A stretch of DNA of 52,202 nt from a virus: positions 1-52,202 of IMG/VR virus record IMGVR_UViG_3300037246_000766. The stretch is one strand, 5' to 3'. Position 1 is the first letter of the stretch. Each line of letters starts with the position of its first letter. Shown in pieces: positions 1 through 52,202 of the stretch. The position numbers and the translations under genes were made by a program. The notes below the pieces were generated by a model that was not told the DNA's origin, searched no databases, and was given only the letters and a program-made list of their open reading frames with translations.

Positions 1-2
1 CA

Positions 3-167
3 CATACTCCAGGCATCAGGGACGGTGCTTTCCAGGTAGGCACATTAAGCCAGCTAAAGCTAGACTATACGTCTGGTCCGTCTAGTTGGCTGAACACCAA
101 CGGTGTGGTATACGGGAATGGCAAACGCGCCCTGCTCAATATCATCGACGGGGCCTGGAGGAAATGA
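3..167 (+). CDS. C-terminal end of a virion (tail) protein, cut by the window edge
   Basis: The frame is open from base 3 and ends at TGA 165-167, giving about 54 residues. The visible tail reads as ordered beta-type sequence and ends in NIIDGAWRK. It lies two bases before the next start codon and its last codons carry that gene's Shine-Dalgarno. Position upstream of the lysis genes and downstream (off-window) of tail genes suggests a tail or virion protein, but no family is recognised from this fragment. Confidence 0.6.
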   Translation, partial: HTPGIRDGAFQVGTLSQLKLDYTSGPSSWLNTNGVVYGNGKRALLNIIDGAWRK

Positions 168-168
168 A

Positions 169-390
169 ATGGAGAAGCACATGGCGCAACGCTCGATGCT
201 CGACCAGCCAAAAACTAACTGGGTTTGCCCGTGCGGAGCAAAAGTGTTTGAGATCTTGGTGTGTCCGAATTGCATCCACACACCACAGTCTCATATCGTT
301 GGGTTCAAATGTATTGGATGCGACACGATTCACACAACGGATCTCGAAGGGTCTACCTTCGATGAAGAATTTGAGAACGTCGTCCATTGA
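169..390 (+). CDS. Small zinc-ribbon protein
   Basis: A 73-residue protein with CPCG, CPNC and CIGC pairs, the pattern of a zinc ribbon or rubredoxin-like knuckle. ATG 169 was chosen because GGAGG sits seven bases upstream; an earlier in-frame GTG lies inside the preceding gene. The acidic C-terminus (FDEEFE) follows the metal site. Function unknown; it sits directly before the endolysin. Confidence 0.6.
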   Translation: MEKHMAQRSMLDQPKTNWVCPCGAKVFEILVCPNCIHTPQSHIVGFKCIGCDTIHTTDLEGSTFDEEFENVVH

Positions 391-395
391 TTTGG

Positions 396-971
396 ATGGC
401 CTCATATGGAGACAAGCCACCCGTGGCTAAAGTATCAACAAATTTCACTGTCTACGAAGTCGGGCGCTCAGACATAGCGACTCGACTTGAGATCCCGAAC
501 AAGCCTCCCCAATGGGTGCTTGAGAATGCAGCGCTAGTAGCAACGCATATCCTTGAGCCTGTTCGGGAGCACTTCGGTAAAGGATACCTTCCGAACTCCT
601 GGTACCGCAGCGAGGAGTTTGAGCAGATACTGACTTGGGAGAAAGGCTTTCGCCGCTGGTGCGCTAGGCACAATAAAAACTGGATCACGAAGGCTGAACT
701 GTACAAGAGGCCGAAGGCACTCGACTCATGGACTGAGTATTTCGATCGCAAGCAGCACCCCACGGGGAAGGCAGTGGACATCGAGATCGCAGGCGTGGAC
801 AATGACACGCTTTTCTTCTGGATTCGAGACAACCTGGGGTTCGACCAGCTCATTCGTGAGTTCCCGAACCCAGGCGATCCGGCTTCGGGCTGGGTCCATG
901 TCTCGTGGTCCTGTGTACAAACGAATCGGCAGAGTTACTTCTCGTACCCGAGCTATGACAAATACGTCTGA
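396..971 (+). CDS. Endolysin, peptidase M15 (D,D/L,D-carboxypeptidase-like)
   Basis: Predicted zinc peptidase that cleaves peptidoglycan stem peptides at lysis. The signature is the HPTGKAVDIE stretch (His and Asp zinc ligands) and the later GWVHVSW with the third His, as in the M15_3/DUF882 group. Length (about 191 aa) suits a single catalytic domain without a separate wall-binding domain. No signal peptide is visible, so export through a holin is expected. The start is uncertain: ATG 396 has a poor ribosome site; GTG 423 with GGAG 11 bases upstream and TTG 387 are alternatives. It is followed by a two-TM holin candidate and, further on, spanins. Confidence 0.8.
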   Translation: MASYGDKPPVAKVSTNFTVYEVGRSDIATRLEIPNKPPQWVLENAALVATHILEPVREHFGKGYLPNSWYRSEEFEQILTWEKGFRRWCARHNKNWITKAELYKRPKALDSWTEYFDRKQHPTGKAVDIEIAGVDNDTLFFWIRDNLGFDQLIREFPNPGDPASGWVHVSWSCVQTNRQSYFSYPSYDKYV

Positions 972-996
972 ATGGTGCTCACGAGCATCGGAGTGC

Positions 997-1203
997 ATGA
1001 ACGAACTGAGGATCGTACCTCGGATTGCGCTCGTGACGTACTTCGGCTTTGTCGGGTACGTGTCACTGTGGTTCATGGAGCTACCCGATCCCTCGGGTGT
1101 GCAGATGACCTTCGCAACTTTGATCGCGGGCTTACTCCCTGCAGTCATCGGGCTCTACCAGGGCTCCATCAAGATGGGACACGCAAATGCCAGCAATAGT
1201 TAA
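997..1203 (+). CDS. Holin candidate (two transmembrane segments)
   Basis: A 68-residue protein with two hydrophobic spans (about residues 7-26 and 35-55) separated by a short charged loop, ending in a polar tail. Size, topology and position right after the endolysin fit a class II holin or a phage membrane accessory protein. ATG 997 has GGAG only three bases upstream; ATG 955, inside the endolysin, would add 14 residues. The 3' end overlaps the next gene by 17 bases. No specific holin family is recognised. Confidence 0.55.
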   Translation: MNELRIVPRIALVTYFGFVGYVSLWFMELPDPSGVQMTFATLIAGLLPAVIGLYQGSIKMGHANASNS

Positions 1204-2797
1204 CGAGACTCTCGCGATTGGAACGCATGTCTTCATGGTGAACCCAAGAGTTCAGACAAACATCGTTGTCGACTCGCTAGGGAGTGGAGGTACAGCAAGC
1301 GTTGACTTCACCTACGATGACAGGGGCGAGGACACCATCCTCTCGGGTGGCAACTTCGCTGCTGACGTAGCGAGTGCGGAGTGGGCTCCGGGTGGCACTG
1401 CGCGATCTGCTCAGACTCTGCGTGGACCAGTGACTGCTATCCGGTTCGTAGTGGCTGGGGGTACTGTCAGAGTTGTTGCTGATCGTGCTGGCAAAGTGCG
1501 AAAGATACTCTTCCCAGGAGGCGAGACTCACGTTGGTAATAAGATAGCTTGTGCGATGACCATGACGATTGCCGCGTCGGGACGACAGCTGGCTCCTGGT
1601 GTTGGCGCAGTGTCGATGAACATGGTGATTGCATCAGTAGGATTGAATTCGGTTCACCATGGTGCTGGGTCCATGCCGATGACGATGGCGCAGGCTGCGG
1701 GTGGAACAATCGATAAGACACACCATGGTGATAGCTCAGTGTCGATGAACATGACGCTCGCATCAGTGGGATCGAACCCGGTTCATCATGGTGATGGCGT
1801 ACCAGCGATGACGATGGCATTAGCTGGAACATCTGCAGATCTTAAAGTCCATCACGGTACCGCAGCTATGCCCATGACGATGGCACTGGATGCAGACGGA
1901 TCGAATCCAGTTCACCATGGTGACGGTGTACCGGCAATGAACATGGCGCTGGCCGGTGTAGGGCTGAACCCCACACAACATGGCATCGGTGCTCTAGCAA
2001 TGGGTATGGCACTGGCTGCGACGGGAACAAACGAACCGGCTGGCGTAGTTTCTTTGGCTTCTGACTTCAATGAGGCTGTGCTCTTGGAAGATACGACTGG
2101 ACCGCTTGTATCAGGACAGGCTGATGGACGTGTCTGTACGATCTCGTTCTGGTACAAAAACAACGCTAACCATTCTCATGACCAGGAAATAATTCGAATT
2201 CAGAATGGCTCCAGTCAGGCGGCGCTCAACGTACGGAATTCTTGGGCACGCTCCCAATCCCTTGTGGTTAATACGACTTCAAGCGGAAGTAACTCTTTGA
2301 TCTCATGCGCATCGGCAAACAGCTCGGTTCAAGTCGCGGACGGATGGAACCACTTCATGTGTTCATTTGAAAATACCTTTCCTCTGGATTCAGTCGCACA
2401 CGTAACTGGGTATTTTAATGGCGTGCTGCTCGTGCATGGTACTAACGGTGAGATTGTTAACCAGTCAATCCAAAATCTTGATATCGCATACAATGCTCGC
2501 GGCAAGGAAATTGTATCGGCTTCAAACGGATTCCCAAGCGCGAGTGGTTTCCTTGATGGACAGATATCAAATCTGTATGTGAATATTCAGGAGCGCCTCG
2601 ACCTGACTATCCAAGCGAACCGAGAGAAGTTCTACTCAGCAACGGGCGGGAACACAGATCTCGGTTCGGATGGCTCGGCTCCAACTGGAAGTCAGCCCAT
2701 CATCTTTGCTCCAGACGGTGACTTGAGAGTGAATGCCGGGTATGGTCCGAACCTCACCAAAATCTCAGGTACCATCACAGCTGTTGCAGGTCCTTAA
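1187..2797 (+). CDS. Virion protein with His/Met tandem repeats and LamG-like domain
   Basis: A 536-residue protein in three parts. Residues 1-110 match the next gene along their length (VASAEW, GPVTAI, GTVRVV are shared). Residues 118-285 are eight 21-22 residue repeats built on G-D-G-V-P-A-M-T-M-A-L-A followed by a NPVHH-type turn. Residues 287-470 resemble a laminin-G/concanavalin-like fold (SFWYK, DGWNH, YFNGVLL). This is the architecture of a tail-fibre or capsid-surface adhesin binding glycans, but that role is inferred. It lies among lysis and fibre genes on the late strand. Confidence 0.65.
   Translation: MPAIVNETLAIGTHVFMVNPRVQTNIVVDSLGSGGTASVDFTYDDRGEDTILSGGNFAADVASAEWAPGGTARSAQTLRGPVTAIRFVVAGGTVRVVADRAGKVRKILFPGGETHVGNKIACAMTMTIAASGRQLAPGVGAVSMNMVIASVGLNSVHHGAGSMPMTMAQAAGGTIDKTHHGDSSVSMNMTLASVGSNPVHHGDGVPAMTMALAGTSADLKVHHGTAAMPMTMALDADGSNPVHHGDGVPAMNMALAGVGLNPTQHGIGALAMGMALAATGTNEPAGVVSLASDFNEAVLLEDTTGPLVSGQADGRVCTISFWYKNNANHSHDQEIIRIQNGSSQAALNVRNSWARSQSLVVNTTSSGSNSLISCASANSSVQVADGWNHFMCSFENTFPLDSVAHVTGYFNGVLLVHGTNGEIVNQSIQNLDIAYNARGKEIVSASNGFPSASGFLDGQISNLYVNIQERLDLTIQANREKFYSATGGNTDLGSDGSAPTGSQPIIFAPDGDLRVNAGYGPNLTKISGTITAVAGP
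1538..2041 (+). repeat. Eight tandem 63-66 bp repeats encoding HHG...MTMALA units
   Basis: The protein repeats begin near residues 118, 138, 159, 181, 202, 224, 245 and 266. Each carries an MTM or MNM methionine pair; most end in HHG (one is QHG). DNA copies are diverged, so this is an old amplification, not a recent slippage tract. Confidence 0.85.
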
Positions 2798-2809
2798 CGG
2801 AGAAATTCA

Positions 2810-3154
2810 ATGACTGATCTAAGTAGAAACCGTGCCGTCGTTAACGACACTCTCGCAGTCGGCACTCATGTTTTCATGACCCCCGCTTACCGTGGCGCTC
2901 TCTACGGTGTGGTGGACACGTTGGGTCAAGGCGGCACCGCGCTTATCGAGTACACGTTCGATGATCGAGACAAGGATGTTATCCTTTCGGGTACGAACCC
3001 GGCAGGCGTCTTCGCTGCTGACGTGGCGAGCGCCGAGTGGAACCTCGGAGTCGTAGCGCGAGGCGCAGAGACCCTGGAGGGTCCGATCACAGCTATCAAG
3101 ATCACGATAGCGGTCGGCACGGTCAGGGTAGTAGTGGCTCCGCACCCACTTTAG
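2810..3154 (+). CDS. Small virion protein, paralog of the preceding gene's N-terminal domain
   Basis: A 114-residue protein that aligns with residues 1-100 of the upstream repeat/LamG protein: VNDTLAVGTHVFM, a YTFDDRDKDVILSG segment, FAADVASAEW and GTVRVV are shared. GGAG seven bases before ATG 2810 supports the start. It therefore looks like a stand-alone version of a small beta-rich domain. A head-decoration or fibre-base role is possible but not shown. Confidence 0.7.
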   Translation: MTDLSRNRAVVNDTLAVGTHVFMTPAYRGALYGVVDTLGQGGTALIEYTFDDRDKDVILSGTNPAGVFAADVASAEWNLGVVARGAETLEGPITAIKITIAVGTVRVVVAPHPL

Positions 3155-3211
3155 GGGCGGAAGTTAAAGTGAAGTGTGACGGAGGCCCCTGAGAGGCCCC
3201 AGGAGAGAGAC

Positions 3212-3601
3212 GTGATACCAACGAAGCTCATCATAGCGGGGGTCGTGACCGTGCTGCTCCTGGCTGCAGGAGCGGCCATTTGGATGCACTACACGGGGCT
3301 GCTCAGCACCATTACGCAGCTTGAGACCGACAAGGCCCAGCTCCAGACCGCAGTCCAGCTCAAACAGGCCCAGATCGTGTCCCTGGAGGCCCAGGCCGCG
3401 TCTTCGAAGGAGCGGATGGAGGTAGTCCAGGCTGACTTCGCGGAGGCCAGGGCACAGGCTGAGCGCGTCAAGACGCTGTTCGCCAACCATGACTTCGACA
3501 GGCTCGCCAAGGCTAAGCCGGGGCTGATCTCGCGGAGAATGCAGAAGGCAACCGCCGCAGTATTTGCGGAGATTGAGGAGATTGGCAATGAAGAATTATA
3601 G
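3212..3601 (+). CDS. Inner-membrane spanin (Rz-like)
   Basis: A 129-residue protein with one N-terminal membrane anchor (about residues 5-22) and then a long helical, Gln/Ala/Glu-rich periplasmic region predicted to form a coiled coil. This is the i-spanin layout that links to an outer-membrane lipoprotein to fuse the envelope at lysis. GTG 3212 is the preferred start because a perfect AGGAG lies six bases upstream; an in-frame GTG at 3176 would add 12 residues. It overlaps the next small gene by 14 bases, and a lipoprotein follows. Confidence 0.75.
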   Translation: MIPTKLIIAGVVTVLLLAAGAAIWMHYTGLLSTITQLETDKAQLQTAVQLKQAQIVSLEAQAASSKERMEVVQADFAEARAQAERVKTLFANHDFDRLAKAKPGLISRRMQKATAAVFAEIEEIGNEEL

Positions 3602-3770
3602 CGTCGAGTTTCTCCTACAGGGCGGGGCCGGAAAGGCGTGGGCTCCCAACGTGGAGAATCCAGTGACAGCTACAAATCTAAAGAGCGTGCTGCAACAACT
3701 CGCTGATGGGATACCTGGAGACGGCATGGTCGAGTTCATCGGTGTTCGGGTAGAGCTGGTCGATGAATAG
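3588..3770 (+). CDS. Small unknown protein between the spanin genes
   Basis: A 60-residue soluble protein starting at ATG 3588, seven bases after GAGGAG. It starts within the i-spanin gene, and its end overlaps the o-spanin start by eight bases, so it is translationally embedded in the lysis cassette. No membrane segment or motif is recognised. Confidence 0.6.
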   Translation: MKNYSVEFLLQGGAGKAWAPNVENPVTATNLKSVLQQLADGIPGDGMVEFIGVRVELVDE

Positions 3771-4092
3771 GTACCACACACTTCTCATGTTTTGTGTGGT
3801 AGCTCTCACCGGGTGTGGCTCTGCACCCGTCAAGCTAGACGTCAGTCAAGTCGTCAGGTTGGAGTGTGGTGCCGAGCCCAAAGTGGACCGGTTGCACATG
3901 CGAATCGTCAAGCCTTGGGTCATCGAGGACAACGCCGGCATCACTTGGATCGGGATCTCACCAGACCATTACGAGAATCTCAGCACCAACATCGCAAGTG
4001 TCAAGTCGCAACTCAAGCAGCGAGTGTCTGTCAACAAGTTCTATCGCAAGTGCATCGAGAGCTTCAATGCCCCGCAAGCTGACAGCACTTGA
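3763..4092 (+). CDS. Outer-membrane spanin candidate (lipoprotein, Rz1-like)
   Basis: A 109-residue lipoprotein: hydrophobic leader then lipobox L15-T16-G17-C18, followed by G-S, which favours outer-membrane sorting. It is the likely partner of the i-spanin gene ending 160 bases upstream. It is longer and less proline-rich than classical Rz1, and the two genes are separate rather than nested. The 3' end overlaps the next gene by 26 bases. Confidence 0.65.
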   Translation: MNRYHTLLMFCVVALTGCGSAPVKLDVSQVVRLECGAEPKVDRLHMRIVKPWVIEDNAGITWIGISPDHYENLSTNIASVKSQLKQRVSVNKFYRKCIESFNAPQADST

Positions 4093-6745
4093 GTTCGCTG
4101 AACAGCTCAAGGTCCCGAACGTCACAACCCGAGTCCTTGGTGGCGCAACCCACGCGAGCGTCGGTTGGGCAATAGGCTGGGCCAAAACCCGCATACGACA
4201 GCTGTCGCAGCAGATTCGACGTTCGACAATTCAACGAGAACAAGATAAACAACGCACGCGTTTTGCAGACATCCTGACTTTCAAGGATGGTAGTCCTGTT
4301 AACTCTTCCCCGAACGAGAGTATACCTAAGAGTGTTGTCTTCGACCGTCGCTATTACTACGCTGTCAATGGGAAGAACGTCAACAGCATCGAGCTGTTCC
4401 TGAATGCCTACGTCGGTCTCTGGTCGATCACGATTCGTGCCATAGATGCAGTGGGGACTCCCGTCTTGTTCTTGATAACTGATGCAAGCGAACACGAAGC
4501 TATTGTCGGATCGGGAGAAAGTACGACAGAGTTTCCTGTCACTCGTGTGAATCTCTCGACTATTGAAGACGATGAAAGTCCGTTGATCAATGTTGTTCCT
4601 GTACGAGCGACAGCCTTGGGGAATCGTTTCACGTTTAGTACAACAGAGGAGACTGAGCTATCTGGCAAACAGGCTTGGAGAAATTTTGACGCTCGTAGAC
4701 TCTACAAAGTTCTAAGCCCGTGGGTCAATATAAATGTAGCGGCGATTAAGAGCACTTTTATTTGGGTGTCTCCACCGGAGCTGGTGGCGATTACAGGAAT
4801 GAAGTACCAAGCCACTTCAATGGTGCCTGTTTATTATGATCGTGCTAATGACAAAATAACTTTGTGGGTTGGAGAAAATGGTATCGGTGAGCCCGATCAA
4901 CAATTCCGAAGTAGACTGCTTGATCCTAGTGGCAATCCAGGTGGTTCGTCATACGACGTACCAGTCATAAACATTGAAATAGCTGCTAGCTTTTTCTGGA
5001 CAATCGATGTGGATGATTATTTGGTCAGTGGTGTCCCCGCTGGAGGACGTACGACACTCACTGATGTCAGCGCGGGGAGCCCACTCTCAGTAGACTGGGC
5101 ACTAGAGGTTGGACTACTGACTGACCCTATCCCCACTGAAGATGGCGCGTTTGATTTTGTTAGTACTGATCAGCGTTTTGTCGACGGTGGGTTAACGACT
5201 ATCAACTTCTCCATACGAGCGACCGGAGTAATCTCGGGGGGTATCGCCTCGTCAGTTCTCGTAGAAGTCAGTCCTTCATTTCTTATTGAGGGAGATTCTA
5301 TACTCGCGGGGTTCACAAACGATCTGACAGGGAACCCTCCTATACTGTCGGACATGGGTCAACACTTCAATGTTACACGTAACAATGTCGCTCTCGGGTC
5401 CAACGCACTCTCAGAACAAGCCGGTAAATATGTAGATGCATCAAGCGCAGCTACAGAAAAACTCAAAGTCACTGTAACTGATAGCAACAAGGGTGGCTGG
5501 TCAGGCGCAAGTGGATACCCTTTCGGTACTCACTTCGCTGGACTAATTGCTTCGCGCTTGGCCCCGCCGGGTTTTGTTGATTTCCCAGCGTCGTTTGATT
5601 TTATTGAAAGTGACACGCATGCAGGTAGTCCACTAATTCGGCACGTATACAACACAAATCTTTACCTATATGAAGGCGTTCATGTTATCCACCGACGATT
5701 CGTACAACACGAGGGGTTCCTCAGAAACGGTAAAGCTTTTGTCGCACTAGAGGGAACTTCATATACAGAGAACGAAACAACAGCGGAGTGGAAAGTCTTC
5801 ACATGGATTAACGGAATCATACAACCGTCGACACGTAGCTTTGATGCATCTATTACCCAGGATATCAAAGACCCGTCGCCTGGGAGCGTGCCTTATCAAT
5901 TGAAAGTCGAGCAGTCGGGCGGGACTATATCTATGACTGATTTGTTTTCCAGAGATACCCCGGTGGACGTGGGTACGGGAGGAATTATTACAAAAAGTGT
6001 AACGCAACCTCCGCAATCTTTTTCATCAGCTCAACAGGGAATGCACACAATTCTTAGCACTGACAAAAAGTTTGATGACGGTTTTGGTAATGATATCTTT
6101 GGAGAGAATGTTGAGATCGATCCGATCTCTGGCTTTAAGCGGGTTACTCGACCTTCAGGCACCCTTCAACAAGCTCGGATCTTGGACGAGACCGGAGCAA
6201 TCATCGCGGAGTATGTAGACGATAAAAATGCACGCAACGAGCAGTTCAATATTAGGGGTATACAAACATCATTCATCCAAGTTTTTAGTGATGTAGGTTT
6301 CGGTGTTCTTTCATTTAGTGAACCAGGAATTGAGTCTACGGATGTAGTGCTTGTTGATGGGAAATTCGATTTCCGTTTCATCGGGCAGGGGCTCAACTCG
6401 ATGGCTAATGACAGCAGAATCTATATGAATGATATCGGGCTCACACCGGATAACGGTATCAGTATTCGTTGGATCGATGCAGTCGAGGATCAACACGGTC
6501 TCTTCATGGGACTTGTGAGTACTGACTTTGAAACGCTGCGAGATGAATGGGCTACTATCAATGCGGATGTCGAATCTACACCAGAACAAATCACTGCTGC
6601 GCGTGATGCAGCCGTGGCTGAGATCACTGTGTTATACAACAACTTCGCTAGTCTCGATTTTGTTCTTGCAGCAGCGAGCACTGGTTTGGGTATAGATGAG
6701 GGTGGGTTGCATCTCTATATCGTAGACAAACAAGTAGATATCTAG
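4067..6745 (+). CDS. Large virion protein, tail fibre/spike-like
   Basis: An 892-residue protein without recognised catalytic motifs. Residues 1-60 are helical and basic (possible virion-attachment segment with an RIRQLSQQIRR helix); the rest is beta-rich with many Asp/Gly/Thr turns. ATG 4067 follows GAGAG and overlaps the spanin gene; longer reading in frame upstream is only a shadow of that gene. The gene is visibly more AT-rich in parts than the head genes, as is common for host-range fibres that are exchanged between phages. It is the last gene of the plus-strand late block. Confidence 0.55.
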   Translation: MPRKLTALEFAEQLKVPNVTTRVLGGATHASVGWAIGWAKTRIRQLSQQIRRSTIQREQDKQRTRFADILTFKDGSPVNSSPNESIPKSVVFDRRYYYAVNGKNVNSIELFLNAYVGLWSITIRAIDAVGTPVLFLITDASEHEAIVGSGESTTEFPVTRVNLSTIEDDESPLINVVPVRATALGNRFTFSTTEETELSGKQAWRNFDARRLYKVLSPWVNINVAAIKSTFIWVSPPELVAITGMKYQATSMVPVYYDRANDKITLWVGENGIGEPDQQFRSRLLDPSGNPGGSSYDVPVINIEIAASFFWTIDVDDYLVSGVPAGGRTTLTDVSAGSPLSVDWALEVGLLTDPIPTEDGAFDFVSTDQRFVDGGLTTINFSIRATGVISGGIASSVLVEVSPSFLIEGDSILAGFTNDLTGNPPILSDMGQHFNVTRNNVALGSNALSEQAGKYVDASSAATEKLKVTVTDSNKGGWSGASGYPFGTHFAGLIASRLAPPGFVDFPASFDFIESDTHAGSPLIRHVYNTNLYLYEGVHVIHRRFVQHEGFLRNGKAFVALEGTSYTENETTAEWKVFTWINGIIQPSTRSFDASITQDIKDPSPGSVPYQLKVEQSGGTISMTDLFSRDTPVDVGTGGIITKSVTQPPQSFSSAQQGMHTILSTDKKFDDGFGNDIFGENVEIDPISGFKRVTRPSGTLQQARILDETGAIIAEYVDDKNARNEQFNIRGIQTSFIQVFSDVGFGVLSFSEPGIESTDVVLVDGKFDFRFIGQGLNSMANDSRIYMNDIGLTPDNGISIRWIDAVEDQHGLFMGLVSTDFETLRDEWATINADVESTPEQITAARDAAVAEITVLYNNFASLDFVLAAASTGLGIDEGGLHLYIVDKQVDI

Positions 6746-6825
6746 GCCCCATGCAATTCCTTTCGTAAAAAAAATTTTGACAATGGGCGTATTGGATGGG
6801 TTATACCCACCTACTATCGAGATCC
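6746..6825. other. Convergent gene junction, weak hairpin only
   Basis: Eighty bases separate the end of the plus-strand block from the end of the minus-strand block. They contain an A8 run (6767-6774) followed by TTTT and a 5-bp hairpin TGGGT-TAT-ACCCA (6797-6809). Neither orientation gives a canonical stem followed directly by a U tract, so an efficient terminator is not evident here. Confidence 0.4.
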
Positions 6826-7134
6826 TTAAAACTCTTCTTTCTTCATAACGTCACGCATCAATCGTTCGTACACACGCTCTCGTACACAGTCAGCAGGGAC
6901 CGTGCCGCACAATTCATTGTGCTTCTCGGCGTAAGAGAACACCCTGACAGGTAAGTAATGTCCGAAGCCATCGTTCTCTAGTACCTCGGCCTGGACAATG
7001 AGGACTGAGATCTTGCCTCTCGTTTTATCCCTCATTGTGTAGTACTCGGTTCGACTTCGCTCTGAGAAGCGGAGCACTAGCTGCTTCTCCGTTGCTTCGT
7101 ACTCTGCGATGGTAGTCTCTCCGAAGTTAGGCAC
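6826..7134 (-). CDS. Unknown early protein
   Basis: A 102-residue charged protein, last gene of the minus-strand block. It starts at GTG 7134 with AGGGAGGAG just upstream and overlaps the previous gene by eight bases. N-terminal part is beta-like (EKQLVLRF, KISVLIVQ), C-terminal part helical and basic. No family recognised. Confidence 0.6.
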   Translation of the reverse strand: MPNFGETTIAEYEATEKQLVLRFSERSRTEYYTMRDKTRGKISVLIVQAEVLENDGFGHYLPVRVFSYAEKHNELCGTVPADCVRERVYERLMRDVMKKEEF

Positions 7135-7339
7135 TGGGGCTCCTCCCTACGGGCCATGCCGTATGGTTTATCGTGGCGTTCCAATTGTCAGCGAGTCGTA
7201 CGCGTGCGATGTGGCAGTATCTCTGAGCATAGAAGTGGTTAGCAGTAAGAGGCTCACCCTTTGCAGACTGACAATAGTCACCAATGACGGCGAAGCAGGT
7301 GGGACAAATAACCCCTTCGATACGGTCGCGCTCATTCAT
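7127..7339 (-). CDS. Small zinc-finger protein of the CPxC...H phage type
   Basis: A 70-residue protein with CPTCFAVIGDYC, then GEPL and an H-F-Y-A-Q-R segment. Phages and actinobacteria carry many such short domains (C-P-x-C, x-C, G, H-x-x-R), generally thought to bind zinc. Partner and target are unknown. It overlaps both neighbours, suggesting coupled translation. Confidence 0.6.
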   Translation of the reverse strand: MNERDRIEGVICPTCFAVIGDYCQSAKGEPLTANHFYAQRYCHIARVRLADNWNATINHTAWPVGRSPSA

Positions 7340-7662
7340 AACCTCGCCTCGTGTCTGCGCATGTTCTCAATGTCTTTGTGTAGTTCGATGAACTGCGCTT
7401 GGTTGGTGTCATTGACGTAGTGGCCCTGGAGCCTGACCATATGGTCGATAGCTCGGGTGACTGCCTTCTTCAGATTCATGGTGACTGGTCTGAGAATCAT
7501 CATGCCGTTGCACGGGTGCTCGTTCCACGAATCAGTCTTGCCGCACGTCTCGCCGGGGACCGTGTCCTTAGTGTCACCACACCGGTTACACTTAACTTCG
7601 CGTTTGGCTTTCTCGTAGTTCTCTTCTCTTTGTAGCTCTCGTGCAAAACTAAGACCGCTCAT
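7336..7662 (-). CDS. Unknown protein with four-cysteine metal-binding motif
   Basis: A 108-residue protein with CNRCGD near residue 25 followed by ETCGK and HPCNG, a likely zinc site in a mostly helical, charged context. It overlaps the next gene by four bases (ATGA). No family recognised. Confidence 0.55.
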   Translation of the reverse strand: MSGLSFARELQREENYEKAKREVKCNRCGDTKDTVPGETCGKTDSWNEHPCNGMMILRPVTMNLKKAVTRAIDHMVRLQGHYVNDTNQAQFIELHKDIENMRRHEARL

Positions 7663-7831
7663 CTGTCAGCTCCTTGACCTTTGCGATGAGAACGTCGAGG
7701 ACTTCTGCTAGTTCGACAACATCGCAGTAGCCTTTCTGTGGGTGATACACCTGACCCATAGTGACTACGGATACGCCTCCGCGCATGCTCGTGAGATCGG
7801 TATTCGCCATTGGACTGATTACTATATACAT
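7649..7831 (-). CDS. Small unknown protein
   Basis: Sixty residues. ATG 7831 is preceded at a good distance by CCAGGAGAC, which favours it over the internal ATG 7810. The C-terminal half is an amphipathic helix (VVELAEVLDVLIAKVKEL). No function recognised. Confidence 0.5.
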   Translation of the reverse strand: MYIVISPMANTDLTSMRGGVSVVTMGQVYHPQKGYCDVVELAEVLDVLIAKVKELTDERS

Positions 7832-7860
7832 CTAAGTCTCCTGGTATTTGTGAAGTGTGT

Positions 7861-8325
7861 TTACCATAGGACTGTCCTGATCGGGATGTTTACTTCGGTT
7901 AGCATGTGCTGTGCAGTGATGCAGTTCAGCTTCCACAGCTCTCCCTTCCCTTCGAACTTGTCTCTCTCGGGACCTACGATACTCTTGATGCCCGCCTGGA
8001 TGATGGCTCGCGCACAGTCAGTGCAGATACCGAAGCCTGGGTTGTGCCCCAAGTACAGGGTACAGCCTCGTGTCCCGCCGCGACCGGCAGCAGCTTGGTA
8101 GATAGCATTGCGTTCTGCGTGCTCTGTGATGTCGTACTTGAGCGGGCGTTCATGGTACTGAGGGTTTTCGTCATCGATGTCACGAGGGAAACCATTGAAG
8201 CCAGTCGCTACTAGCTCATGGTGTTCATTGACGATGACCGCTCCGCACTTAGTGCTTCGATCTTTGCTCTTCTTCGCGACCTCTTGGGCCAGCTTGATAA
8301 AGTAAACGTCCCAGCTAGTACTCAT
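7861..8325 (-). CDS. Deoxycytidylate (dCMP) deaminase
   Basis: Zinc-dependent deaminase converting dCMP to dUMP, feeding dTMP synthesis. Catalytic motif H69-A-E71 (in TEHAERNAI) and the paired cysteines C101-T-D-C104 are all present, and length (154 aa) is typical of phage enzymes. ATG 8325 overlaps the upstream stop as ATGA. It belongs to the nucleotide-metabolism genes scattered through this strand, with the HD phosphohydrolase at 11127 and the dATP/dGTP-diphosphohydrolase-like gene at 20722. Confidence 0.92.
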   Translation of the reverse strand: MSTSWDVYFIKLAQEVAKKSKDRSTKCGAVIVNEHHELVATGFNGFPRDIDDENPQYHERPLKYDITEHAERNAIYQAAAGRGGTRGCTLYLGHNPGFGICTDCARAIIQAGIKSIVGPERDKFEGKGELWKLNCITAQHMLTEVNIPIRTVLW

Positions 8326-8552
8326 GTGTTGTCTCCAGGGACAGGTGAGAGCCCCAAGTTGTGACGTCCCTGCGCTGCATCAGGACCGGAGTTTAGAGTT
8401 TCCGCCTCCAGAATGTATCGGCGGGCCGTTTGGTGTCTCGTCTCCCCCGGCCACTTGTTCCCCACCCCCATTATCAGGTCGTGGTACAGATCCTTGAACT
8501 TCGTCAGGTCCTGCTTCAGCATCAGTATCTCTCGATACGTTGCGTTCGTCAT
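8322..8552 (-). CDS. Small unknown helical protein, overlapped by the upstream gene
   Basis: A 76-residue protein starting at ATG 8552 with a strong CCGGAGG site six bases away. The first 50 residues are a charged helix; the end is Pro/Gly-rich. Bases 8380-8552 are also read in another frame by the upstream gene. Strong initiation signals on both argue that both are translated. Confidence 0.6.
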   Translation of the reverse strand: MTNATYREILMLKQDLTKFKDLYHDLIMGVGNKWPGETRHQTARRYILEAETLNSGPDAAQGRHNLGLSPVPGDNT

Positions 8553-8832
8553 TGCTTACCTCCGGTACTGAGTACTTGATGTACGTTTCGTAGATGATAG
8601 CGTTGGGCTCTCTGTCTGGAGACAGTGCGAGTAGATGCGGTGTGCCATTGATCACGCACGCAAGGCGTGGCTCGATATCAAGCACGTCGGTGTCGTTGTC
8701 CTTATCGCATTCACACAGCTGAATGGGGAAGGCGTGGACGTTTACGACTGAGACCACTTCACTTCTGTCTTCGCCAACAGGTTTGGTTGGGTTGATACGT
8801 TTGATGATGACTGGTACGAAAGGGAGATCCAT
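8380..8832 (-). CDS. Unknown protein with low-complexity C-terminal run-on
   Basis: A 150-residue protein beginning at ATG 8832 after TTGGAGG. Residues 1-90 look folded (LPFVPVIIKRIN, ACVINGTPHLLAL); residues 93-150 are Asp/Gly/Pro-rich and lie entirely within the overlap with the downstream gene. This suggests the original stop was lost and the frame ran on. No family recognised. Confidence 0.55.
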   Translation of the reverse strand: MDLPFVPVIIKRINPTKPVGEDRSEVVSVVNVHAFPIQLCECDKDNDTDVLDIEPRLACVINGTPHLLALSPDREPNAIIYETYIKYSVPEVSNDERNVSRDTDAEAGPDEVQGSVPRPDNGGGEQVAGGDETPNGPPIHSGGGNSKLRS

Positions 8833-8871
8833 CAGATCGCCTCCAAAATTTTGTAGAAATTTGAAAAGGGA

Positions 8872-8964
8872 GGGGACCCTATCGCTCAGTCACACCTGAG
8901 TCGTACGTGACACTTTCTAGCACCAGACCATAAGGTGAGGTAGAGGTCTGTCGAGAGGGTCCCC
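8872..8964. repeat. Inverted repeat with 9-bp perfect arms
   Basis: GGGGACCCT at 8872-8880 is the exact complement of AGGGTCCCC at 8956-8964. In the minus-strand transcript the second arm is followed by T-rich sequence (CCCTTTTCAAATTT). It could form a long-loop hairpin at the end of the 8879 gene; function uncertain. Confidence 0.4.
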
Positions 8965-9094
8965 ATTGTTCAAAGTGGAGCCCTGCCCTGAGTGTGCATC
9001 CTGGTGCAGCCACCGGAGGTACACGCAGGCAGAGGGCAGGGACTCCATAGATCTTAGCTCCGATCAGAACCTGCGTTCCAGGCAACGGAGTCAT
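8879..9094 (-). CDS. Small unknown protein
   Basis: A 71-residue protein (ATG 9094, GAGGA nine bases upstream) with natural-looking beta-type sequence (VLIGAKIYGVPALCLRV, YGLVLESV). It overlaps the end of the secreted-protein gene by 41 bases. A longer in-frame start at 9124 exists. No family recognised. Confidence 0.5.
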   Translation of the reverse strand: MTPLPGTQVLIGAKIYGVPALCLRVPPVAAPGCTLRAGLHFEQWGPSRQTSTSPYGLVLESVTYDSGVTER

Positions 9095-9791
9095 CAGTAG
9101 TCGATTCCTCGTCAGCCGGGACACCGCTCAGATCTTCACGCCAGCCGTCGCAGCGCTTGTTGCTGATACCAACCTCTTCGAAGGTGAGGCAGTACGCAGC
9201 GCTTGCTGCTTCGCGTCGATGGCTGCTGCTCTGAGTATTCTTCGCAGCGAGCCACAGTGCGCAGATCTTGGACAGCTCGGCGTTGGTTGCACCAACTGAG
9301 CCACTACCAAGTATCACCGAACCAGCCAAGCTGAAACCGTCCTGAATGTACAGGGGGCAATCAACCTTGACCTGATCGACGTTCACGTCGGGGCCAATAG
9401 CAGGAGCAGACGATGCTTCGTATGTGATGACCTTGTGGTCCTCGATCACAACCTGGGGGCCGACGTTCTTGACGATGCCGACCTGACCCTGGCCCTGGTA
9501 GTTGCTGCTGCTGACGTAGTTCTTGACGCTCGTCTGCTGCTGCGTGGTCAGAGAGTTGTAGTTGATGCCGATGCTTTTGGCATACGCCGCTGCATCCGCA
9601 TCTGCTTTGGCGATACCAACACCGATACCGGTGCCACCTTCGCCGCCTTTGCCGCCTGCGCCACCCTTGTTGTTGGTGGTGACGCTGTTGTCGCTGCTAC
9701 AGTCGGATAAGAACGACTTGTTGCAGTTGTTACCGGCCATCACGTTGCTCGACAGTGCAACGAGGGCTATGATCATGAGTAGCTTTTTCAT
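9054..9791 (-). CDS. Secreted/periplasmic glycine-rich protein
   Basis: A 245-residue protein with a textbook Sec signal peptide: MKKLL, a hydrophobic core, and a cleavage site near NVMA|GNN. After this comes a Gly/Lys/Glu-rich segment (GGAGGKGGEGGTG), then an Ala/Asp and Gln-rich region, then a Cys-containing folded C-terminal half. It is preceded by a good ribosome site. Export from an early/middle gene suggests action in the host envelope, for example altering adsorption or signalling, but nothing in the sequence identifies the target. Confidence 0.7.
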   Translation of the reverse strand: MKKLLMIIALVALSSNVMAGNNCNKSFLSDCSSDNSVTTNNKGGAGGKGGEGGTGIGVGIAKADADAAAYAKSIGINYNSLTTQQQTSVKNYVSSSNYQGQGQVGIVKNVGPQVVIEDHKVITYEASSAPAIGPDVNVDQVKVDCPLYIQDGFSLAGSVILGSGSVGATNAELSKICALWLAAKNTQSSSHRREAASAAYCLTFEEVGISNKRCDGWREDLSGVPADEESTTDDSVAWNAGSDRS

Positions 9792-9810
9792 AGTAGTTCC
9801 TTGTTTGAGG

Positions 9811-10437
9811 TTACTTACATGTACCGCTTTCCATGCACTCGATCATCTTGTTGGTTCGTACCCGATCGATCTGCACAGCCAGTGGATTCGTTGCGGCTGG
9901 AATATGGTTCACCACTTCCGGCCATTCTTTGACGAGCTTCTCAGTTGTCGTGCAGGCTCTGAGCTGCTCATTGATTTTGACAGTCAGCTTGTCCACGTCG
10001 TCTGAGAACTGGTCAAACTTGTCTGCGTACTTGATGAGTGCCTCGTACAGTTTTTTGTCGAGGTCTTGTCCTATGAGGCCGCCGGGTATCTCTCCCGTGG
10101 GTTCGGTCTTGGGTCCATGCATGCTGGCAGCATGGTTCCAACGACTTGGTTCGCACCCGAAGCTAGGACTGATAGACATCGTCGGGTGGTAATAGAACAC
10201 ATGATGGTCGTTGTTTTCTCCCAAACGCCTGAGTTCTACACGAATGCAAGCCGCGTTCTTTTGTAGGTAGCTGGGGAGTGCTAGGTACGCCTTTTTATGC
10301 ACACCTAGGTAGTCGTCCCTGATTTTTATAGCCAGCGATTTTTCTTCCCGCTCTAGCCATGCAGCACGCACTCTGAAAGTGTGCTTGACGATAGCCTTCA
10401 CAATTTGATCACGTATCGCGTTAGTCAATCTTGCCAT
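9811..10437 (-). CDS. Nucleotide-modification-associated protein (Nmad5-like)
   Basis: A 208-residue protein opening with MARLTNAIRDQIVKAIVKH and ending with a helical Lys/Glu region and a short C-terminal Cys segment. This start and overall pattern resemble the Nmad5 family, which was defined by association with phage DNA-modification loci. Biochemical role of the family is not established. It lies between the exported protein and small unknowns, within reach of the deaminase and HD phosphohydrolase genes. Assignment rests on remembered family features and needs a profile search. Confidence 0.55.
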   Translation of the reverse strand: MARLTNAIRDQIVKAIVKHTFRVRAAWLEREEKSLAIKIRDDYLGVHKKAYLALPSYLQKNAACIRVELRRLGENNDHHVFYYHPTMSISPSFGCEPSRWNHAASMHGPKTEPTGEIPGGLIGQDLDKKLYEALIKYADKFDQFSDDVDKLTVKINEQLRACTTTEKLVKEWPEVVNHIPAATNPLAVQIDRVRTNKMIECMESGTCK

Positions 10438-10445
10438 GGTCTCTC

Positions 10446-10634
10446 CTAGTCGTTGAATGGTTTGTCACTGACCAGCTTCCAACCTTCTGCCTTGGCGTGC
10501 TTCTTAGCACCGGCTAGGTTCGCAGACCAGATGTGGTATGTCTTGCCATCCTTAGCGACCGCTGTCCACCTGGGCTGGCGTGATGTCGTGACGTACTGAG
10601 CCTTGCGTGTGATGTCGTTCCTACTCGCTGGCAT
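10446..10634 (-). CDS. Small basic unknown protein
   Basis: A 62-residue protein starting at ATG 10634 within the end of the upstream gene (14-base overlap). Sequence is basic with one beta-type stretch (WTAVAKDGKTYHIW) followed by a helix (GAKKHAKAEGWKLV), resembling tiny phage domains that fold as alpha/beta units. A longer upstream reading would be a shadow of the neighbour. Confidence 0.5.
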   Translation of the reverse strand: MPASRNDITRKAQYVTTSRQPRWTAVAKDGKTYHIWSANLAGAKKHAKAEGWKLVSDKPFND

Positions 10635-10803
10635 TTTCAATGTCCAACAAGCGAGCGTTGATCTGCTCGGTGAGTACGTAGGCAAGCGCTTGCACTTGGC
10701 GCGAGAGTCCTGCTTCGAAAGGTTTTTGCTCAAGCTCGAGTTTTCGGTACACCTTCTTGGTTTGTTCAATCACGTCGCCGGGATCAATGTGTTCAAGATT
10801 CAT
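10621..10803 (-). CDS. Small helical unknown protein
   Basis: Sixty residues, nearly all helical and acidic/basic mixed (VIEQTKKVYRKLELEQ, ALAYVLTEQINARLLD). It overlaps the upstream gene by 11 bases. No family recognised. Confidence 0.55.
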   Translation of the reverse strand: MNLEHIDPGDVIEQTKKVYRKLELEQKPFEAGLSRQVQALAYVLTEQINARLLDIENASE

Positions 10804-11125
10804 TAGGCCAACTCCCTATGTAAATGGTGCGAGCAAGGTAGATCGGACTCGTGCTGTGCGTCTTCTTTCTGACGTCGTGAGCCCAAACCGGAAGGATGAT
10901 GAGTCTTCTCTGCTTGCTCGTAAATCTTTTCAAGTAGACTCTAGCCTCGGAACGAGTTGGGATGACGTGCCAACCTGACGTGTACTTCGTTCCGTTGGTG
11001 CCGTCAGACACTATTCTTGCTTCGGCACGGAGCCAAGTGTTTCGCGCTAATCTCCGACTCCCTCTGTTACCGTGGAACAGGGTGAGTAGCTTGAAGTCTT
11101 TGATCTCTACGATTTTGAACCACAT
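10793..11125 (-). CDS. Conserved-looking phage protein, unknown function
   Basis: A 110-residue basic protein. It contains a GWHVIPTRSEARVYLKRF stretch followed by the beta segment LIILPVWA and a C-terminal PIYLARTIYI. I recall similar short proteins in several phages without a known function. Its stop lies 320 bases before the HD gene's start on the same strand in transcription order HD then this gene; the two are separated by a single base. Confidence 0.6.
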   Translation of the reverse strand: MWFKIVEIKDFKLLTLFHGNRGSRRLARNTWLRAEARIVSDGTNGTKYTSGWHVIPTRSEARVYLKRFTSKQRRLIILPVWAHDVRKKTHSTSPIYLARTIYIGSWPNES

Positions 11126-11126
11126 G

Positions 11127-11747
11127 CTATCTGCCCAGCTCCCCTATAAGTTTGTCGTACATGTCGAGGAACTTTTGTTCAGCGATTTCGGGAGGCCAGA
11201 AGCGAAGCTCGACGGGGAGCGGCTCGATAGCAGGGAACAGGTTGTGTGCATTGCGTACGTACACAGCTTCTGACTTCCTGATTCGATAGTCGAACGGCTT
11301 CACTGCTAGGTACATGTTGTAACGAATGTCGAACTTCTCGAAGATACGTGTCCGGAGATAGTCACCGTACACAGCCAGCTCGGGTACTAAGATTTTGAGC
11401 GGGGACGGGAAATCACCAGTAACATACTCCTCAGAGTCATGTAGCAACGCAGCGAGAGCAAGCTCAGCGCGTCCGTGTGGATCGTGGGATACGAGACCCC
11501 CCTCATTCTCATGCACGTAGTCAGCCAGGAGCCAACTGTGCTCAGCGACTGAGTAGTGCTCGCAGTTCATCGCGCCCAACCAGCGTCCCATCCTGGCTAG
11601 GTGATGCGCGATGTCTAGCATCAAGAAGTCTTTCTCATGAACGGAGGCGTAGTAGAAACGACGCCCTGAGTACAGCATCGTGTGTGCGTCACTGTTTACC
11701 CTTCCGGCGAGAGGGTTCACGGTAACTTGAGTGAGAGTCTTGTTCAT
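11127..11747 (-). CDS. HD-domain phosphohydrolase (YfbR/DatZ-like)
   Basis: A 206-residue protein with the HD-superfamily metal site: HYSVAEHS (His 64/70), LLHDSEEYVTGDF with H103-D104, and the later Asp region. The closest named groups are YfbR-type 5'-deoxynucleotidases and phage dNTP triphosphohydrolases such as DatZ. Probable role is dephosphorylating deoxynucleotides to reshape the pool during infection. Substrate cannot be read from sequence. The dCMP deaminase and a dATP/dGTP-diphosphohydrolase-like protein are encoded on the same strand. Confidence 0.8.
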   Translation of the reverse strand: MNKTLTQVTVNPLAGRVNSDAHTMLYSGRRFYYASVHEKDFLMLDIAHHLARMGRWLGAMNCEHYSVAEHSWLLADYVHENEGGLVSHDPHGRAELALAALLHDSEEYVTGDFPSPLKILVPELAVYGDYLRTRIFEKFDIRYNMYLAVKPFDYRIRKSEAVYVRNAHNLFPAIEPLPVELRFWPPEIAEQKFLDMYDKLIGELGR

Positions 11748-11814
11748 ACTGTTTGTCCCGTTGGATTCGTTTTACTTTGTCTACCCCGAACACAAAGATA
11801 TCGAGGATAGACAT
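11689..11814 (-). CDS. Possible micro-protein overlapping the HD gene start
   Basis: Forty-one residues from ATG 11812-11814 (MSILDIFVFGVDKVKRIQ), a short hydrophobic N-terminus then basic tail. It fills the otherwise empty 75 bases before the HD gene and runs 59 bases into it. The ribosome site is weak, so this may be fortuitous. Confidence 0.3.
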   Translation of the reverse strand: MSILDIFVFGVDKVKRIQRDKQYEQDSHSSYREPSRRKGKQ

Positions 11815-11822
11815 TGCACTTT

Positions 11823-12449
11823 TCAGTCCCTTAATGATTTGATCGATTGGTACCACCCTTGTAACTCCAGCACTTGTTCGCGTGCATCATCAAGCGCATT
11901 GTGCGCAACCATCTCAGGGTTTTTCGGGATCTTAGGGTCCCGTATACCCACCAGCTTTGCCGCCACCTTGTACGACATCATGCAGCGGTAAGACCACCAT
12001 GGTATCGGGAAGGTGTATCCGAAATCTGTGAACAGCGTCTCAAGTTTCGGACAATCGAAATGTACAGGCTTTGCCCAAAGTCCAGCGGGTTTAGCCTCTC
12101 CCGCCTCGTTAACGGCAGGCATGCAAAAGTCCTGCATGCGCTCGATGGCTCCTGCTAAGGTGTCAGGGGCATCTATCATCTCCTCATCGGGGATGAGTAA
12201 TGCTTCTTGGACTTGCTTCGACTGCTTGAGCCACCATTGCAGTGTTCGCCCTTCAACTGTGCGTCCTGCACTGATCTGGATTTGCATTGGGAGTGGTGCA
12301 TAGAACCAACGTCCAGGCTCTTTGAGTGTGCTCCAATCGTCCCGCTCTCTGATGTCGAACTTCACCATACCAACAGAGACAATGACTGCTCGGTTGGTGG
12401 GTGATGTATCAAGAGATTCGATGTCGAGCATGATGTTGGGGTAGTTCAT
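11823..12449 (-). CDS. DEDDh 3'-5' exonuclease
   Basis: A 208-residue nuclease with the DnaQ-type motifs: ExoI D9-I-E11, ExoII with D132 in HFDCPKLE, and ExoIII HNALDDAR with H183 and D188. It matches the phage/bacterial 3'-5' exoribonuclease-like group rather than a polymerase domain. It may degrade RNA or single-stranded DNA. ATG 12449 overlaps the upstream stop as ATGA; an earlier ATG at 12473 would lie inside that gene. Confidence 0.85.
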   Translation of the reverse strand: MNYPNIMLDIESLDTSPTNRAVIVSVGMVKFDIRERDDWSTLKEPGRWFYAPLPMQIQISAGRTVEGRTLQWWLKQSKQVQEALLIPDEEMIDAPDTLAGAIERMQDFCMPAVNEAGEAKPAGLWAKPVHFDCPKLETLFTDFGYTFPIPWWSYRCMMSYKVAAKLVGIRDPKIPKNPEMVAHNALDDAREQVLELQGWYQSIKSLRD

Positions 12450-12616
12450 AGCACTTTGACCTCTGCGATCCATTCGATGGGGAAGTTTGTGGCGATCTCT
12501 TTATACTTCTCGATTGCCTCGTCGGCTGACGATGCTTCGATGATCTCCTTATGGTGTCCCCAGTTCTTACGCCAAGCTTGAACCTCAAAGTGTTTTGTTT
12601 CAGTTGCGCGGCTCAT
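12446..12616 (-). CDS. Small unknown protein
   Basis: A 56-residue protein linked to both neighbours by ATGA overlaps. It reads KHFEVQAWRK, an alpha segment ASSADEAIEKYKEI and a final IEWIAEVKVL strand, a compact alpha/beta fold like many phage mini-proteins. No function recognised. Confidence 0.65.
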   Translation of the reverse strand: MSRATETKHFEVQAWRKNWGHHKEIIEASSADEAIEKYKEIATNFPIEWIAEVKVL

Positions 12617-12801
12617 TGGTTTATTTTCTCCGCAAGTACATCGATCTCAGGAACTGGGAGTCCCGAATGCTCCCCGCAGTTGGTGTAGATTAGATCGATA
12701 TCCGTATCGACGTTGCCGTCCATCACTTCGTTTTGTAGTAAGCGAAGCCCCGCAAGTATGGCATCCCTCTCGGGGGGTGTTAGTTCAGATATTGAGTTCA
12801 T
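12613..12801 (-). CDS. Small unknown protein
   Basis: A 62-residue acidic protein: N-terminal helix (PPERDAILAGLRLLQ) and a loop with one Cys and one His. It overlaps the upstream gene by 17 bases and the downstream one by four. No family recognised. Confidence 0.55.
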   Translation of the reverse strand: MNSISELTPPERDAILAGLRLLQNEVMDGNVDTDIDLIYTNCGEHSGLPVPEIDVLAEKINQ

Positions 12802-13009
12802 GCTCTGGCTCCAGGTGTCCTTTGAAAACGAACTGGTTGTACCAGTCAGCTCCGTCAGTAGTTTCTTCGTGTTGTTTCATTGCCATGACGCGTGCCTCCG
12901 ACACTGCCAGCCCTGGTGTCTCTGCCTCCACGTAGAAGAGGTAAGACACCTGGGGCCAAACGTCGGTGTCGATGTAGTCAGGCGGCATCAGTTGGACGGT
13001 GAACTTCAT
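12785..13009 (-). CDS. Small unknown alpha/beta protein
   Basis: A 74-residue protein with strand-helix-strand pattern: MKFTVQLM, VSYLFYVEAETPGLAVSEARVMAMKQH, then WYNQFVFKGHL. This resembles short phage domains with a single helix packed on a sheet. ATGA overlap with the gene upstream. Function unknown. Confidence 0.6.
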   Translation of the reverse strand: MKFTVQLMPPDYIDTDVWPQVSYLFYVEAETPGLAVSEARVMAMKQHEETTDGADWYNQFVFKGHLEPEHELNI

Positions 13010-13203
13010 TCCAAGTGTCCCTCCCTCAGTAGCACAGGTTTAGTGAAGGCCCAGACACTTCCATCGCGTGCTAAGACGATGACGTCAGTCTCTCCCCTCA
13101 CTATATAAACGGCGTTGATTGAGTCGAGTAGCGCGAAGAACTCAGACGCGAGCGAACCTGTCGCGTCTGAGACTCCGAGCTTGCTCATGGCGTTGGCGCT
13201 CAT
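13006..13203 (-). CDS. Small unknown protein
   Basis: A 65-residue protein starting at ATG 13203, which overlaps the DUF932 stop (ATGA); ATG 13188 is a second in-frame choice. Central part alternates strands (AVYIVRG, DVIVLARDGSVWAF). No family recognised. Confidence 0.6.
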   Translation of the reverse strand: MSANAMSKLGVSDATGSLASEFFALLDSINAVYIVRGETDVIVLARDGSVWAFTKPVLLREGHLE

Positions 13204-14276
13204 GCTGCGAGTGCGACCTCCTGCCACTGGCTCGGGACCAAGTCGATGACGTTGCCACCAAAGCGCTCCAGCTCAGTGACTCGGTCGTAGTCTGAGAGGT
13301 CACTGGCTGTACGTGTGACAGCGTTCGCCATTCCGTACTGTGACAGGTCACCCCCCTCGATCAGGTGCCGCAGGACGCTGCTCTGCTCGCCGTGAGTGAG
13401 GTTCAGACGGTTCCCCAGGACCTCGACAGCCTTGGGCACGTCGCCCTCGATCTTGTTCTGAGTCGCAATCTCCAGCTCCTTGACCCTCATAGCGAAGTCA
13501 GCGGCATCTGTAGCGGCCTTAACCACATCCCTGATGATGAGCCGCATTGCCTCTGCGCTCTTGTCTCTGGCCTCCTGAGTCAGCACAGCGTATGTCTCAT
13601 CTGACATACCGTGACGGGCACCAACGTGGAACTTCTTGAGCATGGTGGCCGAGATCATGCCGTTGAGGCAGGACAGACGATAGATGAGAGGCTCGACACG
13701 TAGGCTTCCGCAACCAACTTCACTGTTGCTGATGACGATGCCTGCCTGGACCGGATCGTTGAGCCCCACTGACCCTTTGATTCGAGGGAACAGTGCTTTG
13801 ATGTACATGCGTGTGTCGGTGACGCTCAGACTTTTGATCTGAATATCTGGTACGCATTGGAGGATGGGCAAGGCCGCGTTGGCGACGTCCCAGTTGTCCA
13901 TGTCGATGCGGAACTTGTCCGAGAGGTATGCACGAGCTGTGCCATCGAGTACGCGGATCATACGGTTCTCAGGCTCACGGTCGAAGAGCGTTGTGACTAC
14001 GTCAGCCAGAGTATCGGGATGATCGGTACGCAGTCGGTCGTAGAATTTCATAGGGATCTTGAGCTTCGTCGCGATCTGACCGTGCGCATGGTTGTTGATT
14101 TCGTAGCGAAGGTTGGGCTCGTTGGATCGAATCACTTCGAGCTTCAAGCCTTTCTCTTCACTGAAGCGTGGCAACTCCATCCCCAGCTGCTTTGTCGATG
14201 CAATCACGTCGACCTTGTTGAAGCGACTGTGCTCCATCTTGTGAGCGAAATTCTCGAGCGATAAGTCTTGTTTCAT
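13200..14276 (-). CDS. DUF932 phage/plasmid-like protein
   Basis: A 358-residue protein typical of the DUF932 / TIGR03299 group that is common in phages and plasmids; function is not known, though it often accompanies replication genes. Recognisable features are the central beta-helix mix with LSDKFRIDMDN, VSNSEVG-like ISNSEVGCGSLRVEP and the CLNGMI segment. ATG 14276 has AAGGAG nine bases upstream and overlaps the preceding stop. Confidence 0.8.
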   Translation of the reverse strand: MKQDLSLENFAHKMEHSRFNKVDVIASTKQLGMELPRFSEEKGLKLEVIRSNEPNLRYEINNHAHGQIATKLKIPMKFYDRLRTDHPDTLADVVTTLFDREPENRMIRVLDGTARAYLSDKFRIDMDNWDVANAALPILQCVPDIQIKSLSVTDTRMYIKALFPRIKGSVGLNDPVQAGIVISNSEVGCGSLRVEPLIYRLSCLNGMISATMLKKFHVGARHGMSDETYAVLTQEARDKSAEAMRLIIRDVVKAATDAADFAMRVKELEIATQNKIEGDVPKAVEVLGNRLNLTHGEQSSVLRHLIEGGDLSQYGMANAVTRTASDLSDYDRVTELERFGGNVIDLVPSQWQEVALAA

Positions 14277-14677
14277 GGTATTTGAACTCCTTTGCATGCA
14301 ATACGGACACGGTCACCCTTGATGACGCGTTGCCCGCTGATTGAGTATTTCCTAGTACGCCCTTGGAATAGAACGATGGCCCCTGTGCAAGGACCATCGG
14401 CATCGAGTGTTACTTGATCTTCGTACTCCCTATCACGCCCCTCGAAGAGCCACTGTCCAACTGTCATGATCTCTTCTGCTGCGTTGATGTAGAACACCTT
14501 GAAGAAATCCTGCGGTCCTTTTGATTCGAAAATCTTACGGACTTTCTCAGGTATGAGATCATCAGTGTTGGAGGAAGACGACGTGCTTGACTCGTCGGTC
14601 CCAACAGGCTCTACAGTCTCCACACTCATGCCCTTGGAGCGGAGCAGGGCAATGGTAGAGGGCTCGTTTGTTTCCAT
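14273..14677 (-). CDS. Unknown protein with Ser-rich linker
   Basis: A 134-residue protein. Residues 26-37 are a Ser/Asp run (ESSTSSSSNTDD), followed by a folded half (KVRKIFESKG, VFYINAAEEIMTVGQWLF, GDRVRIACKGV). GGAGAG nine bases before ATG 14677 supports the long form, which overlaps the Gp88 gene by 116 bases out of frame; ATG 14629 would shorten the overlap. No family recognised. Confidence 0.55.
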   Translation of the reverse strand: METNEPSTIALLRSKGMSVETVEPVGTDESSTSSSSNTDDLIPEKVRKIFESKGPQDFFKVFYINAAEEIMTVGQWLFEGRDREYEDQVTLDADGPCTGAIVLFQGRTRKYSISGQRVIKGDRVRIACKGVQIP

Positions 14678-15179
14678 TTACTTTTGCTCTCCATGTATCT
14701 CTTGATGCACGAGGCGCAACGCCGCTAGTGTTAGCGAATGACTTGCTGCAGTGGCGTCTAGGTTCTCGAATAAGCGGATCGCTGACTTGGATAACGAGGT
14801 TTCTTGGGCATTCCGCGGTCGCCAGAAAACGCTTAACGAACTGCCTCTCGCGTGTCGGTATCCAGAAACGAATTGTCGGGAGAGCGCGGGCAATATCACA
14901 TATTCTGGAGAGATGCTCGACGCTTTGGATGTCACCACTATCATGCCACCGAAAATGCGGACGCTTTCGACAGTAGTGTCCAATGACGACCACCATCGCA
15001 TCCACCCACTGGGGGTGAGATACTCCAGCCAACCGTTTTTCCAGGGCGAGACGGACATTAGGTCTAGCGTAGTTCCCTTTGAAAGCGTAACACTTCTCAC
15101 AAGTACTCCCCTTTATCTTACGCAGTTTGCTCCCCGTGATACAGGCTTGAGCTGGTGTGCTCGTACTGTATCCCGGCAT
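14562..15179 (-). CDS. Gp88-family phage protein
   Basis: A 205-residue protein with the hallmarks of the mycobacteriophage 'gene product 88' family: TPAQACITGSKL, then C27-E-K-C30-Y-A, the FRWHDSGDIQS block, FWIPTRERQF, and a C-terminal CPAPLQG...CRACWD cluster. The cysteines probably hold a metal. Function unknown. ATG 15179 (M52 of the open frame) is chosen because it begins right after the VRR-NUC stop and at the family's conserved start. Another 140-codon frame across this span is judged a shadow. Confidence 0.75.
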   Translation of the reverse strand: MPGYSTSTPAQACITGSKLRKIKGSTCEKCYAFKGNYARPNVRLALEKRLAGVSHPQWVDAMVVVIGHYCRKRPHFRWHDSGDIQSVEHLSRICDIARALPTIRFWIPTRERQFVKRFLATAECPRNLVIQVSDPLIREPRRHCSKSFANTSGVAPRASRDTWRAKVNGNKRALYHCPAPLQGHECGDCRACWDRRVKHVVFLQH

Positions 15180-15189
15180 CTTTGTTGTA

Positions 15190-15621
15190 TTACTCAGACT
15201 GCCAGTTATTGATAACGCATGACTCAAAGACAACGTCGAAGATTGCGTCTGAGATGTCTTCGAGCGTCCAGATTCTAAGGTCACTAAGCGCGTGCTTGCG
15301 TGCCCAGCTTCCTTCCGTAAAGATAATGCCACCCTGATCGCCTCCTAAAATTACTGCGACTTCTATGTCGTTTTTGTGTGCTCGATCCACCCACCGTCTT
15401 TGCAGTGGTGTGAGTTTTGGTTTTTTGTTGATGAGGTCGATTGTTTTTGGGAATTTCCCGTCGACCCCCTTGTACTCTATGCGCAACGCACCTGTCGGTC
15501 CTTCGTAGTAGTAGTCAGGTGTCCCATTGCTGCCTATCATCCCCGTATAGCACTCCTTAAAGATTGTAGGAGCGAGGCGACGGTGGACCTTGTCGATGAA
15601 CCGACGTTCAGGTCCTGCCAT
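15190..15621 (-). CDS. VRR-NUC type endonuclease
   Basis: A 143-residue nuclease of the PD-(D/E)XK superfamily. Motifs in order: G33-T-P-D36, E49-Y-K51 and the following LTPLQRRW helix with the conserved Gln, as in the VRR-NUC domain. The family acts on branched or structured DNA, so roles in replication-fork or recombination intermediates are likely. Its start overlaps the SWIM-finger gene by 14 bases. Confidence 0.8.
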   Translation of the reverse strand: MAGPERRFIDKVHRRLAPTIFKECYTGMIGSNGTPDYYYEGPTGALRIEYKGVDGKFPKTIDLINKKPKLTPLQRRWVDRAHKNDIEVAVILGGDQGGIIFTEGSWARKHALSDLRIWTLEDISDAIFDVVFESCVINNWQSE

Positions 15622-15862
15622 TGGCTCGCCTGATGTGCTTGCAGACGTGCCCGCGATGAACGAAGGACATGCATGTACAAGCTACAGTCAACTTCCCAAT
15701 TGACGTGAGTTTGTACTGTGTTGAAGAGTCGGTCTCAGAGTCAACCAGTGAGTGCCCGATCTCAAGTGGCGGGAGCAGGGGTGGGCCACCGATAGAGTTG
15801 CCCAGCCTGTGAATCGCGTCCATTGTTTGGTCGAAGCTGTCTCCTTCAAAAGTTATTTTCAT
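15608..15862 (-). CDS. Small SWIM zinc-finger protein
   Basis: An 84-residue protein whose C-terminus has the SWIM pattern CTCMSF...C-K-H (C-x-C-x(n)-C-x-H), a zinc site that binds DNA or proteins. The N-terminal part is acidic with a proline patch (GGPPLLPPLE). It lies immediately upstream (in transcription) of the VRR-NUC gene, so a role as its DNA or protein adapter is plausible but unproven. Confidence 0.7.
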   Translation of the reverse strand: MKITFEGDSFDQTMDAIHRLGNSIGGPPLLPPLEIGHSLVDSETDSSTQYKLTSIGKLTVACTCMSFVHRGHVCKHIRRANGRT

Positions 15863-15877
15863 TTTGGCCCCGGAATT

Positions 15878-15942
15878 TTTGAAAAAATTGAAACGTAAAT
15901 GAAGGGAAGGGGTGTTCTCTCCGTTAACTTGGCACCCCTCCC
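15878..15942 (-). terminator. Intrinsic terminator candidate after the coiled-coil gene
   Basis: On the minus strand a 10-bp stem with one bulged T pairs GGGAGGGGTG (15942-15933) with CACCCCTTCCC (15914-15904), followed by a T-rich stretch ending in six T residues. It sits in the 90-base gap between the 15953 gene and the SWIM-finger gene. Confidence 0.6.
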
Positions 15943-15952
15943 CTGCATCGTC

Positions 15953-16201
15953 TTACGAAGCTCTCGGACGTATGAAGGCCGAGACCTTGTCTTCCTGCTT
16001 CGTGATGGCTGCACGCGTCTTACTGACGGTGCGTTCGGCCTTCCCAAAGAAAGAAGTCGCGGTGCGAAGTGCGGAGCGAGCATCTTTCAGCTCGGTACGT
16101 TCTTCGCGTAGTTGACCTTTCAACTTGCTGAGTTCGGCCTTAGCGAAAGTCTTCTTCGCTTTGACTTCATCAGACGAAAGGATTTTGGACACTTGTCCCA
16201 T
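15953..16201 (-). CDS. Small basic coiled-coil protein
   Basis: An 82-residue, almost entirely helical Lys/Arg-rich protein (KAELSKLKGQLREERTELKD). ATG 16201 is set by AGGAG eight bases upstream; the longer frame to 16294 would run through the terminator stem. Possibly nucleic-acid binding; no family recognised. Confidence 0.6.
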   Translation of the reverse strand: MGQVSKILSSDEVKAKKTFAKAELSKLKGQLREERTELKDARSALRTATSFFGKAERTVSKTRAAITKQEDKVSAFIRPRAS

Positions 16202-16221
16202 TGGTACTCTCCTCTTGATCA

Positions 16222-16279
16222 AAAGAAACACGCTCCCCCTCGCGTCTCTGACGGTAACCATCAGCGCTAGGGGGGAACG
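16222..16279 (-). terminator. Strong intrinsic terminator after the SSB-like gene
   Basis: Arms at 16269-16279 and 16231-16240 form a 9-10 bp GC-rich stem with one mismatch; an inner CTGA/TCAG helix stabilises the loop. On the minus strand the stem is followed by TGTTTCTTTT. It separates the SSB-like gene from the coiled-coil gene. Confidence 0.7.
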
Positions 16280-16371
16280 CGACAATTGGAGCATCCTCTA
16301 CTGCCCGCGAACGACGTAACCTGGGTCCAGGACTCCGTTGACGGGTTGAGCGAGGACTTTCCGCTTGCTAG

Positions 16372-17181
16372 TTAGACGCGGCGCGAACCAGCTGAACGAC
16401 CACCTGTCTTCTTGGCGGTCTTCTTCGCTGTCTTCTTGTTCGTTTTGCGTCCGGTACTCGGCGTTGGAGTCTTCTTCTTCGGAGCGCTTGATGCCGGATC
16501 GGGCTCGACCAGAAGCATCTTCGTTGCTTCATCGCGCCTGCCCCAATGCATCTCTGCGTTCTCGTTCCAACCGACTCCCTTGAACAGAAGTTTCGGGTAA
16601 CTGACGCCATCGTCAAAGCCGATTTCGGTCACGACCTGAACGGGGAGCGTCCCCTTACTCTGCAGTGTGGTAACGAAGCCATCGAAGTTACGCAGCGACG
16701 TTGGTGCCACTTCGATCTTCATGATGGCGTCTTCCTCGTCAACCGAGTCGGCAGCAACTACTGCCAACAGTCGATTGTTTTTGCATGCCTTGCCCTCGCC
16801 TACCTTGGCGGTGCCAAAGACGTCCATCGGACAATCGGAACATGCTTCGTCGTTTTGACGATTCGTGCTGTTGGGAGACGAGACCAGGAGTTTCGGGTTC
16901 TCGTTGTGCGCCCAGCAGTCGGGGGGAGTCGGACTCTTTTCGTCGTAATCCTCTTCCCACCAGAAGTTGGCACTGATCCAACCCAGGATGATGAACTGGA
17001 ATGGTCCGTCCTCCTGGTGACCATCGGGGAACGTGAAGCGCTTGTTCTTCAAGCTGATCTTCTCGCCGCCCGCTTGGCCGATCTTGTCGCTGATCGCCTC
17101 CAGCGCTTTGTCCATCTCTGCCTGCGCATCCGCCGACAGTGCGATGGCTCCATTGCCTTTTTTCGCTAGCTTCTTAGCCAT
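16372..17181 (-). CDS. SSB-like replication protein (phage, Cys-rich)
   Basis: A 269-residue protein: helical N-terminus (residues 1-40), a central domain with KRFTFPDG, WISANFWW, CWAHN, CSDCPMDVFG and GKACKNNRLLAV, and a Lys/Thr-rich tail (KKTAKKTAKKTGG). The aromatic and Cys pattern resembles a widespread phage family found beside polymerase genes and sometimes annotated as single-stranded DNA binding; I cannot confirm an OB fold by eye. ATG 17181 follows GAGGA. The basic tail is unlike acidic SSB tails of bacteria. Confidence 0.5.
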   Translation of the reverse strand: MAKKLAKKGNGAIALSADAQAEMDKALEAISDKIGQAGGEKISLKNKRFTFPDGHQEDGPFQFIILGWISANFWWEEDYDEKSPTPPDCWAHNENPKLLVSSPNSTNRQNDEACSDCPMDVFGTAKVGEGKACKNNRLLAVVAADSVDEEDAIMKIEVAPTSLRNFDGFVTTLQSKGTLPVQVVTEIGFDDGVSYPKLLFKGVGWNENAEMHWGRRDEATKMLLVEPDPASSAPKKKTPTPSTGRKTNKKTAKKTAKKTGGRSAGSRRV

Positions 17182-17192
17182 GTTGAGGTTCC

Positions 17193-17573
17193 TCACAAGT
17201 TACGTAGATTGAGTTTGTGCTTTTCGAATCCTGTAGCACCTGGGATCGGCTTACCACGACGCTCTTCCACTGCCTCGCGCCAAGCCTTAGCTGCTGGCCT
17301 CCGTTCCAACAGGTGGAAGGCTTTGTTCCGCGTGATGTACGCGTAGTACTTGTTCCAGTCGTTGATCTGTGGAACGGTTGTGATGCTGATTGACATCGTT
17401 GCAAACTCACCAGTCACTTTGCTGGTGCCCTCTTTGTTCATCCGCTCCAGAGCCGCCAGCTCTTTCTTGCCGTAAGCGTCTTTCTTTTTTTCGAGTTCAG
17501 TGTTCAAGCGTCGAATCTCTTCGCGCTCCAAATGGAGTTCGTCGGAGATAACTCCGAGTGTTTTTCGTGCCAT
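17193..17573 (-). CDS. Unknown protein paired with the SSB-like gene
   Basis: A 126-residue protein: charged helix at residues 8-45, a central strand region (ATMSISITTVPQI) and a C-terminus with LLERRPAAKAWREAVEERRG and IPG. ATG 17573 has GAGGA eight bases upstream. Only 11 bases separate it from the SSB-like start, so both are likely one transcript and possibly one complex. No function recognised. Confidence 0.6.
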   Translation of the reverse strand: MARKTLGVISDELHLEREEIRRLNTELEKKKDAYGKKELAALERMNKEGTSKVTGEFATMSISITTVPQINDWNKYYAYITRNKAFHLLERRPAAKAWREAVEERRGKPIPGATGFEKHKLNLRNL

Positions 17574-17613
17574 TGATAAGTCCTCACTTATGAAAGGTAA
17601 TTTTATAGGAAAT

Positions 17614-17659
17614 CCCTCTCAGCAGCAATAGGGGGGAGGAGGGATGCGCTGCTGGAGGG
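17614..17659 (-). terminator. Long GC-rich hairpin between ClpP-like gene and next gene
   Basis: Arms 17614-17626 (CCCTCTCAGCAGC) and 17648-17659 (GCTGCTGGAGGG) pair over 12 bp with one bulged T. The minus-strand tail (ATTTCCTATAAAATT) is only moderately U-rich, so it may attenuate or process rather than fully terminate. Confidence 0.5.
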
Positions 17660-17666
17660 TGGGGTA

Positions 17667-18416
17667 TTACCCCTGAAATGGTTCGTACAGTGTGAGTGAT
17701 TCCCAATCACCATCAAAGATCGCGTGTGCGAATCCATAGTGTACAGCCTGCTCTGCCGTAAGAAACGCATCTTCATGCAGTTGCATTTGATTGGTGAGCC
17801 AATCACGTTTCATCTGCTCCCCCCACCCTTTAGCTACACTGTGTTCACGGCCCATTGCTTTGACATAAATATCGAGCATGCGGTTTCGACTTTGAACCCA
17901 CTGCTCATAGAACGTCTCGAACTGTGTGCCGGTACCTTCGAACGATACCGTCCCCTTATGAAACATGTAGCGAGTGCTCTCTGGCATCATCACAAAGTAG
18001 TCAGCTGCGAGAGGGATGAGTGACGACATCGAACGTGCTTCCCCGTAGTTCAGCACGGTGATGGGGCAGGGAGACATCTTGATGGCGTTGTAGATTGCCA
18101 TCCCATGTGTCCAGCTGCCGCCGGGAGTGTTCAAGTGAACGAGGATGGGTGCGTCTTCATCTTCTTGTTGGAGGATGGACATGTTTTTGATGAAGCGGTT
18201 GGTTGTAACGTACTCGATGCCAGGGTCAACTGATGCATCGTGACTGTCGGCTCCTGCACCAACTTGATAGGTATGGTCACCGAGTAAGTAGAGCTGACGT
18301 CCCTCGATGTCAACACTCCACTCATGAAGATTGTGAACGGCGTCTGGAGCGTATGCGTCGTCTTCGCTCTCTTCCGCATCCTCGCAGACGAATTCTGGTC
18401 GTGTGATTTGGTTCAT
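17667..18416 (-). CDS. ClpP-like serine protease
   Basis: A 249-residue member of the ClpP/crotonase fold: NTPGGSWTHG, then EARSMSSLIPLAAD with the nucleophile at S129, H153 in MFHKG, and the TAEQAVHYGFAHAI end typical of ClpP. The N-terminal 30 residues are acidic and extra. In many phages a ClpP-like protein matures the prohead, but those genes lie with the portal; here it sits in an ATGA overlap with the DNA polymerase. Targets could be host or replication proteins. The usual Clp unfoldase is not encoded nearby. Confidence 0.8.
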   Translation of the reverse strand: MNQITRPEFVCEDAEESEDDAYAPDAVHNLHEWSVDIEGRQLYLLGDHTYQVGAGADSHDASVDPGIEYVTTNRFIKNMSILQQEDEDAPILVHLNTPGGSWTHGMAIYNAIKMSPCPITVLNYGEARSMSSLIPLAADYFVMMPESTRYMFHKGTVSFEGTGTQFETFYEQWVQSRNRMLDIYVKAMGREHSVAKGWGEQMKRDWLTNQMQLHEDAFLTAEQAVHYGFAHAIFDGDWESLTLYEPFQG

Positions 18417-20320
18417 GGCTTTACATATTCCTTGCTGATGATGCCTTCACCTGCCATCGGTAAATCGCGGCACCAGTCGGGGGCTATCGCAAACTCCTTC
18501 TCGGCTATTCTCAAACACTTCTCAGCACTCCGCTTGGGGACGCAGAAGATACCTTCATCATGCACGATGTTCACTAGACGGTATTTGTCTGCGATCCGGA
18601 GTAGTTGTTCGCCTACGATGATGCGTGCAAGACACTGCACTACATTCTCTGTGAGCAAACCCCCATAGATCTTGTCTTTCTCGTTGTACTTCCATGCTCT
18701 GCGTGTGTACTCGCCGGTGTCGCCCTGCACCGTCTCTGTCCAGGGACGGAGGTTTGGGTACCGGAGATACATCTCATTCGGTAACCAGATCTTACCTTTC
18801 TCGAAGGTGAGCGGTCCATACTCAATCAACTCCCCTCCCTGCCAGAGAGTTGGTATAAGATTCTGCATGTTAGCCCATTGATCTCGAATCGCTGGGAACT
18901 TTGCTCTGTAAGCTGACACACACTCTTTGGCGCGGCTTAGCTCGATGGGCATCTTTGGACCCATGATGCCTGCGGCCACCGTGTACTGGAACTTCGGCCC
19001 GCCCATCTGGTACCCGAGACCCAGGATGCAGACCTTACCTAGGAATCGTTGGACCTTCGAGACTTGATCCACCGGGATACGGTAGACGTCATGTCCCGCA
19101 AAAAGTTTGTAAGGGTCAGCATTCTTGTCCCCGGCATCAAATCTTCTGAACTGGTCCAAGAGATCGAATTGTCCTGCGAGCCACGCATTGACTCGGGCTT
19201 CGATCTGAGCTGAGTCAATAACGATAAGCACGTAACCTGCTGGAGCGACAATGCAAGCTCGTAGGCGTCCGTCCCTTGGGTAATTTTGTGGGTTGTTCTT
19301 ATCACCACCAGACCATCGGAGTGTATGCGCACCTCCATACTTAAGGAATAGTGGTAGTGCGGGCTCAGCATGAGAGATAAGTCGGGCGCTTCGAGTTTCA
19401 GCCAAATTCGAAGAGGCAGCTTGGCGTGCTCTAACCAAATCACGTACTCTTTGATCTGGGTGCATTTCGAGTTCTTGAAAGGCGAGGTCTGCTTTAGCAA
19501 AAGCGTATGTTGGTTTATGAGTTGTTGTAGATATTTTTTTAGGAGGCTCCACTCCTGCGTCTCGGAGTAGTTGAGCGAACGGTTCCCGCTTCGCCAAAAT
19601 CGACTTCTCGATACCAACCTTCTTAAAAAGCCTTTTCTTGCGGGCGATTTCACGCTTGTGCTCCTGTCGTGCTTTGATGACATCAACTTGGAGGATAGGG
19701 TTCGCGTAGCAGTTGATGGTGTGGTGTATGAGATCGAGTTCGTCCTGGGGGTACTCTTCCAACATCAGTCGGAAGATTCTCCACATCTCTTCAACATCCT
19801 GCGCGCAGTAAGTCCCCAGTTGCTTGAGTAACTCCCTCGGCAGATCTCGGACTCCTTTCGTTGCCCCCAACACGTCCTGTATCTTGCCCCTTCCACCGTA
19901 ATGTCGCGACAGTGTGTCGAGATCGTTGCGAATAGCGTTGCCGTGTAATGGGCGAGCCATCGACAGGGTGCAGTAGTAGTACGCTGGCACATGGCCGTAG
20001 TGGTGGCTAAGAATGAGCCCATCAAAGTTGGCGTTATGGGCAATAACAGCAGTGTCATCCCAGTCAATAGTATCGAGAATGCGAGCAATCGCATCACCGT
20101 GATACCACTTCGCGTGCTTTTGGCGGGACGTTTGGATTGAGACACACTGAGTTTTGAATCTTTCATCACGTACGTACTCCGTCATGGACGTCTTCACCTT
20201 ACGCAGTGAGTAGTCCTGATCGTAGAAGGTCTCGAAGTCGAGTCCTATTGTGCGGCTGGGGATTCTCATATGGCTACTATGCTGTTCAATTTCCCGCCTT
20301 TTGGCTAGGATTCTGTCCAT
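18413..20320 (-). CDS. Family A DNA polymerase with 3'-5' exonuclease
   Basis: Replicative polymerase of 635 aa. Proofreading motifs: ExoI D28-F-E30, ExoII HNANFDG (D100), ExoIII YCAQDVEEMW (D175). Polymerase motif A D369 in IVIDSAQIEARV, motif B around R425/K429/Y437 (LGKVCILGLGYQM), motif C H587-D588-E589. No 5'-3' exonuclease domain, as in T7-type enzymes. ATG 20320 overlaps the preceding gene by 35 bases and has a weak ribosome site; ATG 20269 is the alternative and starts just before the exonuclease domain. All catalytic residues are intact. Confidence 0.93.
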   Translation of the reverse strand: MDRILAKRREIEQHSSHMRIPSRTIGLDFETFYDQDYSLRKVKTSMTEYVRDERFKTQCVSIQTSRQKHAKWYHGDAIARILDTIDWDDTAVIAHNANFDGLILSHHYGHVPAYYYCTLSMARPLHGNAIRNDLDTLSRHYGGRGKIQDVLGATKGVRDLPRELLKQLGTYCAQDVEEMWRIFRLMLEEYPQDELDLIHHTINCYANPILQVDVIKARQEHKREIARKKRLFKKVGIEKSILAKREPFAQLLRDAGVEPPKKISTTTHKPTYAFAKADLAFQELEMHPDQRVRDLVRARQAASSNLAETRSARLISHAEPALPLFLKYGGAHTLRWSGGDKNNPQNYPRDGRLRACIVAPAGYVLIVIDSAQIEARVNAWLAGQFDLLDQFRRFDAGDKNADPYKLFAGHDVYRIPVDQVSKVQRFLGKVCILGLGYQMGGPKFQYTVAAGIMGPKMPIELSRAKECVSAYRAKFPAIRDQWANMQNLIPTLWQGGELIEYGPLTFEKGKIWLPNEMYLRYPNLRPWTETVQGDTGEYTRRAWKYNEKDKIYGGLLTENVVQCLARIIVGEQLLRIADKYRLVNIVHDEGIFCVPKRSAEKCLRIAEKEFAIAPDWCRDLPMAGEGIISKEYVKP

Positions 20321-20492
20321 CTTCTTTGTAGAACGTCTTGGTCCACAGCACTTGGAGCACTGCGCGAAGCTCTTCGCTCTCCGTATTGGGAAGCTTAACT
20401 AGGACAGCATACCCTGCCTCCACTACCCTCGCAGTGGGTAGCTCTTCGAGTTCTTTTATGCGTGCAATTATTTTGTCATCTCGCTCAGTCAT
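20286..20492 (-). CDS. Small helical unknown protein
   Basis: A 68-residue protein: charged helix (DDKIIARIKELEEL), then a second helix (SEELRAVLQVLWTKTFY). It sits immediately upstream of the polymerase and overlaps its start by 35 bases and the previous stop by four. Function unknown. Confidence 0.55.
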   Translation of the reverse strand: MTERDDKIIARIKELEELPTARVVEAGYAVLVKLPNTESEELRAVLQVLWTKTFYKEDGQNPSQKAGN

Positions 20493-20719
20493 CTCTCCAT
20501 CCCCGCGTCTTCATCGAGTAGACCATGCATTATGGCGAGGCGAAACAGTTCTCGGTCATCCATATCAATGATGCCGGGAGTTCCGCTCGTCAAAAGCTCC
20601 TTTAGGTAGCCTGGATCTTTCTGGCATTTCTCCAGCTGGCATGTGATGATTCTCAGCTTCATGCTCAGGGAGATTACCGAGCCTTCGCGCTCTGTGCCTT
20701 TGGACAATTCTGTATGCAT
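20489..20719 (-). CDS. Small unknown protein
   Basis: A 76-residue helical protein (SLSMKLRIITCQLEKCQKD, DDRELFRLAIMHGLLDED). ATG 20719 preferred, with GGTGA seven bases upstream; the frame also allows TTG 20725. Bases 20565-20719 are shared out of frame with the membrane protein upstream. Confidence 0.5.
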   Translation of the reverse strand: MHTELSKGTEREGSVISLSMKLRIITCQLEKCQKDPGYLKELLTSGTPGIIDMDDRELFRLAIMHGLLDEDAGMER

Positions 20720-20801
20720 TTTCAATCACCACTGCGATTCGGAACAGTACCCCTGCTACCAACGCTGTTACGTAAAGTTTCTGAACTATGTTCTTTACCA
20801 T
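20565..20801 (-). CDS. Small membrane protein, overlapping both neighbours
   Basis: A 78-residue frame with one convincing transmembrane helix (residues 4-30) followed by a basic cytoplasmic segment (RIVQRHRARRLG). Its first 80 bases overlap the end of the diphosphohydrolase-like gene, and its last 155 overlap the next small gene, all in different frames. The N-terminal half looks selected as a protein; the C-terminal half looks like run-on sequence. Confidence 0.45.
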   Translation of the reverse strand: MVKNIVQKLYVTALVAGVLFRIAVVIENAYRIVQRHRARRLGNLPEHEAENHHMPAGEMPERSRLPKGAFDERNSRHH

Positions 20802-21471
20802 GTTGTTTTTCCGTAAACCTCCCCGGTGAATTTTCAGGTGGGAACACTTTCAACAAGTGCTTCACCTTCTCCTCTAGTCTGTCGTACATTCCCGCGATGT
20901 CTGGATGGGCTGGAGGCCGATCATCTTTGATGCAACCGACTTCGAAACCGTCAATGAGAATGGCAATGCAAGCGAGTGCATTACCAAGATGTGTAACACG
21001 CGTTGTTGGATCTTCCAGTTCTCCGTTCTCAAACTTTGCAATGTGTCGACGGAGTGCAGCAAGGTATACCGAAGTAAGGATTCCGCCAACTCTCCAGTTG
21101 TAGGCTCCATATTTTAGATGACCCTCCATCAGTGCGAGTGCCCCGTGGGCGACTGCGGTGTGTGGGAAAAGAGATAGATCGATTTTTGTTGTTGCGATTA
21201 GATCTTTTGGATTGGTTGGCTTCAGATCTGCAAGCACTTCCTCCCTCAAAATGAATGCGGGGATGGCATCCATCCCTACGGCCTCCCGCACTGTGTTCTC
21301 TGCATCCCGCAGTGTTTCAATCTGCTTTTGGAACTCAGGGTTCGCGACCACGTCAGCCTCGGTTACTTTATTGAGAGCATTTGAAGCGGCTTGGTTTCTC
21401 CTGTCCTGCTCCTCTGCTTTTAGATCAGCGAGATACTCCTTAAGGGGAATTGTATTTTTACTGTCGCCCAT
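20722..21471 (-). CDS. dATP/dGTP diphosphohydrolase-like protein (DUF5664)
   Basis: A 249-residue protein. Residues 30-75 are helical; residues 85-190 carry the family block: TNPKDLIATTKIDLSLFP, GHLKYGAYNWR, LAALRRHIAKFENGE, and HLGNALACIAILIDG, with the Glu/Asp and His residues expected for MazG-type metal chemistry. The related Pfam entry is named from phage dATP/dGTP diphosphohydrolases (MazZ context), but the domain also occurs widely elsewhere. ATG 21471 has GGAGAAGAG upstream. The last 25 residues look like run-on. Confidence 0.7.
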   Translation of the reverse strand: MGDSKNTIPLKEYLADLKAEEQDRRNQAASNALNKVTEADVVANPEFQKQIETLRDAENTVREAVGMDAIPAFILREEVLADLKPTNPKDLIATTKIDLSLFPHTAVAHGALALMEGHLKYGAYNWRVGGILTSVYLAALRRHIAKFENGELEDPTTRVTHLGNALACIAILIDGFEVGCIKDDRPPAHPDIAGMYDRLEEKVKHLLKVFPPENSPGRFTEKQHGKEHSSETLRNSVGSRGTVPNRSGD

Positions 21472-21688
21472 TCTCTTCTCCAAAGATTGCGTTGATAAGG
21501 GGGGAGTTGTCGTCGGTGCAGTGCAATGAGCGCCCACTTAAGTACGACAGCGCAGCAGAAGACACTGCTCCCAGGCCAATGAGCGTGACGAGTCCTCCTA
21601 CGAATAAGATTGCCATTGCGACTTTGATACTGATGACCACTGCGACGACCATCACAGCGAGAGTGAGCAGGACGTACCGTACCTTCAC
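21458..21688 (-). CDS. Small two-helix membrane protein
   Basis: A 76-residue protein with two close hydrophobic spans (about residues 4-25 and 28-50) and a polar tail with one Cys. GTG 21688 overlaps the preceding stop as GTGA and has GGAGG five bases upstream, so it is preferred to GTG 21703. Function unknown. Confidence 0.6.
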   Translation of the reverse strand: MKVRYVLLTLAVMVVAVVISIKVAMAILFVGGLVTLIGLGAVSSAALSYLSGRSLHCTDDNSPLINAIFGEENGRQ

Positions 21689-21777
21689 TTCTTCCTCCCA
21701 CACTTCGTACAGTAGAAGCGGGGAGGTTTGTTCTTTCGATACCGTGGGCGGAAGTTACATTTGTTCTTGCAACTCAT
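21685..21777 (-). CDS. 30-residue basic zinc-finger micro-protein
   Basis: A very small gene chained by ATGA to the helicase stop and by GTGA to the membrane gene. The peptide is MSCKNKC, a basic Arg/Lys/Pro middle, and a final CTKCGRKK, giving C-x3-C and C-x2-C pairs 20 residues apart. This fits a minimal zinc knuckle that could bind nucleic acid. Perfect start-stop coupling and the spared cysteines support a real gene. Confidence 0.6.
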   Translation of the reverse strand: MSCKNKCNFRPRYRKNKPPRFYCTKCGRKK

Positions 21778-23180
21778 TTGTCTCTCTCCTTCCTCAGAGT
21801 GGCTAGGAAGCTCTCCATGCGCTTGGTCTTGCGTATGAGGTTCCCGTACACACGCTGCTCTACGCGACAGCCCCGCGCTTCGACCAGGATGGTCTCTGTC
21901 TTGTGCTTCTGTCCCCCACGGTAGATACGGTGGATGAACTGCTTGAGGTAGTCGGCCTCATCGAACGGTGAGGAGATGATTGTTGCTCGCCCTCGCGTGA
22001 GTGTGAGTCCGTGCGCTCCCGTCTTAGGATGCATCGCAAGACACTGATACATCCCATCTTGATATTCCTCAATGATCTCTTCTCTTCGCTTGTCAGGAGT
22101 ATTCCCATCCATAACTGCGTAAGAGATTCCTCGCTTGTCGAATTCAAGTTTGAGTTCTTCACGTTGGTGCTTCCAATTGAATGACACGACCGAGTGCTCT
22201 CGTGCCTCCACTAGGTCAGCAATGAGCGCGTAGCGACTACGGTCGATGATTTTGTAGGTTGGGTCACGACGCCTGTCCCTGTCGTCGTCCCCATATGCTG
22301 CTCCGCTTGCAATTTGTAGCAGCTTGCCTCTCAGAACTCCCTCGTTGATAGCGGATACCGAACCCTGTTCTTCGAGGATGATGATTGCTTTCTCCACCAT
22401 CTCATCGTACGCACGCTTGAGCCCGAGTGGCATGTCGAAGTGAACCGTATACATGTGGTTCTTTGGGATGTCCATGCACTCGTCAAAGGCGTGACGTACC
22501 GAGAGCTTCGCAAGCTTTTTAGCGACGGCTGCTTCAGCCATCTCTTTGTCCACCCATTTCCCTCCGTATTTATTACCCTTGTAGTACTCACACACTATGT
22601 TGCGAAACGCAGTGAATGAGGTACCCAAGAGCTTACCGTTGTCCAACAGCATCATCTGATTCCACACATCAAGAACTGTGTTGGAGTTGGGCGTGCCGGT
22701 AAGACCGATACGGATTGGGAAGTGGTGTTTGATTTTTGATATCGCTCGACTGCGTCCACTCGTCCTGTGCTTGAACGCTGTGATCTCATCAATGAGTAGC
22801 GTGGGCTCCTTGCCGAAGCGCTTGAAGAACGATGGCTTCTGCTTGGCGAGCCACTTCACCGCGTCTGTGTTGGTGATGTAGATGTCAGCCTCGATGTTGA
22901 AGGCTTCCTCTCGGTTCTCAGCGCGAGCGATAACGATGGATAGGTTGAGCGGGAGAAATTTTCGTATGTCATCGAACCATGCTGACTTGAGCAGGGTCTT
23001 GGGTGCGATGATAATGAGACACCCTTTTCCTTTCCTCCTACGCCACAACCATACTTCCGCATGGGAGCGTGTCTTCCCTGTGCCTGGATCGGATGTGTCG
23101 TATACGATCTTTCGGCGCTTGCTGAATACTACTGTCTGCTTTTGATGCGACCAGAACGGCGCAATTTTACGTGCTGCCAC
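21774..23180 (-). CDS. SNF2-like SF2 helicase/ATPase
   Basis: A 468-residue DNA-dependent ATPase. Motif I D31-P-G-T-G-K-T, motif II LLIDEITAFKH (DEIT instead of DEAH), motif III GLTGTPNSN, motif V GAHGLTLTRG and motif VI QFIHRIYRGGQKH are in order. It matches the compact phage SNF2-type translocases that accompany VRR-NUC genes. Starts at GTG 23180 with GAGGA six bases upstream and overlaps the previous gene by 14 bases. Confidence 0.9.
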   Translation of the reverse strand: MAARKIAPFWSHQKQTVVFSKRRKIVYDTSDPGTGKTRSHAEVWLWRRRKGKGCLIIIAPKTLLKSAWFDDIRKFLPLNLSIVIARAENREEAFNIEADIYITNTDAVKWLAKQKPSFFKRFGKEPTLLIDEITAFKHRTSGRSRAISKIKHHFPIRIGLTGTPNSNTVLDVWNQMMLLDNGKLLGTSFTAFRNIVCEYYKGNKYGGKWVDKEMAEAAVAKKLAKLSVRHAFDECMDIPKNHMYTVHFDMPLGLKRAYDEMVEKAIIILEEQGSVSAINEGVLRGKLLQIASGAAYGDDDRDRRRDPTYKIIDRSRYALIADLVEAREHSVVSFNWKHQREELKLEFDKRGISYAVMDGNTPDKRREEIIEEYQDGMYQCLAMHPKTGAHGLTLTRGRATIISSPFDEADYLKQFIHRIYRGGQKHKTETILVEARGCRVEQRVYGNLIRKTKRMESFLATLRKERDK

Positions 23181-23391
23181 GGGGGTTCCTCACTGCTTTG
23201 GCTTTACTGCTCGGCGTCGAGCAAGCACATTTTACCACGAGATTTGCTTTGTGGTCTACCATCCAGTAGTTGTGAGTCTGCCCCACGATCTTGACGGGAG
23301 CCCCCACAGAAGGCAGGTAACAGAAGACCCACTTACCCTTTTCCGGACATTGTCCTTTGGGGGCTGAATCGGTCGATTTCTTTCCAGTCAT
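23167..23391 (-). CDS. Small unknown protein with Cys cluster
   Basis: A 74-residue protein: GKWVFCYLPSVGAPVKIVG suggests a small beta domain; KCACST near the end adds cysteines. ATG 23391 has GAGG six bases upstream and lies 59 bases inside the preceding gene. Function unknown; directly before the helicase. Confidence 0.5.
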   Translation of the reverse strand: MTGKKSTDSAPKGQCPEKGKWVFCYLPSVGAPVKIVGQTHNYWMVDHKANLVVKCACSTPSSKAKAVRNPRGST

Positions 23392-23605
23392 TTGCTGCCT
23401 CGATGTACTCCATCATTTCCAATGCCGCAGGCCACTCAGGATGCTTAGTGAGATCTGGAGACCGATCTACCCCTTCTGCCCGCTCGGTGTCCAAGCGAAC
23501 TCGATCTGCATACAGCGTCAAAATTTTGTAGAAATTCTGAACCTCATCCGGGGTGTTCAGGGTCACTATCAGCTCCATCACTTTCGGCTGAGTCTTGTGC
23601 TTCAT
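23333..23605 (-). CDS. Unknown protein
   Basis: A 90-residue protein (ATG 23605) with MELIVTLNTPDEVQNFYKIL and a helical EWPAALEMMEYIEAANDW end, resembling an alpha/beta mini-fold. It overlaps the preceding gene by 62 bases out of frame; ATG 23578 is an alternative start. No family recognised. Confidence 0.5.
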   Translation of the reverse strand: MKHKTQPKVMELIVTLNTPDEVQNFYKILTLYADRVRLDTERAEGVDRSPDLTKHPEWPAALEMMEYIEAANDWKEIDRFSPQRTMSGKG

Positions 23606-23897
23606 CGTTAACATTTCCATCTCCATCTGTGTGTTCCAGTTGCGGCTCGGTGACTTCACTCGGATCAGTGAGCAGTATGGCGACGGGCTCGATCTTCACA
23701 GTTCCCATCTCGATGCCGGGTTGGAAGATCGCAATTGTCATGACACGCTTGCCGGTAGGTACGTATATAGCCGGGATCAGTGTGATCTTGTGACTAATCC
23801 CCACGACGCCCTCGACTATTAACTGAGCGAGTGCAACTTCCTCTGGTTTATACTCAACACCAGGGAGAGGATTGAATTCATCAGGTAGATTGCTCAT
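23544..23897 (-). CDS. Unknown acidic protein
   Basis: A 117-residue protein with a beta-rich core (HKITLIPAIYVPTGKRVMTIAI, GTVKIEPVAILL) and an acidic tail (DSAESDGADSDPEH). The acidic tail lies mostly in the overlap with the next gene. ATG 23897 overlaps the upstream stop. No family recognised. Confidence 0.55.
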   Translation of the reverse strand: MSNLPDEFNPLPGVEYKPEEVALAQLIVEGVVGISHKITLIPAIYVPTGKRVMTIAIFQPGIEMGTVKIEPVAILLTDPSEVTEPQLEHTDGDGNVNDEAQDSAESDGADSDPEHPG

Positions 23898-24181
23898 GTG
23901 TTCCTCTCGAATTTGATTTTGCCTTTCTCCATCAATAGCTCAAGTGCCCGCTGATACAACGGCATGCTCACGGAAGCTCTGATGAATGCTGATATGCCTG
24001 TTGGAGAGAAGTACTGGTAGTCTTCCTCCCCGTAGCGCAAGCAGACCTCTTGGCCGTAGTAGTCGTCAGGGTACACGTAGACGTCGATCCTCTCGTGCGG
24101 CGTTGGGTTCCCGTATGTGAAGGACCCCACGTAGCAGTCGTGTCCATGCGTGCAGTGATCTGTATGAAACGGTTCTCCCAT
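23894..24181 (-). CDS. Unknown Tyr/His-rich protein
   Basis: A 95-residue protein with HTDHCTHGHDC near the start, a possible metal site, then YVYPDDYYGQEVCLRYG and a helical end (YQRALELLMEKGK). ATG 24181 follows GGGGGA; an upstream GTG at 24193 is less likely. Function unknown. Confidence 0.55.
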   Translation of the reverse strand: MGEPFHTDHCTHGHDCYVGSFTYGNPTPHERIDVYVYPDDYYGQEVCLRYGEEDYQYFSPTGISAFIRASVSMPLYQRALELLMEKGKIKFERNT

Positions 24182-24182
24182 C

Positions 24183-24515
24183 TTATCCCCCACAGAGTTT
24201 TCGTATGAACCAGCATGGCTTTGTTACGTGTTCCACTTTGACAATGACTCCCAAGGGTTTTTCCTCTTTGTCAGAAGTGAACTCGTACACAGGCTCCGTA
24301 AGATCGAGAATACGGTGCAGTGTCCAGTGTCCTTTCGGTATTCCTACCCCTGCCACCTCGTTTGCTGCTTCAGCAGTGTCGTAGCGTGACGCTTCTAATG
24401 GGCTCGTAACCCATGTGAAGCTGTTTTCTGAAGTTGAATACATATGTCCGGAATAGATTTTCGTGACCTTCATCCACAGGCCAGTTTCTCGTACCTTAAC
24501 TATGTAGCGGTTCAT
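24183..24515 (-). CDS. Unknown protein
   Basis: A 110-residue protein. ATG 24515 has GGAGAAG eight bases upstream. Pattern is strand-helix-strand (RYIVKVRETGLWMKVTKI, DTAEAANEVAG, GVIVKVEHVTKP). No family recognised. Confidence 0.55.
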   Translation of the reverse strand: MNRYIVKVRETGLWMKVTKIYSGHMYSTSENSFTWVTSPLEASRYDTAEAANEVAGVGIPKGHWTLHRILDLTEPVYEFTSDKEEKPLGVIVKVEHVTKPCWFIRKLCGG

Positions 24516-24724
24516 CGTCTCTTCTCCACGCAAATTGTTCGTACCATATCGAACGTGTCCCTATCCCCATAGAACGCCCATCCATTATTCGCTTCGACTG
24601 CCCGCTTCTTACACGCAGCTGCGGTCAAGAGTCTGTCATCTGGAACCACGACTGTAGGTCCGTTGGTAAAGATAGTGATAAGAAGGAGGATAGTGTTAAG
24701 AGGAACGACGAGAGTCGGGTCCAT
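24512..24724 (-). CDS. Small protein with N-terminal signal anchor
   Basis: A 70-residue protein with a hydrophobic N-terminus (VVPLNTILLLITIF) and a soluble part with two Cys (AACKKRA, TICVEKRR). The topology fits a small membrane-anchored or exported protein. It overlaps the next gene by four bases (ATGA). Confidence 0.5.
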   Translation of the reverse strand: MDPTLVVPLNTILLLITIFTNGPTVVVPDDRLLTAAACKKRAVEANNGWAFYGDRDTFDMVRTICVEKRR

Positions 24725-25016
24725 ATTCCTTTCCTCTTGCTCTTGCTCGTGAGCCGAAGCCGGTGATGTATCGTTTGATGGGTGTAGTACTAGGTGCTAT
24801 AGAGCGGAGGTACGTGCGCTTGTGCATCCGGTACACCGCTCGTGTGCATTCAGGGTGTAGGGTGAAGTGATAGGTTTGTATGGGGACGGTGCCCATGGCT
24901 CCGTGGTATTTTTTGATCGTTCCCAGCTTGGGAACATAGAGATGGGGGCGCTTGCCAATTGTTTGCTTCATAGCAAGTTTGCGGATCGACTTGAGAACAG
25001 TGGTCTTGTTGCTCAT
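24696..25016 (-). CDS. Basic unknown protein
   Basis: A 106-residue, strongly basic protein (KSIRKLAMKQTIGKRPH, GFGSRARARGKEYG). Possible nucleic-acid binding, without a recognised domain. It overlaps the RNA ligase stop by four bases, so may serve in the same RNA repair step. Confidence 0.5.
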   Translation of the reverse strand: MSNKTTVLKSIRKLAMKQTIGKRPHLYVPKLGTIKKYHGAMGTVPIQTYHFTLHPECTRAVYRMHKRTYLRSIAPSTTPIKRYITGFGSRARARGKEYGPDSRRSS

Positions 25017-25633
25017 CCGTCAGCCCTCTTTTTGCCCGGAACATAGGCGTCGTCGCCTTTGAAAGTTTTCTTCATGAGCATGTTCCCGTGTGGGTGGTAG
25101 ATGACAACACCCTCCGGGTTCATGAATCCAGGTGCTGCGCGACTTCCTGTGCTACCCAAGAGAGTAAGTGCGGCGTTGATGGCTGGTGTGTCGAACACTT
25201 CAGCTGTGAGCAGTATAGGCACGACGTGACAGCACTCAGGCTTTGTCTCATCGTTCCAGCGGTGCGTGTTGAACAGCGAGAAGCGCTTGTCATTGATCCC
25301 GTAGTTGCGCTGGATGCCTTGGCCCCACCACTCTCCGTAGTGGCGTCCAGGTCCGAGTTTCTCTATGAGTTCATGCATGTTCGCTTCTGCCCACTTGTAA
25401 AAACCGAAGTGGTCTCCCTGCTTCGTTGCATCGAGCCAACGCTTGCGTGACCCCACGCGCATGATGGACCTGTTAGTGAAGATGTGCGGCTCTAGTTGGG
25501 GGGTACTCGGATCGAAGTCCGCTTCGAACTCTTCGTAGCTCTGGATGAGTAGCTGTCCGTTGCTGCCGTCGATCTTCTCAGTGATGACGATCGGGCGCGA
25601 TAGGCGTGAGATTTTTGGGAATTCTTCAAACAT
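25013..25633 (-). CDS. RNA ligase
   Basis: Nucleotidyltransferase that seals RNA breaks. Motif I is E19-K20-I-D-G-S-N with K20 the adenylated lysine; further motifs are FGFYKWA, HYGEWWGQG, FSLFN, EGVVIYH (motif IV) and LMKKTF (motif V). At 206 aa it is a minimal catalytic core of the RNA_ligase (PF09414) type, without the C-terminal domain of T4 Rnl1/Rnl2. No polynucleotide kinase is seen in the window. Possible role: undoing host tRNA cleavage defence. Confidence 0.85.
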   Translation of the reverse strand: MFEEFPKISRLSRPIVITEKIDGSNGQLLIQSYEEFEADFDPSTPQLEPHIFTNRSIMRVGSRKRWLDATKQGDHFGFYKWAEANMHELIEKLGPGRHYGEWWGQGIQRNYGINDKRFSLFNTHRWNDETKPECCHVVPILLTAEVFDTPAINAALTLLGSTGSRAAPGFMNPEGVVIYHPHGNMLMKKTFKGDDAYVPGKKRADG

Positions 25634-25634
25634 C

Positions 25635-25892
25635 TCAGTGCTCCGTAAGTTTTTCTGCGTTCTTGAGGACTACGAGCCTTTCGGCTATAGCATCGGCCAG
25701 CAGCTCCGGGTACCGTGCATCGAGCATATTGATGTTGTTCTGGAACGCAGCGATCTTGTGCTTGCGGTCTTCTATCTGCTCCGCAGGTACCATCTCGCCA
25801 TTCTCTTCTTTGACTCGCTCAAGAACATCGAAGCTGAGCATGCTCAATGTCTTCATGATGATTGCCATGTCGGCTTTGAACGCTTCATACAT
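25635..25892 (-). CDS. Small helical unknown protein
   Basis: An 85-residue helical protein (YEAFKADMAIIMKTLSM, DRKHKIAAFQNNINML). ATG 25892 has a strong AAGGAG nine bases upstream; the longer frame is a shadow of the HTH gene. It ends one base before the RNA ligase start. Function unknown. Confidence 0.6.
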   Translation of the reverse strand: MYEAFKADMAIIMKTLSMLSFDVLERVKEENGEMVPAEQIEDRKHKIAAFQNNINMLDARYPELLADAIAERLVVLKNAEKLTEH

Positions 25893-26112
25893 TTTTGTAT
25901 GCTCCTTTCCGGTTGATGACGTTAAGGACTGTGGCCTGAGAAACGTGGAAGTGATCTGCGACACGTTGCAAGCTACACTTGGTGTGCTTGTACATCCAAC
26001 GCACGCGATCTGCTTCCTCACTACCAAGTGCCCTCTTTCTGCCCGATTTTCTTCGCTCGCTCATAGGCAGTGGAGGGGGACGCATGTCGCGGTGGAATAG
26101 TTTGATCATCAC
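25885..26112 (-). CDS. Helix-turn-helix DNA-binding protein
   Basis: A 75-residue protein. After a basic N-terminus, residues 30-70 form a homeodomain-like/HTH_7 unit: EEADRVRWMYKH, SLQRVADHFHVSQATVLNVI, with the A-x3-x-V-S-x-x-T turn. Starts at ATG 26112 behind AGGAGG. It is the only clear transcription-regulator-type protein in the window; operator unknown. Confidence 0.75.
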   Translation of the reverse strand: MMIKLFHRDMRPPPLPMSERRKSGRKRALGSEEADRVRWMYKHTKCSLQRVADHFHVSQATVLNVINRKGAYKNV

Positions 26113-26299
26113 ATGCCTCCTGGGTGTCGTCGGGCGTAACGCTGTCGTGGAGCACTTTCCACAATGGCTTCTTGCGGATCGTAGAGTACTTGCGCACCCA
26201 CATCGTCCGAGCGCTCATCGGATCTATCCACAAGTCGATTGCCATCGCAATCCCAACGACTGCTACCCCAAGTAGAACTAAACCGAGTGGTGACTCCAT
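26021..26299 (-). CDS. Small membrane protein
   Basis: A 92-residue protein with one N-terminal TM helix (residues 6-24) and a basic cytosolic segment (VRKYSTIRKKPLWKVL). GGAG six bases before ATG 26299. The last 30 residues are in the overlap with the HTH gene and appear run-on. Function unknown. Confidence 0.55.
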   Translation of the reverse strand: MESPLGLVLLGVAVVGIAMAIDLWIDPMSARTMWVRKYSTIRKKPLWKVLHDSVTPDDTQEACDDQTIPPRHASPSTAYERAKKIGQKEGTW

Positions 26300-26417
26300 G
26301 GCACTCTCCGCTTTCTATTAGCATCTCGTACAGACCATCACCGTGCTTCAGCGCGACCCAGCCCTCAACGATTAAGATGAGGGCCAGGAGGCTGAAGGCG
26401 ATGAGGTTGTTACTCAC
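26109..26417 (-). CDS. Small membrane protein with long run-on overlap
   Basis: A 102-residue frame from GTG 26417, which overlaps the lipoprotein stop (GTGA). Residues 1-20 are a TM helix, and residues up to about 40 look natural; the rest overlaps the next gene out of frame by 191 bases and is low-complexity Arg/Ser/Asp-rich. Either the stop was lost or the gene product ends in an unstructured tail. Confidence 0.45.
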   Translation of the reverse strand: MSNNLIAFSLLALILIVEGWVALKHGDGLYEMLIESGECHGVTTRFSSTWGSSRWDCDGNRLVDRSDERSDDVGAQVLYDPQEAIVESAPRQRYARRHPGGM

Positions 26418-26755
26418 TGCAGGTTGGGCGGCATCTGCGCATCACCACAGGTGATGACGAGCTGACTGTAGTGGATACCATCCGTAGTGGCGACCTTCTT
26501 GAACAGGCATCCGTTGCTGCGCAGCTCGCGTAGTACGCCCACGATTTGGGCCTGCTTGATGCGCGGAACGGTCGGTGCTACCAACTTCGGAATCTTGGCC
26601 TCTTCGATGATGGGCGCAGGGGCCACATCAGCGACCTTGATGACGTCAGCTTGCACGAGCGTTCCGCCAGTTGCTTGCAGAGGCTCTTCGACTTTGCCGA
26701 AGCCGCTGCATGCCGTCATTGAAAGCGCCACGAGGGCGAGTAATACGTATTTCAT
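26414..26755 (-). CDS. Early lipoprotein
   Basis: A 113-residue lipoprotein: MKYVLLALVALSMTAC with lipobox cysteine C16 followed by S-G, which allows outer-membrane sorting. The mature part starts Pro/Val/Ala-rich and ends in a small folded domain with two Cys (NGCLFKKV, VITCGD). Being on the early strand, away from the spanins, it is a candidate receptor-masking or superinfection-exclusion lipoprotein; this is inference. AAGGAG precedes the start. Confidence 0.65.
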   Translation of the reverse strand: MKYVLLALVALSMTACSGFGKVEEPLQATGGTLVQADVIKVADVAPAPIIEEAKIPKLVAPTVPRIKQAQIVGVLRELRSNGCLFKKVATTDGIHYSQLVITCGDAQMPPNLQ

Positions 26756-27828
26756 CAGAGTTCTCCTTTGTCGATGGTGTATGGATAAACTACCGTCTCC
26801 TCGTCCCTAGCTGCAGGATTGTCCTCAAGCCACAGGTCAACTTCTTCTTGCGATGAGAACACACCGCAGAGTTGCTCCTGGTGATGAGTCTTGTATTTGT
26901 ACATGAGGATGAAAACTTCTCTGGCTGGGCGTATCGTAGCGTCCCTGAGTCCAGCGACTGTCCCCCTCAATTGCTGGATGAGATTGAATTGTGCATCCGT
27001 TCGCTTATCTCGATCAGAGATCTCCCTGATTTGTTTCTCGATCACGCTATCCGCGTTGTCAAGGTGAACGCCTCGCTCATCGACTTGCGCTATTTTCGCA
27101 TCGATGGTTTCGTCTTGCTTTATGATCGTTTGGGACTGCCTGTCGAGAATCTCGTCGAGCTTGTTGATGCGCTCATGCAGTTCGTCACGTATCTTGTTCC
27201 CCTGCTTGTTCTGGTACCGCAGAGAGTTTCCCTCGACTTCTAACTCGCTGATCTGCTTCCGCGTCTCCCCCATACGTAGGTGAGTGCAGTTCGCACTGAG
27301 TGCGTCGAACTTTGCTTTCAGCGCCCATTTCTCTGACTGCTCACCTAACATCGCTTTGCGATAACCTTCAGAGACTTCTGTCGAACGCTTTTTGTATCTT
27401 GTCAGCTCGTTTTGCAGCTCTTCCAGATCGGCCAGTGCTTTTTCTTTCTTATCGTTGTACTGTCTCATCAGTGTGAACTGTTCGAAGTTCTTATCCCTTA
27501 GCTCTTTGACCTGGGCATTGAACTCTCCGAGTTGATCTCGATACGTGTGTGCTTTCTGCGCCCAGTGATCGGAGTCAGATCGCAGCTGCTCGTTCGCCAA
27601 CTCGAGGATTGTCTTGCCGAATCGAGCCTGGGCGCTCTCCTCGGTGAGTACCTCTTCGACGGGTCTTTGCTTAGAGTTTCCACTCGCAGTCCACCGTCCA
27701 GTCCGAGATCCTTCTGTACTGAAATCTTGGCCCTGCGCCGGTAGCTCACGATCAGTCACGCGAGGTTTGAATGACTCCACCCACGCTTCGAGATCGAGTA
27801 CACGTTGCTGCAATGTTTTCTGAGTCAT
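26755..27828 (-). CDS. Long coiled-coil protein
   Basis: A 357-residue protein. Residues 90-290 are almost continuous coiled coil (for example KALADLEELQNELTRYKK, DELHERINKLDEILDRQ). Residues 300-357 form a compact C-terminal domain with Val/Tyr/Trp (HHQEQLCGVFSSQEEVDLW) that resembles small cytosolic mini-folds. No ATPase motifs, so it is not an SMC protein. May scaffold a replication or membrane complex. ATGA overlap with the gene upstream. Confidence 0.55.
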   Translation of the reverse strand: MTQKTLQQRVLDLEAWVESFKPRVTDRELPAQGQDFSTEGSRTGRWTASGNSKQRPVEEVLTEESAQARFGKTILELANEQLRSDSDHWAQKAHTYRDQLGEFNAQVKELRDKNFEQFTLMRQYNDKKEKALADLEELQNELTRYKKRSTEVSEGYRKAMLGEQSEKWALKAKFDALSANCTHLRMGETRKQISELEVEGNSLRYQNKQGNKIRDELHERINKLDEILDRQSQTIIKQDETIDAKIAQVDERGVHLDNADSVIEKQIREISDRDKRTDAQFNLIQQLRGTVAGLRDATIRPAREVFILMYKYKTHHQEQLCGVFSSQEEVDLWLEDNPAARDEETVVYPYTIDKGEL

Positions 27829-28151
27829 ATCGAATTATCCTCGATCCAGTCCGCGATCTCGTCAAACGACATTCCCTTATCGTCGTTCATGTCCGCGAGT
27901 TCTGTTGCCGTGGACCTAGAGAGACCGACCACTGAGGAGAAAGTACCTGTTAGACACGCGAGTGAATAGTCATCATCGAACGCATGCTGTGCTTTGTCGT
28001 CCTCACTGCCCTCGATGTCCAGTAGAACACCTAAGCAACAGTAGCCGTGCTCTTCTCCAGCATTGGGACCGACTCTTAGATATGAGCTAACTTGCTCGTA
28101 GTCACCGCTGCGTAGCGCTTTGCACCATTGTGCTCTGAGTTCGGGTTTCAT
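27825..28151 (-). CDS. GYCCLGVL-family protein, copy 1
   Basis: A 108-residue paralog of the next gene. Shared: LR-ALRSG-Y, GYCCLGVLLDI, an acidic stretch, and the end ADMNDDKGMSFDEIADWIEDNS. Short proteins with this CCLGVL signature are common in phages and of unknown function. AGGGAGAG precedes ATG 28151; ATGA overlap joins the two copies. Confidence 0.75.
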   Translation of the reverse strand: MKPELRAQWCKALRSGDYEQVSSYLRVGPNAGEEHGYCCLGVLLDIEGSEDDKAQHAFDDDYSLACLTGTFSSVVGLSRSTATELADMNDDKGMSFDEIADWIEDNSI

Positions 28152-28477
28152 AAACTCTCTCCCTCTATGTAGTCCGCGATCTCCGCGAAAGATTCACCGT
28201 CATCGTTCATCTCAGCGAGATGGTTCCTGTCCGTTATCCGGAGGAAGTGCTTGTGGCACCACTCGTGACTCAGCATCGAAGCTGCGAAGCCCTCTTCCCA
28301 CTCGTGAGTTTCTTTCTCGTCGTCAGTGCCTGCGATGTCCATCAGAACACCCAAGCAGCAGAATCCGTTGGCCTCCTCATCATCCACGTCATCTTGGACT
28401 TTGAGATACTGCTTTGTCTGGTCGTAGTTTCCACTACGCAGCGCATCGACCCACAATTTTTTGAGTTCCGGCGTCAT
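28148..28477 (-). CDS. GYCCLGVL-family protein, copy 2
   Basis: A 109-residue protein, about half identical by eye to the downstream copy: LWVDALRSGNYDQTKQYL, GFCCLGVLMDI, AEMNDDGESFAEIADYI. It has an AGGAG site. Side-by-side placement marks a tandem duplication; divergence in the middle (HEWEEGFAASM) suggests separate jobs. Confidence 0.75.
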   Translation of the reverse strand: MTPELKKLWVDALRSGNYDQTKQYLKVQDDVDDEEANGFCCLGVLMDIAGTDDEKETHEWEEGFAASMLSHEWCHKHFLRITDRNHLAEMNDDGESFAEIADYIEGESL

Positions 28478-28494
28478 GACTTTCTCCTGAATAG

Positions 28495-28538
28495 GAAGTA
28501 GGAAAGAAGGATCCCCCCTGGTGCGAACACCAGGAGGG
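28495..28538 (-). terminator. Intrinsic terminator with UUCG loop after the nuclease gene
   Basis: Perfect 7-bp stem CCTGGTG/CACCAGG (28517-28523, 28528-28534) closed by a TTCG loop on the minus strand and extended by three more G-C pairs after a mismatch, followed by ATCCTTCTTTCC. It ends the 29419-28553 nuclease transcript. Confidence 0.7.
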
Positions 28539-28552
28539 CAAGTGTTACGACC

Positions 28553-29419
28553 TTAGCCGCGAGAACGAGACCCTTTCTTACGAGTGGTCTTCTTTCCGCT
28601 CTTACGTTTCGTCGCTGCGGGTGCAGCTCCAGGTTTCTTTTCGGCCCTGACAGCGACGTCACAGTGACCTGACCCACCATCCTCTTCGTGACGGTACGGG
28701 CAGTACTTGCATGCCTGTGAAGATGGGGAAGGTTTGAATACGACATCGCCTGTCATTTTCTCCATGCGCTTGTCCCACATGGGTTGGAACTTCAACCCTT
28801 GGGCTCGGGTGTACGTGACTGTCTTCACAATGTTCTGGTCGGAGTACCAGATCTCAGTGTGAACCTTCTTCAGCGTAGGGAATTTCCTAAATGAACTCAC
28901 TGCGTAGAGCTGCAGCTGCTCACCATGCTTCACTTCGTTGCCGAAGATCTTGCCTGACTTCAGATCGATCGCACTCGCCTCGACGGGCTCTTTGAGCGTG
29001 CCCTTGAGTGCTTGGAATATGTCGAGCTTCACGCGCATCCAGATGTTGTCCCAGTCGTTCCATGCGACTGGTATCCAGTCCTGGTTGAAGCACCACATGT
29101 CTTCTGCTACGACCAAGTTATCTTCGAACGATGCACGAGCGTTTGTCATCTCGATGTCGAGACACTTCAGCTCAACGCAAAACTTGTCGGTGACGCCCCG
29201 TATATAGCTGTCCATTGAGTTGTGGATGCGGGTGCCACGATCATTGTGCCACTCGCGCTCTTTGGTTTCGGGGTTGATCGGACAGCCCTTATGGGGTGGG
29301 CCTCGATCAGGTTCGGGGATCTTCTTGCAGAATGCCAGCTCCCCTCGCCGGGCGCATTCTTCGTAGACGCTCAGACGGGAGAAACTCCCCGCCTCAATTG
29401 TTGCGGTAGTGTGTACCAT
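28553..29419 (-). CDS. PD-(D/E)XK exonuclease (RecB/Cas4-like)
   Basis: A 288-residue nuclease: RGTRIHN (H66), R-V-K-L-D133-I-F, A-I-D152-L-K154-S-G-K, and GEQLQLYAV (QxxxY). A C-terminal CKYCPYR...GHC cluster plus an N-terminal Cys (residues 22/31) could bind an Fe-S cluster as in Cas4/AddB. The last 25 residues are Lys/Arg-rich. Likely a recombination or end-processing exonuclease. No lambda-type annealing protein is recognised nearby. Confidence 0.82.
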   Translation of the reverse strand: MVHTTATIEAGSFSRLSVYEECARRGELAFCKKIPEPDRGPPHKGCPINPETKEREWHNDRGTRIHNSMDSYIRGVTDKFCVELKCLDIEMTNARASFEDNLVVAEDMWCFNQDWIPVAWNDWDNIWMRVKLDIFQALKGTLKEPVEASAIDLKSGKIFGNEVKHGEQLQLYAVSSFRKFPTLKKVHTEIWYSDQNIVKTVTYTRAQGLKFQPMWDKRMEKMTGDVVFKPSPSSQACKYCPYRHEEDGGSGHCDVAVRAEKKPGAAPAATKRKSGKKTTRKKGSRSRG

Positions 29420-29479
29420 CTCGACCCTCTCATTTAACTATATCTAACTCAGGCCGGGATTCTACACGAGCGTCTTTCA

Positions 29480-30088
29480 TCAGTCTAGGTCCTCGTGCTC
29501 GATGTTCAGGCTGTCCCCTGCAAGCAGTGTTTTCAGATACCGCTTGCGGTCCCTGAGTGCCGTCTTGTTCGTGACGTGATCAGGGTGGTATTCATCACGC
29601 AACTGTTCGAACGCCATTCTATGCCCGGTGTCTTCATCTTCTCCACGGCATGCCTGCTGGTAGAGTACGTTCTCGATGCCAGCCCCCCTGCTCCCGAACA
29701 ACGCTTTCGCTTGGTTCTCGGAGAGGCCGAAGTGCTCGGACAACTCGTCCCAATCGAAGTCTGCGAACATTTCATTCGCGTACTGTCGGGAGGTTTCTTT
29801 CCCGAAGCGATTGTCCGTATCGACCATCAGCTTGTACCAACCGGCGAGACACGCTTGAAAGCCGCAGTCGTACTTCTTCGTGACGGTGGCCCCGCAGCCT
29901 TTGCAGTCGCGTTTGCTGATGTACAAGTCCAGGTCGAAGATCGCGTCGGGAGCCTTTGGATTTTTGGCTCTCTTCTCTATCCACTTCGTGTAGTCGACGT
30001 GCATCATTTTCTCGACGTGAGGGATGACAGTGTTGAGCAGGTACTCTAAGTTACCTCGCTCTGTCTCCGAGAGTGGGAAGTCAGTCAT
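29480..30088 (-). CDS. CG-x3-C-x-AGWY tandem family, copy A
   Basis: A 202-residue protein with N-terminal NTVIPHVEKM, FDLDLYI, an extra CKGC pair, the motif YDCGFQACLAGWYKLM and the block LSEHFGLSENQAKALFGSRGAG. The same order is seen in two following genes. Related short phage proteins with a CG...C-x-AG motif exist with unknown function; metal or thiol chemistry is possible. ATG 30088 overlaps the upstream stop by eight bases. Confidence 0.7.
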   Translation of the reverse strand: MTDFPLSETERGNLEYLLNTVIPHVEKMMHVDYTKWIEKRAKNPKAPDAIFDLDLYISKRDCKGCGATVTKKYDCGFQACLAGWYKLMVDTDNRFGKETSRQYANEMFADFDWDELSEHFGLSENQAKALFGSRGAGIENVLYQQACRGEDEDTGHRMAFEQLRDEYHPDHVTNKTALRDRKRYLKTLLAGDSLNIEHEDLD

Positions 30089-30518
30089 GAGACTCTAGCT
30101 CCTCTGTGAATTTTTTGCGAAACCTAACAACTTGTTTGGTACCATCTTCCGTGAGTCCGTCATCATTCCAGTTGCGACTATTGTCATGGACATCCTGTAT
30201 CTCAGCCCAGAAATTGATGCTGTGCCCACGGTACCTGGGCTCGAGGATTTCGTCGGCGCTATCCGGATTGGAGACGTGCCCAGCTTGGTAGAGATGGGAC
30301 ATGGCCCCTATGACTCCCATGCTCTCGTTACACTGCGCCTGGAGCGCGAGACGCCCCATGGGAGTGCAGCAACGAGAGAAGGCGCAGTATTGATCTTCCT
30401 TTCCCTCCACTTGTTTCACGTATACGCAGTCATCAGAGCGGCCAGTTGCGCGACGTGTGACGTCTTCGCTATAGAACGATGCGGTCTCGTTGAGAATTTC
30501 AAGCTTCGACAGATTCAT
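30081..30518 (-). CDS. Conserved phage protein of unknown function
   Basis: A 145-residue protein: LNETASFYSEDVTRRATG, QYCAFSRCCTPMGRL, YRGHSINFWAEIQDVHD and a final VRFRKKFTEEL. The same ordered blocks occur in short phage proteins I recall, often next to CCLGVL-type genes. AAGGAG seven bases before ATG 30518. It is inserted between copies A and B of the tandem family. Confidence 0.65.
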   Translation of the reverse strand: MNLSKLEILNETASFYSEDVTRRATGRSDDCVYVKQVEGKEDQYCAFSRCCTPMGRLALQAQCNESMGVIGAMSHLYQAGHVSNPDSADEILEPRYRGHSINFWAEIQDVHDNSRNWNDDGLTEDGTKQVVRFRKKFTEELESHD

Positions 30519-31059
30519 CGGCGTGCTCCTTGATCATGTTGTCGAGGAATTGAACGCGGCATTCGAGTGCGGCTGCTGTTCCATCGAGAGAGTCTTCACA
30601 TCCAGCACCAAGTGTGCGGAACAATGCCTCGGCTTGTTCGAAACTGATCTCGAAGTGCGCAGCAAGCTTGTTGAGGCAGTATCCCTGAAGCCCTTCAAAG
30701 TAAACGTCAGATGAACTCAGGAACTCATGCTTGCGTGCGAGCAGCACGTACCACCCCGCAAAACATCCTCGAAATCCGCACTCGTAGGCGGACGAGATCT
30801 TGTCGAGCTTCTCGTCATCATGGTTATTCACCATGTCGTAGTAGTCGTACCTTGCGAGATACGGGTCTTCTTCCATCTCGCCAGCAATGACACTGTGAAC
30901 GATGTACTGGTCGAGATCGAAGACCGCGGTGTTCGCGCAAGCCTTGTTGTACTTCTCGGGCTCTTCGTAGTCGACATCGGGGAGATCTGCGAGGGTGGGC
31001 ATCTTTTCGAGATGCGGAACCACCGTGTGACGTAAGAAATTGATACGCGCTGCGTGCAT
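30499..31059 (-). CDS. CG-x3-C-x-AGWY tandem family, copy B
   Basis: A 186-residue protein matching copy A and C: INFLRHTVVPHLEKMP, FDLDQYIV, YECGFRGCFAGWYVLL, KLAAHFEISFEQAEALFRTLGAG. It lacks the extra CxxC of copy A. ATG 31059 has AGGAG eight bases upstream and aligns with the other copies' starts; the frame is open further upstream to 31215. Confidence 0.7.
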   Translation of the reverse strand: MHAARINFLRHTVVPHLEKMPTLADLPDVDYEEPEKYNKACANTAVFDLDQYIVHSVIAGEMEEDPYLARYDYYDMVNNHDDEKLDKISSAYECGFRGCFAGWYVLLARKHEFLSSSDVYFEGLQGYCLNKLAAHFEISFEQAEALFRTLGAGCEDSLDGTAAALECRVQFLDNMIKEHADESVEA

Positions 31060-31193
31060 AGTAGTGCTCCTGATTGTGAATGATGTGGACGTCTCCCTCG
31101 TGCATTCGCTACTAACGAACGCATCGGTGTGGTCTTGGACACCACTTCCTCTCAGGTTCATTCCTGCCTCTACAGAAGGAGCGCCTAAGTTGA
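31060..31193 (-). promoter_or_regulatory. 134-bp leader between tandem copies B and C
   Basis: No separate gene is seen. The sequence just before copy B's start (CAATCAGGAGCACTACT then ATG) resembles the leader of copy C (ATTCACAGGAACAGCACT then ATG), so the duplication included the 5' leader. Confidence 0.4.
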
Positions 31194-31808
31194 TTAGCTT
31201 GTTGCCTCGCCCCAATACTTAGCGAGTGAGCTGGGAGTGCTGTTGTCCAGCATCCTGTCGAGCAGCTCGATGCGAACGGTCATCACCTGTTTGTGCGTGA
31301 CACTGAGCACTCTGAGCGTGCAGTTGGCGCGTTCACTGGAAAAGTCTTCCAGGGTGACACCCATCAACTCCGAGAGACGGATGATCTCGTAGCCACTGCC
31401 AAATGAAGCGAACAGCCCTCTGGCTTCGTTGTGCGAGATGCCGAAGTGCTTCGCCAACCTGTCGTATCCGAACTCCTTGCGAGTCAGCCCGTCTTCGAGC
31501 AGCTCATCTTCGGTGAGCAGGCCATCCTTCTGCGAGAGTAGTGCGTACCACCCTGCAAAACAGCCACGGTACCCGCAGTCGTGCTTGGACGTGATCTTCT
31601 TGACGAACTTGTCCAGGGGAACTGTTGAGAGCGTGCCCTCCTGCTTTTCCCCATCATGGTCCGTGATCTGGAAGTACTGCAGATCGAACACTGCAACGTG
31701 AGTCTTTGAAGCTCCCCCATAGGTGTCGGGGAAGTCTTCCTTCTGAGGCATGGTGAGGATGTGATCGACAACGCGACTGCGTAAGTAACCTAAACGTGTC
31801 CTGTTCAT
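31194..31808 (-). CDS. CG-x3-C-x-AGWY tandem family, copy C
   Basis: A 204-residue protein: LGYLRSRVVDHILTMPQ, FDLQYFQI, HDCGYRGCFAGWYALL and RLAKHFGISHNEARGLFASFGSG. The C-terminal 60 residues differ from A and B. It is first in transcription order of the trio. Function unknown. Confidence 0.7.
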   Translation of the reverse strand: MNRTRLGYLRSRVVDHILTMPQKEDFPDTYGGASKTHVAVFDLQYFQITDHDGEKQEGTLSTVPLDKFVKKITSKHDCGYRGCFAGWYALLSQKDGLLTEDELLEDGLTRKEFGYDRLAKHFGISHNEARGLFASFGSGYEIIRLSELMGVTLEDFSSERANCTLRVLSVTHKQVMTVRIELLDRMLDNSTPSSLAKYWGEATS

Positions 31809-32076
31809 AGTGCTGTTCCTGTGAATGGAGGGTAAGAGAATCAGTACCGCCCCCTACTAGGTCCCTCCACGCAGTCGCGAGCCACGCTTCAATGGGTCCA
31901 TACTCGCAGGGGACTCGCGCAACCCGCGCAGGGACAAAGTGCCTGCCGATGAGGGATACGCTCTATGCTAGATCCGCCCTGGCCGCTACTTCAAATCAGC
32001 GCACCACCAGGACTCGCGCTCGGCACTCCGCAGGACGGGGACTAATGTCTCCCGCGCTAGAGTATGCTGTCCACGC
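31809..32076. other. 268-bp gene-free GC-rich region with short repeats
   Basis: No frame with credible coding is found. GGACTCGCGC occurs twice (31911-31920 and 32010-32019), each near an ACTC(C)GCAGG-type element. Small hairpins include CGCG-CAACC-CGCG and, on the minus strand, CGGG-A-GAC...GTC-CCCG just after the 32077 stop. A tRNA was tested and not supported. Confidence 0.45.
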
Positions 32077-32295
32077 TCAGAAAATGCGCTTCATCAGAGC
32101 AGGCTTGTCCTTTGTGGGCTCAATGACGAAGACGTGTGTGTAACGCAGTGCTACCCACGTTCTTGTGAAACCGATACCGAGTCTGTTTCCTCCTCGGAAC
32201 CAACCGAAGTGTGAAGACCCTTCCCAGCCGTGATAGTGCGTGACACCAGTGATTACACGAGGGGGTGCGTTTCTACGGCCAAGAATGATGATCAT
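32077..32295 (-). CDS. Small Gly/Trp-rich unknown protein
   Basis: A 72-residue protein with THYHGWEGSSHFGWFRGG and a beta-type second half (TWVALRYTHVFVIEP). GGGAG seven bases before ATG 32295. Function unknown. Confidence 0.55.
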   Translation of the reverse strand: MIIILGRRNAPPRVITGVTHYHGWEGSSHFGWFRGGNRLGIGFTRTWVALRYTHVFVIEPTKDKPALMKRIF

Positions 32296-32296
32296 G

Positions 32297-32707
32297 TTAC
32301 TCTCCCGATGGTCTGTTCAACTCTTCCCTCATCTCTCGTAGTTCAGCCTCTTGCTGCTCCATCCGATTGCGACACGCTTTTAGCTCCAACTGTGTTTTGC
32401 TGACTAGCGCTGCGGCCTGCGTCAACATCTTGCGTACGTCCTCTACAGGGACTTCCTTGGGTGGAGGCGGAACGCGTGGGTCCTCGTTCTCGATGGTGCC
32501 CTGCGTTGTGAGCTGGAATGGATTGTTATCCTTAACCGTAGGTCTCTCAGATGTAAGTGTGTTGATCAGCTGCACATAAATGATGCTGACATCCTGCTCT
32601 TGGTTCTGCGCTACGTGCTCACGCCCTGCATCAGTTGCTTGGTCCTGCGTCTCAAAGCCAGGGTCCCACTGTGTGACTGCGAAGTATCCTGTTGTTCGCT
32701 TTTTCAT
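32297..32707 (-). CDS. Unknown protein with C-terminal coiled coil
   Basis: A 136-residue protein: a small folded N-terminal part (GYFAVTQWDPGF), a Pro patch (RVPPPPKEVP) and a C-terminal helix (CRNRMEQQEAELREMREEL). ATG 32707 has GGAGG five bases upstream. No family recognised. Confidence 0.55.
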   Translation of the reverse strand: MKKRTTGYFAVTQWDPGFETQDQATDAGREHVAQNQEQDVSIIYVQLINTLTSERPTVKDNNPFQLTTQGTIENEDPRVPPPPKEVPVEDVRKMLTQAAALVSKTQLELKACRNRMEQQEAELREMREELNRPSGE

Positions 32708-32708
32708 C

Positions 32709-32897
32709 TCAGCCTCCGTTCTTTTTGCGATTGATCCACAACCAGACACAAGCTAAAGCTAACGACCACCACCATCCTATGGCGAAGCCGATTGCCACGC
32801 AGCACACTGCTTGGATGGTTGTACCTACCCAATCGATATCGCGTTTGAATTTCATGACTGTTCCTGCCTCTTCGGCTGCTTTGAAGAATGGATTCAT
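32709..32897 (-). CDS. Small membrane protein
   Basis: A 62-residue protein with one or two hydrophobic spans (AVCCVAIGFAIGWWW, LALACVWLWI) and a basic end. ATG 32897 overlaps the upstream stop (ATGA); ATG 32855 after AGGA is a shorter option. Confidence 0.55.
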   Translation of the reverse strand: MNPFFKAAEEAGTVMKFKRDIDWVGTTIQAVCCVAIGFAIGWWWSLALACVWLWINRKKNGG

Positions 32898-33238
32898 AAC
32901 CAAGCTCTCAGTATGGCTGTAAGTACAACGCCAGCTATGATGGTACACACGGCGCAAACGACACCGTCCCACCATGCGCAATTGACTTCGCTCTCGTGCA
33001 TTGCTTCTACACTGGCCTTGATCTTCCTCTCCAGCTCCTCATTCGCTGCACGTATGCGAGCGGCATGATTGCACTCAACGCCTATAGGCAGATCTTCCAT
33101 GGGTGGACTAGCCATTATCTCATCCCAAACGTCATGCCAGTTCACAGTAGTCTGGTGGTCTTCCATCCTTATGACGTTGTCCGCTTCGAACCCGTCGCGG
33201 GCACGCCTTTGATGTGGGCTCTTCGTTTCTGCAGCCAT
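32894..33238 (-). CDS. Small protein with C-terminal membrane helix
   Basis: A 114-residue protein: acidic middle (NWHDVWDEIMASPPMEDL), a helix (IRAANEELERKIKASVEAM) and a C-terminal TM segment (VVCAVCTIIAGVVLTAIL). ATG 33238 has GGGAG eight bases upstream but lies 70 bases inside the primase gene; ATG 33166, just after its stop, is the conservative alternative. Confidence 0.5.
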   Translation of the reverse strand: MAAETKSPHQRRARDGFEADNVIRMEDHQTTVNWHDVWDEIMASPPMEDLPIGVECNHAARIRAANEELERKIKASVEAMHESEVNCAWWDGVVCAVCTIIAGVVLTAILRAWL

Positions 33239-35685
33239 CGCTTCCACTCCCGTATGGTTTTGCCTTCAGCATGGAACGTGAGGCCCTTGATGCCGCGCAT
33301 GACATCATCACCTATGCGCACAGCGCGTATCTCCATGCCGCGTTTACCTAAGAACTTGGTGAACTTGTGCGGCGTCTTAAAGGTGACACCACATATGTAG
33401 TAGAAGAGAACGGTGAGCATGTCTCGCGAGATATTAACCTTGTGGTCCAGCTCACTCATGATCTGGTTCAAGATCTCTGCATACGTGGGCGGATTGTCGA
33501 GACCTGTGTCGAGCGCCACTTTACCTGAGATCTCTCTATCTGGAGCATTGTCGACAAAGAACTGAGCATTACCTCGCCTGAGAGCATCGACAACTTCATC
33601 GGAAGAGTCTCTCGTAAGGTGCTGAAGCCTTGTTCGCTCAGCTGAATGGTACATCTCTCTAGCAAGTTGAAGATCAGCCGGTCTCCCAAGAAGGTATCCG
33701 GCAAACTTTTCCAACTCCCCAGGTAATCGATCTTCAATATCTGTAACTCTGAGGACAGTGCTGAGAGGAGCCTCTTGACGCGGCGCAATGAGGAAGCGTC
33801 TATCGGACGGATCCACTTCCATTGAATCGTGATGATTTGAGGCGAAGACGAAGTTGGCATGGTTATCTATGAGGTACTGATCTGTCCTCATCCTCCTGAT
33901 TGCGACGTTGGCGTCGGTGATGAGCTGCTTGAGGTTAGAAAGGGCGGTGCTTGCTTTCGTGAGTTCAGAGATCCGAACTTCATCTACGAAAACTAGGAGG
34001 GCACGTTCCATGAACGCGTTGAACTCTTTCTCGAACACTGGGAGCGTCGTACGCGTGACGTAATCGAGTCCCAACAGCTTTGCCATGATCTCGTTAAAGT
34101 AAACTCCCTTCCCTGTGCCCTGAGTACCCGAGAGCAACCACGCAGTGCCAATGACTCTGCGATGCTGCACAATACAAGCATTCCAATTAAGAAACCGTTC
34201 GTATGCTTCATCATCGTCTCCTGTTACATGCTTGAGTACGCGTGCAATGGTCTTCGGCACACTTGAATACTTCTTAGCGAACATGAGAGGCGGGGGATTG
34301 TAGAGGTTGATCTTCTTCGCATCGGGATCGAGCTTGTATGTAGCGTCACTGAAGTCGAAGCCCACTGACCACCGCTCAAGGAACTCAGGAACCGGTACCG
34401 CGTATTCTTTGCAGAAGTCCTTTACCTGGACCCGTGCTCCGATATCCGCATACCCGAAGGTCCTTGTCGACGGTTCATATCTAAGTCCGAAGTAACCTCC
34501 GGTCTTGTCATTGATGCCGACGATTGTGTACCACCCATCTGGCGCTTGCTCATCCTCTGTTTTTGTTTTATCGACAGCATCCCCTTGTGTCTCATCCACG
34601 TCAGGATCAGTCCGGGCGACACTGCTGACAGCGCTGTCTCCAACTCCATCACTTTGTGCTCTATACTCTTGAGCAGCTCGATTTGCCTGTGCGTAATGCT
34701 GGGGAAAGACTTCTTCAATGAGCAGCCCCGGCTCGCTCTTGAAGTTTCGAAGCACACGGGGATTTCCATTTGGATAGTAGTACCCCCAAGAGTCTCCACC
34801 GTTAAGGTTGAGATAAGTGAAATGCGTACCGCGTCTTTCGCCGGTGATTTCGATGGTGTCTTTGACATTCTTCAATACCTCGACATCTTCAATGACTGTG
34901 GTGGCATCTGAGCGTCTAAGGCTCAGCCCCTCGGCTTTGCGTAGGATGTTGAGCTGCTTGAGACTGAGGCGTGCTATCTCACGCGTGTTGATCTCAGTGG
35001 CAAAGTCGTAGCTCAGAACAGCGTAGCGCTTCTTAACGAACTGAATTCGATCTCCCTTGAAAGAGTCTTTGACTCCTCGACCTAGCTGCGCAGGCGCTAC
35101 GTAAATGAGTTTGTCGTTTTGGCAGGTAGTGATATCGAGAGGGTATTTGAGGGCAGCACCTGTGCGAGCTAGCTTGAGCTGGTCTCTGATTGCTGTGACC
35201 TCGAAGTTCATTCGTTGGAGCCAACGCTTGAGCACATCAGCCTTGGTCTCTTTAATGAGGAAGAATATGTGAGCACTGAGTCCCTTGTCGACTATGCCCA
35301 TAGAGGATGAGTACTGAACGACGTGACTCGTGCTTCTGAATGCCTGGGGCAGTAATGCGAGGAACTGCTCGATGTCCTCTACACCCGTGATGCCGTCCAG
35401 GTCTAAACAGATCCATTCGGTGTCATCGCTGGGCTCTGTGCTCCCGGCTCTGGACTCGCTGTTGAGCTGCTTATGGCATGTGCCCTTAAGCAGGCAACCA
35501 CCTTTGTCCGCGACCTTTTGGGACCAAGCGCCAAGCTCTTGGATGGTGCGAACCGTGTGCGTAATGGATTTGAATTTAAGGACATGAGGGTAGGATGAGA
35601 CTTTAAGTTCCCCATCCTTTTTCGTGAATGCTTTCCCCAATCGTGTGCCGTCAGACGCAAATAATGCGGTGATATCGACCTTCAT
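33169..35685 (-). CDS. Primase-helicase (AEP primase + SF3-type helicase)
   Basis: An 838-residue fusion. The N-terminal half has the archaeo-eukaryotic primase-like acidic motif D95-L-D97 and a following LSAHIFFLI strand; the C-terminal half is a DUF5906/SF3 helicase with Walker A SGTQGTGKG (520-527), Walker B VFVDEV (D568, E569) and FASNHHDSM...DRRF. A Pro/Asp-rich linker (about 340-385) joins them. It would prime and unwind at the fork with the family A polymerase. GAGG six bases before ATG 35685. It is the first gene after an AT-rich control region. Confidence 0.88.
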   Translation of the reverse strand: MKVDITALFASDGTRLGKAFTKKDGELKVSSYPHVLKFKSITHTVRTIQELGAWSQKVADKGGCLLKGTCHKQLNSESRAGSTEPSDDTEWICLDLDGITGVEDIEQFLALLPQAFRSTSHVVQYSSSMGIVDKGLSAHIFFLIKETKADVLKRWLQRMNFEVTAIRDQLKLARTGAALKYPLDITTCQNDKLIYVAPAQLGRGVKDSFKGDRIQFVKKRYAVLSYDFATEINTREIARLSLKQLNILRKAEGLSLRRSDATTVIEDVEVLKNVKDTIEITGERRGTHFTYLNLNGGDSWGYYYPNGNPRVLRNFKSEPGLLIEEVFPQHYAQANRAAQEYRAQSDGVGDSAVSSVARTDPDVDETQGDAVDKTKTEDEQAPDGWYTIVGINDKTGGYFGLRYEPSTRTFGYADIGARVQVKDFCKEYAVPVPEFLERWSVGFDFSDATYKLDPDAKKINLYNPPPLMFAKKYSSVPKTIARVLKHVTGDDDEAYERFLNWNACIVQHRRVIGTAWLLSGTQGTGKGVYFNEIMAKLLGLDYVTRTTLPVFEKEFNAFMERALLVFVDEVRISELTKASTALSNLKQLITDANVAIRRMRTDQYLIDNHANFVFASNHHDSMEVDPSDRRFLIAPRQEAPLSTVLRVTDIEDRLPGELEKFAGYLLGRPADLQLAREMYHSAERTRLQHLTRDSSDEVVDALRRGNAQFFVDNAPDREISGKVALDTGLDNPPTYAEILNQIMSELDHKVNISRDMLTVLFYYICGVTFKTPHKFTKFLGKRGMEIRAVRIGDDVMRGIKGLTFHAEGKTIREWKRWLQKRRAHIKGVPATGSKRTTS

Positions 35686-35940
35686 CTAGGACCTCATCAA
35701 GTGGCTAAAAACCGTAACAAACGGCTTAGTTTTTCTGGGCGTCGGAAGCAGATTCTAACATCATGCAAGGGGTGCATAAAGCTTTATTTGAGCCAGTCAA
35801 AACTGACCTTCTTGTTGTTGAACATGAATCAAAACGGTAACGCTGAATTAAGGCATATTCTTTAAGCATATCAATGATGTAACGATATATTGTTACAACT
35901 ATAACTATAACAGTAATACACTATACATCATGCATGCTGG
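35686..35940 (-). promoter_or_regulatory. AT-rich control region upstream of the primase-helicase
   Basis: About 250 bases without genes, far more AT-rich than the flanks. It holds the palindrome at 35878-35897, AAGGCATAT and TAAGCATAT direct elements near 35850-35870, and several TATAGT/TTATAG boxes on the minus strand that could be -10 sequences. No convincing -35/-10 pair can be assigned. A leftward promoter, an operator or a replication origin are all possible. Confidence 0.5.
35878..35897. promoter_or_regulatory. 20-bp palindrome, operator-like
   Basis: TGTAAC (35878-35883) and GTTACA (35892-35897) are exact inverted arms around GATATATT. Half-site size and AT-rich centre suit a dimeric HTH regulator. 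Confidence 0.5.
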
Positions 35941-35960
35941 GTGCGAGTTTATGAAAGAGG

Positions 35961-35992
35961 CCCCCTATAGCTGGTATAGGGGGATCTTTTTG
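35961..35992. terminator. Strong, probably bidirectional intrinsic terminator
   Basis: Perfect 9-bp stem CCCCCTATA/TATAGGGGG (35961-35969, 35975-35983) with loop GCTGG. On the plus strand it is followed by ATCTTTTT; on the minus strand by CCTCTTTC. It separates the early membrane-protein operon from the primase control region. Confidence 0.8.
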
Positions 35993-35997
35993 CTTCG

Positions 35998-36156
35998 TTA
36001 CACAGGTCTCTTCTGATGGAGGCTCGTCGCGATCTCGGTCGGGTCCTCCAGGGAGGGACATGTGGACCAGATTGCGTTCGATAGCTCGGCTGTAGACATT
36101 AAAATTGTACTGCAAATAGCAGCAGTGCAGACGATCAGGACCATTCCTTTCAGCAT
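35998..36156 (-). CDS. 52-residue exported or membrane peptide
   Basis: Starts at ATG 36156, overlapping the upstream stop by seven bases. A hydrophobic N-terminus (GMVLIVCTAAICSTILM) is followed by a short polar tail. Could be a signal peptide or membrane anchor. It ends six bases before the terminator's T tract. Confidence 0.5.
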   Translation of the reverse strand: MLKGMVLIVCTAAICSTILMSTAELSNAIWSTCPSLEDPTEIATSLHQKRPV

Positions 36157-36380
36157 GCCTGCCGTCCCGCCTCGATGAGCTTCTGAACCTGATGAATGAC
36201 GACACCGGCAGCAGCTGCTGAGATCTGAGCACAGGATCGATTGGTTGTGACGATGTCCTCCATACCATATTCCAGAGTCTTGCAGTTGAAGAAGCGCACC
36301 ATTTTGATGAGGGTGGGCTTGTCAGTGCATGTACGTGGCTTGAGGCCCACGCAGCCGCAGTGGAATCTGTAGAGCTTCAT
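36150..36380 (-). CDS. Small Cys-containing unknown protein
   Basis: A 76-residue protein with HCGCVGLKPRTC and two later cysteines (FFNC, RSCAQ), then a helix (GVVIHQVQKLIEAGRQAC). Overlaps both neighbours. A metal site or disulfides are possible. Function unknown. Confidence 0.55.
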   Translation of the reverse strand: MKLYRFHCGCVGLKPRTCTDKPTLIKMVRFFNCKTLEYGMEDIVTTNRSCAQISAAAAGVVIHQVQKLIEAGRQAC

Positions 36381-36787
36381 GGCTGAAAATCCTTCTTTGG
36401 GTTGAGGCGAATCTTGTGCCCGGTTGCTGGGTTGTACTCATAGACCTTGAGATGGGAGGGCATCACTATGTAGCGCTGTAGGTTGCCCTTCGGATCGAGT
36501 CGGTTCTCGATGTGCGAACGCATGCTCCCATGATAAGCGTTGATGACCTGAACCTTGTCCAGAGACCAAGCCATCGTCATGCCAAACGATTTGAGTTCGT
36601 AGAAGCACATACCCTGTTGGAGAGCGATCTTGCGATCATCGATCTCGATCTTGTTGTGGCATCTGGTGAAGCCCTCGACTCGCATGCGCTCCCACTCTTG
36701 CTTCTTACGCCGTAGCTCACGGTGATGAAGCTTGTGCTTGGGAGTCTGGTCGATCTTGACAGTAGGCATTCCTGCTGGCTCAGTCAT
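36377..36787 (-). CDS. Basic unknown protein
   Basis: A 136-residue protein: Lys/Arg/His-rich N-terminal helix (KHKLHHRELRRKKQEWERM) and a beta-type remainder (FYELKSFGMTMAW, DKVQVINAYHG). ATG 36787 follows GGA at nine bases and the frame overlaps the next upstream gene by eight. Possible nucleic-acid binder. Confidence 0.55.
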   Translation of the reverse strand: MTEPAGMPTVKIDQTPKHKLHHRELRRKKQEWERMRVEGFTRCHNKIEIDDRKIALQQGMCFYELKSFGMTMAWSLDKVQVINAYHGSMRSHIENRLDPKGNLQRYIVMPSHLKVYEYNPATGHKIRLNPKKDFQP

Positions 36788-36968
36788 GATGATATTCCTG
36801 TTCGTGGATCTTGCGTTCAATTGTACGGGTGATTACTGCAACCGCACGCATGCGACTGTCGCTAGCAGTGCGCTCATAAGCGGTGTCAACAGCACTGGGT
36901 CTATCATCGAGACAAGTTTCGAGTACCCAATGACTGCCTTTCATTACGAGAATGATGTGTCTGTTCAT
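36780..36968 (-). CDS. Small unknown protein
   Basis: A 62-residue protein (MNRHIILVMKGSHWVLETC start), with a GGGAGG site eight bases before ATG 36968. The end is Arg/His-rich (RKIHEQEYHH). Function unknown. Confidence 0.55.
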   Translation of the reverse strand: MNRHIILVMKGSHWVLETCLDDRPSAVDTAYERTASDSRMRAVAVITRTIERKIHEQEYHHD

Positions 36969-37222
36969 GCTGGTACCTCCATTGGGAGGAACAAATACTT
37001 GCTCACCCATAACAGGAGTGAGAGTGCGATGCCTCCAATGGCTGCTGTCATGCTTCCGCTGAATGTGCCTGCGAGCATGTACATCATTGTGCCTGTGAAT
37101 ACGACATCAACGTACGCGTGGTTGCGTAGCAGTGTGTCGCGGAATGGGACTGACATTACGAGTATATAGAATACCAATGCAGTCGCTGCGCCCGGAAGCG
37201 CGAACTCAATTATCGTTTCCAA
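36965..37222 (-). CDS. Multi-span membrane protein
   Basis: An 85-residue protein with three hydrophobic segments (AATALVFYILVMSV; DVVFTGTMMYMLAGTF; AAIGGIALSLLLWVS). Its TTG 37222 start is supported by GAGGAG seven bases upstream. Similar small proteins with this FTGTMM...AGTFSG pattern exist in other tailed phages, function unknown. Early location argues against the lysis holin. Confidence 0.6.
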   Translation of the reverse strand: METIIEFALPGAATALVFYILVMSVPFRDTLLRNHAYVDVVFTGTMMYMLAGTFSGSMTAAIGGIALSLLLWVSKYLFLPMEVPA

Positions 37223-37469
37223 TTTGCTCTCCTCGTTTGCGTAGATTAGCACTACTGCCAATAAGTACAATAGCGATGTATCCGAATACCACTTCAGACA
37301 CTCCCTTCATGAATAGGCTCCAGCTGAATTTGCATGCCCAGTCATCAGTCTTCCAACGACACTGGTTGTAGAACATGTCTACTGGTTCCATCATCTGTAT
37401 GGCATCGCCCACGATCACCACGATAATGATCAGAGGGATGTAGAGAAAGCATTTATCAGAGAAGGACAT
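37206..37469 (-). CDS. Two-span membrane protein
   Basis: An 87-residue protein: N-terminal TM helix (FLYIPLIIIVVIVGDAI), a Cys-containing loop with Trp residues, and a second TM (VVFGYIAIVLIGSSA). GGAGG six bases before ATG 37469. Overlaps the next gene by 17 bases. Function unknown. Confidence 0.6.
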   Translation of the reverse strand: MSFSDKCFLYIPLIIIVVIVGDAIQMMEPVDMFYNQCRWKTDDWACKFSWSLFMKGVSEVVFGYIAIVLIGSSANLRKRGEQIGNDN

Positions 37470-37551
37470 TTGCGCCTCCGCACATTAGGAAGGTGACAAG
37501 GAGGATGGTAGCCCCACTGATCGCGAGGCTGAGTCTGTCTTGAGTGTTCAT
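37456..37551 (-). CDS. 31-residue membrane peptide
   Basis: A tiny frame from ATG 37551 encoding a single hydrophobic helix (LAISGATILLVTFLMCGG). It overlaps the next start by 14 bases and provides that gene's ribosome site. AGGAG lies 11 bases upstream. Possibly a real micro-protein. Confidence 0.45.
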   Translation of the reverse strand: MNTQDRLSLAISGATILLVTFLMCGGANVLL

Positions 37552-37592
37552 AGCCCATGGACTCCTGGCCCTGCGGCGTGGGACCAAAGCAG

Positions 37593-37634
37593 AAAAAAGG
37601 CGAGACACAGCCAGGGTGGCAGCTGTGCCTCGCC
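37593..37634 (-). terminator. Strong intrinsic terminator after the L7/L12-like gene
   Basis: Thirteen-bp stem with one mismatch between 37599-37611 and 37622-37634, ten-base loop, followed on the minus strand by six T residues. Only this stem of the cassette's five has a canonical U tract. Confidence 0.85.
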
Positions 37635-37646
37635 AACGGGGAAAAC

Positions 37647-37949
37647 CTAAGCGGCGAAGTGAAGACCGGTCGTCCAGTCGAGCATCGTCTTCGACACGGT
37701 GATGAGCTTCACGTTCGTGATGTGCAGGTCGGTCGCAGCCTGCTGGCCGTAGTCGAGGTACTGACCCATCAGCAGTCCGAACTGCTCGGGGGTCATGCGC
37801 CACGGCTTGGGAGAGCTTGCGCATGCCTCAACGGCATCCTTACTCTCTTTGAGACCAGCGCCGGTTGCGGCACGCACTGCCTTGATGGCAGAGATCTTTC
37901 GACCGTCGTCCACCCATTCACAGGTGAACTCGATGTACTTCGTAGACAT
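37647..37949 (-). CDS. Ribosomal protein L7/L12 C-terminal-domain-like protein
   Basis: A 100-residue protein whose residues 17-42 match the bL12 C-terminal domain: KISAIKAVRAATGAGLKESK followed by DAVE, the surface that recruits translation GTPases. The rest continues the fold (MTPEQFGLLMGQYL, DLHITNVKLITVS). The L7/L12 dimerisation and hinge regions are missing. Viral bL12 homologues are known from metagenomes; a role in redirecting translation factors is inferred. ATG 37949 has AGGAGG eight bases upstream; an unusual hairpin leader precedes it. Confidence 0.8.
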   Translation of the reverse strand: MSTKYIEFTCEWVDDGRKISAIKAVRAATGAGLKESKDAVEACASSPKPWRMTPEQFGLLMGQYLDYGQQAATDLHITNVKLITVSKTMLDWTTGLHFAA

Positions 37950-37982
37950 GATGGTGACCTCCTGGTCATGTGATGAGCGGAT

Positions 37983-38040
37983 GCTCACTTACCTACTCCA
38001 TCGTTGATGAGGCAGGTAAGTGAGCACGTCCTTGTGCTCA
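37983..38040 (-). promoter_or_regulatory. Leader with two mutually exclusive hairpins
   Basis: Arms 37983-37994 (GCTCACTTACCT) and 38014-38025 (AGGTAAGTGAGC) pair perfectly over 12 bp. TGAGCAC (38021-38027) also pairs perfectly with GTGCTCA (38034-38040). The two stems share bases 38021-38025, so only one can form. They sit in the leader of the L7/L12-like gene, as in an attenuator or protein-binding switch. Confidence 0.65.
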
Positions 38041-38052
38041 GGGATTACTCCG

Positions 38053-38781
38053 TTATACGCCGCAGTCGACGGACTTGGCGGCATTGCGCATACGAACCTT
38101 GGCAGCGACGGCTTTGTTGTCGTCGTTGGTTTTGTTCGTCGAGTTGCGCAGACGCTGCTTCGTGTCCAGGTCCTGGTACATCTGCTCCTGCGTCAGGTCG
38201 TCGGCAGAGTAGCCAGCGCCCTTCAACAGGTTGATGACCAGGGTGTTCTTCTGGATGAACTCGGCATTACGCAAGATGTTCGCGTACTGCTTGCCGGTGA
38301 TTCCACGCGAATCATCGTTCCGAGTGTAGCCAGCCGGGTGTAACTCCCGATTGAACACGAACTCGTCCGGGTTGGACGCCACGCCGGGGGCGATTTCGAA
38401 CACGTCCTCGAACGAGGGCAGAGTGCCGAATTCACCAAGCATCATCGCAATCCAATACAGGTTGCTCGCGTTGGCCTCCTTCAGCAGGACGGACTGCTCG
38501 GTGCAGTGCGCGTGAAAGTTGACATCGATGAAGAGGATGCCAATGGTAGCAGGCGAACGAGCGTTCAGCTGCGGCAGGTTGCCGATGTCTTCGGCGTTGG
38601 TGGGCTCGGGTGCATCGTTGGGCTTGTCAGTATTCTTACTCACGTTTAAGTACTCCTCAATTGATAAAAGAACGCCCGTCTCCTCCTGATAATCCTCAAT
38701 TGCTTGAAGTATCTCAGTTGGTTCAAGGCGTGAGTCAGGCGTTACAGCCGCCATAAGCTGTGGATCTGTGTTGAATTCCAC
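38053..38781 (-). CDS. Unknown early protein
   Basis: A 242-residue protein starting at GTG 38781 five bases after AGGAGG. N-terminal 50 residues are helical/acidic, followed by a PEPT linker, a folded middle (ATIGILFIDVNFHAHC, ASNLYWIAMMLGEFG) and a basic C-terminus (KVRMRNAAKSV). No family recognised; its strong ribosome site and position suggest high early expression. Confidence 0.6.
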   Translation of the reverse strand: MEFNTDPQLMAAVTPDSRLEPTEILQAIEDYQEETGVLLSIEEYLNVSKNTDKPNDAPEPTNAEDIGNLPQLNARSPATIGILFIDVNFHAHCTEQSVLLKEANASNLYWIAMMLGEFGTLPSFEDVFEIAPGVASNPDEFVFNRELHPAGYTRNDDSRGITGKQYANILRNAEFIQKNTLVINLLKGAGYSADDLTQEQMYQDLDTKQRLRNSTNKTNDDNKAVAAKVRMRNAAKSVDCGV

Positions 38782-38841
38782 AAGACCCTCCTACGTAATG
38801 GGCGTCCATGCCCTGGTACATCCTTCACAACACACAGTGCG

Positions 38842-38871
38842 CATCGTTCGCCGTCTCTTAGGCGAGCGATG
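38842..38871 (-). other. Stem-loop in early cassette
   Basis: An 11-bp stem with one G-U pair (CATCGTTCGCC/GGCGAGCGATG), eight-base loop. Lies between the 38874 stop and the 38781 start. No U tract follows on the minus strand. Confidence 0.6.
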
Positions 38872-38873
38872 TC

Positions 38874-39086
38874 TTAGTGACGTGCCTCGTAGAGTTCGAT
38901 GTCGATCTCCACGTTCTCAAGCATCTCGTACGCGTGGTCGCTGGGCTCGTTAGCACAGAGCACCAGTTCCAATGCGGCTTCGGCTTTCGCGAGCTTGGCT
39001 TCTAGCTGCTCGATGGTTTCCTGGGCCTCACATAATGAGACCAACGCGTTGTCCCTGAAGGACTGCATCTGACTGTACGCACTCAT
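38874..39086 (-). CDS. Small coiled-coil protein
   Basis: A 70-residue helical, acidic protein (ETIEQLEAKLAKAEAALEL). ATG 39086 has AGGA seven bases upstream. Early cassette member; function unknown. Confidence 0.6.
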   Translation of the reverse strand: MSAYSQMQSFRDNALVSLCEAQETIEQLEAKLAKAEAALELVLCANEPSDHAYEMLENVEIDIELYEARH

Positions 39087-39124
39087 GGGCATTTCCTTGT
39101 AGGTTGATGAATATCAGTAGGATA

Positions 39125-39158
39125 GGGTCAGGCAAGGCAAGCGTGCCCTACCTGACCC
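39125..39158 (-). other. Two-tier stem-loop in early cassette
   Basis: GGGTCAGG/CCTGACCC (39125-39132, 39151-39158) with an inner GGCA/TGCC helix and AGCG loop. A CCCC...GGGG mini-hairpin adjoins it (39155-39167). No U tract follows. Confidence 0.6.
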
Positions 39159-39178
39159 CGGCGCGGGGAGCCGAGTGC

Positions 39179-39355
39179 CTAGTCCTTGGCAGTCCAACCC
39201 GGTCCCGCTTTGACGCTGACGTCGGGGAGCAAGTCCCAAGCGCCGAGTGCTACGTTCGCAGTTGCGTCGAAGCATGTGGTGAAGAACTCAGCTATGTCCT
39301 CACAGACATTGGTGCTGGGCGCTTCGGGCTTAGCAGTCTTGGTCTTTGCAGTCAT
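39179..39355 (-). CDS. Small unknown early protein
   Basis: A 58-residue protein: Lys/Thr/Pro N-terminus, then CEDIAEFFTTCFDATANVAL, an amphipathic helix with two Cys, and a Gly/Pro end. The leader CTGGAGTACATACC before ATG closely matches the next upstream gene's leader. Confidence 0.6.
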   Translation of the reverse strand: MTAKTKTAKPEAPSTNVCEDIAEFFTTCFDATANVALGAWDLLPDVSVKAGPGWTAKD

Positions 39356-39395
39356 GGTATGTACTCCAGTGGTTAAGGGACAATCGCACTAAGCT

Positions 39396-39423
39396 AGGGC
39401 ACTGTACTTACGTACAGCACCCT
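39396..39423 (-). other. Stem-loop in early cassette
   Basis: AGGG/CCCT outer pairs and a perfect CTGTAC/GTACAG inner stem with TTAC loop, separated by a small internal loop. Lies between the 39430 stop and the 39355 start. No U tract. Confidence 0.55.
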
Positions 39424-39429
39424 TGGCGC

Positions 39430-39648
39430 TCAGTGCTTGGCAGCACCTCTGTCGAGTGCAGCCTGCATGCCCGGTCCTACCGTGCGCTTGGCCTTGGGCT
39501 TGGTGCCCTGCCCTTCGAGCTTGGCTATGCGTGCAGCCTGCACCTTGCAGAAGATAGCGGCTGTGTCCATGCGGTGCATGAGGCCCTGTATGATCTTGTC
39601 TTGGGCTGCAACGACGTCGGCTAGCTGAGCTACGGTGATCTTAGCCAT
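39430..39648 (-). CDS. Small helical early protein, first of the minus-strand block
   Basis: A 72-residue protein: helical (QLADVVAAQDKIIQGLMHRM), then KVQAARIAKLEGQ and a basic tail. ATG 39648 has GGAG eight bases upstream (TTGGAGTATATACC). It is nearest to the divergent control region and so probably among the first genes expressed. Confidence 0.6.
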   Translation of the reverse strand: MAKITVAQLADVVAAQDKIIQGLMHRMDTAAIFCKVQAARIAKLEGQGTKPKAKRTVGPGMQAALDRGAAKH

Positions 39649-39678
39649 GGTATATACTCCAATGTGGCTGGGTGGCGA

Positions 39679-39802
39679 GCACCAGTTGTTGGTACTCATC
39701 TCGCAACACCCGGTGCTTCGCGTTGTGTGCTCTTGCACAACGCGAGGGATGCTGAGAGAGAAGAGGGACCCAATGCCAACTCCGAATCCGAAGTGGGGTC
39801 CC
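39679..39802 (-). promoter_or_regulatory. Cluster of three hairpins in the early leader
   Basis: GCACC/GGTGC with inner GTTG/CAAC (39679-39716); a perfect 10-bp stem TCGCGTTGTG/CACAACGCGA (39718-39727, 39736-39745); and GGGACCC/GGGTCCC (39765-39771, 39796-39802). They precede the first early gene on the minus strand. Confidence 0.6.
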
Positions 39803-39910
39803 GGCGCTCAGTTCCCCAAGGGGGAGCAGTGCGCGTGGTACCCGATCCTTTTTGAAAAGTTTTCGCGTTATTATTTTTCAGAATTTTATAACGCATTCGT
39901 TATTTTGTAG
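39773..39910 (+). CDS. Doubtful 45-residue plus-strand ORF
   Basis: ATG 39773 after AAGAGGGA reads MPTPNPKWGPGAQFPKGEQ, loosely like the N-W-x-x-G-x-x-x-P-K-G motif seen before some small terminases. It runs through two of the hairpins and ends in AT-rich sequence. It may be fortuitous or a remnant. Confidence 0.25.
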   Translation: MPTPNPKWGPGAQFPKGEQCAWYPILFEKFSRYYFSEFYNAFVIL

Positions 39911-40192
39911 GTGCAGTCGACCTACTTGACCCCGGTTTCCGGAAACTCGGGGACAACCGTTACCGGGAACGCGCAACAATGCGCAAAGCACTGAATTCTC
40001 AGAAATTGTGCATCATCACGTTGGATGTGAGGATTAAATGCACAAAGGATTAGTTTTCAATACTTTACGCGTTCAAAAACGCAAAGCGCGTAGAACTGTA
40101 TGCAATTTGCGTATCCAATTTGGAATTTCAGTATTTTGTTGCCTTCATGAGCCCCTAAAGCCGGTTAAGGTGCCTTTAAGAGCACATTTCGC
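39803..40192. promoter_or_regulatory. Divergent AT-rich control region
   Basis: Separates leftward early genes from rightward late genes. Contains GCGTTAT/ATAACGC arms near 39865-39893, a large hairpin at 39930-39952 (CCCCG/CGGGG enclosing the 12-bp palindrome GTTTCCGGAAAC), and repeated GCGTT/AACGC/GCGCAA motifs to 40125. No coding beyond the doubtful ORF. Promoters for early genes and possibly an origin or packaging site are expected here. Confidence 0.5.
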
Positions 40193-40224
40193 TTGACAGC
40201 CCCCCTACAAGAGCATGCTAGACT
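40193..40224 (+). promoter_or_regulatory. Rightward promoter candidate for the late block
   Basis: TTGACA (40193-40198) is a consensus -35. A TAGACT -10 lies at 40219-40224, but the 20-base spacer is long; CATGCT at a shorter spacing is an alternative. A 12-bp hairpin and an inverted repeat lie between this site and the small terminase gene. Confidence 0.45.
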
Positions 40225-40265
40225 CAAATCTGAGTAGCTCTCCTCACGGTTGCTCGGCGTCCGAA

Positions 40266-40300
40266 GCCCTGGCTGATTTGCCCCCCTTATCAGTCAGGGC
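40266..40300 (+). terminator. Leader hairpin, attenuator-like
   Basis: GCCCTGGCTGAT and ATCAGTCAGGGC pair over 12 bp with one G-U, loop of 11 bases, followed by TTCACTTTAT. It sits between the late promoter candidate and TerS, so it could hold late transcription until an antiterminator acts. Confidence 0.5.
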
Positions 40301-40329
40301 TTCACTTTATCCCCCAAACGTACCCCAAA

Positions 40330-40360
40330 GCATACGCTTGCAGTTGATTTCTGCGTATGC
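40330..40360. promoter_or_regulatory. Inverted repeat in TerS leader
   Basis: GCATACGC (40330-40337) and GCGTATGC (40353-40360) are perfect 8-bp arms around a 15-base spacer, about 60 bases before the TerS start. Could be an operator or a second RNA hairpin. Confidence 0.45.
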
Positions 40361-40422
40361 GAGGGAGTATTCTCCGCGTCGTAACTGTCTGAGTAACCAC
40401 AACCCTTTGGCCCGAGGACGCC

Positions 40423-40905
40423 ATGAAACGAGATCCGGTGAAGGTCCAGCTGTTCATCGAGAACGCTGGCATGGGAAAGTCTCCACAGACCGCTGCGCGG
40501 GCTGCGGGCTATTCCAATCCTGGCCGCGAGGGACGGGCACTGATGAAAATCCCCGCAGTCCTGCATGCGATCAAGACAATTCAGCTCGAAAACCGCAAGA
40601 ACTCAGCCCTGAGTCGCAAAGACGTCATGGAGAACCTGATTGACGCCTTCGCTTTGGCGAGAACGCTCTCAGACCCACAGGCCATGATCCGAGCGATGTC
40701 CGAAGTGAACCGCATGTCTGGTTACTACGCTCCTGAGAAGAAAATCATCGAGCTGCAGGAGGGAGCCAAGCGCTTAGAGGCCGAAGTCGAAGCCTTCACG
40801 AAGCAGGAACTGCTCGAAATGCTCGTGAAGGAAGAAGAGACTCCGTTCTTGGAGGCGCAGAAGCAAGAGGATGGGAGTTTTGTCGTTGAGGAAGAGGCGG
40901 CATGA
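40423..40905 (+). CDS. terS: Terminase small subunit
   Basis: A 160-residue protein: N-terminal HTH-like region with GMGKSPQTAARAAGYSNPGREG (A-x-x-A-G-Y-S type repeated in small terminases), a helical middle (SRKDVMENLIDAFALAR, DPQAMIRAMSEVNRM) and an acidic C-terminal helix. It recognises the packaging site and recruits the large subunit. Its stop overlaps the TerL start as ATGA. Confidence 0.85.
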   Translation: MKRDPVKVQLFIENAGMGKSPQTAARAAGYSNPGREGRALMKIPAVLHAIKTIQLENRKNSALSRKDVMENLIDAFALARTLSDPQAMIRAMSEVNRMSGYYAPEKKIIELQEGAKRLEAEVEAFTKQELLEMLVKEEETPFLEAQKQEDGSFVVEEEAA

Positions 40906-42962
40906 AGAAAGGGGAGAAACTCGTAGCGAAACCATACCTTTGCAGGACATGTGGTAAGACAAAACCGAAAAAGCAGTTCGGTCTACGGGCACAGACCAAA
41001 AACGAACAGAAAGTATTAGGTCTTGCACCGACAACGAAGGTTAGCAGGAGCGTGTGTCTGGTTTGTGAGGCCGCAGACGAGAAGGAGGAGCTTGAAGCGG
41101 CTGTTGCAGACAACGTGCGGATAAAAACTATGCGCCATGCGCGTAGAACTCTTGCAAAGGCTGAAGCGAAGAAGGAGAAGAAGGCCGAAAAGCGCGAAAA
41201 ACAGATTCACGGCGTGAAAGAGGAGTTGTTAGAGCGCCAACTCGCGAGAAAGAGTCTTTTGCAGTTCCTCAAGCGGTTTTATCCGCGATATATCGCCGGT
41301 TGGGTCCATGTCGACATCTGTAACCGGCTTGAGCGCTTTATGGAGGACGTCGTCGCCGGGAAGAACCCTCGATTGATGTTATTCATGCCTCCACGGCACG
41401 GAAAGTCGATTATTGCGTCACAGCACTTCCCTGCATGGGTGTTGGGGCAGCATCCCGAGTTCGAAATCATCGCAGCGAGCTACGGCTCTTCTCTCCCGAT
41501 CAAATTCTCGCGTTACGTCCGTGCGTTGTTGCGAGATCCGAAGTACCAGAAGATATTCCCCGACACTGTGCTCGACAAAGAGAACGAGAATGTTGAAGGG
41601 TGGGGTACGACTGATGGTGGTGGGTACATCCCGGCTGGTGTCGGTGGTGGTATCACGGGTAAGGGCGCGCACATCCTGATCATTGATGATCCGGTCAAGG
41701 ACGCGGAGGAAGCTGACTCGGAGACTACACGCGAGTCAGTATGGGATTGGTACGGTTCAACTGCGTACACCCGGCTCGCACCGCTCAGTGGTGTGCTCGT
41801 TATTCAAACGCGTTGGCACGATGACGACCTGAGTGGTCGACTCATTCAGCAGATGCGTGATGCGTACAAGGAACTCGAGAATTTGGACCGCGAAGTTACT
41901 GAGCAGCTTAATCGCGAGTTGGACGACGGAGAGATCGACAATGTTAAGTACACGATGTGCATCGCAGACCTCGCAAAAGACATACGTCAGAAAAGATCTG
42001 AAATTGATTCGTGGGAGATCGTGTCGTATCCGGCAGAAGCGGAGTATGACGAGTATCAGGACGATAGGGGTAATATCCTATTCGTGGATCCAGAGTCGGG
42101 GATGCCGGTACAGGACGTCATTGATTTCGACAAGTCAGCGGCGCGGCTACTTCGTCATAAGGGAGATGCACTTCATCCAGCCCGCTACCCATCAGATCGC
42201 CTTAAGAAAATCAAAAACGCGCTTCAATCGAGACACTGGCATGCCCTCTACCAGCAGAACCCGGTTCCGGAGGAGGGGCAGTACTTCAAGAAAGAGATGT
42301 TTCGTTACCGAAAGGGCATGCTTGACGTTCGGAACCTCCCGATTGCCATGGCGTGGGACTTGGCAATTGGCAAAAAGCAGACGAACGACTGGACGGTCGG
42401 TATCGTTGGCGCAATCGATTATGAAGGGAATATTCAGATCATCGATCAGTTGAGAGGTCGATGGGACACGAACGAGATTGCGCGGAACATCATCATGACC
42501 TACTCCAAATATCGCAGTATGACCGACCAAATGTGCCTTGTCGGTATCGAGCGCGGCCAGTTGGAGTTGGCTATTCGTCCAGAGCTGAACAGGCTTTCGA
42601 ACGAGCTTCGGATCTTCCCAGCGTATGATAATGAACTCAAGCCATTGACTGATAAGCTGATTCGCGCTCGTCCCCTGCAGGGTTTTATGCAGGGAGGGAA
42701 GCTCGTCCTGGCTGACGTGGAACTGAATCCATGGGTGGAAATCCTAGTCCATGAGCTGTTACGATTCCCGAATGGTACTTTCGATGATTGCGTGGATGCC
42801 TTAGCATGGCTGGCTCGCATGGTGGAGCGCAACTTCTCCAAGCCGAGAAGGCTTGATCCAGAGAGGCGTCGGCGCAAGAAGGAAGGTGAGATGACAGTTG
42901 CAGAGCGGATGAAAGAGGCGTACAGGAAACAAGGCGGCGGACGGGACCCGATGGCAGCATGA
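40902..42962 (+). CDS. terL: Terminase large subunit with N-terminal zinc ribbon
   Basis: Packaging motor and nuclease, 686 aa. ATPase: Walker A PPRHGKS (163-169), Walker B ILIIDD (D262/D263), coupling QTRWHDDDLSGR (302-313). RNase H-type nuclease: D486 in MAWDLAIG and D628-D629 in FDDCVDALAW. Two additions: a zinc ribbon (C14/C17, C52/C55) plus basic coiled coil before the ATPase, and a 50-residue helical insert (about 318-370) between ATPase and the WEIVSYPAEAE strand. Most phage TerLs are about 450-560 aa. Confidence 0.93.
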   Translation: MKKGEKLVAKPYLCRTCGKTKPKKQFGLRAQTKNEQKVLGLAPTTKVSRSVCLVCEAADEKEELEAAVADNVRIKTMRHARRTLAKAEAKKEKKAEKREKQIHGVKEELLERQLARKSLLQFLKRFYPRYIAGWVHVDICNRLERFMEDVVAGKNPRLMLFMPPRHGKSIIASQHFPAWVLGQHPEFEIIAASYGSSLPIKFSRYVRALLRDPKYQKIFPDTVLDKENENVEGWGTTDGGGYIPAGVGGGITGKGAHILIIDDPVKDAEEADSETTRESVWDWYGSTAYTRLAPLSGVLVIQTRWHDDDLSGRLIQQMRDAYKELENLDREVTEQLNRELDDGEIDNVKYTMCIADLAKDIRQKRSEIDSWEIVSYPAEAEYDEYQDDRGNILFVDPESGMPVQDVIDFDKSAARLLRHKGDALHPARYPSDRLKKIKNALQSRHWHALYQQNPVPEEGQYFKKEMFRYRKGMLDVRNLPIAMAWDLAIGKKQTNDWTVGIVGAIDYEGNIQIIDQLRGRWDTNEIARNIIMTYSKYRSMTDQMCLVGIERGQLELAIRPELNRLSNELRIFPAYDNELKPLTDKLIRARPLQGFMQGGKLVLADVELNPWVEILVHELLRFPNGTFDDCVDALAWLARMVERNFSKPRRLDPERRRRKKEGEMTVAERMKEAYRKQGGGRDPMAA

Positions 42963-43060
42963 GCATTCAATCACGTATCAACTGGCTTCTCGTGGGTTTT
43001 CTCGCTGTCATGGTTATCGTCGGTGTTCTCATTTACTTCGGCGTAGGAGATGTATGGTAA
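42959..43060 (+). CDS. 33-residue membrane peptide
   Basis: ATG 42959 overlaps the TerL stop (ATGA). It encodes one hydrophobic helix (LLVGFLAVMVIVGVLIYF) with short polar ends. Its end carries the AGGAG of the next gene. A small late membrane protein; function unknown. Confidence 0.55.
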   Translation: MSIQSRINWLLVGFLAVMVIVGVLIYFGVGDVW

Positions 43061-43245
43061 TGGCACAACCATCTGATGAACAATTGAAGGGCGCTATCAA
43101 GCGCGGTGAACGCGCAGGCAAAGGGCTTCGTGAGTTTCTCATAGGTCGTCCTGAGAAGAAGTTGAAAGCGCGAGACCTAAAGAAAGCCAAGCGCAAGGTC
43201 AAGGTGACCTTCAACAGTCCGAAGACTACGAAAATCACGTACTAG
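43054..43245 (+). CDS. Small basic late protein
   Basis: A 63-residue Lys/Arg-rich protein (KKLKARDLKKAKRKVKVTF). ATG 43054 has TAGGAG five bases upstream; ATG 43060 is an alternative. Possibly DNA or scaffold binding; unknown. Confidence 0.55.
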   Translation: MVMAQPSDEQLKGAIKRGERAGKGLREFLIGRPEKKLKARDLKKAKRKVKVTFNSPKTTKITY

Positions 43246-43283
43246 CACGATAAGCTAATAATCGTACAGCACGATAAACTAAT
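43244..43283. repeat. Two direct 16-bp repeats with 24-bp period
   Basis: AGCACGATAARCTAAT occurs at 43244-43259 and 43268-43283 (one difference). They fill the gap before the next gene; a TAAT...GTAC spacer separates them. Could bind a regulator. Confidence 0.6.
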
Positions 43284-43297
43284 TTAGGTACAAGCGC

Positions 43298-43660
43298 ATG
43301 GCTAAGCATGACGACAGGAAACGGATCAAGCGGAAGGTAATCGAAGTCAGCCCTGGGAAGTTTGTCAAGGCAGGGGGTGCGCTCGATACGAGTAGTGGAG
43401 AAGGCAAGGCGCGGCTTCGTGATAAACGTGTCGCGGCAGCGAGAAAGAAAATCACGGGTGATTTGAAGACGCGTGTTGTCGCGCTTCAGAAGAAAACCCC
43501 TGGTGCTCGTAAGGGTGAGTTGAGTCTTCAGAAGGACACCGCGCCTAAGCAGGACGCGATCAAGAACGAGCCTACACAGCGCGGACTCAAGAAAGCATTC
43601 GAAGGTGCTGCTGCAGCGCGTGCAGAAGCAAAGAAAAAGATCAAGACAAAAGGTACATAA
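43298..43660 (+). CDS. Basic late protein
   Basis: A 120-residue Lys/Arg/Ala-rich protein (KRIKRKVIEVSPGKFVKAGG, RLRDKRVAAARKKI). Likely nucleic-acid binding or a head-assembly helper; no family recognised. Weak ribosome site. Confidence 0.6.
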   Translation: MAKHDDRKRIKRKVIEVSPGKFVKAGGALDTSSGEGKARLRDKRVAAARKKITGDLKTRVVALQKKTPGARKGELSLQKDTAPKQDAIKNEPTQRGLKKAFEGAAAARAEAKKKIKTKGT

Positions 43661-43662
43661 TC

Positions 43663-43815
43663 ATGGCAGGACTAGCACAAAGGTTGAGGGACGCGTTCCT
43701 AAAGCCAGCACAGAAGAAGTTCAAGAAGCGGCTTGTAGGCTTGGAAAAACGGTCGACAACTCCGGGTCAAGCGGAGAAGGTTGTTGTTCGTCCGGACAGA
43801 CCAGTCAAAAAGTAG
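43663..43815 (+). CDS. 50-residue basic late protein
   Basis: ATG 43663 to TAG 43815. MAGLAQRLRDAFLKPAQKKF then a basic tail, a compact amphipathic helix. It sits between the two basic protein genes and the portal. Unknown function. Confidence 0.55.
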   Translation: MAGLAQRLRDAFLKPAQKKFKKRLVGLEKRSTTPGQAEKVVVRPDRPVKK

Positions 43816-43824
43816 GTAGCCCCC

Positions 43825-46008
43825 ATGCCCAAAGATGTAACAAAAGCAGAAGAGAACTGGAACCGGTACACGTTTGCCCGCGACAACGGGCATCTCGACT
43901 TCGTTCGGAAGGCAAACATCTGCGAACAGTACTTCTACGGAAATCAGTGGAGAGAAGAGACCCGGCGACTGCTAGAACAGCAGATGAAGCCTGTGGTCAC
44001 GATCAACAAAGTTTTTTCATCTCTGCTTGTTGTGATGGGCGAGATGCTACAGGTACAAGGCGATGTCTCGTTCCAACCAACCGCATCCGGCAACCAAGAG
44101 ACTGCTGATGCTCTCACGAAGATATACAGGTCTATTCTTCGGAGCAACAACTATCAAGTTCGCGAAGCGGAAGTTTTTGACTCCGGTATCATCCGCAGTC
44201 GCGGCTTTTTCGACATTCGACTTACATTCAACGACCACCTACAGGGCGAAGTCAAGATTACGAGCGCCAACTCGAAGAATGTAGTCATCGATCCCGATGC
44301 ATCACAGTATGATCCTGAAACGTGGAACGAAGTCTTTTATACGAAGTGGATGACAGCGAACGACATCAAGACCGAATATAACGAAGCAGATGGGGAACAA
44401 CTATCGCAAAAAGATCCCCGAGACTTTCGTTTCGGTGTTGACTCAGCCGATTCGCTCATGAATACCTTCGGCGGCGCTACTCGCGTAGGAAGGAACCGTT
44501 CCGCGTTTCTTCATCCTTCATATTTCCCTCAGTCGCGCACTGCGTACGATTCGAAAGTCAGACGCATCATTCGCGTGATCGAGCGCCAATATCGCGACCT
44601 CGACAAGGTCGATCACTTCGTAGATCGGGATACGGGTGATATGCGCCCGATCCCCGATAGTTGGGATGAGGAGCGCATCAAAGAGGTCATACAAGCGTAC
44701 GACTTCCTGGTACTGCCCAAGAAGATCAGTCGCATTCGTTATCTCGTCACTGCAGACGATCATGTGTTGTTTGATGATTGGGGACCGCTCAAGCGCTTCA
44801 CATTCGTTCCCTACTTCCCGATGTTCCACGAAGGGACTGCTATCGGCATGGTAGAGAACATCCTCTCGCCGCAAGACATGCTCAACAAGACTCTCAGCCA
44901 GGAGTTGCATGTTGTGAACACCACAGCGAATAGCGGCTGGCAGATGGAGGAAGATCAGCTCGTCAACATGGAGAGCGAAGAGTTGGAGACTCGCGGCGCA
45001 GAGACCGGGCTCGTCCTGGTGCGTCGGAAGGGCACAGCGCCTCTAGAGAAGATCAATCCAAATCAGATCCCAACAGGACTTGACAGGTTGTCATTCAAAG
45101 CAGACGAGATGGTCAAGGAGTTGTCAGGCGCGTCTGACTCTAAGCGTGGCTTCGACCGCGCTGATGTTTCAGGCAAGGCTATCAAAGCAAAAAATCTCGC
45201 AGGCTCGGTCAACTTTGCCAAGGCTCTGTTTAACCTCGTGCAGACGCGGCATTTGGTTGCTGAAGCTGTCGTTGACATCGTGCAGGAGCACTACACTGAG
45301 GAACGGTTGTTTCGCGTAGCGCCCATGCAGTTAGGTGCTGATAGCGAAGAGATTCGTGTCAACGTACAGTCACCAGAGGGACGAGTCATCAATGACCTGA
45401 CCCTTGGTGAGTATGACGTCGCGATCACTGATGTGCCGCTCACTGACACGTTCGAACAGAGTCAGTTCGACGAAGCTGTACAGCTGCGTGAATTGGGCAT
45501 CGCTATTCCAGATCATGTGCTCATCGAGGCATCGAAGCTCTCGAAGAAGCAGGAGATTGCGCAAGCGCTCCGCGAGCAGAATGAAGGTAGTGATAGTGAC
45601 CCGGCTGCACAAGAGCTGGCTCAGCTTGAGATCGAGCTTAAGAAAGCCGAGATCGAGACAAAGAAAGCAACTGCACAGAAGCAGCAGGCTGATGCCGCGT
45701 TGGCAATCGCTCAGGCGCAAGCTACACTCGCAGAGGCACAGCAGCTGGGTAATGCAGAGGGTGACCAACAGAAACTCCAGCTAGAGGCAGAAAAGGCCGC
45801 ACTCGAAGCCGCACAGGGTGAGCGAGTTGCTAATCTCAACGAACAGAAACTCAAGACCGATATCGAGCTGACTCGTCGTAAAGGCGAGGAGGAGATTCGG
45901 TTGAACCGCATCAAAGCAGCGCAAGAATCACGCGCCGCAAACGAGAAAGAGAGGAGAGATAATGAAGCTGCAAAAGCTAAACTTGACAGTAAGAGTGAAA
46001 GTAAATGA
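43825..46008 (+). CDS. Portal protein (P22-like)
   Basis: A 727-residue portal ring subunit. Family features: QWREETRRLLEQQMKPVVTINKV near residue 42, GEVKITSANSKNVVIDPDAS, the long wing/stem region to about 590, and a C-terminal Ala/Gln/Glu-rich helix (QADAALAIAQAQATLAEAQ) that in P22 makes the barrel. Length is close to P22 gp1 (725 aa). It follows terminase in the usual packaging order. Confidence 0.88.
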   Translation: MPKDVTKAEENWNRYTFARDNGHLDFVRKANICEQYFYGNQWREETRRLLEQQMKPVVTINKVFSSLLVVMGEMLQVQGDVSFQPTASGNQETADALTKIYRSILRSNNYQVREAEVFDSGIIRSRGFFDIRLTFNDHLQGEVKITSANSKNVVIDPDASQYDPETWNEVFYTKWMTANDIKTEYNEADGEQLSQKDPRDFRFGVDSADSLMNTFGGATRVGRNRSAFLHPSYFPQSRTAYDSKVRRIIRVIERQYRDLDKVDHFVDRDTGDMRPIPDSWDEERIKEVIQAYDFLVLPKKISRIRYLVTADDHVLFDDWGPLKRFTFVPYFPMFHEGTAIGMVENILSPQDMLNKTLSQELHVVNTTANSGWQMEEDQLVNMESEELETRGAETGLVLVRRKGTAPLEKINPNQIPTGLDRLSFKADEMVKELSGASDSKRGFDRADVSGKAIKAKNLAGSVNFAKALFNLVQTRHLVAEAVVDIVQEHYTEERLFRVAPMQLGADSEEIRVNVQSPEGRVINDLTLGEYDVAITDVPLTDTFEQSQFDEAVQLRELGIAIPDHVLIEASKLSKKQEIAQALREQNEGSDSDPAAQELAQLEIELKKAEIETKKATAQKQQADAALAIAQAQATLAEAQQLGNAEGDQQKLQLEAEKAALEAAQGERVANLNEQKLKTDIELTRRKGEEEIRLNRIKAAQESRAANEKERRDNEAAKAKLDSKSESK

Positions 46009-46192
46009 TGCAGGGTACTTTCCTGCCGTGGAAGTCGCTGACGTCCTCACAACTTTCGTTCGACATTTGCGGGAGGGTGCGTATAGTGCATCCCTCGAAA
46101 CCAAAGGCACTCATCTACACGCAGCAGGCGCGGTCGATTGGGAGCTAGAAGAGGTAGAAGATGGCAAAGGTAAAGCTCCCGAAAACGGATAG
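45962..46192 (+). CDS. Small late protein overlapping portal end
   Basis: A 76-residue protein with strand-helix pattern (LNLTVRVKVNDAGYFPAVEVADVLTTFVRHL). GAGGAG six bases before ATG 45962 supports a start 47 bases inside the portal gene. Unknown; may be an accessory head protein. Confidence 0.6.
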   Translation: MKLQKLNLTVRVKVNDAGYFPAVEVADVLTTFVRHLREGAYSASLETKGTHLHAAGAVDWELEEVEDGKGKAPENG

Positions 46193-46355
46193 CATGGCGG
46201 ACTTCGAACTGAAGGACGACATGCGGACTCTGAAGAAAGCGAAGGAGATCATGAGTGATTCCAAGCGAATGGCTCGGGTCAAATCAATGGCGAGAGAAGA
46301 GGCTGGTGCTTTGATGGAAATCGCATCAGGCAAAGGTCTCCGTCGAATGAAGTAG
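46161..46355 (+). CDS. Small Lys/Met-rich late protein
   Basis: A 64-residue helical protein (DDMRTLKKAKEIMSDSKRMARVKSM). Overlaps the previous gene by 32 bases. Unknown. Confidence 0.55.
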   Translation: MAKVKLPKTDSMADFELKDDMRTLKKAKEIMSDSKRMARVKSMAREEAGALMEIASGKGLRRMK

Positions 46356-46367
46356 AGGTAGAGAGAG

Positions 46368-47396
46368 ATGGCTATTTTGAGACATGTGTTGAGAGAAGAG
46401 AACAAGGGCGACGGATCTGACAATCCGCCGAAGGTAGTAGCTGGTCCCGGCGAGACCCAGGACAGCATGCCGAAAGATCCCCCCGCTAAAGATCCAGACA
46501 AGGGCGATGCTGTTGGTGATGAAGCGGCCAAGGAAGCGGCCAAGAAGGCAGAGGAAGATGCTGCAAAGGCAGCAGCTGCAAAGGATGCCGGCGGCGACAA
46601 AACGGACAAGGACGGGGACACCGACCTCAAGATCTCCGTTCCGAAGGCGAGGATGGATGCTGCGCTAGTTCGTGCGCGTGAGGCAGAGGCGCGAGCCGAT
46701 GCAGCAGAGCTGCGAGCAACTGAAGCTGAGCGGACCCCCGCGACTGCCAAAGCCGATGATGACGACGACACGCTAACGATTGCGCAGGCTGAGAAGCGCA
46801 TCGGGGAGCTTGACGCTGAGATCGCGAAAGCGATGAAAGACGAAGATGATGAGGGCGGTGCCAAAGCTGCTGTCTTACTTCGTGAACAGCGCGAGTTATC
46901 GGAAGGCGTCAGGGATGCTAAACTGGAAGATGCAACTGTCGCACAGACAGCGCAGACTACGGAGTCCATCCAGTTCGACCGCGTGGTCACTGACCTGGAG
47001 GGACGTATCCCGATCCTCGACGAGAAGCATGACGACTTCGACAAAGACCTGACCGACGAAGTAGTCGAACTCGCTCGCGCACTACACAGACAAGGTGGCC
47101 GCTCTCAAGGAGATGCGATGATCTTGGCAGTGGATTATATGTCCACTAAATTGGGCCTCGATGGAACTGACACGGTGAAAGAGGTCAAAAAGAAAGAGAC
47201 CGACATCGCGGGTAACGTCGACAAGGCAAAGAAGCTGCCGCCCGATTTGGCCGCTTCAAAGGCCGGATCGGACTCCGATAAGGCTGGGGTCACAGCGGAT
47301 AGCAAGCGGGCGATGGATATGTCGCCTGAAGAGTTTGAGGCCCTTTCTGGCAATCCGGAGGAAATGTCCCGGTTGCGGGGCGATTTCGTTACATGA
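46368..47396 (+). CDS. Scaffolding protein
   Basis: A 342-residue acidic, largely helical protein (AKEAAKKAEEDAAKAAAA, REAEARADAAELRATEAER) with a folded C-terminal part (ALHRQGGRSQGDAMILAVDY). Place between portal and capsid and composition are those of an internal scaffold. No protease domain is fused. Confidence 0.8.
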   Translation: MAILRHVLREENKGDGSDNPPKVVAGPGETQDSMPKDPPAKDPDKGDAVGDEAAKEAAKKAEEDAAKAAAAKDAGGDKTDKDGDTDLKISVPKARMDAALVRAREAEARADAAELRATEAERTPATAKADDDDDTLTIAQAEKRIGELDAEIAKAMKDEDDEGGAKAAVLLREQRELSEGVRDAKLEDATVAQTAQTTESIQFDRVVTDLEGRIPILDEKHDDFDKDLTDEVVELARALHRQGGRSQGDAMILAVDYMSTKLGLDGTDTVKEVKKKETDIAGNVDKAKKLPPDLAASKAGSDSDKAGVTADSKRAMDMSPEEFEALSGNPEEMSRLRGDFVT

Positions 47397-47534
47397 TAGT
47401 CTCTCGACATTCGGGTGGCGTACGATATGAAGCCCGTGCTCAGCACACGCTAAAGAGCTGCTTTCCGGCCTCCGACACGACAGTTCGGAACACTGTATCT
47501 ATCTTGTGTATCAGGACTTAGGAGGTCCATCAAA
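47397..47534 (+). promoter_or_regulatory. 138-bp gap before the capsid gene
   Basis: No gene is seen. It ends in a perfect AGGAGG nine bases before the capsid ATG, which explains high capsid expression. Only a 4-bp GTGC/GCAC hairpin is visible; no promoter can be assigned. Confidence 0.5.
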
Positions 47535-48653
47535 ATGGCTCTTACCAATTTCGCTGCTCTCACAGACGAGCAGAAAACGATTTGGGCCAAGGATACCTGG
47601 AAGAACGCCCGTAACGCTGCCTTTCTGAACAAGTTCTTAGGCGACGGTCCCAACTCGATGATCCAGCGGATCTCCGAGTTGAAGAAGACCGAGAAAGGCG
47701 CACGCGCTGTCATTACCCTGGTCAAGGACCTGGAAGGTGATGGTGTTGCGGGAGATCGAACCCTCGAAGGCAATGAGGAAGAGATCCAGTCGTTCGATCA
47801 GGTCATCCAAGTCGACCAACTGCGTCACGCCAACCGACACGAAGGCCGCATTGCGGATCAGCGTTCGGTTGTGGAGTTCAGAGAGAACTCTCGCGACGTA
47901 CTGGCCTACTGGCTCGCTGACCGACTCGACCAAATGGCGTTCTTGGCGCTCACTGGCGTTTCCTTCACTCTCAAGAACGACGGCTCCCCGCGAACGGGTA
48001 GTGATCTGCCGTTCCTGGAGTGGGCGGCTGACGTCACGGCTCCGACTACGCTTCGTCATCGCAACTGGGTTGACGCATCCGACTCACTCGTCCCCGGCGA
48101 TACCGCTACGGTAGTCGCTGCCGACGTGCCGTCTTGGCGCATGCTTGTCAAGATGAAGGCGTTTGCGAAAATTCAGTTCATTCGGCCCATCCGGGGCGAA
48201 GGTCCTTTCTCGGGGCAGGTCATGTACAACGTGTTCATGCACCCCGATGCAATCGCGATCCTCAAGTTGGATCCGGACTTTCTCGCCGCATGGCGCAACG
48301 CGATGCCTCGTTCGACAAGCAACATCTTGTTTCGCGATGCAGACGTGTACTTTGTGGATGGTCTCGCAATTCGCGAGTTCTTCCATGTGTTCAACACCCT
48401 TGGCGCTGCGGGTGGTAGCAAGTTCGGATCTGGCGGAAACGTCGAAGGTTCCAGCACGCTGCTCTGCGGTTCCCAAGCCCTCGGCTTCGCTGACATTGGC
48501 GATCCCTACTGGGTGGAGAAAGGGTTTGACTACGAGAACGAGCAAGGTATCTCGTTGGGCAAAATGTGCGGCATGAAGAAGCCTGTCTTCCGAAGCCACG
48601 CGTCGGGTACCAACGAAGACTTCGCAGTTCTTCGCGTCAATCACGCAATCTAA
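47535..48653 (+). CDS. Major capsid protein, N4-gp56/DUF4043 family
   Basis: A 372-residue HK97-fold capsid protein. Family blocks: LEGDGVAGDRTLEGNEEEI, FDQVIQVDQLRHANRHEG, VEFRENSRDVLAYWLADRLDQ and YNVFMHPDAIAIL. Strong ribosome site. This family occurs in N4-like and several other podovirus groups, so it does not by itself make this an N4-like phage; no virion RNA polymerase is present here. Confidence 0.9.
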   Translation: MALTNFAALTDEQKTIWAKDTWKNARNAAFLNKFLGDGPNSMIQRISELKKTEKGARAVITLVKDLEGDGVAGDRTLEGNEEEIQSFDQVIQVDQLRHANRHEGRIADQRSVVEFRENSRDVLAYWLADRLDQMAFLALTGVSFTLKNDGSPRTGSDLPFLEWAADVTAPTTLRHRNWVDASDSLVPGDTATVVAADVPSWRMLVKMKAFAKIQFIRPIRGEGPFSGQVMYNVFMHPDAIAILKLDPDFLAAWRNAMPRSTSNILFRDADVYFVDGLAIREFFHVFNTLGAAGGSKFGSGGNVEGSSTLLCGSQALGFADIGDPYWVEKGFDYENEQGISLGKMCGMKKPVFRSHASGTNEDFAVLRVNHAI

Positions 48654-48665
48654 CGGAGGCTGATC

Positions 48666-49127
48666 ATGGAAATTCTGAAAGACCAAGGTCGGCAATACTC
48701 CCTTTGGGCATCTGCGAACATCGGCTTTGCTGATGGACTCACTGTCGCGCAAGCAATCGGTACAGGGATTCAAGATCTTCTGGATCTTCCTGCGGGCGCG
48801 GAAGTGGTTGGTGGCTCAATTACCGTGACTGAGGTATGGGATCAGGGCACAACCGCTGTGCTTGATATCGGAGACGTAGACGATCCTGATCGTTACACGT
48901 CTTCGCCTGTCGATCTCAAAAGCCTCGGGCGAACGGCTCTTACTCTGGATGGTAAAGTGACCACAGGGGAAGAGACGGTCGACGTCGATCCCGTTCTTGT
49001 CGGGGCCGATTCCACGCAGGGAGCGGCGACCATTCGAGTCGAGTACGTCATCAACGATCGAGCCCATGAGAACCAGGGCCTGAACGTGGCGGATTACGGA
49101 TCGAAGAATGCGCCTGAGACCGGCTAA
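48666..49127 (+). CDS. Head decoration/cement protein candidate
   Basis: A 153-residue beta-rich protein directly after the capsid gene (GADSTQGAATIRVEYVI, EVVGGSITVTEVW). It keeps the capsid-plus-small-protein arrangement seen in many podoviruses. No specific family is certain. A strong terminator follows. Confidence 0.65.
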   Translation: MEILKDQGRQYSLWASANIGFADGLTVAQAIGTGIQDLLDLPAGAEVVGGSITVTEVWDQGTTAVLDIGDVDDPDRYTSSPVDLKSLGRTALTLDGKVTTGEETVDVDPVLVGADSTQGAATIRVEYVINDRAHENQGLNVADYGSKNAPETG

Positions 49128-49146
49128 CCCCTTTGGGGAACGAAGC

Positions 49147-49183
49147 GGGGACTGGGGTACTTACGTGCCCCGGTCCCTTTTTT
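49147..49183 (+). terminator. Strong intrinsic terminator after the capsid genes
   Basis: Ten-bp stem GGGACTGGGG/CCCCGGTCCC (49148-49157, 49168-49177, one G-U), ten-base loop and T6 tail. It would lower expression of the joining genes relative to capsid. Confidence 0.88.
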
Positions 49184-49207
49184 ATTTGTGTTTGAGAGGA
49201 AAGAGAG

Positions 49208-49897
49208 ATGCCTAAAGAGAGAGTGAACTTGCCCGCCCCCGTATTTCCCGCAGTCGTGCGTGGAATGACGTGGGTGGAATCAAACCGAAATATTACCCTG
49301 AACACTACGAAGGGACACTGCGTTTTCTTCTTGCGCGGTCGAAAGCAGCTGTGCCCCAACGTCATACTCGAAGATGCGATGGCAGTTGGAATCCTTCCCG
49401 TCGAAAGGGACCGTGTGTCGGATGACGACGACGATGGGATTCTGCCAGTCGAGATCACGGGTAGCGCACGTATCAGTCAGATTCGTGACTGTGTCGAGGC
49501 ACTGATCAGGCGCAACGGACGAACTGACTTTACTGCCAGCGGCCTACCGAATCTCAAAGTGGTCAACCGTACTCTCGGGTACGATGTCGATCTCAGCGAG
49601 GTAACGAAGGTGTGGGCCAAGATCCAACAGGAGAACGCTGATTCTCGCAATGATCCTTCAAAGGTCATCGAGAGCGCTGCTCCCGTTCGCCCCTCTGATC
49701 CGGAGGAGTTCGTGAAAGCACTCGATGATATCGTTCGCTCAGTCTTCGAGACTGGAAGCGAGGATGACTTCACTGGATCCGGCGCACCACAGGTGCGGTC
49801 TATCGTCAACCGATCTGGTTACGATGTGACAGCAGCCGAACGCGATGCGGCCCATAAGCGCTATCAAGCTGCGCAGAAAGGGCAACCAGCAGAGTAG
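49208..49897 (+). CDS. Virion protein with internal duplication
   Basis: A 229-residue protein. Two copies of a 55-residue unit are seen: ISQIRDCVEALIRRNGRTDFT...VVNRTLGYDVDLSEV and a later VKALDDIVRSVFETGSEDDFT...IVNRSGYDVTAAE. An N-terminal 60-residue beta part (LNTTKGHCVFFLRGRKQL) precedes them. Joining or head-completion role inferred from position. Confidence 0.65.
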   Translation: MPKERVNLPAPVFPAVVRGMTWVESNRNITLNTTKGHCVFFLRGRKQLCPNVILEDAMAVGILPVERDRVSDDDDDGILPVEITGSARISQIRDCVEALIRRNGRTDFTASGLPNLKVVNRTLGYDVDLSEVTKVWAKIQQENADSRNDPSKVIESAAPVRPSDPEEFVKALDDIVRSVFETGSEDDFTGSGAPQVRSIVNRSGYDVTAAERDAAHKRYQAAQKGQPAE

Positions 49898-49906
49898 GTA
49901 ACGTAA

Positions 49907-50650
49907 ATGTCACTCACACCCGAAGATCTTAAAGACAGGTTCCGCAGAGAAGTCGATGACATAAACGGTGGTAGTCAAGGTGAAGACTACCTCTGGTCTG
50001 ATGATGACGTCTTCGGATACATGGAAGTGGCGCAGAGAAAGTTCGTACGACGAACACATTTTCTGCGGAAGGGTTCCCCTGCGGTCGATATAACAGATCT
50101 GACCACACTGGCCTTCACTGCTTCGGGTGCGAGTGGCTTTTTACCGATCAGTACCAAGATCATTCGTATCTTGAACGCAAGGATGCGAGACACTTCAAAC
50201 TCGAATTCAGATCCACTAGAGATCATGCCTTTCGAGGAACTCAACGAGGGGTTCTTCACGCGTGACTATGGCGCTGTGTTCGTAGGAAACTGGCAGGATA
50301 AGATTGGAAACGCACGTATCCTTGCTCCGAACTTCACAGAGAACTTCGTACGCATTGTCCCGATCCCTGCACAAGACGACACCGTTGAGTTGATCGTTGA
50401 ACATCTTCCGCTTAACACTGTGACGTGTGATAGCGCTACGCTCGACGTCACAGAACTCGAAGATCAGCTAATCATCATGGACTACATGCGCTCTCTTGCT
50501 TTCTTGAAGCAGGACGCGGATACCTACGATCCAGAGCTGTCTGCCAAGTTCGGACGTCTGTTTGACAGTGCAGCTGATGAGCGACGTCGTGAGATCAAGC
50601 GTACGCGCTTCCGCGCTCGTAGTACGCGCTACGGAGGCATACCCTTCTAA
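49907..50650 (+). CDS. Head-tail adaptor protein
   Basis: A 247-residue protein with a helical N-terminus (DLKDRFRREVDDINGG, FGYMEVAQRKFVRRT), a middle beta insert and a C-terminal helix (DQLIIMDYMRSLAFLKQD). This follows capsid in P22-like order and looks like an adaptor binding the portal. The Arg-rich end overlaps the next start by one base. Confidence 0.65.
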   Translation: MSLTPEDLKDRFRREVDDINGGSQGEDYLWSDDDVFGYMEVAQRKFVRRTHFLRKGSPAVDITDLTTLAFTASGASGFLPISTKIIRILNARMRDTSNSNSDPLEIMPFEELNEGFFTRDYGAVFVGNWQDKIGNARILAPNFTENFVRIVPIPAQDDTVELIVEHLPLNTVTCDSATLDVTELEDQLIIMDYMRSLAFLKQDADTYDPELSAKFGRLFDSAADERRREIKRTRFRARSTRYGGIPF

Positions 50651-51864
50651 TGGCGCTCAAGAACACCACAGCGAACAGACCGAGAGATGCGAAGCTTGAG
50701 ATCAAGGGACTTCGTACGCAAGACGAAGACTTTGAGGTTGGCTTCGATGGAATGGTCCTCGCTAACAACGTCGACCTGACGCGCAAGAATAGCATCGAGC
50801 GCCGCCCTGGTCGCGTTGACACTTCGTACGTTCCTGCAGGAACGATACACAGTGCATGGGCTGACAAGCAGCTCTTTCTTTTTCAGGAGGGCACGTCGCT
50901 CAAACGCTTTCGCTCTGCGACTGACGTTGAGACGCTGCGCACCGGCTTAACGATAGGAGATAAGATCAGTGCCTACAGAATTGGAAACCAAGTCTACTGG
51001 AGCAACGGATTTGAAACTGGAGTCGTGGAGCCAAACGGTAACCTTCGTGATTTCGGAGTACCCGTCCCTTCCCGCTTGGAAGGTGCGCCAACTACAGGAA
51101 ACCTTGGAGAAGGCCGCTACTCGTATGTTTTCACAAATGTTGAGTCAGATGGCCGCGAGTCCGGAAGCCCTCTACCAAGAACCGTTGACGTTGGAGAAAA
51201 TGAAGGCTTTCTCTTCACATTCTCTGCGGGGCTCACGAAGCGCTTCTGGATCACTGAAGCTAACGGCGACACCCTATATCTCGCAGATGAAATTTTTGCA
51301 GGGGAGACGGGCTTCTCTTATCGTAATGGACGACCTCGTACAAGCATAGTGCTCGACCGTCAATTGATGTCCGCCCCGGAGGCATGGCACGAGATTGACT
51401 GGTTCCGCGCTAGTTTACTCTTCGCCCGAAATAACAACTTAGAGTGGACAAATGAGTTCGATTATGAACTCAGAGACCTCGCCAAAGGGTACATGCCCTT
51501 CGGGGAACGGATCCACATCATTGGTGGTCTCAGAGATGGGTTTTACATCGGGACGGAGACAAAGCATTATTGGCTGACCGGGAGCGACATGATGAACCTG
51601 TCCCTGACCGAAGCTGCAGATTACGGAGCGATCCCAGGCACGAAGGTCCATATCAACGGCTCAGTCGTTGGTACCGGCGAGGCCACTGAGAGGATCCCGG
51701 TATGGGCTACTCAGGCGGGCATCGTGATAGGGCTCCCAGGCGGAACCTTGAGAAACGTCCACGAGCGTGTGGTAGACTTCTCAGCCAATTCAGTGGATGG
51801 TACAGCGCTCTACAGACGAGCGAACAAGCAGAACCACTACATCGCAGTGGTAAACGGAGGCTAA
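50650..51864 (+). CDS. Tail hub/plug protein (P22 gp10-like)
   Basis: A 404-residue beta-propeller-like protein: repeated W/Y-G-x-F strands, RTSIVLDRQLMSAPEAWHEIDWF, GYMPFGERIHIIGGLRDGFYIGT and TKHYWLTGSDM. It matches the size and place of packaged-DNA stabilisation proteins below the portal. Direct family confirmation needs a search. Confidence 0.6.
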   Translation: MALKNTTANRPRDAKLEIKGLRTQDEDFEVGFDGMVLANNVDLTRKNSIERRPGRVDTSYVPAGTIHSAWADKQLFLFQEGTSLKRFRSATDVETLRTGLTIGDKISAYRIGNQVYWSNGFETGVVEPNGNLRDFGVPVPSRLEGAPTTGNLGEGRYSYVFTNVESDGRESGSPLPRTVDVGENEGFLFTFSAGLTKRFWITEANGDTLYLADEIFAGETGFSYRNGRPRTSIVLDRQLMSAPEAWHEIDWFRASLLFARNNNLEWTNEFDYELRDLAKGYMPFGERIHIIGGLRDGFYIGTETKHYWLTGSDMMNLSLTEAADYGAIPGTKVHINGSVVGTGEATERIPVWATQAGIVIGLPGGTLRNVHERVVDFSANSVDGTALYRRANKQNHYIAVVNGG

Positions 51865-51868
51865 GACA

Positions 51869-52202
51869 ATGGCACTAAGATTGACGGACGGACTGCGGAA
51901 TCACATCCTGCAGGTTAGCTCGGTGGAGGCTGCGCTTACTCTCGGGTTTCTCATGATCTACAGCGGGTCTCAACCCGCAAGCGCAAATGACGCCGCGACC
52001 GGAGTTCGTCTCGCGACGATTGCTGTCGACGGTGGTGCAATCGGACTTACGTTCGATGCGATTGTTGTAGCGGGTACGTTGCCCAAAGCTGCGGCAGAAG
52101 TGTGGAACGGGACAGCTGGTGCAACAGGCACGGCTGGCTGGTTCCGTTTTCATGAACTGGACACAAACAAAGCGACTACGGAAGCAAGTGCTGACGCAGG
52201 CG
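51869..52202 (+). CDS. Virion structural protein, cut by the window edge
   Basis: Starts at ATG 51869 with GGAGG upstream and is open to the end (111 residues seen). Pattern FLMIYSGSQPASANDAATG followed by ATGTAGWFRFHELD is common in podovirus structural proteins encoded near joining genes. Role unknown. Confidence 0.6.
   Translation, partial: MALRLTDGLRNHILQVSSVEAALTLGFLMIYSGSQPASANDAATGVRLATIAVDGGAIGLTFDAIVVAGTLPKAAAEVWNGTAGATGTAGWFRFHELDTNKATTEASADAG

Follow-up and report, generated by a model that had tools for sequence, protein, structure and literature searches.

The locus poses the question of what an array of methionine- and histidine-rich repeats does in a phage protein, and why methionine in particular is kept in it. 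The repeats lie in a 536-aa ORF (1187-2797, + strand) of the window, by which we mean the whole 52,202-nucleotide stretch of viral DNA analysed here (IMGVR_UViG_3300037246_000766). The region in which they were originally predicted, 1538-2041, corresponds to aa 118-285 of this ORF, and unit register and autocorrelation delimited an array of eight units of 20-22 aa each at 1523..2032 on the + strand. The first Met of an MxM motif served as the anchor of each unit and was found at aa 124, 144, 165, 187, 208, 230, 251 and 272 (n = 8). The successive spacings were 20, 21, 22, 21, 22, 21 and 21 aa, mostly within the 21-22 aa originally proposed, with 20 aa at the lower end. On the + strand, MTM was present in units 1 (1556..1564), 3 (1679..1687), 5 (1808..1816) and 6 (1874..1882), with MP preceding it in units 3 and 6, and MNM was present in units 2 (1616..1624), 4 (1745..1753) and 7 (1937..1945). 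The expectation of MTM or MNM in every unit was thus borne out for seven of the eight, unit 8 having MGM (2000..2008). HHG occurred in units 3 to 7 (1655..1663, 1721..1729, 1784..1792, 1850..1858 and 1913..1921), always at positions -8/-7/-6 relative to the first Met. The claim that most units carry HHG is thereby borne out; unit 8 has QHG (1976..1984) at these positions, unit 1 contained only THVG, and unit 2 had no His.

The repeat is real. The self-match of the array gave a z of 13.1 at lag 43 and of 8.2 at lag 21, and these values were reached by 0 of 2000 shuffles. Met accounted for 10.6% of the array compared to 1.8% of the window's other main proteins (p ~2e-9), and His for 6.5% compared to 1.9% (p ~4e-4). 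TRF detected no DNA tandem repeat at the array. The four-fold third codon positions vary between the units while the residues are kept, indicating a translated repeat rather than a DNA repeat; judged from the codons, the array is an old protein repeat under selection. The strongest self-match at lag 43 instead of 21 indicates two alternating sub-types of unit, and duplication of unit pairs may be how the array grew.

The 536-aa protein was divided, from the ORF and its repeats, into an anchor-like N-terminal domain, the Met/His array, a LamG-like domain and a C-terminal tail, in this order. The N-terminal domain (aa 1-100, 1187..1486, + strand) shares 63% identity with 2834-3136, which belongs to a 114-aa stand-alone copy of the domain (2810..3154, + strand). 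The stand-alone gene lies directly downstream of the array gene, within the lysis cassette. The LamG-like domain (2135..2449, + strand) was a weak match to PF13385 (E 0.003), with 18.2 bits falling below the Pfam cut-off of 27.6.

We searched IMG/VR using a profile of the array units and obtained one other locus, which carries a 1477-aa ORF. It is located on contig IMGVR_UViG_3300043173_000393 (L248), whose positions 1-5611 match 46592..52202 of the window on the + strand with 99.98% identity (one mismatch in 5611 bp). The contig continues with ~19 kb of tail genes past the right end of the window and does not reach its left end. Such a near-identical overlap indicates that the contig supplies what the window lacks of this phage's genome, or comes from a near-identical strain, and that the two array proteins, being encoded in one genome, are paralogues. 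Consequently, the idea that the contig with the second array (L006) represents a second phage, which would have meant conservation between species, was rejected. The window is a fragment of a genome of at least ~71.6 kb. The head genes at 40.9-52.2 kb placed the phage near Pseudomonas phage KPP25 and Acidovorax phage AP1, with 56% and 46% identity in the major head protein, respectively, and the terminase, portal and other head proteins were likewise matched. The closest other relatives in head genes were two contigs of IMGVR_UViG_3300009788, L003 and L004, with terminase identities of 75% and 63%; the sequence compared for both ends short of the tail region. A 24-bp tandem repeat (ACGTACAGCACGATAAACTAATAA, 1.9 copies) was also present upstream of the portal gene, at 43237-43283.

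The gene of the 1477-aa protein (L248:6715-11145) starts ~1.1 kb beyond the right end of the window and comes after the head-closure and phrog_3758 genes. The protein exhibited a LamG-like N-terminus, to which the LamG-like domain of the 536-aa protein showed 18% identity (E 0.008), and then an SPRY domain (PF00622, E 7e-10). Directly after ten Met units with a nearly constant spacing of 21 aa came a second array that lacks Met, of the GTLTLPxLTVxGTI type and also with a 21-aa period (z 8.6). The adjoining arrays of the same period suggest that a 21-residue β-repeat is a general building block here. No common origin of the Met and Leu arrays was demonstrated by the hhalign profile comparison; phrog_38263 is similar to the Leu array (E 8e-6). 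The C-terminus matched phrog_26502, annotated as a virion structural protein.

We compared all 18 units, eight from the window and ten from the 1477-aa protein. Both Met residues of the motif, Met0 and Met2, were invariant (36 of 36 positions), although four-fold sites coding for the same residue differed at 52% within the window array and at 56% between the arrays, and residues differed at 48-54% in the unit comparisons. Position 4 was occupied by Ile, Leu or Gln, and positions -9 and -3 varied widely. Other hydrophobic columns varied (Fisher p 7e-4 for the closest of them, a value that overstates the case as the units share ancestry). Met would have drifted had any hydrophobic residue been sufficient, because Leu, Ile and Val are what most single-base changes of ATG encode. 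The retention of Met at all positions despite nearly saturated synonymous divergence, next to a variable neighbouring column, suggests that Met itself is under selection. In addition, the turn residues were kept, Gly in 17/18 and Asn in 13/18 units. The His pair is not conserved. His was found in 12/18 units at -8 and in 12/18 at -7, with at least one of them in 16/18, the number expected if both columns are independent, and with HH in only 8/18. A third sulfur was present at -2 in seven units.

These features are most likely explained by a stalk: the array would be the β-repeat rod in a phage protein of adhesin or fibre type, placed between an anchor domain and a LamG-like head, and we consider this somewhat better than an even bet. 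Each unit of 20-22 residues would form one main β-strand, M-x-M-[A/T]-[I/L]-A-x-[T/V], after which the chain would turn at G-x-N, run through a short strand (N-x-V-(H/K)-H) and turn again at G-x-G. The units would stack in succession into a rigid rod that connects the duplicated N-terminal anchor domain to a putative carbohydrate-binding LamG-like head. On the main strand, Met0, Met2 and Ile/Leu4 would lie on one face and Thr/Ala on the other; the Met pairs of neighbouring units could thereby form a continuous strip, probably the core around which the rod packs. The tail-cluster protein reuses this module. The stalk reading is backed by the unit register in both arrays, the strand predicted in each unit, the conserved Gly and Asn of the turns, the domain order and the paralogous array in the tail cluster. 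The original suggestion of a fibre shaft or adhesive rod ending in a LamG-like head therefore stands as the best reading by domain order and strand pattern, with the head itself a weak match.

Two AlphaFold2 jobs, run on alignments of almost no depth, supplied the strands. For the tail-cluster protein, the array was modelled with a pLDDT of 55-65, and each unit comprised a long strand, MTMAIAAV, and a short one, NxVHH. The model of the full-length 536-aa protein was unusable as a structure (pLDDT 31), with strands at matching places in every unit. MxM opened a β-strand in both jobs, and hydrophobic and small residues alternate along the main strand. In a Foldseek search with the array model, PDB matches reached E 2 at best, and nothing was significant in the PDB or BFVD. 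Structural alignment of the low-confidence model with VIA pointed to β-helices, with a Z of 17.7 for RbmB and of 12.2 for the LKA1 tailspike. AlphaFold2 is documented to produce spurious β-solenoids from repeats (PMC11795689), and we thus used only the strand assignment from the models. The solenoid form is unproven, a trimeric shaft of hairpins being just as good a fit.

A stalk with a plain core does not account for the choice of residue, as a generic aliphatic core would not demand Met at all 36 positions. For the retention of Met in place of Leu, the leading candidate is soft-metal binding. The MxM motif of each unit and the His that ends the short strand before it might form a predicted CusF/SilF-like Cu(I)/Ag(I) site, joined in 7/18 units by the third sulfur at -2, so that the stalk would be a tandem metal array; the metal would stiffen the rod, or the phage would carry or sense it. 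In SilF, the ions (Cu(I)/Ag(I)) are bound by His63, Met74 and Met76 on SHEAIPAVGWPAMT (PMC10656224). Most of the 26 CusF-family proteins that we fetched contained the motif strand-[KR]HG-loop-[MW]P-x-MTM-strand, and the array units show a similar succession, strand-[HK]HG-loop-(M)P/PA-MTM-strand, for example 'KHGDGLMPMTM' and 'HHGDGVPAMTM'. H[GA] occupied the matching upstream place in 10/17 M[TSN]M motifs of the arrays versus 1/364 in control ORFs, a comparison made after the motif was seen and among units that are not independent. The Met invariance in two strongly diverged paralogous arrays and the His at -8/-7 in nearly all units also favour metal, which we regard as a tentative possibility rather than the probable answer. 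The unit that lacks His altogether and the retention of HH in only 8/18 units weigh against it, as does the expected burial of the Met-bearing face. An arrangement with Met in a hydrophobic core and His scattered had been named in advance as evidence against a metal role. It was partly seen, with Met on the presumed buried face and variable His; however, the invariance of Met under nearly saturated synonymous divergence and the CusF-like placement of His and MTM argue against regarding the metal reading as refuted.

The likeness to CusF does not extend to homology. The PF11604 profile had no match in either contig at E <= 10, an unfiltered HMM built from the 26 CusF sequences did not pick out the arrays, and hhalign aligned only 10 columns of the arrays with CusF at a probability of 11%. 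On these three tests, homology was rejected. Furthermore, His lies at -11 in 27 of 30 motif matches among CusF members, as opposed to -8/-7 in the array units, making the His-to-Met loop of the arrays 3-4 residues shorter, and column -3 contains V, A, L and S where CusF has its Trp/Met cap. The arrays are not CusF members; by analogy, they may nevertheless work in a CusF-like manner.

The genomic position of the array gene suggests a further explanation, namely that the 536-aa protein acts as an accessory at the lysis stage and is no part of the virion. The gene is outside the tail cluster and placed in the lysis cassette. It is preceded by an endolysin gene (387-971, phrog_894) and a small holin-like ORF (802-1203), the holin assignment being our own reading of a match to phrog_10198, a family of unknown function. 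It is followed by genes for an Rz-like i-spanin (3176-3601, phrog_739) and an Rz1-like o-spanin (3763-4092, phrog_812). However, adhesin genes often adjoin lysis genes in phages, the protein sequence has no signal-like N-terminus, and the LamG-like head and the second array carrier in the tail cluster speak against a lysis role, which we consider improbable. The lysis-cassette position weakens the proposal of a virion protein. Support for it comes from the phage's own tail cluster, in which the paralogous array protein has a C-terminus matching a PHROG for virion structural proteins; the 536-aa protein is a putative virion component. After the spanins, a long ORF (3866-6745) spans 959 aa from its first possible start, with a likely gene start near 4064; it showed no family match and no relative in IMG/VR.

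Slightly less probable still is a methionine bristle: the Met strip would then form a flexible hydrophobic surface, exposed and sticking to lipids, the lipid A of LPS or hydrophobic ligands, so that the array itself would be the adhesive part. Thioether side chains suit promiscuous hydrophobic contacts, and a bristle would explain Met-specific selection without metal, but a rod needs one packed face, for which the Met/Ile side is the sole candidate, Thr/Ala forming the other. Iron held by His clusters, as had been suggested from some tail-spike tips, was rejected because the HxH iron motif of T4 gp37 and the Alteromonas phage R22Y tail fibre (PMC11705849) is absent from both arrays, in which even HH is a minority feature, the single HSH being in the LamG-like domain.

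The array had no relative outside this phage in the databases searched, among the matches listed. No homologue of the 536-aa protein was found in cultured phages or in IMG/VR, and none of the array in plasmids; array matches to mycobacteriophages (E 0.3-2) were at chance level. A DNA pattern of two consecutive M[TN]MA units hit more than 200 loci, and a similar array was present only in the second contig, among the matches listed. With the array profile, 398 genomes from the phylum to which one Comamonadaceae MAG belongs gave no match, and 201 from its family gave a single one (E 6e-4, with a stop inside), which was taken as chance; as these searches had no positive control, the absences are weak. 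A literature search in an open library returned no paper on methionine-rich copper-binding phage tails. To our knowledge, metal in phage fibres has so far been documented mainly as His-held ions, as in the T4 fibre tip.

The arrays can be compared with several known systems. Parallel β-helix tailspikes, such as gp49 of Pseudomonas phage LKA1, resemble the weak model in a coil of ~21 residues with Asn at the turn, but there is no sequence similarity, and the model confidence is too low to claim the fold. Tandem β-repeat shafts in phage tail proteins, namely the Leu/Pro 21-residue repeats of the 1477-aa protein and phrog_38263, have the same period, one main strand per unit and Gly after the strand, whereas their strand residues are aliphatic and they lack His, as opposed to the Met pair and His-Gly of the Met arrays. 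In the T4 gp37 tip and the R22Y tail fibre, His is likewise regularly spaced along a putative fibre, and several R22Y motifs are 22 residues apart (PMC11705849); however, the arrays have adjacent HH drifting between two positions, and their invariant residue is Met, which is no part of HxH sites. The periplasmic CusF/SilF chaperones (PF11604) share with the arrays an MxM, mostly MTM, that opens a β-strand, with Pro just before it and His-Gly ending the preceding strand, but they are single OB-fold barrels rather than tandem arrays, and the arrays have no export signal. In this phage, a tail-cluster protein and a lysis-cassette gene share one repeat module, and Met as the strictly kept residue of both proteins would mean either a soft-metal fibre or an unusual core packing of β-repeats. 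That the two proteins together carry 18 tandem CusF-like Cu(I)/Ag(I) sites, reached by convergence, in a metal-loaded adhesin stalk seems unlikely; if true, such a stalk would be to soft metals what the T4 fibre tip is to iron.
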